32,147 bases of DNA. Source: Deltaproteobacteria bacterium (GTDB taxonomy: Bacteria; Desulfobacterota; Syntrophia; Syntrophales; Smithellaceae). The position numbers and the translations under genes were made by a program. The stretch lies in contig JAKLDS010000027.1 in NCBI GenBank assembly GCA_022703375.1, positions 1-32,147 on the forward strand, in the 5' to 3' direction. This document shows positions 1 through 32,147 of the stretch, in pieces; position 1 is the first letter of the stretch; each line of letters starts with the position of its first letter. The notes beneath the pieces were generated by a model. It did not search any database, was not told the origin of the DNA, and worked only from the letters and a program-made list of their open reading frames with translations.

Positions 1-256
1 GATGGGAGAATTAGCCAGAACACTGGCCCTAACTGTTCGATTGTTCGGTAATATTATGAGTCATGAGAAGGTTATCGGGATTCTCCTTTCCGTCACGCCA
101 TTGTTGTTTCCTGTTATTATGCAGGCACTGGGGCTTTTGATCGGAATAATTCAGGCCTATATTTTTGCCATACTATCAATGGTGTATATCGCTTCGGCGA
201 CAAGCGTCCATGAGGAATCACATAAAACGGAAGTTACAAAACGCATTAAAACCTAG
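1..256 (+). CDS. atpB: F1Fo-ATPase subunit a (N-ATPase type), C-terminal part
   Basis: This is the C-terminal ~84 residues of the membrane stator subunit a, which with the c ring forms the ion path of the Fo motor. The gene is cut by the left window edge; the in-frame ATG at position 2 is internal. The decisive motif is LTVRLFGN, which contains the invariant stator arginine of subunit a helix 5. A long hydrophobic hairpin (VTPLLFPVIMQALGLLIGII and onward) and a short charged tail follow. The stop lies 26 nt before the c-subunit ATG. The a-c-b-alpha-gamma order that follows fits the alternate/N-type ATPase operon (atpDCQRBEFAG in family descriptions), so beta, epsilon, AtpQ and AtpR are expected upstream, outside the window. 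Confidence 0.93.
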   Translation, partial: MGELARTLALTVRLFGNIMSHEKVIGILLSVTPLLFPVIMQALGLLIGIIQAYIFAILSMVYIASATSVHEESHKTEVTKRIKT

Positions 257-282
257 CAAACTATGTTTAAGGAGGATTATTT

Positions 283-558
283 ATGGACAAATTGAGTTTA
301 GTTGCTGTGGCTTCAATTATCGCCGCCGGTTTAACAATGGCTATTGGTTCGCTGGGGCCGGCTTTGGGCATGGGACGGGCAATCCAGCAAGCCCTTACCG
401 CCATTGCCCAGCAACCGGATGAGAGGAATTCCTTGACCCGAACCCTGTTTGTGGGGCTCGCCATGATCGAGTCCATCGCGATTTATTGTTTCGTTATTTC
501 CATGATAGTGATCTTTGCGAATCCTTTCTGGGGTTACTTTACAAAGACAGGGGGATAA
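283..558 (+). CDS. atpE: F1Fo-ATPase subunit c (N-ATPase type)
   Basis: This 91-aa double-helix hairpin proteolipid is the rotor ring subunit. Helix 1 carries the glycine-rich GPALGMG stretch (residues 25-31) and helix 2 carries the ion-binding carboxylate E63 in the motif MIESIAIY (61-68). It ends in FANPFW, as in sodium-type and N-type c subunits. A strong Shine-Dalgarno (AAGGAGGA) precedes the ATG. The E63/S64/Y68 set matches Na+-type rings. However, the position equivalent to Gln32 of Ilyobacter c (Glu in N-type rings as I remember them) is Met30, and the position equivalent to Thr67 is Ile65. Ion specificity therefore cannot be read off simply. The gene lies 3 nt before the b-subunit gene. 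Confidence 0.96.
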   Translation: MDKLSLVAVASIIAAGLTMAIGSLGPALGMGRAIQQALTAIAQQPDERNSLTRTLFVGLAMIESIAIYCFVISMIVIFANPFWGYFTKTGG

Positions 559-561
559 TCA

Positions 562-1332
562 ATGCATATCGACTGGTTTGTCTTGTTTTGCCAGATTTTC
601 AATTTCCTCCTGCTTGTCTATCTTTTGAAACGATTTCTTTACGGTCGAATAATCAAAGCGATAGATGAAAGAGAGGCGAAGATTGCCGCGCGCTTTGCGG
701 AAGCTGAAGAATTGAAAGCAAAGGCTGCAGAAACGGCCGGGATTTATGACAAGCGCAACCAGTTGCTTACCGAGAAATCAGAACAAATGCTCAACGAAGC
801 AAATATCGCTGCTGCAGCCAAACGTAAAGAACTGATGGAAAAGGTTAGAGAAGAAGTTGACGCAGTCAAAACACGCTGGCAGGATATGCTGATAAGAGAG
901 AAGGATGCTTTTTTTCAGGACCTGCGTCAGCGGGCCAGCCGGCAGATATACGCAACCGCTCGCAGGGCATTGGCCGATTTGGCTGATGCTGACCTGGAGG
1001 CGCTCATTATTGATGAATTTATTCGTCGCATCCGGGAATTGAATAAGGAAAAAAGCGCCGAGATTCGTAAGGCAATCAGCGGCGGAGGCAACAAGGCTGT
1101 TGTGCAGAGCGCTTTTGCCATACCTGTCCAAACGCAAAGTCGCATCGAGCAATCGCTCAAAGAGCAGATTACCAATGGTTTTACAATTCGCTATGAAACT
1201 AAGCCGGAAATAGTTTCGGGCATTGAACTGCGGATTAATGGCCATAAGATCGCCTGGAGTCTTAATGAATATTTAGAGTCTCTTATGGAAAATCTGTCCG
1301 AAACTCTCCAGAAAGAGGCGCACAGCGGATAG
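562..1332 (+). CDS. atpF: F1Fo-ATPase subunit b with delta-like C-terminal tail
   Basis: This 256-aa protein is the peripheral-stalk subunit. The N-terminus has the typical b membrane helix (IDWFVLFCQIFNFLLLVYLL) followed by KAIDEREAKI and a long charged coiled coil to about residue 165. It is about 100 residues longer than a classical bacterial b (~156-170 aa). From about residue 175 the sequence resembles the C-terminal domain of the delta/OSCP subunit; the tail GIELRINGHKIAWS (from ~220) aligns by eye with the GVIIRAGDMVIDGS type region of E. coli delta. No separate delta gene lies between c and alpha. This matches the alternate F1Fo F0-B family of N-ATPases. The start overlaps the polypurine SD AGGGGG at the end of the c gene. 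Confidence 0.93.
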   Translation: MHIDWFVLFCQIFNFLLLVYLLKRFLYGRIIKAIDEREAKIAARFAEAEELKAKAAETAGIYDKRNQLLTEKSEQMLNEANIAAAAKRKELMEKVREEVDAVKTRWQDMLIREKDAFFQDLRQRASRQIYATARRALADLADADLEALIIDEFIRRIRELNKEKSAEIRKAISGGGNKAVVQSAFAIPVQTQSRIEQSLKEQITNGFTIRYETKPEIVSGIELRINGHKIAWSLNEYLESLMENLSETLQKEAHSG

Positions 1333-1356
1333 CAGGAATACCGGGGGAGGAAGAGC

Positions 1357-2925
1357 ATGAAAGAACAGGTAAGCGTAACCGCAAATCGGGAATTAAAAAC
1401 ATTTCTCAACGATACTTTTTCGACTATGGAAAAGGTTTTAGATGAGCAGAAACCTGAACTGCGGCAATACGAAATCGGTACGGTCCAGTTTGTAGGTCGG
1501 GATATTGCCAGAGTCAGCGGACTGCCTGATATCCGTGCCGAAGAGCTGGTGCGCTTTTCCGGAAATTACATGGGGCTCGTGTTCAACATTGATCCGCAGG
1601 AAATCGGTGTGGTTCTGCTTGATCCCAGTGAAAACATTCAGGTAGGCACAGAAGTCCATCGCACCTCGCGCGTCCTCGACGTTCCTGTCGCGGAAGCCCT
1701 CCTGGGCCGCGTTGTTGATCCCATGGGACGTCCTCTGGATGGTCTGGGAGATATTAATACCGTCAAACGGCTACCAGTAGAGAGGCCGGCTCCGGCGGTC
1801 ATGGATAGAGCTCCGGTGACTGTTCCGCTCCAGACAGGAATCAAGGTAATCGATGCTCTTATCCCTATCGGCCGGGGACAGCGGGAACTTATCCTGGGCG
1901 ATCGCCAGACGGGAAAGACTGCCATCGCGGTAGATACCATCATTAACCAGAAAGAGACAGGAATTATCTCTATTTATTGTGCAATCGGCAAAAAGAGCGC
2001 CGATGTGGCCAAAGTGATAGCTGAGCTGCGTAATTATGGCGTAATGGGCTCTTGTATTGTCGTTGTGGCCACGGGTGAAGATACCCCCGGCCTGCAGTTT
2101 GTCTCTCCCTATGCGGCGACAACGATGGGCGAATATTTCGTAGAGCAGGGCCGGGACGTCTTGATTATCTATGACGATCTTACATCGCATGCCCGCGCTT
2201 ACCGCGAGGTTTCGCTGCTGCTTAGACGTCCTCCCGGAAGAGAAGCTTTTCCCGGCGATATTTTCTACATTCACTCGAGGCTTCTGGAGAGGTCAACTCA
2301 CATGCGTCCCGAATTGGGCGGCGGATCGCTGACCTCGCTGCCGATTACCGAAACGGAAGCGCAGGACATGTCTTCCTATATTCCCACAAACCTTATTTCC
2401 ATTACGGATGGACAGATTTATCTTTCACCGATACTTTTCAACAAGGGAATATTGCCGGCTGTTGATGTCGGAAAGTCGGTTTCCCGCGTCGGCGGAAAAA
2501 CGCAATTGCCGGCGTATCGTGCCGTGGCCGGTGATCTGCGTCTTTCCTACTCGCAATTTGAGGAGCTGGAATCATTCTCGCGTTTCGGAACTCGCCTTGA
2601 CGAAAGTACCCGCAAAGTTCTGGAACGTGGATGGCGTGTCCGGGAAATATTAAAACAAAATCAAAGCATGCCTTTGCGTGTATCAGAGCAGATTGCCTCT
2701 CTCATTTCCGTTACAGGAGGAAGTCTGGACAATGTCCCGACGGAAAAGGTGCGGGAGGTGGAGGGCTGTGTCCTTATTGCTGTAAAAGAACAACTTTCCG
2801 AACTGTGTGGAAGGATTGAAGCGGGAGCTAAACTGGAAATTGCGGACAGGGAGAATGTTTTAATGAAAGTCAAGACTGTTGTAGCTCCTTATGAAGTGAA
2901 AGAGGAAACAAATGCAGACTACTGA
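1357..2925 (+). CDS. atpA: F1Fo-ATPase subunit alpha (N-ATPase type)
   Basis: At 522 aa this is the non-catalytic nucleotide-binding subunit of the F1 head, alternating with beta. An N-terminal beta-barrel region ([17 protein letters not shown]) leads into the nucleotide domain. Walker A is GDRQTGKT at 181-188, and Walker B is [11 protein letters not shown] with D273/D274. The conserved alpha signature [13 protein letters not shown] follows, then the helical C-terminal domain. An SD (GGAGGAAGAG) precedes the ATG, 24 nt after the b gene. The 3' end overlaps the gamma gene by 14 nt, implying translational coupling. The beta gene is not next to it. It would lie upstream at the front of an N-type operon, unlike the usual alpha-gamma-beta-epsilon order. 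Confidence 0.97.
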
Positions 2926-3802
2926 GTCCCTGAAGAGAAGGATGAAAAGCGCTGGTGATCTTCTTTCCGTCGTCAAGACGATGAAGGCTTTGGCGGCGGT
3001 GAGTATCCGTCAGTATCAGCGGGCAGTTGAATCTTTGATGGATTACACGAGAACTGTGGAAATGGGTTTGCAGATTGTTCTGAAAGAGCGGATGGTGCCG
3101 TTAACACAGACAAATACCCCGAAAGTGAAGCGTCTCGGCGCCATTGTCTTCGGGTCTGACCAGGGATTATGCGGCCAGCTCAACGATCAGCTCTCGTATT
3201 TTGCTCTGAATCATATGAAAGAAAAGAGCATCAGGAAGGATAAGAGGATGATTTTATCCGTCGGGGCTCGGGTAGCCGATTGTCTGGAAGATGCCGGACA
3301 ACCTGTTAACGAGGTTTTAACTACGCCGAGTTCGACGGCCGGAATCACACCGCTTGTTCAGGAAATTATCATGATAATTGATGAATGGCATTTCCTCCAT
3401 CAGGTTGACCATTTCATACTCTATTACAGTAAATATTTGTCGGGGGCAACATATCATGCGCATCTGGTCGAACTCCTTCCCGTCAACAGGGAATGGCTCA
3501 AAGAAATAGCTAAAAAGAAATGGGATTCCAAATCATTGGCAGTATATAGCATGGATGGTGATTTGATTTTTTCTTCACTGATTCGTGAATATCTCTTTGT
3601 TTCTCTATACCGTGCTTTTGCCGAATCGCTGGCCAGTGAAAACGCAAGCCGTCTGGCATCCATGCAGAACGCCGAAAAGAATATTGAAGAACAAATGCAT
3701 GACCTTCATGCCCAGTTTCACCGCACACGCCAGATGACCATTACAGAAGAACTTCTCGATATCGTAGCCGGTTTCGAGGCTTTGCAAGAACAGGTAAAAT
3801 AA
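2912..3802 (+). CDS. atpG: F1Fo-ATPase subunit gamma (N-ATPase type)
   Basis: This 296-aa protein is the central rotor shaft linking the c ring to the alpha/beta head. The N-terminal helix ([20 protein letters not shown]) and the C-terminal helix ([20 protein letters not shown], then [20 protein letters not shown]) are the two ends of the gamma coiled coil; both match family signatures. The middle Rossmann-like part includes [14 protein letters not shown]. The sequence is more divergent than a standard gamma: the classical TKITKAMKMVAAAKL stretch is replaced by [19 protein letters not shown]. That is as expected for the N-ATPase subfamily. It ends the atp operon in this window, because no epsilon or beta gene follows. 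Confidence 0.94.
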
Positions 3803-3828
3803 TTTTATCAAGAGAGGAGGGTGTGTTT

Positions 3829-4668
3829 ATGTCAGAAAGCTCGGACAAGAGAATTTGCGTTATTTGCGCCTGGCGGGAGAGCTGTGTGAAGAGATTCAAG
3901 GTAAGGACTGATGCAATGTTTACCGTCAACTGTGCTGATTTCACTCGGGATATAAGTATTAAAGAAAAGGACGTCGCGGAAATTCTTGATGATCAATTGG
4001 AAATATGGAAAAAAGACAAAGACGAGCGACCGAAGCATAATATTACCGTATCAAGCGAAGCGGGTGCCGGAGGGGGATGGATATCCCGCATCCTGGCCTC
4101 TGATCTCGGCATGATGCTGGTAGGCAGCGAATTTATCCATAAAATTGCCGAAAGCGCACACATGAGTGATAAGGTCATAAAGTCTCTTGATGAGAAGAGT
4201 AACACCGTTATGGGCAGCCTGATAAAATCTTTTACACAGGCGCGCTACATCTGGCCCAGTGAATATCTCCGCCATTTGACAATGGTTGTAAAGACGGTGG
4301 CGCAGCACGGTAACGCAATTCTGCTGGGCAGAGGCGCCAATTTCATCCTGGCGAAGGAGGATGCTTTCCGGGTGCGGGTGATAGCCCCACAGGAGGTGAG
4401 GATTCAGAACATCATGCGCGATCGCCGTGTTTCCAAAAAAGAGGCGACAGAGTATGCTGTTCGTTACGACTCGGATCAACAAGCATTTAACAGAAAAAAC
4501 TTCAACGAGGATATAACAAATCCCGCCAACTTTAATATAGTGGTCAGCACTGAATTTATAAGTATCGAAGGGGCGGCAGATTCGATTAAAGCAGCCTTCA
4601 ATTCCTGGAAGCTGGTCCGTGCATCATCCAATAAGGATGATCAAACAGCGGCAAGGGATAAAAAATAA
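3829..4668 (+). CDS. Cytidylate kinase-like protein with N-terminal Cys4 module
   Basis: This 279-aa protein starts at ATG 3829, 8 nt after AGAGGAGG; an upstream in-frame GTG at 3823 is too close to that SD. Residues 10-41 contain four cysteines (C10, C13, C19, C35) in a CVICAWRESC...NCADFTRD pattern, probably a metal-binding knuckle. From ~70 the protein matches the cytidylate kinase-like family: ITVSSEAGAGGGWISRILAS is the phosphate-binding loop region, then GNAILLGRGANFIL, then a basic LID-like RIQNIMRDRRVSKKEA. The loop lacks the usual Walker lysine, a common feature of this family, so the substrate is unknown. It lies 26 nt after atpG and may be cotranscribed. It could be a nucleotide kinase or a regulatory nucleotide-binding protein. 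Confidence 0.8.
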   Translation: MSESSDKRICVICAWRESCVKRFKVRTDAMFTVNCADFTRDISIKEKDVAEILDDQLEIWKKDKDERPKHNITVSSEAGAGGGWISRILASDLGMMLVGSEFIHKIAESAHMSDKVIKSLDEKSNTVMGSLIKSFTQARYIWPSEYLRHLTMVVKTVAQHGNAILLGRGANFILAKEDAFRVRVIAPQEVRIQNIMRDRRVSKKEATEYAVRYDSDQQAFNRKNFNEDITNPANFNIVVSTEFISIEGAADSIKAAFNSWKLVRASSNKDDQTAARDKK

Positions 4669-4719
4669 ACATATGAAGCTGCGCTTTCTTGCAGGCTGAA
4701 TAGATTTTTCAAAAAAATA

Positions 4720-5904
4720 TTATTTTTGGCACTCGCTGATTGTCTCCGCAAAACCTGCCAGGGAATTAATAATGGTGGCGTCGTCAACGCAAAAGGCAAT
4801 GCGGAAATAACCGGGGCTGCCAAAGCCACTGCCCGGCACGACAAGGATGTTTTTCGTGAGCAGCATTTCGGCAAATTTCACATCATCGGGAATGGGGCTT
4901 TGGGGAAATAGATAAAAAGCTCCCATGGGTTTTTCAAATTGATAGCCGGCTCCGGCCAGACCATCGCAAATCAGATTACGCTTTTTGTGGTAAACTTCCA
5001 CATCCACTTTTGTATACTGAAGCTTGGCAATAATGCGCTGCATCAAGGCCGGAGCGTTGACGTATCCCAGTATTCTTGTGCATAGCGTCATAGCGTGCAG
5101 TAAATCTGCGCCATCTTCAATTGCCGGATTGACGGCAATATAGCCGATTCTTTCCCCGGGAAGGGAAAGGGTTTTGGAATAGGAATAGGCGATGATGCTG
5201 TTTTTGTACGATTTTAATATATTGGGAACGAAAACGCCGTCATAAACAATTTCATTATAGGGTTCATCGGAAAGCAAATAGATGGCCTTGCCCAATTGCC
5301 GCCCCTTTTCTTCCAAAAGCGCCGCCAGTTCATCAATGTTCTGCTGCGAATAAACTTTTCCTGTGGGATTGTTGGGCGTATTGATTAATACCGCCTTGGT
5401 TTTGCTGTTGATTGCCAAGCCGATTGCCATCACATCAAGAGAAAAATCGTGTTTGGTTTTGACAAATTTGATGATGCCGCCGAAATTATCAATGTAAAAG
5501 GGGTATTCAACAAAATAGGGAACAGGAACAATAACTTCGTCGCCGGGGTCAAGAATGGATTTAAAAATAACATTTAAAGCGCCTGCGGCCCCGTTGGACA
5601 TGATGACATGGTCAAAAGTAATATTCAGTCCGGTTGTTTTTTTTATCTTTTCGGCAACAGCGTGTCTTGTTTCCGGAAAGCCGGCATTGGGAGCATAACC
5701 GTGCTTATTGGGCATGACATGTGCGGCGATATTCAATAATTCCTTTTTGAATTCCTCCGGCGGTTCGACATTGGGATTGCCGAGACTGAAATCATAAACC
5801 TTATGTGCGCCATGTTTTTTCTTCAGGATTGCGCCTTCATCAAACATTTTCCGGATTAAAGAAGATTGGGCAAAAGTTGCTTTTATTTTTTTTGCTATAG
5901 CCAT
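4720..5904 (-). CDS. PLP-dependent class I/II aminotransferase
   Basis: At 394 aa this is a fold-type I aminotransferase of the aspartate aminotransferase superfamily. Visible landmarks are the N-terminal YDFSLGNPNVEPP, the cofactor-contacting NTPNNPTG (175-182), LSDEPYNEIVYDG with D213, and the PLP-binding lysine K244 in SYSKTLSLPGERIGY. The C-terminal GYFRIAFC holds the substrate carboxylate-binding arginine. The amino acid substrate cannot be told from the sequence; assignment as aspartate aminotransferase would be a guess. The gene is the last of the minus-strand block, 25 nt after the small membrane protein gene, and converges on the kinase-like gene with a 51-bp gap that shows no convincing terminator. 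Confidence 0.92.
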   Translation of the reverse strand: MAIAKKIKATFAQSSLIRKMFDEGAILKKKHGAHKVYDFSLGNPNVEPPEEFKKELLNIAAHVMPNKHGYAPNAGFPETRHAVAEKIKKTTGLNITFDHVIMSNGAAGALNVIFKSILDPGDEVIVPVPYFVEYPFYIDNFGGIIKFVKTKHDFSLDVMAIGLAINSKTKAVLINTPNNPTGKVYSQQNIDELAALLEEKGRQLGKAIYLLSDEPYNEIVYDGVFVPNILKSYKNSIIAYSYSKTLSLPGERIGYIAVNPAIEDGADLLHAMTLCTRILGYVNAPALMQRIIAKLQYTKVDVEVYHKKRNLICDGLAGAGYQFEKPMGAFYLFPQSPIPDDVKFAEMLLTKNILVVPGSGFGSPGYFRIAFCVDDATIINSLAGFAETISECQK

Positions 5905-5929
5905 GAAGGATAAACCTCGGTTGAGTAAA

Positions 5930-6247
5930 TTAAGAATCGTGTTTGTGCCTTTTTACCAGAACATGAATGCCGATTAATATCAGTACGAGGGGTAGTATGT
6001 ATTTTGTCAGTTTGTGAAATTCGATGCCGTTGTATTCAGTGATAATAAAGATTAATCCGACAAGAGAGATAAACCAGCCGCCGATATCACGATAGCTCTG
6101 AATTATTGTACAGATTCCGATGACTATCAAAAGCCATGGCCAGCTTGCACCAAAGAAGTAATAACCAGACATGTGCAAAAATATCAAAACCCCCAGGGTA
6201 ATTAAAATCATGCCGCCGGTCAGCACATGACGTTTTTTGTTTTGCAT
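5930..6247 (-). CDS. Small four-helix membrane protein (LiaI/DUF5668-like)
   Basis: This 105-aa protein is almost entirely hydrophobic, with about four transmembrane segments: LTGGMILITLGVLIFLHMSG, a WPWLLIVIGICTI segment, FISLVGLIFIITEY, and YILPLVLILIGIHVLV. The glycine-rich GGMILITLGVLIFL and WPWLLIVIG pattern is typical of the LiaI-LiaF-like/DUF5668 membrane region. It ends in a basic, histidine-rich tail (KRHKHDS). A good SD (AAAGGAGA) precedes the ATG. It sits after the NfeD and slipin genes, which act at membranes, so a role in membrane organisation or envelope stress is plausible but not shown. Confidence 0.75.
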   Translation of the reverse strand: MQNKKRHVLTGGMILITLGVLIFLHMSGYYFFGASWPWLLIVIGICTIIQSYRDIGGWFISLVGLIFIITEYNGIEFHKLTKYILPLVLILIGIHVLVKRHKHDS

Positions 6248-6273
6248 GACATTCTCCTTTTGCTGATGTTGAG

Positions 6274-6302
6274 AAGCGGCCGAAGTGAATTTCCGGCCGC
6301 TT
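6274..6302 (-). promoter_or_regulatory. Intercistronic GC-rich hairpin between slipin and the small membrane protein gene
   Basis: A perfect 9-bp stem (AAGCGGCCG paired with CGGCCGCTT, 11-nt loop) begins 5 nt after the slipin stop codon on the transcribed strand. There is no U-tract after it in the minus-strand RNA, so it is not a classical intrinsic terminator for this operon. It more likely stabilises or processes the slipin mRNA end or reduces readthrough. Confidence 0.5.
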
Positions 6303-6307
6303 GTTGT

Positions 6308-7069
6308 TTATAGTTTTTCCGCCAGCTTTAAAAATGGTTTAAACAAATCAATGGGAATCGGGAAAATCGTCGTCGAATTATTTTCCGAGGCTATCTGATT
6401 CAATGTCTGTAAATAGCGCAATTGCAGCGACATTGGCTGGGTCTCCATTAAGGCAGCGGCATCAATCAGTTTTTGCGCGGCCTGGAATTCGCCTTCGGCA
6501 TTGATGACTTTCGCTCTTCTTTCCCTTTCCGCTTCCGCCTGCTTGGCCATGGAACGCTTCATTTCTTCGGGCAGGTCAATGTGCTTTACTTCCACCAGCG
6601 ATATTTTGATACCCCAGGGTTCGGTGCTGCGATCGAGAATTTCCTGCAGACTCATGTTGATTTTCTCGCGTTCGGAAAGAATTTCATCGAGTTCCATCTG
6701 GCCGCAGACACTGCGCAGCGTTGTCTGGGCAAGCTGCGATGTGGCATAAAGATAGTTTTCCACATTTGTTACGGCGGAATTAGCGTCCATAACGCGGAAA
6801 TAGACAACGGCGCTAACTTTGATAGATACGTTGTCTTTAGTGATGACGTCCTGCGGCGGCACATCCATGGTAACGGTTCTCATATCCACTTTGACTACTT
6901 TATCAATGCCGGGAATAATGATGATTAGTCCGGGGCCTTTAACATCGCGAATTCTGCCCAGACGAAACACCACGGCTCTTTCGTATTCATTTAAAATACG
7001 AATGGCAGAAGCCAGAAACATGATGACCATGACTATTACTACAAGAGTCGGTATTGATGATCCAATCAT
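6308..7069 (-). CDS. Slipin-family SPFH/band-7 membrane protein
   Basis: At 253 aa this is a stomatin-like (slipin) protein. An N-terminal membrane anchor ([17 protein letters not shown]) is followed by [17 protein letters not shown] and [20 protein letters not shown], the start of the SPFH domain. A charged helical stretch ([20 protein letters not shown]) and an oligomerising C-terminus follow. Slipins form membrane-associated rings and are typical partners of NfeD proteases, whose known substrates include slipin C-termini in archaea. Here the nfeD gene lies directly upstream, 25 nt away. SD AAGGAGGA precedes the ATG. It is probably a membrane scaffold or membrane protein quality-control component. 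Confidence 0.95.
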
Positions 7070-7094
7070 TTTAAAATCCTCCTTCAGCTAATAT

Positions 7095-8405
7095 TTAAGA
7101 TTGCGCATTTTTATCTGTTTCTTCGACAAATAAATTAATTCCTTCCACTTTGAGAATCGTTACGGCGGCGCCCTTGCCAATCAGTTTATCGCTTCTGGCA
7201 TTCCAGTATTCGCCTTTGTAAAATACTTTCCCCGTGAGATTAATATCCGTGGCTGCTTCGCCCCGCTCATTAATCATTGATTCAGTGCCTGAGTAGTGTT
7301 TTCTCAGCTGAGCTTTAATCGCCATCCAAATAACTACAATGAAAAATCCCGATGCCAGAAGCACGGCAGGGATTAATACCTGAAAAGAAACGCGCAACGC
7401 CGGTTCCGGCGTATCAAACAATAATACGGATCCCATAATTAATGAAATTACACCTCCAACAGTTAACATTCCATGACTCATTACTTTTATTTCAGCGATA
7501 AACAGGATGACACCGAAAATAATCAGCAGTATTCCCGTATAATTTACCGGCAGGGTGGATAAACCGAAAAATGCCAGCAGCAGCGAGATGCCGCCGATTA
7601 CACCAGGCAGGATGGCTCCCGGCGTGGAAAGCTCAAAGTAAAGGCCGGCCAGGCCTACCAGCAAGAGAATATAGGAAATATTCGGATCGGATATCGCCGC
7701 GAGAATTCCCTGACGCGTTCCCATTTTTTTATTGTTTAGAACTGCACCTTTAGTGGATATTTTCTTTTTCTTTCCTGCGACAGTTATTTCCTTCTGGTCA
7801 ATAGCCGCGAGCAGTTTATCAATATCGGCTGCGACATAATCAATCACCTTCAGTTTTAAAGCTTCCTCGGCGGTGATTGATTCGCTTTTCCGGACTGCTT
7901 TTTCCACCCATTCTTCCGAGCGGCCGCGTGTTTTGGCGATGCTGCGCACATAAGCCGCCGCATCATTTTCGACTTTTTTCGCCATTGTTTTATCCATGCC
8001 CTGACCGCCGATACCGATAGCCACCGGATGGGCGGCGCCGATATTAGTGCCGGGCGCCATTGCCGCTATGTGAGCGGCGGTTGTGATAATAACTCCTGCG
8101 GAAGCCGCGCGGGCGCCTGAGGGGTAAACATAAACTATCACAGGCAGGGGTGCGTTAAGAATGCTTTTGGCAATGTCGCGCATTGCCGTATCCATGCCTC
8201 CCGGTGTATCGAGCAGAATGATCAGGCCTTCCGCTCCTTCCTTGCCGGCCGCATCAATTTGACTGGCGATGTATTTTGCGGAGGGTGAGGTGATGGTGCC
8301 TTCGATGCTAATTACATTAAACACCGGCTTCTTTTCTTCAGCTAAACCCGAGCAAACAACTACCACTAAAAATAATATTACCGGAATAATTATTTTTTTA
8401 GACAT
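7095..8405 (-). CDS. NfeD-family ClpP-class membrane serine protease
   Basis: This 436-aa long-form NfeD protein starts with a signal-anchor (IIIPVILFLVVVVCSGLA). The ClpP/crotonase-type protease domain has the predicted catalytic serine S102 in ARAASAGVIIT and a lysine at 143, the same 41-residue spacing as the Ser-Lys dyad of Pyrococcus PH1510. LLDTPGGMDTAM forms the oxyanion region. Several transmembrane helices follow (about 235-370), then a C-terminal OB-fold NfeD domain ending near ITILKVEGINLFVEE. It is paired with the downstream slipin gene, the classic arrangement. SD GAGGTG precedes the ATG, and the gene lies 9 nt after the uracil-DNA glycosylase gene. Confidence 0.95.
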   Translation of the reverse strand: MSKKIIIPVILFLVVVVCSGLAEEKKPVFNVISIEGTITSPSAKYIASQIDAAGKEGAEGLIILLDTPGGMDTAMRDIAKSILNAPLPVIVYVYPSGARAASAGVIITTAAHIAAMAPGTNIGAAHPVAIGIGGQGMDKTMAKKVENDAAAYVRSIAKTRGRSEEWVEKAVRKSESITAEEALKLKVIDYVAADIDKLLAAIDQKEITVAGKKKKISTKGAVLNNKKMGTRQGILAAISDPNISYILLLVGLAGLYFELSTPGAILPGVIGGISLLLAFFGLSTLPVNYTGILLIIFGVILFIAEIKVMSHGMLTVGGVISLIMGSVLLFDTPEPALRVSFQVLIPAVLLASGFFIVVIWMAIKAQLRKHYSGTESMINERGEAATDINLTGKVFYKGEYWNARSDKLIGKGAAVTILKVEGINLFVEETDKNAQS

Positions 8406-8414
8406 AGCGACACC

Positions 8415-9224
8415 TCATCCATTATTGCTTTTCACTGTTTTCAAGCCCAGTTCGTTCATTATCAACTGCATATCATCCCAGACAAATTTCTTGGCGGCGG
8501 GATTTCTCAGCAGATAGGCGGGATGATATGTCGGCATCAATTTGATTCCCTCGTAGGAATGGAAACGACCGCGCAGGGCAGTTATCGGCGTTTCTGTTCT
8601 CAGCAGTGCTTTAGCTGCGAAGGAACCCAGCGCGCAGATGTAACTTGGGGCGATGATTTGCAACTGTTTTTTTAAAAAAGGTTCGCAGGCCGCAATTTCT
8701 TCCGGCAACGGATTGCGGTTTTGCGGCGGCCGGCATTTGAGAATATTGCAGATATAAACATCCTCCCTGGTCAATCCCATGGCCTCGATTATTTTTGTCA
8801 ATAATTGTCCGGCGCGGCCGACAAAAGGCAAGCCTTGAGCGTCTTCGTCGGCTCCGGGTGCTTCTCCGACAAAAACAAGGCGGGCATTGGGATTGCCGTC
8901 ACCAAAAACAAGATTGCGTCTGGTTTTTCCCAGCGGACATAACTGACAATCCGTCATAGCGAGGCAGGCCTTATCTAAAAGATTCCGGGAATTGGCTGTA
9001 ATTGAACTTCCATATTTTCCCGGGTAGCTTTCGGCAACCTCTGCTCCGGTTATCGCTGCTGTTTTGCCGATATTTTGTCCACCTTTAATTGTCGCTGGTT
9101 TATTCCACCGGATAGCCGCCGCATTGGTATCGCTGTTGACAACAAGGCTTCTCAGCGACCTGACCGTCGCCAGCAATTCCGCGCGGATACTTTCCGGCGA
9201 TTCATCAGGATAACCTTCAGTCAT
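8415..9224 (-). CDS. Family-4 (4Fe-4S) uracil-DNA glycosylase
   Basis: This 269-aa DNA repair enzyme removes uracil arising from cytosine deamination. The catalytic region is FVGEAPGADEDAQGLPFVGRAG, and the late motif is MPTYHPAYLLRN. Four cysteines C93, C96, C164 and C180 reproduce the C-x2-C ... C-x15-C cluster spacing of family-4 enzymes, so a 4Fe-4S cluster is expected. An extra N-terminal extension of ~85 residues with no recognisable domain precedes the catalytic core. The start codon overlaps the coaBC stop by one base (TAATG), indicating translational coupling to coaBC. Confidence 0.96.
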   Translation of the reverse strand: MTEGYPDESPESIRAELLATVRSLRSLVVNSDTNAAAIRWNKPATIKGGQNIGKTAAITGAEVAESYPGKYGSSITANSRNLLDKACLAMTDCQLCPLGKTRRNLVFGDGNPNARLVFVGEAPGADEDAQGLPFVGRAGQLLTKIIEAMGLTREDVYICNILKCRPPQNRNPLPEEIAACEPFLKKQLQIIAPSYICALGSFAAKALLRTETPITALRGRFHSYEGIKLMPTYHPAYLLRNPAAKKFVWDDMQLIMNELGLKTVKSNNG

Positions 9225-10435
9225 TATTTTTTAATTGCACCTTTCTTGTTTATAACAGACGAAATTCTGTCCAGAATAGCTCCGGCAGCTTCGATTTTTG
9301 TCATTTTGGGCAGCTTTTGCACCTGACCATTTTTATCAATAATGGTTATGATATTGGTATCAGCCTGGAAACCGGCGCCTTCTTCGCGCAAATTATTGGC
9401 GATAATGAAATCCATTTTTTTGTTTTTAAGTTTTTCTTTGGCATTAGCCAGGAGGTTTTCCGTCTCCATTGCGAAACCGGCAATAATACGCCGTCCTTTA
9501 TTGCGGCCTATTTCCGAAATAATATCAGGGTTTCTTTCCAGCATAAGCGAAAGCGATTCTTTATTTTTTTTGATTTTTTCTTTTGCCATAACCGCCGGAC
9601 GGTAATCGGCAACAGCAGCCGCTTTTATGATTATCGCCGCCATCTTGTAATTATCCAGGACGGCGCGATGCATTTCCCGGGCAGTACGCACCCTGATAAT
9701 TTTATCGGCAGGGGGCAGTGTCAGAGCGGTGGGGCCGGTAATCAATGTCACTTGAGCGCCGCGTCTTTTCGCGACACGAGCCAGAGCGTAGCCCATTTTG
9801 CCGGAAGAAGAATTAGTTATAAAGCGCACCGGATCCAGAGGTTCTTCAGTCGGGCCTGCTGTTATCAGGATTTTCAATCCGTCCAGAGTCGCGGGTGATA
9901 AAAGTTTGCAAATCTCCTCCAATATCCCGGGAGTGTCGGGCAGACGGCCGGCTCCGGTAACTTTGCAGGCCAGTTCGCCATAGGCGCTGTCCATAATCTG
10001 ATAACGGTGTTTTTTGAGTTTTTTAATATTTTCCTGAACAATCGGATTGGCCAGCATCTTATCATTCATGGCCGGACAAACAAGCACCGGTTTATCCGTT
10101 GCCATGATTGTCGTGGTCAGCAAATCATCGGCAATGCCGGAAGCTATCTTGCCGATGATATTTCCCGTAGCCGGGGCAATGACAAAAGCATCGGCAAAAT
10201 CAGCCAAAGCGATGTGCGCCATATCCCACTTAACGGCCGGCGCAAAGGTGTCGGTATAAACAAGATCGCCGGAGAGCGTCTGCAGGGTAAGCGGGGTAAT
10301 GAATTCACAGGCGCATTTGGTCATAATGATCTTCACCTGCGCACCTTCTTTAATCAGGGCGCGGGTCAATTCGGCTGCTTTATAGGCAGCTATTCCGCCG
10401 GTAATTCCCAGAACAATTTTTTTGCCTTTCAGCAT
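9224..10435 (-). CDS. coaBC: Bifunctional phosphopantothenoylcysteine decarboxylase / phosphopantothenate-cysteine ligase
   Basis: This 403-aa Dfp protein catalyses two successive steps of coenzyme A synthesis. The N-terminal flavoprotein CoaC domain has [16 protein letters not shown], the active-site His at residue 74, PAMN (121-124) and the flap cysteine C157 in [13 protein letters not shown]. The residue after Cys is Lys where many homologues have Gly. The C-terminal CoaB domain starts near [20 protein letters not shown] and has the SSSGKMG nucleotide loop and a late [12 protein letters not shown] helix. It has its own predicted promoter upstream (10465-10493), and the uracil-DNA glycosylase gene is coupled behind it. 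Confidence 0.97.
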
Positions 10436-10464
10436 AAGTTCATCTCACAAGTTATTTTGTCAGA

Positions 10465-10493
10465 ACTATAACAATGTTTTATTGCAACTTCAA
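10465..10493 (-). promoter_or_regulatory. Predicted sigma70-type promoter for coaBC
   Basis: On the minus strand TTGAAG (10493-10488), a 17-nt spacer and TATAGT (10470-10465) form a good housekeeping promoter, 29 bp upstream of the coaBC start. It separates the coaBC-nfeD-slipin group from the fkbM gene upstream. Confidence 0.55.
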
Positions 10494-10535
10494 GGCTTAA
10501 ACAGCCTCGGAACAAGGCAAGCAGGAAAAGAAAAG

Positions 10536-11321
10536 CTAATTGCTGTTATCAATGGCGGCAAAGTTAGTTGTACGGAATTGTTCGTCAATTTCCCGGTAAG
10601 AGGGCAGCGGGAAAAGATAACCGGATGGTGTTATCCGGTATAAATCCATCTGCAAATCATGAAAGAAGTAAAAATAATCCTGAAAATAGGTTTTCGTATC
10701 AATATTACAGCCGCCGAATTCAAAAGTGACTATTTTGACGGCTTTCTTCCTCAGCATTTTTTCCGCTCCCCGGAAAAGATCAAGTTCATGTCCTTCAATA
10801 TCAACCTTCAGCAAGTGAATGTAATCAATGCCGTTGTTTTTACAGTATTCATCCAGAGTTGTGATTGCTACTTTTTCCGATTGCCAGCTGGTGATGCCGA
10901 TATGGTCCAGTTTTCTTTTTGTCAGTGTGCCGCTGGCGTCTTCATTGTCAAAAAAAAGTTCCATGTTCTCGGAGCTTTTTCCCAAACCGATATTGTTCGC
11001 GATTATTCTTCTGTCATTTGCCGCCCGTTGCGACAGGGAGGAAAAGAAGCGCGGTGACGGTTCAAAACAATGCACTGTAAATTTTTCATCGCCCAGAACG
11101 GACATGACAACATCCAGATATTCTCCCCTGTGGGAACCGACGTCAAAAATGCAGTAAGGAGGTTTTGTAAGCCGGGTCATTTTTTGAACAACATTTTTCT
11201 CGCCGCTGCAATAGACATCATCACCCGTGCCGATTCCCAGGTGGCGATGGCATTTGCGGACAAGGCTTTCCAGAAAATTCTGCCCGACCTTATTGCCGTA
11301 TAGATAATTCAGCATTTTCAT
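10536..11321 (-). CDS. FkbM-family SAM-dependent methyltransferase
   Basis: This 261-aa protein has the class I methyltransferase landmarks of the FkbM family: the SAM-binding loop FDVGSHRGEYLDVV, the acidic motif VHCFEPSPRFFSSL, the family signature LKVDIEGHELDLFRGAEKML and the following VTFEFGG strand. FkbM enzymes O-methylate sugars or secondary metabolites; the acceptor here is unknown. The gene stands alone between ligA/acyP and coaBC, with its own strong predicted promoter and an inverted repeat in the leader. No glycosyltransferases or polysaccharide genes lie nearby, so the context gives no substrate. An internal inverted repeat near the 3' end (10620-10639) lies within codons. Confidence 0.9.
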   Translation of the reverse strand: MKMLNYLYGNKVGQNFLESLVRKCHRHLGIGTGDDVYCSGEKNVVQKMTRLTKPPYCIFDVGSHRGEYLDVVMSVLGDEKFTVHCFEPSPRFFSSLSQRAANDRRIIANNIGLGKSSENMELFFDNEDASGTLTKRKLDHIGITSWQSEKVAITTLDEYCKNNGIDYIHLLKVDIEGHELDLFRGAEKMLRKKAVKIVTFEFGGCNIDTKTYFQDYFYFFHDLQMDLYRITPSGYLFPLPSYREIDEQFRTTNFAAIDNSN

Positions 11322-11332
11322 CAGATAATTGA

Positions 11333-11380
11333 ACCTGTCTGTTATTCAAAGTTGGGGCATCATATCTGCGGCAGACAGGT
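11333..11380. repeat. 9-bp inverted repeat spanning the fkbM promoter and leader
   Basis: ACCTGTCTG (11333-11341) and CAGACAGGT (11372-11380) are perfect inverted copies separated by 30 bp. One arm is in the -35/-10 spacer and the other in the 5' leader just before the start codon. This layout suits a repressor binding to two half sites, but no regulator gene is adjacent. Confidence 0.5.
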
Positions 11381-11387
11381 GTGTCAA
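11359..11387 (-). promoter_or_regulatory. Strong sigma70-type promoter for the fkbM gene
   Basis: On the minus strand TTGACA (11387-11382), a 17-nt spacer and TATGAT (11364-11359) are near consensus. The predicted start is around 11350, giving a ~30-nt leader before the ATG at 11321. One arm of a 9-bp inverted repeat lies inside the spacer. Confidence 0.7.
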
Positions 11388-11398
11388 TGTAAAATACC

Positions 11399-11674
11399 TC
11401 AGAATCTTTTTATGCTGAAATCGGCAAAGGCGCCGCTGGGATGTTCTTCAAAAACAGCTACTTTTTCCACCCGCGCCGCAGGCGGCCCTGTTTTACACCA
11501 TTTCACGGCCTTCTGAACATCAGCATCATCTCCTTCAAACAAAGCTTCCACCCGTCCATCTTCCATGTTGCGCACCCAGCCGGTCAGGTTTAATTCAGCT
11601 GCGGTGTGCCTTGTTGCCGCCCGGAAACATACTCCCTGGACGTAACCGCTGATATAAACATGCATCCTTATCAT
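11399..11674 (-). CDS. acyP: Acylphosphatase
   Basis: This 91-aa single-domain alpha/beta sandwich enzyme hydrolyses acyl phosphates. The phosphate-binding loop GYVQGVCFRAATRHTA contains the catalytic arginine, and GWVRNMEDGRVEALFEG contains the catalytic asparagine and the strand after it. Length and motif order are exactly those of the family. It lies 4 nt after the ligA stop codon, so the two are likely cotranscribed; the association has no known functional meaning. Confidence 0.96.
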   Translation of the reverse strand: MIRMHVYISGYVQGVCFRAATRHTAAELNLTGWVRNMEDGRVEALFEGDDADVQKAVKWCKTGPPAARVEKVAVFEEHPSGAFADFSIKRF

Positions 11675-11678
11675 GGTT

Positions 11679-13996
<2,318 letters not shown>

Positions 13997-14052
13997 ATCT
14001 CAGCAAAGTAAATAAAGATGGCTCGCTGTAAAATCGATAAAATACCGGATAT

Positions 14053-14066
14053 TTTAGCATGCTAAA
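14053..14066. promoter_or_regulatory. 14-bp perfect palindrome in the divergent intergenic region
   Basis: TTTAGCATGCTAAA is perfectly self-complementary. It lies between the divergent ligA-side and phosphodiesterase genes, about 58 bp before the latter's ATG. It has the form of a dimeric repressor operator; no regulator is assigned. Confidence 0.4.
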
Positions 14067-14104
14067 TATATCTTGTTTTTTTATGTCTTATCACTAATAA
14101 TCAC

Positions 14105-14120
14105 GCTCCGGGTAAGGAGC
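14105..14120 (+). promoter_or_regulatory. Hairpin occluding the Shine-Dalgarno of the phosphodiesterase gene
   Basis: GCTCC (14105-14109) can pair with GGAGC (14116-14120) around a 6-nt loop. The second arm contains the ribosome binding site (AAGGAG) located 5 nt before the ATG at 14125, so initiation may be tuned by this small stem. Confidence 0.35.
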
Positions 14121-14124
14121 AAAA

Positions 14125-14601
14125 ATGAAAGTCGGAGTTATTTCTGATACTCATTTGACAGGATTCGACGAAAAATTAAAGAAAATTGTCGATGAGCAAT
14201 TTAAAGATGTCGGGCTTATTCTGCATGCCGGAGACCTTGTAGATTTGCAAGTACTGGATATTTTTGCCGGCCGCGAAGTGAAGGCTGTTTGCGGCAATAT
14301 GGATTATCCTTCCGTCAGGGAAAAGCTGCCCGAAACAATTCATTTCGAGCTGAATGGCTTCAAGTTCGGCTTGATTCACGGCTGGGGTGCACCCTGGTTT
14401 TTGGAAGAAAAAATACTGGCGAAAATAGGCAAGGTGGATTGCCTGGTTTATGGTCATACGCATAAGGCGGTTAATCATAAAAAGGATGATGTCCTGTTCT
14501 TTAATCCCGGTTCGGCAACGGAAAGAAGATTCTCCCCGGCGAAATCCCTCGGTATTTTAGAAATTGACAAGGAGATAAGAGGTAGGATAATAAACATCTG
14601 A
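14125..14601 (+). CDS. YfcE/MJ0936-type metallophosphoesterase (phosphodiesterase)
   Basis: This 158-aa compact calcineurin-like phosphoesterase has all metal-binding motifs: ISDTH near the N-terminus (D8, H10), HAGDLVD, GNMD, FGLIHGWG and YGHTHKA, then FFNPGSATERR. It belongs to the YfcE/MJ0936 group of small two-metal phosphodiesterases with broad activity on model diesters and unknown physiological substrates. It is the first gene of a plus-strand unit with a HIT hydrolase 24 nt downstream. That gives two small phosphoester/nucleotide hydrolases in succession. Confidence 0.93.
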   Translation: MKVGVISDTHLTGFDEKLKKIVDEQFKDVGLILHAGDLVDLQVLDIFAGREVKAVCGNMDYPSVREKLPETIHFELNGFKFGLIHGWGAPWFLEEKILAKIGKVDCLVYGHTHKAVNHKKDDVLFFNPGSATERRFSPAKSLGILEIDKEIRGRIINI

Positions 14602-14625
14602 TTAATTTTACTGGCAGAAGGAAAT

Positions 14626-15111
14626 ATGGAAAAAATATTTGCTCCCTGGCGAATGGAATATATCAAGGGGGAAAAACCAGACGGCTGTGTATTCTGTAAA
14701 TGTTCAATAAGATGCGAGGATTATGTCATCTATGAAGGAAAGACCTGCTTTGTAATGATGAACAGATATCCCTATATCAGCGGCCATTTAATGATTATTC
14801 CCTGCCGGCATTTGAGCAAGATAGAAGACTTGACGGCCGATGAGAAAATGGAAATATTCAATTTAACGGAAACATGCGTCAGGGTGATTAAAGAAGCAAT
14901 GCGTCCCGACGGATTTAATATCGGCATGAATATCGGCAAAGCCGCGGGTGCCGGTATTGAAGAACATATTCATGTTCATGTCATACCGCGCTGGCAGGGT
15001 GACACTAATTTTATTTCGGTCATTGGTGATGTCAGGGTCATTCCCGAGGATGTTGCCACTACAGCGGCAAATCTGAAACCGCTTTTTACAAAATATCATC
15101 GGGAGGATTGA
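14626..15111 (+). CDS. HIT-family nucleotide hydrolase/transferase
   Basis: This 161-aa HIT-superfamily protein has the active-site triad H114-x-H116-x-H118 in EEHIHVHVIPRW. The N-terminal APWRMEYIKGEKPDGCVFCK, with a Cys pair, is typical of the bacterial AP4A-phosphorylase-like/Fhit-like branch. FVMMNRYPYISGHLMIIPCRH forms the core strand. Likely substrates are dinucleoside polyphosphates or adenylated compounds. SD AGAAGGA precedes the ATG. The lapA-like gene follows after 4 nt. Confidence 0.95.
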   Translation: MEKIFAPWRMEYIKGEKPDGCVFCKCSIRCEDYVIYEGKTCFVMMNRYPYISGHLMIIPCRHLSKIEDLTADEKMEIFNLTETCVRVIKEAMRPDGFNIGMNIGKAAGAGIEEHIHVHVIPRWQGDTNFISVIGDVRVIPEDVATTAANLKPLFTKYHRED

Positions 15112-15115
15112 TGAA

Positions 15116-15445
15116 ATGAAAATAATATACCTGATTCTTTTAATTGCGCTGGCAATTTTCATCGCGACATTTGCCCAGTTTAATTCCACGGCTGTGCATA
15201 TCACATATTACAAATATTTTGAATTTGACGTTCCCGCTTACCTGCTCATCTTTATTTGTTTTCTGGCAGGAATTATCATCGGCGGTTTTTGGGGTGTCGT
15301 CGAAAGATTCCGTTTAAACCGAACCATCAGCCGCTTAAACAGAAAAGTACGGGAAATGCGCAATGAAATGCGCACCAGCGGCGAACATCCGCCGATTATC
15401 GAGCCCAAAGATAAATCCGTCGCCGGTAATGAAAGAGGAAACTAA
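15116..15445 (+). CDS. LapA-like (DUF1049) inner membrane protein
   Basis: This 109-aa protein has two transmembrane helices (IIYLILLIALAIFIATFAQF and YLLIFICFLAGIIIGGFWGV) followed by a basic, heptad-like cytoplasmic helix (RFRLNRTISRLNRKVREMRN). This is the layout of the LapA/YciS family, which helps regulate lipopolysaccharide assembly in E. coli. Here no lapB partner is adjacent, so the function is inferred from fold only. SD GGGAGGA precedes the ATG, and the 3' end overlaps the next gene by 17 nt. Confidence 0.82.
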   Translation: MKIIYLILLIALAIFIATFAQFNSTAVHITYYKYFEFDVPAYLLIFICFLAGIIIGGFWGVVERFRLNRTISRLNRKVREMRNEMRTSGEHPPIIEPKDKSVAGNERGN

Positions 15446-15917
15446 ATTCATCGCAGACGCTTCTTTAGGTAAACTGGCTAAATGGCTGCGGCTTCTTGGT
15501 TACGATACGATTGTATATCCGGAAGTTGCCGGCCGTAACATGCTCAACCAATCCCTTGCGCAAAAAAGAGTCGTGCTCACCAGACGAAGAGATATGATGG
15601 AAAGGCAGTTTGCCGGCCGGATAATCTTGATTCCCGATTGTAATGTTGTAAAGCAGCTCCGCTTTTTGATTGAAAAAGTTCCTTTGAACATTAAGCAAAG
15701 AAACATGTATAGTCTTTGTGTGAGATGCAATAAAGAGCTTGTTATCGTTAGCGAAAAAAATGAAGTTAGGGAGTGTGTGCCGCATTATGTTTACAATAAT
15801 TACACAAGCTTTACCCGTTGCCCGGGCTGCGGCAAGGTTTATTGGCAGGGTACTCATTTGCGCAATGCCTTGAATTTTATCGGTGAAATTAATGGAGAAA
15901 TCAGTAATGTTAAATAA
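15429..15917 (+). CDS. Mut7-C RNase-domain protein with zinc ribbon
   Basis: The protein is ~162 aa from ATG 15429. An upstream in-frame ATG at 15363 would add 22 residues lying wholly inside the lapA-like gene and unlike the family. The N-terminal PIN-like half reads KFIADASLGKLAKWLRLLGYDT, then VLTRRRDMMERQF, holding the acidic residues of a nuclease site. The C-terminal half is a zinc ribbon with CVRCNKEL and CPGCGKVYWQGTH. This is the Mut7-C domain, predicted to be an RNase from its PIN fold; its substrate is unknown. It overlaps the neighbouring genes at both ends. Confidence 0.85.
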   Translation: MKEETKFIADASLGKLAKWLRLLGYDTIVYPEVAGRNMLNQSLAQKRVVLTRRRDMMERQFAGRIILIPDCNVVKQLRFLIEKVPLNIKQRNMYSLCVRCNKELVIVSEKNEVRECVPHYVYNNYTSFTRCPGCGKVYWQGTHLRNALNFIGEINGEISNVK

Positions 15918-16113
15918 AATATATGGATTACGGAGAGAGAATATCGCTTTAGCCCAGTTCATTATCGAGGGATATGAAAGGCTGGCTACGGTATCAACGA
16001 TAGATGCTCATCAGGCGCTGATTCAGGTTATGATTATGCCTGATTTTGCAGCCGAAATGGCAGGGCTGCTTGATTATTTAAAAGCTCAGGGAATGATTGA
16101 GGAAACAGTATGA
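15907..16113 (+). CDS. DUF4911 small protein
   Basis: This 68-aa protein from ATG 15907 follows the SD-like GGAG at 15894-15897; an earlier in-frame ATG at 15883 is possible. It resembles DUF4911, whose members share a helix like ENIALAQFIIEGYERLATVS, then STIDAHQALIQVMI and a terminal helix. The function is unknown. The start overlaps the Mut7-C gene by 11 nt and the stop overlaps the mscS gene by 4 nt, so it is firmly embedded in the operon. Confidence 0.75.
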   Translation: MLNKIYGLRRENIALAQFIIEGYERLATVSTIDAHQALIQVMIMPDFAAEMAGLLDYLKAQGMIEETV

Positions 16114-17003
16114 ATATCATGGAATTTCTTAAAAATATAAAATGGCAGGAGATTGCCGCAAGCGGCTTTCGTATTTTAATAATTCTTGTTTTGGCCTGGG
16201 TATTGTCAAAAATTCTCAAAAAGGTTTTGGCCGGATTCAAACTCAGATTACTGGAAAAAGGCCGTCTGGCGGGCAATAACCCGGATGAATCAGTCAAAAG
16301 GATTGAGACTGTAACGCGTCTCATCAGGCAGGTCGTACTAACAGCCATGTGGTGCATAGTTTCCCTGATTATTCTGAAGGAAATAGGCGTGGAAATTGCC
16401 CCTATTCTTGCCGGCGCCGGAATTCTGGGATTGGCTGTCGGTTTCGGGGCGCAAAATCTGGTCAAAGATATAATTTCCGGCTTTTTCTTTATTCTGGAAG
16501 ATCAGGTAAGGGTAGGGGATATAGCTGTTGTCAACGGACAGGCCGGCCAGGTGGAAGCAATCAATATCCGCACTATTTTGCTGCGCGATCTGGCCGGAGT
16601 AGTTCATCTGTTTCCCCACGGTTCCATCACTACCGTAAGCAATATGACCAAGGACTGGTCGGCCTATGTATTTGATATCGGAGTTGCTTACAAGGAAGAT
16701 ACCGACAGGGTAGTGAATATTATCGCGCAGGTCGGGGAAGATATGAAAAATGAAGAGGCTTATAAAAAAATAATGCTGGCTGTCCCGGAAATATTCGGTG
16801 TGGATAAATTTGCTGATTCAGCCGTGATTATCAAGGGGCGGATTCGCACCCGTCCCAATCAACAATTCCTTATCGGCAGGGAGTTTCTGCGCCGGTTGAA
16901 ATATGCCTTTTTCGCCAATAATATTGAAATTCCCTTTCCTCAACGGACAATTTATTTTGCCGAATCAGCAAAGCCCCCGGCTTTGACGGACGCAAAAAGG
17001 TAA
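16110..17003 (+). CDS. MscS-family small-conductance mechanosensitive channel
   Basis: This 297-aa inner-membrane channel relieves hypoosmotic stress. Three N-terminal transmembrane segments are followed by the pore-lining TM3, GAGILGLAVGFGAQNLVKDIISG, whose alternating Gly/Ala pattern marks MscS. Then come FFFILEDQVRVGD, the beta domain (VGDIAVVNGQAGQVEAINIR) and the cytoplasmic alpha/beta cage. It begins with an ATGA overlap with the DUF4911 gene. The C-terminus has an additional ~20 residues rich in Ala/Lys without a clear fold. Confidence 0.95.
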   Translation: MNIMEFLKNIKWQEIAASGFRILIILVLAWVLSKILKKVLAGFKLRLLEKGRLAGNNPDESVKRIETVTRLIRQVVLTAMWCIVSLIILKEIGVEIAPILAGAGILGLAVGFGAQNLVKDIISGFFFILEDQVRVGDIAVVNGQAGQVEAINIRTILLRDLAGVVHLFPHGSITTVSNMTKDWSAYVFDIGVAYKEDTDRVVNIIAQVGEDMKNEEAYKKIMLAVPEIFGVDKFADSAVIIKGRIRTRPNQQFLIGREFLRRLKYAFFANNIEIPFPQRTIYFAESAKPPALTDAKR

Positions 17004-17090
17004 TAAAGGCTGAGATGATGTCGAGGGGAAAATGTTTTGACATTCCATGAAGTATTGATTTTTTAAATTAATTATTCGAGGAGGATTAAA

Positions 17091-17717
17091 ATGCAAAGAG
17101 CGCTTCTTATCGTAAAGTATCTGGTTTTTTCATTGCTGGCCGTGTGTTTTTTATATGCATGTCACAGTAATACATCGCGCGATTTCAGCAATGATTACAC
17201 TATTGATGTAAATCTTCAGAATTATAACCCTAAAATAGACCCCGCTAAATATCAACATTTAAGAGGGAAAAAATTCTGCATGTCCAATATCAGAAATAGC
17301 GCCAGAAATACGTCAAATTTTTCTTTTTACAGCAAAGATTCAAAAATCAGATATCAGCTTTCCAGTTTGCCCAACTATGGCTCTCCGCAACTGCTCCAGA
17401 GCTATTTCTGGTACGCCTACCAGAAAGCCTTTCTGCAGGCGGGGCTTAATGCCGGAGCTGATTGCCGGGAAGAAGATATTCCTGAATTATGGATAATCCT
17501 GCAATCCTTTAATGATGAGGAACTGCAATTCAAAATTACCTTATTAAAGAACAGGGAAACAGCTTATGAAAAAGATCTGGTTGTTACGCCGGCTCCTGCT
17601 TCATCCCGTAATCATACGGCATTACAAAAACATGCTTACGATATTACCGATCTGACGGTTGTCAAAATTCTTGATGATCCGGGCTTTCAGGATGTGATGC
17701 TCAAATATGGAAAATAA
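17091..17717 (+). CDS. Predicted lipoprotein of unknown function
   Basis: This 208-aa protein has a lipoprotein signal: basic start, hydrophobic core (VFSLLAVCFLYA) and lipobox LYAC with acylation at C24. The residue after Cys is His, so outer-membrane sorting is possible. The mature part is soluble and contains no family I recognise. It has a mix of polar beta-like stretches (KFCMSNIRNSARNTS) and a helix AYQKAFLQAGLNAG. A YajG-like or DUF4136-like lipoprotein fold is possible but unproven. An excellent SD (GAGGAGGA) precedes the ATG, and TTGACA at 17037-17042 may be a -35 box without a clear -10. Confidence 0.75.
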   Translation: MQRALLIVKYLVFSLLAVCFLYACHSNTSRDFSNDYTIDVNLQNYNPKIDPAKYQHLRGKKFCMSNIRNSARNTSNFSFYSKDSKIRYQLSSLPNYGSPQLLQSYFWYAYQKAFLQAGLNAGADCREEDIPELWIILQSFNDEELQFKITLLKNRETAYEKDLVVTPAPASSRNHTALQKHAYDITDLTVVKILDDPGFQDVMLKYGK

Positions 17718-17794
17718 AGCAAAGTCTGATTCTTGAACTCGCGGAGCAATTGCCGGATGCCTCCTGGATGCGCAAAGCAGGGATGATAAAAAAC

Positions 17795-17826
17795 GACTGT
17801 CCGGTTATCAGTCCTTCTTCTTTTTT
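17795..17826 (+). terminator. Possible intrinsic terminator after the lipoprotein gene
   Basis: GACTG (17795-17799) pairs with CAGTC (17809-17813) and is followed by the pyrimidine tract CTTCTTCTTTTTTTC. The stem is short (5 bp) and overlaps the stop codon of the convergent radical SAM gene, so the call is tentative. Confidence 0.35.
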
Positions 17827-19022
17827 TCTTTAATAAAGCACCGCGGGTCCTCTGCCAGGTAATCTCCGCTGTAGGCATGGGCGCGGCCGCGGCAGCCGCC
17901 GCAGATTACTTTATAATTACAGTCGCTGCACACTCCTTTTAATAATTCCTCACGGCGGCGCAAATCCCGAAATACAGGAGCATCCGTGTAAATTTCCTTG
18001 AAGTTCCTGTCGCGGATATTGCCGGCGTTGACTTCCAGGAAAGGACATGGCCAGACATCGCCATTGGCTTTGATGTAGACAAAACCGCGGCCGGCGGCGC
18101 AGCCATGAAACACTCGGCCGGCAAAATCAAGCACACGTCCTTCGCGGATGCCGTTTTTCTCCATCAGGTAGGGCCAGTATTGGGGGCCGGCTACCGGTTC
18201 AATTATTGTTTTTGCTTTTTTTTGCTTCCGGGAAATCAAATTGCTTAAATTATTATTGGCGCTTTTTTTCAATGTAGCTTTTTCAATTTTCTCGCCGCGT
18301 CCGACAGCAACCAGCTGATACATCAGCATGATTGCGGCTCCCTGTTCATCAGCAAAATCTATCAAATCCGGCAAATATGGCATATTATATTCCATCGCGG
18401 TGGTGTTTATTTGTAAAAGGATACCGGCTTTTTTGGTGGCTGCTATAGCGCGCAGAGCAAGGTCAAAAGCGCCCGGTTTATTGCGCACGAAATCATGAAT
18501 TTGTGCGTTGGCGGCATCAATACTGATGGCGTTGCAGACAACTCCGTGGTCCTTAAGCTTGAAAGCCATTTCTTCGTCAATCAAGGTTCCGTTGGTGGCG
18601 ATTATATTAGCGAAGCCTGCCTGCTGCGAATGCCTCAGGAGTTCGAAAATATCGGGACGAACCAGCGGTTCTCCTCCGGTATATACAAGAGAGCGGAATT
18701 CACTGCATTCAGCCAGCATATCAATAAGCCTTTTACCTTCATCAGTAGTCAGCTCATCCGGCGCCGCTTTACCGCTCGTCGCATGGCAGTGAATGCACCT
18801 TAAATTGCAAGCGGAGGTAACTTCCCAGGCCGGATGCCCGGGATAGCCGATACAACCCATTCCCAAGGCGCCGTTCGAAACAGGAACTGAAGCAAAACTA
18901 TGAGCAAGGAGCCATTGCGGAAATTTATGCCAGCGGTTCAGATAACCCATCAGGACAGCGCTGCCTAATTGTCTGAGAATCAGCGAAGGTGGATTAAAAA
19001 ACGATTTTACTTTTTTTGACAT
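17808..19022 (-). CDS. Radical SAM/SPASM-domain enzyme
   Basis: This 404-aa enzyme has the radical SAM cluster motif C72-x3-C76-x2-C79 in TSACNLRCIHCHATSG. The SAM-binding VYTGGEPLVRPD and VVCNAISIDAANAQIHD follow. The C-terminal auxiliary-cluster (SPASM) region has GCAAGRGFVYIKANGDVWPCPF, then CSDCNYKVICGGCRGRAHAY and a last RCF. The general look resembles the AhbC/AhbD/NirJ tetrapyrrole-modifying group and related peptide-modifying enzymes, but I cannot assign a substrate. The UbiA-type gene 8 nt upstream is probably cotranscribed. An N-terminal extension of ~60 residues (NPPSLILRQLGSAVLMGYLN) precedes the barrel. Confidence 0.88.
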   Translation of the reverse strand: MSKKVKSFFNPPSLILRQLGSAVLMGYLNRWHKFPQWLLAHSFASVPVSNGALGMGCIGYPGHPAWEVTSACNLRCIHCHATSGKAAPDELTTDEGKRLIDMLAECSEFRSLVYTGGEPLVRPDIFELLRHSQQAGFANIIATNGTLIDEEMAFKLKDHGVVCNAISIDAANAQIHDFVRNKPGAFDLALRAIAATKKAGILLQINTTAMEYNMPYLPDLIDFADEQGAAIMLMYQLVAVGRGEKIEKATLKKSANNNLSNLISRKQKKAKTIIEPVAGPQYWPYLMEKNGIREGRVLDFAGRVFHGCAAGRGFVYIKANGDVWPCPFLEVNAGNIRDRNFKEIYTDAPVFRDLRRREELLKGVCSDCNYKVICGGCRGRAHAYSGDYLAEDPRCFIKEKKKKD

Positions 19023-19030
19023 AAAGTAGT

Positions 19031-19951
19031 CTATACGTACGCGGCTATGAATACCGCCGTAGTCCCCAAATTAACGATAATATTAAGTGCGCACATTGTT
19101 TCCAGCGTTTTACGGTCTTCATATTTGTCCTGCATCATTTTCATGATAATAAACAAGGAAACAAAAAAAATCGGAATATAAAAACAAACTGCCGGGAAGG
19201 GTAAGCCGAAAAAAGGTGATAGCATCATTAATAATGATGCCGACAAGGATATGGAGCAATAGATTATCTTTCCCGCCTTTTTGCCGCAGCGGTTGAGCAG
19301 ATTTCTTTTGCCGGTGGCCTTGTCTGCTTCATAGTCGGGAAACTCGTTGAGAAAAATAACATTAAAAATAGTCAGGCCGACAGGTATTCCCATAAAATGT
19401 ATTACGGGATGAACTGAGGCAGTCTGAATATAGAAAGCCGATGCTATGGGCAGCCACCCGTAGCAAAAACCGATGAATATTTCGCCGAAACCTCTTTCGA
19501 CAAGGCGAACGGGTTTAGTGGAATAAAAAAATCCCGGGAAAGCTCCGAGGCAGCCCAAGAGTAAAGTATAAGGACCTGTTTCAAGGCCGAATTGCAGAAT
19601 AAGACCGATAACACCGGCGACCAGAAAAGAAATGATGCTTGTCCATAGAGCAACCGAACGGGGAAGTTTTCCTTCCTGAATAACACCTGATCCACCAGCA
19701 AAGTTACTGCGATAGGAATGGTGGGATATTTCATCTTCCCGGATATCGAAGTATTCTCCTGAGTGGTATGTGGATAGCATAATCAGAATTACGGCAAGGA
19801 CACCCAGAGCAAAAGTAACAATACTTATTGAGGAATTGAAGTGATAAGCCAGGAAAGTTCCAAGGATAAAGGGCAACACGCCTACTGTATGGAAGGGTGG
19901 ACGGGAAAGTCCAAACCACCCGCGTAGTATTTCTGTAATTGATTGCTGCAT
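19031..19951 (-). CDS. UbiA-superfamily prenyltransferase
   Basis: This ~306-aa polytopic membrane protein has about eight hydrophobic segments. Both aspartate-rich prenyl-diphosphate motifs are present: SGEYFDIREDE near residues 64-74, a variant of NxxxDxxxD, and NEFPDYEADKATGKRNL in the second half. A GFFYSTKPVRLVERGFGE loop resembles MenA-like members. It likely transfers a polyprenyl chain to an aromatic acceptor, as in quinone synthesis; the product is unknown. I chose ATG 19951 because the protein family begins there and a predicted promoter lies just upstream. ATG 19987 or TTG 19999 would add 12-16 residues. Confidence 0.85.
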   Translation of the reverse strand: MQQSITEILRGWFGLSRPPFHTVGVLPFILGTFLAYHFNSSISIVTFALGVLAVILIMLSTYHSGEYFDIREDEISHHSYRSNFAGGSGVIQEGKLPRSVALWTSIISFLVAGVIGLILQFGLETGPYTLLLGCLGAFPGFFYSTKPVRLVERGFGEIFIGFCYGWLPIASAFYIQTASVHPVIHFMGIPVGLTIFNVIFLNEFPDYEADKATGKRNLLNRCGKKAGKIIYCSISLSASLLMMLSPFFGLPFPAVCFYIPIFFVSLFIIMKMMQDKYEDRKTLETMCALNIIVNLGTTAVFIAAYV

Positions 19952-20331
19952 AATCTGCCTGTCAATTTTGTGGCGGATTAGTAACATAATGACTGGCAAT
20001 TGTCAAAGAAGTATCCTTTCTTGTTTTGTGCATTCTATTGATGGTGTGCATGATTGGGAAGTTTTCAAAAAAAAGTAAGAATTAAGGTAAAAATTTAAAA
20101 TAAATCTTGATTGTCGTTTTTTATTGTGTTAGGCCAGACCAATATTTGCGGGAACCAGAGTGAGCCTTATTCAGAGCGCCGGCTGATTTTAAAAAAGCAG
20201 TTGCTCTTATGTCAAATAGATGCTAAAGAAACCGCCAATTGTGAGTTAATTTGTAAATTAGTTTTTGGCCGCAGCAGCGGTTGATTATAACAAAAAAACA
20301 TTATTTTTAGAGAAAGGGGGTTTTTTACAGA
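19952..20331. other. 380-bp intergenic region between the divergent prenyltransferase and HU genes
   Basis: It holds the minus-strand promoter at 19978-20006 and an A+T-rich stretch (20065-20130). A partial direct repeat around TGTGCAT occurs twice at 20027-20055. A small GCCGC/GCGG inverted repeat lies near 20268-20280. A purine run AAAGGGGG sits 12 nt before the HU start, an unusually long SD spacing. I see no tRNA, no terminator with a U-tract and no credible ORF. Confidence 0.5.
19978..20006 (-). promoter_or_regulatory. Possible promoter for the prenyltransferase/radical SAM pair
   Basis: On the minus strand TTGACA (20006-20001), a 17-nt spacer and TACTAA (19983-19978). The -35 is consensus and the -10 weak. 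The predicted start (~19971) would place ATG 19951 behind a ~20-nt leader and exclude the earlier start codons. Confidence 0.4.
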
Positions 20332-20604
20332 ATGACGAAAGCAGAATTGATCGGAGTTATCGCGGAGGGATCAGACATTTCAAAAGCGGCGGCAGCAACA
20401 GCATTGGATGTATACATTGCAGCAGTTGCCAAAGAGCTGAAGAAATCCGGTAAACTGGGAATTGTCGGATTCGGTACTTTCTCAGTTGTAAAGAGAAAGG
20501 CAAGAGAGGGCAGAAATCCTCAGACTGGCAAGTCAATTAAGATTCCGGCAAAGAAAGTTGTAAAGTTCAAAGCCGGTAAGACTCTGGCCGACAAAGTAAA
20601 ATAG
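20332..20604 (+). CDS. HU-family DNA-binding protein
   Basis: This 90-aa nucleoid protein bends DNA non-specifically. MTKAELIGVIAEGSDISKAAA is the dimerising helical base, GKLGIVGFGTFSVVKRKAREG leads into the beta arm, and the arm contains GRNPQTGKSIKIPAKKVVKF with the conserved proline that intercalates DNA. The length is exactly that of HU. The ribosome site AAAGGGGG lies 12 nt upstream, farther than optimal. A perfect 12-bp inverted repeat follows the stop. A second HU/IHF-type gene occurs 3.4 kb downstream. Confidence 0.95.
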   Translation: MTKAELIGVIAEGSDISKAAAATALDVYIAAVAKELKKSGKLGIVGFGTFSVVKRKAREGRNPQTGKSIKIPAKKVVKFKAGKTLADKVK

Positions 20605-20627
20605 TAAATTCTTAAGTTATCATCCAA

Positions 20628-20671
20628 CTAAGGCCTCCGCATTATTATCAACTTAAAATCGGAGGCCTTAG
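20628..20671. repeat. Perfect 12-bp inverted repeat after the HU gene
   Basis: CTAAGGCCTCCG (20628-20639) and CGGAGGCCTTAG (20660-20671) are perfect inverted copies around a 20-nt A+T-rich loop. No T-run follows in either direction, so it may act as an mRNA 3'-end stabiliser or a Rho-related end rather than a standard intrinsic terminator. Confidence 0.6.
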
Positions 20672-20675
20672 TGCA

Positions 20676-20717
20676 TTAATACCAGGCCGGATTATTTTTA
20701 ATGCAGCCCGGTATTAA
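20676..20717 (+). promoter_or_regulatory. Second stem-loop in the trpS leader
   Basis: TTAATACC (20676-20683) can pair with GGTATTAA (20710-20717), enclosing a loop with GGCCGG and GCCC that could pair further. It ends 17 nt before the trpS start and could influence trpS translation or end HU transcripts. Confidence 0.35.
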
Positions 20718-20734
20718 GACATTAATCGGGAGAT

Positions 20735-21730
20735 ATGGATTTGGCGCAAAAAAGAATACTGAGCGGTATGAGGCCGACGGGCAAATTGCACCTGGGGAAT
20801 TTGCACGGGGCGCTGGCCAATTGGGTTGGTTTGCAGAACAGCGGCGGTTATGACTGTTTTTATTTTGTCGCCGATTGGCACGCATTTACCAGTGAATATA
20901 ACTCAACTGACGCAATCAGAGACAACACGGTCAATATGGTGATAGACTGGCTGGCTGCCGGACTCGATCCGGGAAAAAGCACGCTTTTTGTGCAATCGGC
21001 CATCAAAGAGCACTCGGAATTATTTCTCCTTCTGTCCATGATAACACCACTAGCCTGGCTGGAGCGCAATCCCACATATAAAGAAATGAAAGCGGAACTG
21101 GCAAATAAGGACCTTTCCACATTCGGTTTCCTTGGCTATCCGGTTTTACAGGCGGCTGATATCATAATGTATAAGGCATACGGCGTGCCTGTGGGAGTTG
21201 ATCAGCTTCCCCATGTGGAGTTGACGCGTGAAATAGCGCGCCGTTTTAATTTTCTGTATCAGGAAATATTTCCGGTGCCGGAGCCTTTGCTCACCTCGGT
21301 GCCCAAGCTGTTGGGAATTGACGGCAGAAAGATGAGCAAATCATATGAAAACTCCATTTATATATCTGATCGCGGCGAGAACCTGCAGCAAAAAGTATCG
21401 TCAATGTTTACTGATCCGCAACGGATGAGAAAAAGCGATGCCGGCAATCCCGAAATCTGCAATGTTTTTACTTTTCATAAACTTTATTCTGCACCGCAGA
21501 CAACCTTGGAAATAAATGAGAATTGCCGCAAGGCGGCCATCGGCTGTACCGATTGTAAAAAGATGCTGGCTACCCGCATTGCTGGTGCGATGGCTCCTAT
21601 CCATGAAAGGATGGATCACTATTTAAATAACATGGAAGAAATAAGGAATATTATCGAAGAGGGAAACAAAAAAGCAACTGAAATTGCGCGGCAGACAATG
21701 GAGGAAGTGCGCGCGGCAGTTAAAATCTGA
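20735..21730 (+). CDS. trpS: Tryptophanyl-tRNA synthetase
   Basis: This 331-aa class I synthetase charges tRNA-Trp. The HIGH-type signature is RPTGKLHLGNLHGALANW, the KMSKS loop is GRKMSKSYENSI, and the tryptophan pocket region includes YDCFYFVADWHAFTSEY and YPVLQAADIIMYKA. The N-terminal form (MRPTGKLHLGN rather than QPSGxLTLGN) is the variant I associate with Desulfobacterota and some anaerobes. SD CGGGAGA lies 5 nt before ATG 20735. scpA begins 14 nt after the stop, making trpS-scpA-scpB-rluB a likely operon. Confidence 0.95.
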   Translation: MDLAQKRILSGMRPTGKLHLGNLHGALANWVGLQNSGGYDCFYFVADWHAFTSEYNSTDAIRDNTVNMVIDWLAAGLDPGKSTLFVQSAIKEHSELFLLLSMITPLAWLERNPTYKEMKAELANKDLSTFGFLGYPVLQAADIIMYKAYGVPVGVDQLPHVELTREIARRFNFLYQEIFPVPEPLLTSVPKLLGIDGRKMSKSYENSIYISDRGENLQQKVSSMFTDPQRMRKSDAGNPEICNVFTFHKLYSAPQTTLEINENCRKAAIGCTDCKKMLATRIAGAMAPIHERMDHYLNNMEEIRNIIEEGNKKATEIARQTMEEVRAAVKI

Positions 21731-21744
21731 AACAGAGGTTCTGC

Positions 21745-22491
21745 TTGGATACGCAAACAGAGAATTACGCCATTAAACTGGATATTTTTGAAGGCCCGCT
21801 GGACCTGTTGCTGTATCTCATCAAGAAAAATGAAATTGATATTTACAATATCCCCGTTGCTTTGATTACCGAGCAGTATCTGCAATATCTCAACATTATT
21901 AAATCCCTGAACCTGGATCTGGCCGGTGAATATCTGGTCATGGCTTCCACTCTTATTCACATTAAATCCAAGATGCTCTTACCGGTGCCGGAAGAGCCGA
22001 CCGAGGAAGAAAACGAAAAAGATCCCCGGGCGGAACTGGTGAAGCAGTTACTGGAATATCAGTCTTTCAAGGAAGCGGCCGCCGATCTGGAAAAAAGACC
22101 TATTCTGGAGAGAGATGTTTTTACCCATGCCAGTGCCGGTTTGCAGGAAAATACCGGTAAAGAAAATGAGGAAGATGACGAGTTGATTGAAGTAAGTGTA
22201 TTTGAGCTTATTGAGGCATTTCACCGACTTGTTTCGCGAACCGATAAAAAGGAGCTGCTGGAAATTGATGTGGAAAAGATGTCTCTTACTGATATAATAA
22301 ATGATGTAATGGAACGGCTGACCAGGGAAAAGAATCTGACCTTTGAAGAACTTCTTGGTGAAAGAAAAGACCGCCGCCAGATAATTTATACTTTTTTAGC
22401 TATCCTGGAATTAATCAAACTGAGGATGATAAAAGCTTATCAGACATCAGCCTTTGGTGTGATTAGAATATTTCCTGCCGTGGAGTCTTAA
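21745..22491 (+). CDS. scpA: Segregation and condensation protein A (kleisin)
   Basis: This 248-aa kleisin bridges SMC heads with ScpB for chromosome condensation and segregation. The conserved N-terminal domain reads YAIKLDIFEGPLDLLLYLIKKNEIDIYNIPVA. LAGEYLVMASTLIHIKSKMLLP and the acidic linker (PEEPTEEENEKDPRAELV) follow. The C-terminal winged helix (TFLAILELIKLRMIKAYQ) is complete. The start is TTG 21745, 6 nt after the SD ACAGAGG; no ATG upstream fits. It is followed directly by scpB with no gap between stop and start. Confidence 0.96.
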   Translation: MDTQTENYAIKLDIFEGPLDLLLYLIKKNEIDIYNIPVALITEQYLQYLNIIKSLNLDLAGEYLVMASTLIHIKSKMLLPVPEEPTEEENEKDPRAELVKQLLEYQSFKEAAADLEKRPILERDVFTHASAGLQENTGKENEEDDELIEVSVFELIEAFHRLVSRTDKKELLEIDVEKMSLTDIINDVMERLTREKNLTFEELLGERKDRRQIIYTFLAILELIKLRMIKAYQTSAFGVIRIFPAVES

Positions 22492-23067
22492 ATGGAAAAT
22501 ATCAAAGCTATTATTGAAGCATTAATTCTGAGTTCAGATGCGCCACTGCCGCTGGATAAAATATGCGCGGTGCTGAGTGAAACTCGGAGAGAAGATGTTA
22601 AAACAGCAGTTGCCGAACTTACTGCGGAATATGATCAACGACAAAGTGGAATTTCCATTCAGGAAGTTGCCGGTGGTTTTCAGTACCGCACCCGCACAGA
22701 AATGGCTGCCTGGATAAAGAAATTGAAGAATGTTAAACCGCCGACATTATCCGCGGCAGCACTGGAAACACTGGCCATTGTTGCTTACCGTCAGCCGCTG
22801 GTCAAATCGGAAATAGAAAGTATTCGCGGTGTTGATGTCAGCGCCCCGCTGAAGGGGCTTCTGGATAAGAAACTGATCCGCATAGTCGGGCGCAAAGATG
22901 TTCCCGGTAAACCTATTATCTACGGAACGACAAAAAAATTTCTGGAAGTATTTAACTTGAAGGATCTTTCTGAACTGCCCACACTGCGGGAAATGAAAGA
23001 ATTGCAGCTGCAGGGAGAAGCGAAGGATGAAGTGCAGGAAGAAAGCAGGGAAGAAACAAAGGATTAA
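22492..23067 (+). CDS. scpB: Segregation and condensation protein B
   Basis: This 191-aa partner of ScpA has two winged-helix domains. The first (ENIKAIIEALILSSDAPLPL ... ISIQEVAGGFQYRTR) and the second (LSAAALETLAIVAYRQPLVKSEIESIRGVDVS) carry family signatures, ending in GKPIIYGTTKKFLEVFNL. A charged C-terminal tail rich in Glu/Lys follows. The ATG abuts the scpA stop and the stop abuts the rluB start, a gap-free chain that implies coupled translation. Confidence 0.97.
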   Translation: MENIKAIIEALILSSDAPLPLDKICAVLSETRREDVKTAVAELTAEYDQRQSGISIQEVAGGFQYRTRTEMAAWIKKLKNVKPPTLSAAALETLAIVAYRQPLVKSEIESIRGVDVSAPLKGLLDKKLIRIVGRKDVPGKPIIYGTTKKFLEVFNLKDLSELPTLREMKELQLQGEAKDEVQEESREETKD

Positions 23068-23835
23068 ATGAAAGAAAGACTGCAAAAAATTATTGCCGCT
23101 GCCGGTATTGCTTCACGCCGGCATGCGGAAGTCATGCTTCAGGAAGGCCGGGTAAGTGTCAATAATATTGTTATAAAGGAGCTGGGATCCAAAGCGGACG
23201 CAGCGCAGGATGTAATACGCGTAGACGGAAAGCTTATTTCCCTGGAACACGCTAATATATACATTATGCTGCATAAACCGGCAGGATTTGTGACAACTCT
23301 CTCTGATCCGGAAGGCAGGCCGACTGTTGTTGATTTGATTGCCGGTGTTCCGGAAAGAGTTTATCCGGTGGGAAGGCTCGACTATGATTCCGAAGGCCTG
23401 TTACTCTTAACAAATGACGGAAATTTTTCACAGAGAATTCAACATCCGCGATTTCAAATACCGAAGGTTTACCGCATCAAGGTTCAGGGACGACTCAGCA
23501 GGGAAGAAGTCAAAAAACTGGCGAACGGTGTAAAGCTGCCGGATGGCTTTTTTAAGCCGGAAAACATGCACATTGACAAACTAAACGATAAAAGCTCCTG
23601 GCTGAGACTGACCATCAGAGAAGGCAAAAACAGAGTAATAAGAAGGAGTTTGGAGGCAGCAGGGTATCGGGTGACCAGGCTGGTGCGGGAATCAATCGGC
23701 GACCTCACACTTGGCGATTTAAAGGAAGGTTCCTGGCGTCATTTAAAAAAGAAAGAAGTCACCGGGCTGATCGGTGACAATTTTCCATCGCAAAAAAAGC
23801 CGGAAAGATATCAGGTCAAACGCATAACAAAATAA
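23068..23835 (+). CDS. rluB: 23S rRNA pseudouridine synthase of the RluB/RsuA family
   Basis: This 255-aa enzyme has an N-terminal S4 RNA-binding domain (MKERLQKIIAAAGIASRRHA ... VNN). The catalytic domain has the RsuA/RluB signature PVGRLDYDSEGLLLLTNDG, in which the aspartate of RLDYDSEG is catalytic. KVYRIKVQG and IREGKNRVIRRSLEAAGY follow. Genomic linkage with scpA-scpB is widely conserved and supports RluB rather than RsuA. The C-terminus (~20 residues) is a basic unstructured tail. The downstream 198 bp contains the leader of the next HU/IHF gene. Confidence 0.94.
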   Translation: MKERLQKIIAAAGIASRRHAEVMLQEGRVSVNNIVIKELGSKADAAQDVIRVDGKLISLEHANIYIMLHKPAGFVTTLSDPEGRPTVVDLIAGVPERVYPVGRLDYDSEGLLLLTNDGNFSQRIQHPRFQIPKVYRIKVQGRLSREEVKKLANGVKLPDGFFKPENMHIDKLNDKSSWLRLTIREGKNRVIRRSLEAAGYRVTRLVRESIGDLTLGDLKEGSWRHLKKKEVTGLIGDNFPSQKKPERYQVKRITK

Positions 23836-23937
23836 CAATTAAGTTACGCATTACAGATTGACAGAATTATTTTGCAAAACCGTTTTTTGCCAATACCCCG
23901 GATTGCGAGGCGGTGGCTGAAAGCCGGTAAAATTTTC

Positions 23938-23965
23938 TTGACATTCAGTCGAAAATAAATAATAG
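23938..23965 (+). promoter_or_regulatory. Possible promoter for the second HU/IHF gene
   Basis: TTGACA (23938-23943) is followed after 16 nt by TAATAG (23960-23965); the -35 is consensus and the -10 is weak. Downstream, TCGCC (23966-23970)/GGCGA (23996-24000) with inner ACGA/TCGT can fold as a leader stem near the transcript start. Confidence 0.4.
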
Positions 23966-24033
23966 TCGCCAACATAACGAAACTCAATATCGTGAGGCGA
24001 ATATAGGGTTGTAATTAGTTTGAAGGAGGAGAT

Positions 24034-24315
24034 ATGAACAAATCCGATCTGATTGAAGCTTTGAGCAAAAAAGAGAATCTCACGGAGAAAAAGGCGATTG
24101 ACGTAATTAATCTTGTGTTCAAAGGATTCACCAATGAATTGAAGAAGGGCGGCCGTATTGAAATCCGAGGTTTCGGCAGTTTTCTGGTGAAGGACTATGG
24201 CGCATATACGGGAAGAAATCCGAAAACCGGTACGAAGATTCAGGTTACTCCCAAAAAGTTGCCGTTCTTCAAAGTAGGAAAAGAGCTTAAAGAAAGAGTT
24301 GATAACAAGAAATAA
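24034..24315 (+). CDS. HU/IHF-family DNA-binding protein (IHF-like)
   Basis: At 93 aa this is a second histone-like protein, distinct from the HU at 20332. MNKSDLIEALSKKENLTEKK forms the helical base, RIEIRGFGSFLVKDYGAYTG leads to the arm, and GRNPKTGTKIQVTPKKLPFF holds the tip proline. The RIEIRGFGSFxVxxY form is more like IHF subunits than HU, suggesting more sequence-selective bending, but IHF identity cannot be fixed by eye. SD GAAGGAGGA lies 5 nt before the ATG. The transcript ends in a strong terminator 34 nt after the stop. Confidence 0.93.
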   Translation: MNKSDLIEALSKKENLTEKKAIDVINLVFKGFTNELKKGGRIEIRGFGSFLVKDYGAYTGRNPKTGTKIQVTPKKLPFFKVGKELKERVDNKK

Positions 24316-24348
24316 TTAAACTGCCTGTTTTTCCGTAAATGATATATT

Positions 24349-24391
24349 ATATAAAGGGGGCTTGCGAAAAGCCCCCTTTATATTTGTTGAA
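24349..24391. terminator. Strong bidirectional intrinsic terminator between the HU/IHF and sodB genes
   Basis: A perfect 15-bp stem has arms at 24349-24363 (ending AAAGGGGGCTT) and 24369-24383 (starting AAGCCCCCTTT), with a 5-nt loop. A/T-rich flanks give U-rich tails in both directions. It serves the convergent HU/IHF-like and sodB genes. Confidence 0.9.
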
Positions 24392-24400
24392 TTCCCCTTA

Positions 24401-24991
24401 TTATAAATTTGAATTTACAAAATCCCAGTTAATCATGTTCTGAATAACTGCCGACAGATAATCCGGCCTGCGGTTCTGATAATCGAGATAATAAGCATGC
24501 TCCCAGACATCTATTGTAAAAAGAGCTTTCTGACCATGGGCGAGCGGTGTGTCGGCATTGGCTGTTTTCGTTATCTTTAATTTACCGTTATCTAAGACAA
24601 GCCAGGCCCAGCCACTCCCGAATTGAGTGACACCGGCATTTTTCAATTCGTCGGCAAATTTGTCAAAAGAACCCCAGGCATCTTTGATCATTCCGGCGAC
24701 AGCTCCCGTTGGCTGGCCGCCGCCCGCTTTTTTCAGGCATTGCCAGTAAAAGGAATGATTCCAGACCTGGGCGGCATTATTAAAAATGCCCGCCTGAGCA
24801 GAATCACCGGCAGATAATCTGATTATTTCTTCCAGCGATTTATCGGCAAGCCCGGTGCCGGTTGTCATTTTGTTTAAATTATCCACATAGGCTTTATGAT
24901 GCTTGCCATAATGGAATTCCAGGGTAACGGCGCTGATAAACGGCGCCAAGTCGTCTTTCCCGTAGGGCAGTTCAGGTAATATTACAGGCAT
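24401..24991 (-). CDS. sodB: Iron superoxide dismutase
   Basis: This 196-aa cytoplasmic enzyme dismutates superoxide. The metal ligands are all visible: H27 (EFHYGKHHKAYVDNLN), H79 (AAQVWNHSFYW), D161 and H165 (DVWEHAYYLDYQN). Q75 in AAQVWNH is at the position that typifies Fe- rather than Mn-type enzymes. No signal peptide is present. A clean SD (AAAGAAAGGA) precedes the ATG. A strong promoter with an overlapping palindrome lies ~170 bp upstream, so the mRNA has a long leader. In an otherwise anaerobic-looking genome this is an oxygen-defence gene. Confidence 0.96.
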   Translation of the reverse strand: MPVILPELPYGKDDLAPFISAVTLEFHYGKHHKAYVDNLNKMTTGTGLADKSLEEIIRLSAGDSAQAGIFNNAAQVWNHSFYWQCLKKAGGGQPTGAVAGMIKDAWGSFDKFADELKNAGVTQFGSGWAWLVLDNGKLKITKTANADTPLAHGQKALFTIDVWEHAYYLDYQNRRPDYLSAVIQNMINWDFVNSNL

Positions 24992-25160
24992 AATAATTTT
25001 CCTTTCTTTAAGGTATTTTTTATCTGCCAGCTTTAGATTTCAGAAAACAGTCGTAAAAACTAAGCCTGCAATCCGCAATTTCTGAGCCGAACAACCATGC
25101 ATTAAAGCACCAGCCGGAGGCTTAAAAATGAAAAGCCGCAGATAATCTCATATGTATTGG
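24992..25160 (-). promoter_or_regulatory. Long 5' leader of sodB
   Basis: The predicted transcription start (~25156) gives a leader of ~165 nt. It can form a long-range pairing TAAGCC (25060s) with GGCTTA (25118-25124), enclosing several G+C-rich segments. No riboswitch family is recognised. Confidence 0.35.
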
Positions 25161-25162
25161 TT

Positions 25163-25190
25163 ACTATATTCCGGCAGGATAATTTGTCAA
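25163..25190 (-). promoter_or_regulatory. Strong sigma70-type promoter for sodB
   Basis: On the minus strand TTGACA (25190-25185), a 16-nt spacer and TATAGT (25168-25163): a consensus -35 and a 5/6 -10. The -35 is one half of a palindrome. Confidence 0.7.
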
Positions 25191-25205
25191 ATATAAATTG
25201 ACAAA
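25183..25205. promoter_or_regulatory. Palindromic operator candidate overlapping the sodB -35 box
   Basis: TTTGTCAA (25183-25190) and TTGACAAA (25198-25205) are perfect inverted halves with a 7-bp A/T spacer, 23 bp in total. The left half contains the sodB -35 hexamer on the minus strand. The form suits a dimeric repressor; it does not match the Fur consensus. Confidence 0.5.
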
Positions 25206-25220
25206 ACTGAAAACACATAA

Positions 25221-25245
25221 CAGGGCATGAGCCTGCGTTACCCTG
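25221..25245 (-). terminator. Weak hairpin after the transporter gene
   Basis: CAGGG (25221-25225) pairs with CCCTG (25241-25245), followed on the minus strand by a partly T-rich stretch (TTATGTGTTTTC). The stem is short and the loop long, so termination here is only possible. Confidence 0.3.
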
Positions 25246-25251
25246 AGGATC

Positions 25252-26163
25252 CTAGCCGTTGTTCCGTGTCTGGTATTTAAGCCAGATGGAATAAATACAC
25301 GAAATAATAACAAAGACTATTGCCGGCAGGGCAGCTTCACTTTTAAAAATAACCAGAGCGATGCCGCCCGCCAGAATGTTGTTTTTCATTGTTCCTAAAA
25401 TAACAAAAGCATTGATTTTATCCGGGGAATGACTAAAAAACAGGCCAATTTTTCTAATGGCATAACCGAGAACAAATGTGGTCAGAACAGCTATAATCGC
25501 AATCAGGCTGAGTTCCCACGGTCTGTTCAATAAAAAGAAGTTGTTGCCGGCAATCATTGTATAAAAGACTATAAAGAAACAAAAATCGGTGATAATCTTC
25601 TCGTAGGGCTCGATAATTTTATCCCAGTCTTTATCAACTGCCAGACGTGAAATGATCAGAGGCAGAAAAACCAAAGCCAACACCAGGATAATTATATCAT
25701 AGTAATTAACGGAAATATATTTAAGGAAAGCAATTGTAATAAGCGGAATGATGAACAAAGCGCCCGCATAGGCTCCGGCCATGCCCGCCACAGATAATTT
25801 CTGATCGGCTTTGAGCCAGTCGGACATCGGCAAAACAGCTACAGCAGGTGGAGCGGCGGCAATTAGCAGCATGCCTACCCAGAGTGATTCCTCGCGAATT
25901 AAAAATATGCTGGTAATAATGATGATGTTGCCCAAAAGAAGATAATTAAAACCGATACCCTTGATAGCCGGAAACAGGAGGATAAGCGGTTTACGAAAGA
26001 AACCACGGGGCATGCGCAGCAATGTAAGAGATAAAGCAATGGTCAGCAGGGGCAAAATAATGGCAGTGCCGGCTGCTGAGGCTTGCGGAAAATAAAGGCC
26101 GAGCAGAGTGGCTGCCACTAAAAGCAGAAAGTGTCTGCTGAAATAATATTTAATAAAGGTCAT
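25252..26163 (-). CDS. BASS/SBF-like membrane transporter
   Basis: This 303-aa polytopic inner-membrane protein has about nine to ten hydrophobic helices and no large soluble domain. The pattern of the bile acid:sodium symporter (BASS/SBF-like) superfamily is visible: LLPLLTIALSLTLL-like first helices, LLIAAAPPAVAVLP with a proline-broken helix, and a C-terminal FVILGTMKNNILAGGIALVIF that matches the second crossover region. EAALPAIVFVIISCIYSIWL ends the protein. The substrate is unknown; organic anions with Na+ are usual for the superfamily. The gene stands alone, and an 18-bp palindrome lies 20 bp upstream of its start. Confidence 0.75.
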   Translation of the reverse strand: MTFIKYYFSRHFLLLVAATLLGLYFPQASAAGTAIILPLLTIALSLTLLRMPRGFFRKPLILLFPAIKGIGFNYLLLGNIIIITSIFLIREESLWVGMLLIAAAPPAVAVLPMSDWLKADQKLSVAGMAGAYAGALFIIPLITIAFLKYISVNYYDIIILVLALVFLPLIISRLAVDKDWDKIIEPYEKIITDFCFFIVFYTMIAGNNFFLLNRPWELSLIAIIAVLTTFVLGYAIRKIGLFFSHSPDKINAFVILGTMKNNILAGGIALVIFKSEAALPAIVFVIISCIYSIWLKYQTRNNG

Positions 26164-26183
26164 ATACTAAAACCCCAAATCCG

Positions 26184-26201
26184 GATAAAAAATTTTTTAT
26201 C
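26184..26201. promoter_or_regulatory. 18-bp perfect A+T palindrome before the BASS-like gene
   Basis: GATAAAAAATTTTTTATC is fully self-complementary and sits 20 bp upstream of the transporter ATG on the minus strand. It could be an operator or a bent A-tract site. Confidence 0.4.
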
Positions 26202-26455
26202 AAAAAGCCAGGCAGCAGGAAAAAATATTAAGCACTATAAACGCAACCGCCGGCGAGGCTCTTGGCAGGCAGAGAAGTCCGGTTTCATCTTTATCCCCGT
26301 TTCATTTGGCTGATTTCGCAATACTGTTGCATTACGGCACGATAAATCAAATACAGGCAATTCCTCATCAACATGGCGAAAAGAACTATCAGAAATGCAG
26401 CCCCGTTGCAATTAAATTGATTAAAACCAGCCATAAAAACTTAAGTAAAATCAGC

Positions 26456-26484
26456 TTGACATATTGCAAAGCAACATATATACA
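26456..26484 (+). promoter_or_regulatory. Promoter for a short RNA / EF-G leader
   Basis: TTGACA (26456-26461), a 17-nt spacer and TATACA (26479-26484). The -35 is consensus and the -10 keeps TATA. The predicted start is ~26490. Confidence 0.6.
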
Positions 26485-26489
26485 ACTCG

Positions 26490-26559
26490 CGAATTTAAGG
26501 CTCGTTAGTGATGGAAACCCCCATCTGGCAGAAGCTCTTCCAAATGAGGGGTTTTTTTT
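26490..26559 (+). ncRNA. Candidate ~70-nt small RNA or attenuated leader upstream of the EF-G gene
   Basis: A promoter at 26456-26484 is followed ~70 nt later by an intrinsic terminator. The transcript would be 26490-26559, mostly occupied by the terminator hairpin plus a ~23-nt 5' tail. It lies ~165 bp before the EF-G gene on the same strand. It could be a free small RNA or an attenuator controlling the EF-G gene. No known RNA family is recognised. Confidence 0.4.
26515..26559 (+). terminator. Intrinsic terminator in the EF-G leader
   Basis: The left arm AAACCCCCATCTGG (26515-26528) pairs with CCAAATGAGGGGTTT (26540-26554) with one bulge and one G-U/mismatch. Eight consecutive Ts (26552-26559) follow. 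The loop contains a further GAAG/CTTC inverted pair. Confidence 0.75.
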
Positions 26560-26570
26560 ATAGAGAGACA

Positions 26571-26602
26571 CAGATTCCAGAAGAGAAGCGAACTGGAATC
26601 TG
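26571..26602. repeat. 10-bp perfect hairpin between the terminator and the EF-G gene
   Basis: CAGATTCCAG (26571-26580) and CTGGAATCTG (26593-26602) are perfect inverted copies with a 12-nt purine-rich loop. No T-run follows. It may be part of the EF-G leader structure. Confidence 0.55.
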
Positions 26603-26689
26603 CTGGTCGAACTATCCCCGAGCGAAGCGAGACAAGGCAGAAAACCCGGATTTCAAAAGTGAAACGGGGCGGCGTTAAGGTAAAAAATA

Positions 26690-26720
26690 TATTTGGAGAG
26701 AAAGTATTTGGAGAGGAAAG
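26690..26720 (+). repeat. Tandem duplication containing the EF-G ribosome binding site
   Basis: TATTTGGAGAGAAAG (26690-26704) is followed directly by TATTTGGAGAGGAAAG (26705-26720). Each copy contains a GGAGAG-type Shine-Dalgarno; only the second (8 nt before ATG 26725) is correctly placed. Confidence 0.7.
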
Positions 26721-26724
26721 TTAG

Positions 26725-28812
26725 ATGAAGATGGATGAACAAAAAATTCGCAATATAGGCATCAGCGCTCACATTGATTCCGGCAAAACCACGCTGACCG
26801 AAAGAATTCTTTTTTATACCAAAAGAATTCACGCCATTCATGATGTCAAAGGTAAAGACGGAGTCGGAGCGACGATGGATTCCATGGAACTGGAAAAGGA
26901 GCGGGGTATTACGATAGCCTCCGCCGCTACCTACTGTGAATGGAACGGCCATGAAATAAATATCATTGACACTCCGGGACACGTTGATTTTACAATTGAA
27001 GTCGAGCGATCTCTGCGCGTACTGGACGGAGCGATTCTCGTTTTATGCGCCGTTGGCGGCGTGCAGTCCCAATCCATTACCGTTGATATGCAAATGAAAA
27101 GATACAAAGTACCATGCATTGCCTTTATTAATAAATGCGATCGCAGCGGCGCCAACCCTTTTCGCGTGATAGGCCAGCTTAAATCCAAGCTAGGACACAA
27201 TGCCGTCGCCATGCAGATTCCGATCGGCCTGGAAAATGAGGCGGAAGGAGTTGTGGATTTAGTTGCCATGAAAGCGCTATATTTTGATGGTGACAACGGA
27301 GAAATTATCCGCACGGAAGAAATCCCGCAGAAATATCGTGAAGAAGCAAAAGCTAAAAGAGATGAATTGATTGATGCCGCTTCGCTTTTTTCCGATGAGT
27401 TAACGGAAGCAATTCTGGAGGAAAAAGCAATTACGCCGGAATTACTTTATGCAGCAGTACGTAAAGGAACGCTGCAAAGAGGGATTACCCCTGTCTATAT
27501 GGGATCTGCTTATAAAAACAAAGCCATTCAGCCCCTGCTCGACGGTGTTACCCGTCTCTTGCCTTGTCCCTCCGAAGTTGAAAACGTTGCTTTGGATATG
27601 GAGAAAAACGAAGAGCCAGTCATCTTGAAGAATGATCCGGACCTGCCCATTGTAGCGCTGGCTTTCAAACTGGAAGACGGCCAATATGGGCAGCTCACTT
27701 ATATCCGCGTTTATCAGGGCACTGTCGCCAAAGGTTCCACAATTGTTAATATCCGCAACGGCAAGAAAGTCAAGGTGGGAAGAGTTGCCCGCATGCACGC
27801 CGATCAGATGGAAGAAGTGGAATATCTGCAGGCGGGATATATAGGAGCACTTTTTGGAATTGAGTGCTCTTCCGGCGATACTTTCGTTTCTCAGGGAATT
27901 AACCTAACTATGACTTCCATGTATGTTCCGAAGCCTGTTATTTCGCTTGCCATAGTGCCTAAAGACAATAAATCGCAAATGGCGATGTCGAAAGCCTTAA
28001 ACAGATTTTCCAAAGAAGATCCGACATTTAAAACATTCGTAGATCCGGAGACTAACGAAACAATCATTGAAGGAATGGGTGAGCTTCATCTGGATATATA
28101 TGTTGAAAGAATGAAGCGTGAATACAACGCTGAAGTCACTACGGGCAACCCGCGTGTTGCCTATCGTGAAACAATTACGCAACGAGCCGATTTTAACTAT
28201 ACCCATAAAAAGCAAACTGGTGGCTCCGGACAATTTGGACGTATTGCCGGTTACCTGGAACCGATCAGCGATGCCGAGTTTGTCTTTGAAAATAAAATAT
28301 TCGGCGGCGCAATTCCCACTCAATACATTCCGGCCTGCGAAAAAGGATTTAAACAGAGCATGGAAAAGGGTCCGAAACTGGAATTCCCGATTACCGGGGT
28401 CAAAGTTGTTATCAATGACGGCGCATCTCACTCGGTTGATTCATCCGATATGGCTTTCCAGGCTGCCGCACGGGGCGCTTTTAAAGAAGCTTATCTGCGG
28501 GCAAAACCTGTTATTCATGAGCCTATAATGAAAGTAGTCGTCGAGACACCTCCCGAATTTCAGGGACCGGTTATGGGGCTCTTGAATCAGCGCAGGGGCA
28601 TGATTGTCGGCTCTCAGGACGAAGGTGTACTTTGTTCCATTGAAGCACAGATGCCATTGGCGGAGATGTTCGGGTTTTCAACAGTTTTACGCTCTTCCAC
28701 TCAGGGCAAGGCGCAGTTTACCATGGAATTTGCACATTACCGGCAAGTGCCGCAATCCATCGCGGAGAAAATCGCTTTGGAAGTTGCTCAGAATAAGAAG
28801 TCTGCCGCATAA
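26725..28812 (+). CDS. fusA: Elongation factor G, mitochondrial-type (spdEFG1-like)
   Basis: This 695-aa translational GTPase drives ribosomal translocation. GTPase motifs: AHIDSGKT (15-22), [19 protein letters not shown] and INKCD (usually NKMD/NKxD). Domains II-V follow, with [12 protein letters not shown] marking domain IV. The sequence of the G domain ([20 protein letters not shown], then [20 protein letters not shown]) is strikingly like human mitochondrial EF-G1. That marks it as the spd-type EFG1 found in spirochaetes, planctomycetes and Desulfobacterota rather than canonical EF-G. It is not in a str operon. It starts at ATG 26725 behind a duplicated SD and a structured leader. Confidence 0.93.
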
Positions 28813-28890
28813 ATTACTGATATGGCAAGAAATACAGCCGTTTTAAAACGGGAAGAAAATATTATCCATTTAACTTATGAGGACATCATC

Positions 28891-29592
28891 ATGTTGAAAA
28901 AAGAAATAAAATACCGCAATCCGCTGACCAACCTCGGTTATGAACATGAAGACATCTTGCCCAACGGCGGATTTGGCGCAATTTTGGCGCATGCGGGCGT
29001 GGGTAAAACTGCTCTGCTCGTCCAGATTGCTTTAAACACAATGATTCGCGAGGAATCGGCGCTGCATTTAAGCCTGCAAGATGCGGTGAGCAAGGTTGAT
29101 GTTTGGTATCAGGAATTGTTTCAGAATATCGCGGGAAAATTCAGCGACGCGGAAGCTCAGGAATACTGGGATAAGATTCAACCCTATCGTTTTATCATGA
29201 CCTTCCGTGTAGAAAGTTTTTCGGCTGCCAATTTTGAAGAGAGACTCACCGATTTAATGCAACAGAATATTTTTAAACCCCATACCGTGCTTATTGACGG
29301 ACTGAAGTTCGATGAAGCAGGCCGCGGCCAGATGGTGCTTCTGAAAGAACTGGCGAAAAAATATTCCATGCGTGTCTGGTTTACCGTCCATGAACACCGT
29401 AATGAGGCTCCGGCTGAAAACGGCCTGCCGGTTTCTTTTCTGCATGTTGCCGATCTCTTTGATGTAATGGTTCAGCTGGAAGCCAAAGGCGATGAAGTTT
29501 ATATCAATTCCCTGAAAGGTAAATCATCCAGCGCCAAACCGCATACCCTGCGGCTTGATCCGGCGACAATGCTGATAAAGAGTGTTAAATAA
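28891..29592 (+). CDS. RecA-like P-loop ATPase of unknown role
   Basis: This protein is 233 aa from ATG 28891, 7 nt after TGAGGA. An upstream ATG at 28822 (256 aa) lacks an SD, though it lies only 9 nt after the EF-G stop. The N-terminal half has GGFGAILAHAGVGKTALLVQIALN, a P-loop with Ala for the first Gly, and VLIDGLKFDEAGRGQM as Walker B and sensor region. The C-terminal part (INSLKGKSSSAKPHTLRLDPATM) resembles the DNA-repair/KaiC-like RecA core. I recall similar uncharacterised cytoplasmic proteins in Desulfobacterota. It is probably cotranscribed with the EF-G gene; whether it acts with translation is unknown. Confidence 0.8.
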   Translation: MLKKEIKYRNPLTNLGYEHEDILPNGGFGAILAHAGVGKTALLVQIALNTMIREESALHLSLQDAVSKVDVWYQELFQNIAGKFSDAEAQEYWDKIQPYRFIMTFRVESFSAANFEERLTDLMQQNIFKPHTVLIDGLKFDEAGRGQMVLLKELAKKYSMRVWFTVHEHRNEAPAENGLPVSFLHVADLFDVMVQLEAKGDEVYINSLKGKSSSAKPHTLRLDPATMLIKSVK

Positions 29593-29889
29593 CAACTGCT
29601 GCGCGGAATTGTCAGTATCGTAAAGAAGCGGAAAATCATTTATAAAAATGATTATCCGTCTTTGTCTGCCGCGGCCTGATTTTAATTTATTTTCTCTGAA
29701 GGCTGTCGGCAAAATACAATAGCCGGCAACTCATAATTGCCATTCTATGCTTCATTCTGAGATCATTTTCCATTTTAAAAAATATCAAAAATCTATTGCG
29801 CTTATGTGGCTTAATCATGAAAAAAATGCTATGCAAAAAAGACATGGCGGTAAAGCTTTGCCGGGAAAAATAAAATTACCGAGATAATA
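29593..29889. other. 297-bp intergenic region after the RecA-like gene
   Basis: It contains a 12-bp hairpin (29629-29640 with 29647-29658, one mismatch, 6-nt loop) followed by a T-rich stretch, which probably ends the EF-G/RecA-like transcript. The remaining ~200 bp is A+T-rich. I see no credible gene and no near-consensus promoter in it. Confidence 0.5.
29629..29666 (+). terminator. Probable intrinsic terminator after the RecA-like gene
   Basis: CGGAAAATCATT (29629-29640) pairs with AATGATTATCCG (29647-29658) apart from one A-A mismatch, with loop TATAAA. TCTTTGTCT follows. It is moderately convincing. Confidence 0.5.
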
Positions 29890-30687
29890 ATGTTAACAAA
29901 ACCTCGCATTGGCATGAACATGTCGGCCACACCGGATGAACAGGGCGAGTTGAGACTGACATTACCTCTGGGATACATTGATGCTGTCAGTCTGGCGGGA
30001 GGAGTTCCCGTTTGCCTTCCTCCCTGTTCAGAATTCTCCGATTTGCAGGAAGTGTTGCCACTGCTCGACGGCATTCTGTTTGTCGGAGGGCTAGATTATC
30101 TGCCCGAACATTACGGCGGACACAACCAGTCTGACGGCGAACTTATCTGCGAAAGAAGAGATAGATTTGATTGGCAGCTGGCCGGGTTTATCCTCGGAAA
30201 AACAAAGATTCCCGTACTGGGTATTTGCGGCGGCATGCAACTGATGGCCATTGTAAGAGGCGGCAAGTTAATTCAGGATATTAAAACAGAATGGAAAAAT
30301 CCGGAAGGAAATGTTTCTTTGCCTCATGCCGCTAATGAAAGAAAAGCTGCGGAAAAGCAGGCTTACCGGCATGAAATATGTGTTAAACCACAGAGCATCC
30401 TTGCCAAAATAGCGGGGAACAACGGACGGAAAACAATACTGACCAATTCCGCGCACCATCAGGCAGTGCGGACGGATTATCCGGGCGCGGATTGGCGAGT
30501 AACCGCCTTTGCCGCTGACGGCATAGCGGAAGCAATTGAGCCCGCCACTGATTCACTCTGGGCTAAAGAAGGACGTTTTTTGCTGGGAGTGCAATGGCAT
30601 CCGGAAAGGTTACTCAATGAAAAATTCCATTTGCATATTTTCTGCGCTCTGATAAATGCCGCCAGGAATAATCAAACAAGGGTGTAA
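29890..30687 (+). CDS. Peptidase C26 / gamma-glutamyl hydrolase-like class I amidotransferase
   Basis: This 265-aa protein has the class I glutamine amidotransferase fold: nucleophile C113 in GICGGMQ, and H237/E239 in GVQWHPER. The middle motif NSAHHQAV and the early VGGLDYLPEHYGG are typical of peptidase C26 enzymes such as PuuD (gamma-glutamyl-GABA hydrolase). No synthetase domain is attached, so it should hydrolyse a gamma-glutamyl bond. The stop overlaps the ATG of the next gene, an AmpG-like permease (TAATG), which suggests that the imported compound is its substrate. No strong SD is visible. Confidence 0.9.
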   Translation: MLTKPRIGMNMSATPDEQGELRLTLPLGYIDAVSLAGGVPVCLPPCSEFSDLQEVLPLLDGILFVGGLDYLPEHYGGHNQSDGELICERRDRFDWQLAGFILGKTKIPVLGICGGMQLMAIVRGGKLIQDIKTEWKNPEGNVSLPHAANERKAAEKQAYRHEICVKPQSILAKIAGNNGRKTILTNSAHHQAVRTDYPGADWRVTAFAADGIAEAIEPATDSLWAKEGRFLLGVQWHPERLLNEKFHLHIFCALINAARNNQTRV

Positions 30688-31955
30688 TGGGTAATAAATC
30701 AATAAACTTCATCAATGTTTATCTGAACCGCAAAATGCTCCTGATGCTCGTTCTGGGATTTGCTTCGGGCATGCCGCTCGCCCTGACCGGTTCCACACTT
30801 TCCGCCTGGATGGTCTCGCAAAACGTTGATATCAAAACAATCGGTATTTTTTCTCTGGTGGGCATTCCTTATGCTTTTAAATTTCTCTGGTCGCCGTTGA
30901 TGGACCGTTTTGTGCCGCCTTTTCTGGGAAGAAGGAGAGGCTGGATGCTGATTACGCAATTGATTCTGATAATATCAATTGCCTCAATGGGTTTTTTTAA
31001 CCCGGCTTCCGAACCACTGATGATAGCAGCTCTGGCGGTAGCTGTAGCATTTTTCAGTTCCAGTCAGGATATCGTTCTTGATGCCTATCGGACGGAATAC
31101 CTCAATCCGGAAGAACGGGGCGCCGGTTCCGGCGTCTGGATAATGGGCTATCGGATAGCTATTCTGGTCAGCGGCGCTGTGGCGCTTATTTTATCTGATC
31201 ATATCTCCTGGCGTTACGTTTACATAATTATGAGTCTTTTCCTGGCGGTGGGATGTATTGCAACATTTCTTGCACCGGAACCGCTCAAAACAAATGACGG
31301 CGCGGCGAAAATAATTCCCACACCAACCATTTCAGAAGCAGTGATTTTACCTTTTGTGGATTTCTTCCGGCGGCCGGGCGCCGTGGAAATAATCCTCTTT
31401 GTCATTCTTTATAAAATAGGCGATGTAGCGGCGGCGCAAATGACCACGCCTTATATTCTAAGTCATATAGGTTTTTCAAAAACTGAACTGGGCACAATTT
31501 ATAAAGGCTTCGGCATGGCAGCAACAATTGTCGGCAGTCTCGTAGGCGGAGCAATCATGACGCGCTGGAGCCTCAAACTGTCACTCTTCTGGTTCGGCTT
31601 ACTGCAGGGTATTTCTACAATATCTTTTACTGTTCTGGAATTTACAGGACGTAAGCTTTGGGCTTTGAGCGTTGTTATCGCAATTGAGAATTTCACCGGC
31701 GGCATGGGAACGGCAGCATATACAGCTTTGCTGATGGGATTATGTAACAAGAATTTTACGGCAACGCAGTTTGCCTTGCTTTCCAGCCTGATGGCGGTTA
31801 GCCGTTATGTCACAGGGGCTCCCACAGGATATCTGGTGGTGGGGGTAGGGTGGCTGTCGTTTTTCACCATTTGCACATTGCTGGCCATCCCGGCGCTGCT
31901 GCTTTTGAAACGATATGAAGTGTGGGGAGTAGAGAATAATACACAGACAACCTGA
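30687..31955 (+). CDS. AmpG-like MFS permease (muropeptide transporter family)
   Basis: This 422-aa major facilitator protein has about 12 transmembrane helices and a cytoplasmic basic loop (FLGRRRGWML) after helix 2. The AmpG signatures are LGFASGMPLALTGSTLSAWM, PYAFKFLWSPLMDR and SSSQDIVLDAYRTEYL, found in permeases that import anhydromuropeptides for cell-wall recycling. The start overlaps the C26 peptidase stop by one base (TAATG), so the two are translationally coupled. It ends 65 bp before the insertion-sequence end, so it is intact. Confidence 0.9.
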   Translation: MGNKSINFINVYLNRKMLLMLVLGFASGMPLALTGSTLSAWMVSQNVDIKTIGIFSLVGIPYAFKFLWSPLMDRFVPPFLGRRRGWMLITQLILIISIASMGFFNPASEPLMIAALAVAVAFFSSSQDIVLDAYRTEYLNPEERGAGSGVWIMGYRIAILVSGAVALILSDHISWRYVYIIMSLFLAVGCIATFLAPEPLKTNDGAAKIIPTPTISEAVILPFVDFFRRPGAVEIILFVILYKIGDVAAAQMTTPYILSHIGFSKTELGTIYKGFGMAATIVGSLVGGAIMTRWSLKLSLFWFGLLQGISTISFTVLEFTGRKLWALSVVIAIENFTGGMGTAAYTALLMGLCNKNFTATQFALLSSLMAVSRYVTGAPTGYLVVGVGWLSFFTICTLLAIPALLLLKRYEVWGVENNTQTT

Positions 31956-32020
31956 TAACATAACAAATACTTAAGCAAAATCTTGAGCATTTGCATTGGT
32001 TGTGAAATAAAGATTACTAT

Positions 32021-32147
32021 TGACCTTTCCCCCGTAAACTAGACCATTTAAAAATTGAGTCCTTCCTGATAATAAAAAAGTAAGGGAGGATATAAGAATG
32101 AAAGGTAAGCGATTTTCACCGGAACAAATCATTAGGATTATTAAGGA
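32021..32147 (+). mobile_element. Left end of an IS3-family insertion sequence (truncated by window)
   Basis: The terminal sequence TGACCTTTCCCCCGTAAACT begins at 32021 and resembles the TGxxC...CCCCC-type inverted repeat of IS3-family elements. It is followed after ~75 bp by an orfA start. Only the left end is in the window; the right inverted repeat and target duplication are outside. Confidence 0.75.
32098..32147 (+). CDS. IS3-family transposase OrfA, N-terminal fragment
   Basis: Only the first 16 codons lie in the window. MKGKRFSPEQIIRIIK matches the helix-turn-helix start of IS3-family OrfA (the KKxRFSxEQIIxILKE type). A good SD (AAGGGAGGA) ends 8 nt before the ATG. The frame runs off the right edge. 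Confidence 0.85.
   Translation, partial: MKGKRFSPEQIIRIIK

Follow-up and report, generated by a model that had tools for sequence, protein, structure and literature searches.

A UbiA-family prenyltransferase gene and the gene of a radical SAM/SPASM protein (rSAM) that follows it form a conserved pair, which we read, with a probability of roughly 45%, as a module in which two enzymes make a prenylated membrane lipid of quinone-like type. Counted in favor of this reading are the pairing itself, the MenA-like sequence of UbiA, its UBIAD1 fold, the retention of UbiE in bacterial carriers, and the contrast in MqnA/D occurrence between carriers and other genomes; counted against it are the structural matches of rSAM, which are mostly peptide maturases, and a scavenged 1,4-dihydroxy-2-naphthoate (DHNA) that could supply the head group. 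Both components are enzymes of known kinds, and a new quinone route is possible.

The UbiA–rSAM locus

The window, i.e., the whole 32,147-nucleotide stretch of DNA that was analyzed, holds both genes on the minus strand. A preliminary description had recognized radical SAM/SPASM and UbiA-type genes 8 nt apart, and coordinates and Pfam matches bear this out:

19031..19951, minus strand: UbiA-family prenyltransferase, MenA-like, first gene of the pair; 306 aa from ATG, longer TTG start possible
17808..19022, minus strand: radical SAM/SPASM protein (rSAM), second gene of the pair; 404 aa, PF04055 and PF13186 above cut-off
19023..19030, minus strand: UbiA–rSAM intergenic gap, 8 nt
20186..20215, minus strand: sigma-70-like site 5′ of UbiA, TTGACA-18-TAAAAT, 11/12 match; weak evidence

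The single promoter predicted there corresponds to the site upstream of UbiA, but it is weak, since the window has eight promoter-like sites against 5.2 ± 2.1 in shuffled sequences, a total near chance. HU, trpS, scpA, and scpB lie to one side of the pair; in the other direction, past an ORF with no Pfam match, comes an MscS-type channel. Its position outside any recognizable menaquinone or heme cluster was described correctly: no menaquinone or heme gene was recognized by Pfam scan among 28 window proteins, some short ORFs lying outside the scan. A plasmid search gave no match at E 1e-60. The host genome (G000), of Smithellaceae type, comprises 2.57 Mb in 120 contigs and is 95% complete; among named genomes, Smithella and other Syntrophaceae or Deltaproteobacteria MAGs are nearest to it.

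Distribution of the pair across genomes

In a same-family sample of 51 genomes (UbiA orthologues called at E <1e-100, rSAM at E up to 1e-75), 37 have the UbiA orthologue and 31 have rSAM; UbiA alone occurs in six, neither gene in 14, and rSAM alone in none. UbiA adjoins rSAM in all 31 rSAM genomes. The UbiA-only genomes are G004, which retains rSAM remnants, G005, G024, G027, G030, and G035, which is cut by a contig end; five UbiA-only genomes and the 14 of 51 with neither gene are counted against the module.

Of 58 loci with an rSAM ORF, 54 have UbiA on the same strand and upstream of rSAM, spanning Desulfobacterota, one Clostridia MAG, Thermoplasmatota, and Thermoproteota, i.e., four phyla in two domains. 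The exceptions are L172 (G291) and L173 (G199, with rSAM truncated at the end of its contig), where the genome has no PF01040 match at all; L175 (G264), which has its rSAM at a contig end and no UbiA upstream; and L184 (G809), which has no adjacent UbiA at the locus. Another eight of 66 loci were excluded for want of an rSAM ORF (L040, L051, L059, L060, L069, L073, L076, and L164), L060 being a contig end. The overlap filter of the ORF caller removed two real genes, rSAM at L164 (G204) and UbiA at L069. G204 is a further pair, with an open rSAM at C44:32906-34078 and a same-strand UbiA match at C44:34189-34956, and L069 has a UbiA match despite the filter. The caller uses the longest start, and gene overlaps among the 58 loci may reflect start-codon choice; the gaps of 172–378 nt seen at L047, L055, and L077 are due to late-starting or split rSAM ORFs. 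The UbiA–rSAM pairing exceeds chance because adjacency is complete in the same family and the pair is retained in two domains. The co-occurrence on which the preliminary description had staked its proposal is thus present, with orthologues that are neighbors in other genomes and do not both clearly belong to a standard pathway.

The rSAM was matched at E 1e-75 in 26 of 395 Desulfobacterota genomes, 18 of them full-type (E <1e-100); the other eight align only from residue 62–65 onward and cluster with AhbD phylogenetically. Seven of 292 Thermoplasmatota genomes match rSAM, three of them pair-type (G439, G693, and G704), as do nine of 349 Thermoproteota genomes, eight being pair-type by matched range. 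Seen from the prenyltransferase, 80 UbiA loci divide into 38 with rSAM (partial ones at contig ends included), 36 more distant UbiAs without it, and six close UbiAs without rSAM or with remnants of it. No other neighboring family recurs widely outside Smithellaceae-type loci. Recurring neighbors, named by eye, are two-component-type genes at five loci and a regulator with an FeoB-like gene in three Thermoplasmatota.

The pair rSAMs group in a clade of their own (99/95) and the AhbD-type rows in another (100/100); the host AhbC falls outside the pair clade on a long branch whose position is uncertain. The phylogenetic comparison with AhbC and AhbD suggested earlier therefore sets the pair rSAMs apart. 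A clade (98/94) likewise unites the pair UbiAs other than those of G805 and G844; in these two genomes, UbiA lies elsewhere on a long branch and rSAM still adjoins a UbiA-family gene, as though a different UbiA had taken the partner's place. The UbiA and rSAM distance matrices correlate with r 0.89 over the 21 distant pairs of 49 in all (0/5000 permutations), as expected for jointly inherited genes.

The UbiA-family prenyltransferase

The window UbiA belongs to the UbiA superfamily, with 95.7 bits to PF01040 against a gathering cut-off of 34.2. Its nearest NCBIfam models are those of MenA, all sub-threshold (97.5 vs. 277 bits and 49.7 vs. 102 bits), and among the matches listed no model is above its cut-off for either window protein. 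NF009523, which we take to be an archaeal-lipid-type model, gave only 43.9 bits compared with the 97.5 bits of the MenA model. The UbiA partner in a Desulfurococcales locus (L092) is above the TIGR00751 menA cut-off (110 vs. 102 bits). Two Asp-rich motifs mark the active site:

19733..19756, minus strand: first Asp-rich motif of UbiA; E66 replaces the usual Asp, followed by D69 and D73
19301..19348, minus strand: second Asp-rich motif of UbiA; N202 E203 ... D206 ... D210 ... K215 x N217

The motif-1 Glu is found in 25/25 pair-clade UbiA rows compared with 0/15 other UbiA rows (14 distinct), in three of 36 unpaired UbiA relatives, and in all five readable close copies that lack rSAM. At this position, L183, a replaced partner, carries the usual Asp, and L182 is unreadable. 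In L076, a copy without rSAM, the residues D69, D73, and D206 are lost, which is counted for the quinone-like module. The second motif is invariant in alignment A2 (23 rows). The AlphaFold2 model of UbiA (pLDDT 92.6) has UBIAD1 as its top structural match (8djk, Z 25.3, 266 residues, 2.8 Å), and the close runners-up are archaeal digeranylgeranylglyceryl phosphate synthase (6m31, Z 23.7; 7bpu, Z 23.6) and further UbiA homologues.

The pair UbiA thus shares with MenA and UBIAD1 the UbiA fold, two Asp-rich motifs, and a MenA-like sequence, but it differs from MenA in being sub-threshold for every MenA model, in the motif-1 Glu, and in having no men genes nearby; in G009, a full MenA and the pair UbiA are both present. 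Another likeness is seen at L207, L210, L216, and L217, where a UbiA-family gene adjoins a UbiE-type methyltransferase (above the TIGR01934 cut-off in L207, L216, and L217; by eye and a PF01209 match in L210), but these loci differ from the pair in lacking rSAM, in having the usual Asp in motif 1, and in lying on other branches of the UbiA tree.

The radical SAM/SPASM protein

The window rSAM scores 85 bits for Radical_SAM (cut-off 29.5) and 41.7 bits for SPASM (cut-off 21.5) in Pfam. Its conserved regions are as follows:

18786..18809, minus strand: radical SAM cluster motif CX3CX2C; C72, C76, and C79
17838..18101, minus strand: SPASM region with seven invariant cysteines; C308, C326, C365, C368, C374, C377, and C395
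18828..19022, minus strand: N-terminal extension of rSAM, residues 1–65; two predicted helices, 13–28 and 34–49

The CX3CX2C motif, the seven SPASM cysteines, and C57 of the extension are invariant in alignment A1 (24 rSAM rows, 42–82% identity to the window protein), which identifies a radical SAM/SPASM protein. The invariant residues of the extension are P11, L14, Q18, L28, W31, W37, G56, C57, and G59. The resulting GCxG motif ahead of the core occurs in every pair rSAM row and is missing from the AhbC and AhbD rows; among 13 other outgroup rSAM rows, it occurs in L162 only.

The AlphaFold2 model of rSAM has a pLDDT of 87.3, with values below 50 at residues 56–59 and 400–404. Its structural matches are SuiB, SkfB, and PqqE (Z 24–26), and the SuiB and SkfB alignments begin inside the N-terminal extension, where the two helices are predicted; GDGT-MAS, a radical SAM enzyme of archaeal lipids, is also matched, in the core region only. 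The best PDB sequence match is cytosylglucuronate decarboxylase. The two helices are more hydrophobic than the remainder of the protein (mean 0.34 and 0.38 vs. 0.00) but give no sign of amphipathicity (their hydrophobic moments are 0.23 and 0.08 vs. a mean of 0.23 elsewhere in the protein), so that docking of rSAM on the membrane through them is a guess.

The top NCBIfam scores of rSAM among the best 25 of 76 matches are those of AhbD (TIGR04545, 302 bits) and NirJ2 (TIGR04055, 290 bits), which likewise combine radical SAM and SPASM domains. The pair rSAM differs from both in scoring below their cut-offs of 500 bits, in forming its own clade, in its C57-bearing extension, and in lying outside a heme cluster.

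Quinone pathway genes in carrier genomes

MqnA/D, searched with PF02621 (E up to 1e-15 in Desulfobacterota), was found in none of the 18 Desulfobacterota carriers compared with 223 of the 377 other genomes (Fisher p 1.9e-7, 395 genomes), a contrast inflated by kinship, as five of the 18 carriers are of the host's family; this is counted against the module, as are the non-carriers without MqnA/D. MqnA/D was also missing from all 36 genomes tested, host included; from 18 same-family genomes tested, 11 of them non-carriers; and from the non-carriers G253 and G373 of carrier family f2 and G057 of f13. In each of the families f37, f44, f59, and f61, MqnA/D is absent from the carriers and present in one or more non-carriers, and the non-carrier G374, which has MqnA/D, is of the same genus as the carrier G150. 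As positive control, MqnA/D was found in 4/14 known genomes (3/14 at a stricter limit) and MenD above cut-off in 7/14.

MenD above cut-off was found in two of the 36 genomes, both carriers (G009 and G442), and in one of the 18 same-family genomes tested; the weaker matches in 32 other genomes are presumably related thiamine-dependent enzymes. The search for men and futalosine genes proposed in the preliminary description thus leaves the host without MqnA/D and without MenD above cut-off (best match 64 bits vs. 244). In G009, MenD, MenB, and MenA stand side by side above their cut-offs and the pair is also present, and in G010, a partial MenD lies near a MenA-like gene; with MenD in G009 and G442 and in part in G010, some carriers are able to make menaquinone anyway, a point against the module.

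UbiE/MenG acts late in the known menaquinone routes. At E 1e-30, 18 of the 19 rSAM carriers tested among bacteria have it, the exception being G291, which has rSAM and neither a UbiA-family nor a UbiE match and is counted against the module; it was found in none of 11 archaeal carriers. UbiE is not carrier-specific, being present in all five UbiA-only genomes and in four of five with neither gene; this and the archaeal result are likewise counted against the module. The host UbiE is above the TIGR01934 cut-off (227 vs. 158 bits) on a contig other than that of the pair, and in G156, the gene order is UbiA–rSAM–UbiE on one strand, with UbiE directly after the pair at a distance of 165 nt. The host has two UbiA-family matches, and because the second is only partial (48 bits in a 575-aa frame), the pair UbiA is likely the partner of the host UbiE. 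Around UbiE, 20 regions held nothing pointing to a head-group route. Bacterial carriers therefore retain a late quinone gene, mostly without the early markers MqnA/D and MenD; the futalosine pathway shares the late UbiE with these carriers but differs from the pair genomes in its MqnA/D.

Proposed function of the module

In the quinone-like module, the membrane-bound UbiA would equip an aromatic head group with a polyprenyl tail, as its family, fold, and active-site motifs suggest. The rSAM would then abstract a hydrogen through a 5′-deoxyadenosyl radical and alter the prenylated product at its head group. AhbD, AhbC, BlsE, and MftC carry out oxidative decarboxylation or side-chain removal, AhbD being a decarboxylase; a similar step is guessed for the pair rSAM from these relatives, because its best PDB match is cytosylglucuronate decarboxylase and AhbD is a relative. 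In bacteria, UbiE/MenG, usually encoded elsewhere, would probably methylate the product. Prenylation is placed before the rSAM step because UbiA occurs without rSAM in 5–6 of the 51 same-family genomes and the reverse in none; in the phylum, rSAM without UbiA is seen in G291. The further claim that the pair is part of an undescribed O2-independent pathway, common to anaerobic bacteria and archaea, that yields a prenylated quinone or a similar electron carrier, in which rSAM/SPASM finishes the head group after prenylation and which operates in place of the Men and futalosine pathways or alongside them, is doubtful at present. The preliminary description had offered a prenylated quinone, a heme, or an undescribed lipid cofactor; a quinone-type product fits best, the heme does not, and the identity of the product is inferred.

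Passages in PMC7082340 and PMC10308238 describe syntrophic fatty-acid oxidizers (Syntrophomonas, Syntrophus, and Pelotomaculum) as passing electrons via menaquinone to formate or hydrogen. According to a 2026 survey, multiple bacterial genomes encode neither menaquinone pathway and the biosynthesis of sulfur-containing archaeal quinones is uncharacterized (PMC13386864). Should a quinone-like lipid be its product, the pair would fill part of this gap with two named, directly testable genes. Titles and abstract openings in the literature gave no description of a UbiA–rSAM pair, which is no proof of absence, and the pair is not described in passages of PMC5445326 and PMC9385802.

Alternative functions

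Carriers might instead scavenge DHNA, with UbiA as their MenA, UbiE leading on to ordinary menaquinone, and rSAM adding a minor modification. The MenA-like UbiA, the L092 partner above the menA cut-off, and the presence of UbiE in nearly all bacterial carriers tested, without MqnA/D and mostly without MenD, agree with this, as does the lifestyle of the host's named relatives, which are known as syntrophs. We consider it rather improbable all the same, as G009 keeps the pair despite MenD, MenB, and a full-scoring MenA, the pair UbiA has a distinct Glu-for-Asp active site, and the archaeal carriers lack UbiE at E 1e-30. This last point would suit modification of a non-redox prenylated lipid unrelated to quinones, such as an isoprenoid glycerolipid, glycolipid, or nucleoside lipid, for which digeranylgeranylglyceryl phosphate synthase among the best UbiA fold matches and GDGT-MAS among the rSAM matches (core only) can also be cited; the greater proximity of UbiA to MenA models than to NF009523 and the link to UbiE in bacterial carriers make such a lipid distinctly unlikely.

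A heme product, proposed as possible in the preliminary description, would require rSAM to act as an AhbD/NirJ-like tetrapyrrole enzyme and UbiA to resemble heme O synthase, yielding a prenylated or altered heme. AhbD and NirJ2 do head the rSAM family scores (best 25 of 76 matches), but far under the cut-off, and the pair rSAMs keep to their own clade. The ahb genes sought elsewhere in the genome are present in the host above cut-offs on contig C37, separate from the pair on C41 (AhbC 696 bits, cut-off 650; AhbD 542, cut-off 500; AhbA 168, cut-off 140), with HemB between the two rSAMs of that cluster. Moreover, HemB was not found in seven of 30 carriers, which incomplete MAGs explain in part; these include G805 and G844, whose rSAM-bearing contigs measure 1.61 and 1.78 Mb. 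The separate ahb cluster and the HemB-less carriers make a heme substrate unlikely, UbiA matches MenA models best, and heme as the main reading was rejected as hardly credible. Nearly as hard to credit is a RiPP-type cofactor, in which rSAM would mature a small peptide and UbiA would prenylate it: the closest rSAM structures are mostly peptide maturases, PqqE included, yet within 700 nt of 51 loci, no short ORF is kept across phyla, and a precursor peptide was therefore rejected.

Two short ORFs were seen in restricted groups: one upstream in Smithellaceae-type loci resembles, by eye, the HU gene in antisense, and one of 60–70 aa downstream is common to three Thermoplasmatota only.

Menaquinone genes in related genomes

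A classical menaquinone (Men) cluster was present in a few Smithellaceae-type genomes, namely at loci L189 (genome G009), L190 (G442) and L213 (G010); its genes MenD, MenB and MenA were scored in G009, while those of G442 and G010 were assigned partly by eye. In 16 of the 18 family genomes tested, the futalosine-pathway marker MqnA/D was absent and MenD had no match over or near the cut-off.

Gene pairs of UbiA with the UbiE/MenG methyltransferase were found at four loci (L207, L210, L216 and L217), in the genomes G002, G024, G027 and G150, all from Syntrophales except for a single genome from elsewhere in Desulfobacterota. The MenD test covered G002 and G150, which showed neither MqnA/D nor a MenD match over the cut-off.

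Other genes at the compared loci and in the window

At L076, a UbiA gene (5989-6918) occurs without the radical SAM/SPASM gene, and the catalytic Asp is replaced at three of the four positions. Three Thermoplasmatota loci (L079, L080 and L176) carry a conserved ORF of 60-70 amino acids after the pair, followed by putative DtxR-type regulator and FeoB genes, as read by eye.

Two ORFs of the window gave no Pfam match:

17091-17717, ORF with a lipoprotein-like N-terminus, as judged by eye
28822-29592, ORF

Follow-up and report, generated by a model that had tools for sequence, protein, structure and literature searches.

In E. coli-like bacteria, the shared str operon ties the supply of EF-G to that of the ribosomal proteins. 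Autoregulation by S7 in the E. coli str operon (PMC2704228) also controls EF-G supply, in another lineage than the one considered here, and works on the rpsL-rpsG interval of the mRNA. Attenuators have been predicted before rpsL and, in streptococci, before fusA (the rpsL-leaders; PMC2965389). The rpsL motif of Candidatus Pelagibacter is a structured leader that occasionally precedes fusA; it is, however, a three-stem junction with no terminator, reported only for Candidatus P. ubique and marine metagenomes (PMC2704228). We focus here on another structured leader, in which a terminator precedes an EF-G gene that is separate from the str operon; neither the rpsL-leaders nor the Pelagibacter motif corresponds to it in position or in the structure described. 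In the literature that was searched, no report was found of attenuation of EF-G for this lineage, nor of EF-G with an antiterminator. As set out below, this module is probably a cis-acting transcription attenuator that controls a stand-alone EF-G gene of the spdEFG1 subfamily.

The window, which is the whole 32,147-nt stretch of DNA analysed, contains the EF-G gene at 26725-28812 on the + strand. Its product matches TIGR00484 with 962 bits and belongs to the mitochondrial EF-G1-like subfamily spdEFG1. The best match in the PDB is mitochondrial EF-G (797 bits, compared with 681 bits for T. thermophilus EF-G) and switch I carries the KDG insertion, which defines spdEFG1 (PMC3150367), so that the name given to the gene in the original prediction is supported; the PDB match is consistent with a grouping with mitochondrial EF-G1. 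The str operon of the same genome consists of rpsL-rpsG-tuf without fusA (L137, contig C89, 1..3400), as would be expected if spdEFG genes had replaced EFG I; an attenuator at this locus would thus control a stand-alone translocase. Two further EF-G-like genes are present elsewhere in the genome. According to PMC3150367, the spdEFG1/spdEFG2 pair is believed to stand in for EFG I in cells without it; the spdEFG1 gene therefore probably encodes the main translocase, and the paralogue on contig C80 would be either spdEFG2 or EFG I. The gene that follows EF-G (28822-29589, +) has almost no family match, with an AAA domain (PF13481) below the cut-off; a P-loop protein likewise follows EF-G in L036.

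The promoter occupies 26456-26484 (+), with the -35 box TTGACA at 26456-26461 and the -10 box TATACA at 26479-26484, separated by a 17-nt spacer. Transcription is expected to start near 26491, about 7 nt past the -10 box. A simple consensus scan demanded the final T of the -10 box and therefore passed this promoter over; the terminator in the window was also absent from the list produced by that scan. The spacer, TATTGCaaaGCAACATA (26462-26478), forms a near-palindrome, TTGC-N3-GCAA, that is seen again in several relatives and is possibly an operator. Downstream, on the same strand, an intrinsic terminator lies at 26515-26559. Its stem pairs AAACCCC(C)AU-C-UGG with CCA-A-AUG-A-GGGGUUU, with UGG/CCA innermost; written as AAACCCC(C)AU...AUGAGGGGUUU, it is followed by a U-tract of eight Ts at 26552-26559. 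This terminator is the main structure in the predicted fold of 26486-26566 (-23.8 kcal/mol, z -1.79), its sequence is conserved across the phylum, and the RNA released on termination would be ~67 nt long.

Inspection of the DNA ahead of the start codons of EF-G orthologues in related genomes revealed a recurring leader block, GGCTCGtTtAyGGTGGATCCCCCATCTGGCAGAGAcTCTTCCAAATGnGGGGaTTTTTTT, preceded at a constant distance by a promoter with TTGACA and an AT-rich -10 box. A covariance model (R1) built from 15 leaders (alignment A1) matches 54 of the 155 genomes of the order, nearly all in single copy, and the R1 matches inspected lie upstream of EF-G, save for one weak match and one at a contig end. 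A second model (R2, from alignment A4) matches 60 of the 155 genomes of the class that were searched and, in a sample of the phylum, five further genomes from three other families, all upstream of EF-G and with 77-79% identity. When ~85,000 species genomes were scanned for the exact pattern, 18 matches came up, all of them upstream of EF-G and all in Syntrophaceae, Smithellaceae or Deltaproteobacteria MAGs. Among 16 leaders of the window's own family, identity within the core is 82% (54.5% when shuffled) and the mean pairwise identity of the promoter is 70%, whereas identity drops to the level of shuffled sequence ahead of the promoter (58.5% vs 56.7%) and in the gap between U-tract and ATG (43.5% vs 42.8%); conservation is confined to the promoter-terminator module. 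What had been predicted as a TTGACA-17-TATACA promoter is present and conserved across relatives far beyond chance, and the strong eight-T terminator between it and EF-G is real and likewise conserved beyond chance. The significance of the module lies in this conservation, as a single copy in each genome that carries it, ahead of the orthologous EF-G gene. Promoter, terminator, conservation, constant spacing, exclusive linkage to EF-G and, in many relatives, the lack of space for a further promoter can all be read directly from the sequences.

The spacing also bears on whether the module serves EF-G or stands on its own. In families f1, f20 and f21, nearly every leader places the U-tract 92-100 nt from the promoter. 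The gap that separates the U-tract from the ATG varies between 25 and 300 nt (median 61); in many genomes it is only 25-45 nt long, and a promoter cannot fit into it. In the window, a scan requiring the full -10 consensus listed nothing resembling a promoter on the + strand of this gap. Since space for a second promoter is so often lacking, EF-G would have to be made by readthrough, which in turn makes the module a cis-acting attenuator and not a separate small-RNA gene. An independent gene for a trans-acting RNA of ~67 nt, with EF-G served by another promoter, would agree with the full promoter-terminator unit and its near-constant length across genomes. It leaves no room for that other promoter in many relatives, however, and the module occurs nowhere but before EF-G, invariably in the orientation of that gene, so that we regard such a gene as very improbable. 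The original prediction had offered both a small RNA and an attenuator. In dozens of genomes a terminator separates EF-G from a conserved promoter, in many of them with too little room thereafter for another promoter, and there is a candidate antiterminator; the attenuator is thus supported and a small RNA is not needed.

Beyond the closest relatives, inspection by eye of eight other sampled families of the order revealed a structure resembling a terminator, placed after a TTGACA promoter and before the ATG, in five (L026, L027, L028, L030 and L031) and none in L029, L032 and L033. In L032, a 9-bp hairpin, GGGGAUGAU/AUCAUCCCC, is located beside the ribosome-binding site, 116 nt before EF-G, as if control had shifted to translation. 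Within the window's own family, the terminator is absent from L017 and L035, where it is dispensable.

The 10-bp hairpin that the original prediction included in the module is present, with perfect pairing between CAGATTCCAG (26571-26580) and CTGGAATCTG (26593-26602), but it lies outside the module, in a copy of a dispersed repeat (26561-26630, +) that is absent from many relatives. The core of this repeat occurs in exact form 18 times in the genome and 0 times in the control, and the whole repeat follows the layout TTTTTAATGAGACyC, compensating hairpin, GTCGAAYTATCCC, CGAGCGAAGCGAG; the copy here also holds GTCGAACTATCCC at 26606-26618. A similar repeat sits between U-tract and ATG in some relatives and is missing from others. 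The copies at L141, L147, L152 and L154, as well as that in the window, begin right after the U-tract of an intrinsic terminator, which suggests that the repeat prefers insertion directly after such tracts.

Within the module, the terminator stem is the most conserved sequence, and its conservation exceeds what termination needs. Counted in fixed columns, the stem has no two-sided compensatory changes, because its sequence hardly varies, and column-wise covariation on a MAFFT alignment was uninformative, given a nearly invariant stem and shifting helix registers. By eye, some relatives have the stem rebuilt with other sequence, such as GACACCCC/GGGGUGUC in L079 and L080, and in L077-L080 the 5' half is conserved while the inner 3' arm changes.

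In folds computed without the 3' arm of the terminator, many leaders pair an upstream element with the segment right after UGG, and the resulting hairpin encloses the 5' arm of the terminator. In the window, the upstream strand of this candidate helix, P1, is the 5' element GGCUC at 26499-26503 (+), and its partner is GAAGCU at 26531-26536, with one bulged A. Inside it, a hairpin P2 (GAUGG-AAACCC-CCAUC, 26510-26525, +) is predicted to form before the 3' arm is transcribed and to sequester CCAU of the terminator 5' arm; GGUGG/CCAUC is found in most relatives of the family. The complementarity of P1 is kept with different sequences in relatives, namely GCUC/GAG-A-C in f1, GUCAU/GUGAC in f20, UUUCAUG/CGUGAAA in L091, UCAUCA/UGAUGG in L028 and UUAUACC/GGUAUAA in L122. 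In a structure-based alignment made by hand, three adjacent pairs are changed on both sides between f1 (C-G, U-A, C-G) and f20 (U-A, C-G, A-U). In swap tests, the duplex became weaker when upstream elements were exchanged between lineages. A swap test over 23 leaders gave a mean of -7.0 kcal/mol for native pairs vs -5.8 kcal/mol for swapped ones (38 of 20,000 permutations, P 0.002), and one over ten families gave 125 of 20,000 permutations (P 0.006); confined to the window's own family, the test showed no signal. The swap tests thus lend the antiterminator moderate support. Compared with shuffled upstream sequence, P1 is marginal (combined P 0.03-0.04) and, in the window itself, not significant (shuffle p 0.91), and folds of the nascent leaders are on average no stabler than shuffles (mean z -0.51). 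An antiterminator that pairs the 5' element with the terminator loop is likely by comparison of leaders; it stands out in several divergent families, but its signal in the window is weak. A pseudoknot with the terminator loop in place of this antiterminator is less likely, since pairing of the upstream strand takes in UGG or both inner arms as well in f70 and f21.

These results have to be weighed against a simpler scheme, in which an unregulated attenuator or leaky roadblock merely sets the level of EF-G at a fixed ratio, with no switching antiterminator. Such a scheme would be in line with nascent folds no stabler than shuffles, with the weakness of P1 in the window and with the absence of aptamer-like conserved sequence outside the terminator. 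On the other hand, it does not call for loop complementarity upheld by different upstream sequences in divergent families, for a 5' half that is kept in L077-L080 while its inner partner changes, or for stem conservation past the needs of termination, and we consider it unlikely. We infer instead that the balance of readthrough is regulated.

Several candidate mechanisms for such regulation were considered. First of all, the frame at ATG 26511 does exist (55 codons plus stop, encoding METPIWQKLFQMRGFFYRE...), although it opens not within the 10-bp hairpin, as had been stated, but upstream of it, at the base of the terminator region. Ribosome-mediated attenuation through a leader peptide encoded there might be suggested by a potential GTG, ATG or TTG start at the homologous place in ~43 of 53 leaders and by a frame end that coincides with the EF-G start in some relatives. 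The frame shifts among relatives inside the conserved block, however (DPPSGRDSS vs DPPIWQRLF), with relatives reading another frame, VDPPSGRDSSKCG..., and it is halted after 6-11 codons in L015, L074, L078, L079 and L091. Its end positions are scattered, with distances to the ATG nearly uniform modulo 3 and hence no consistent relation to the EF-G start, and a clear Shine-Dalgarno sequence was not seen by eye. The proposed leader peptide is accordingly dropped, and attenuation of this kind is given almost no credence. Second, the leader is short and structured, has internal loops and carries a terminator that could serve as expression platform, which would suit a metabolite riboswitch with the antiterminator hairpin as its aptamer. 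Yet Rfam 15 gave no match at gathering score for a known riboswitch, T-box or r-protein leader, and relaxing the threshold to E 10 brought up just three eukaryotic families at chance level, each of them on the opposite strand and outside the module; the internal-loop nucleotides vary by family (GAUUAC, GUUUAU, CAACA), unlike those of known aptamers. A riboswitch is thus improbable. Two further candidates were set aside: a T-box, as GGUGGAU resembles the T-box UGGN bulge but UGG is lost in L020, L025, L084 and L090 and Rfam is silent, and a CsrA site, as the GGA in the loop is not conserved.

For a regulated attenuator, the following sequence of events can be proposed. RNA polymerase would begin ~7 nt after the -10 box and, as the leader emerges, the 5' element would pair with the future terminator-loop segment, enclosing the terminator 5' arm; in the window's own family, GAUGG/CCAUC would sit inside this antiterminator fold. 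If synthesis of the 3' arm then displaced the antiterminator, the GC stem would form, polymerase would stop at the U-tract and the ~67-nt RNA would be freed. Should the antiterminator persist, or be stabilized by a bound factor, polymerase would continue into EF-G. The signal may, as a guess, be a translation-linked RNA-binding factor, either a ribosomal protein or EF-G itself. Such a factor is favoured over a metabolite because there is no conserved aptamer of the metabolite type and the internal loops vary while the terminator stem is conserved. It is conceivable, though doubtful, that the conserved stem CAUC-UGG...CCA-A-AUG is itself bound by a translation-linked factor (EF-G or a ribosomal protein?) and represents a new class of regulatory RNA; if true, this would amount to feedback control of the translocase where EF-G has left the str operon.

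The genome analysed here uses spdEFG1 and has lost the link that the str operon provides between EF-G and the ribosomal proteins. An attenuator before spdEFG1, common to several families of the phylum, offers a testable answer to how translocase and ribosomes are balanced, and the module is probably an on/off valve for EF-G in these uncultured anaerobic bacteria. The leader also constitutes a new RNA motif for annotation. In its proposed switching, it resembles the greA/rnk leaders and the expression platforms of riboswitches, where the 5' half of a terminator likewise pairs alternatively with an upstream strand; unlike these, it has no known aptamer or protein site that could be recognised. 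It resembles the rpsL-leaders in having a premature intrinsic terminator and a proposed antiterminator before a translation-factor gene. The rpsL-leaders, on the other hand, lie inside the str operon and were reported to share no globally conserved sequence or structure (PMC2965389), whereas the EF-G leader precedes spdEFG1 outside a fusA-less str operon and its terminator is conserved across several families of the phylum.
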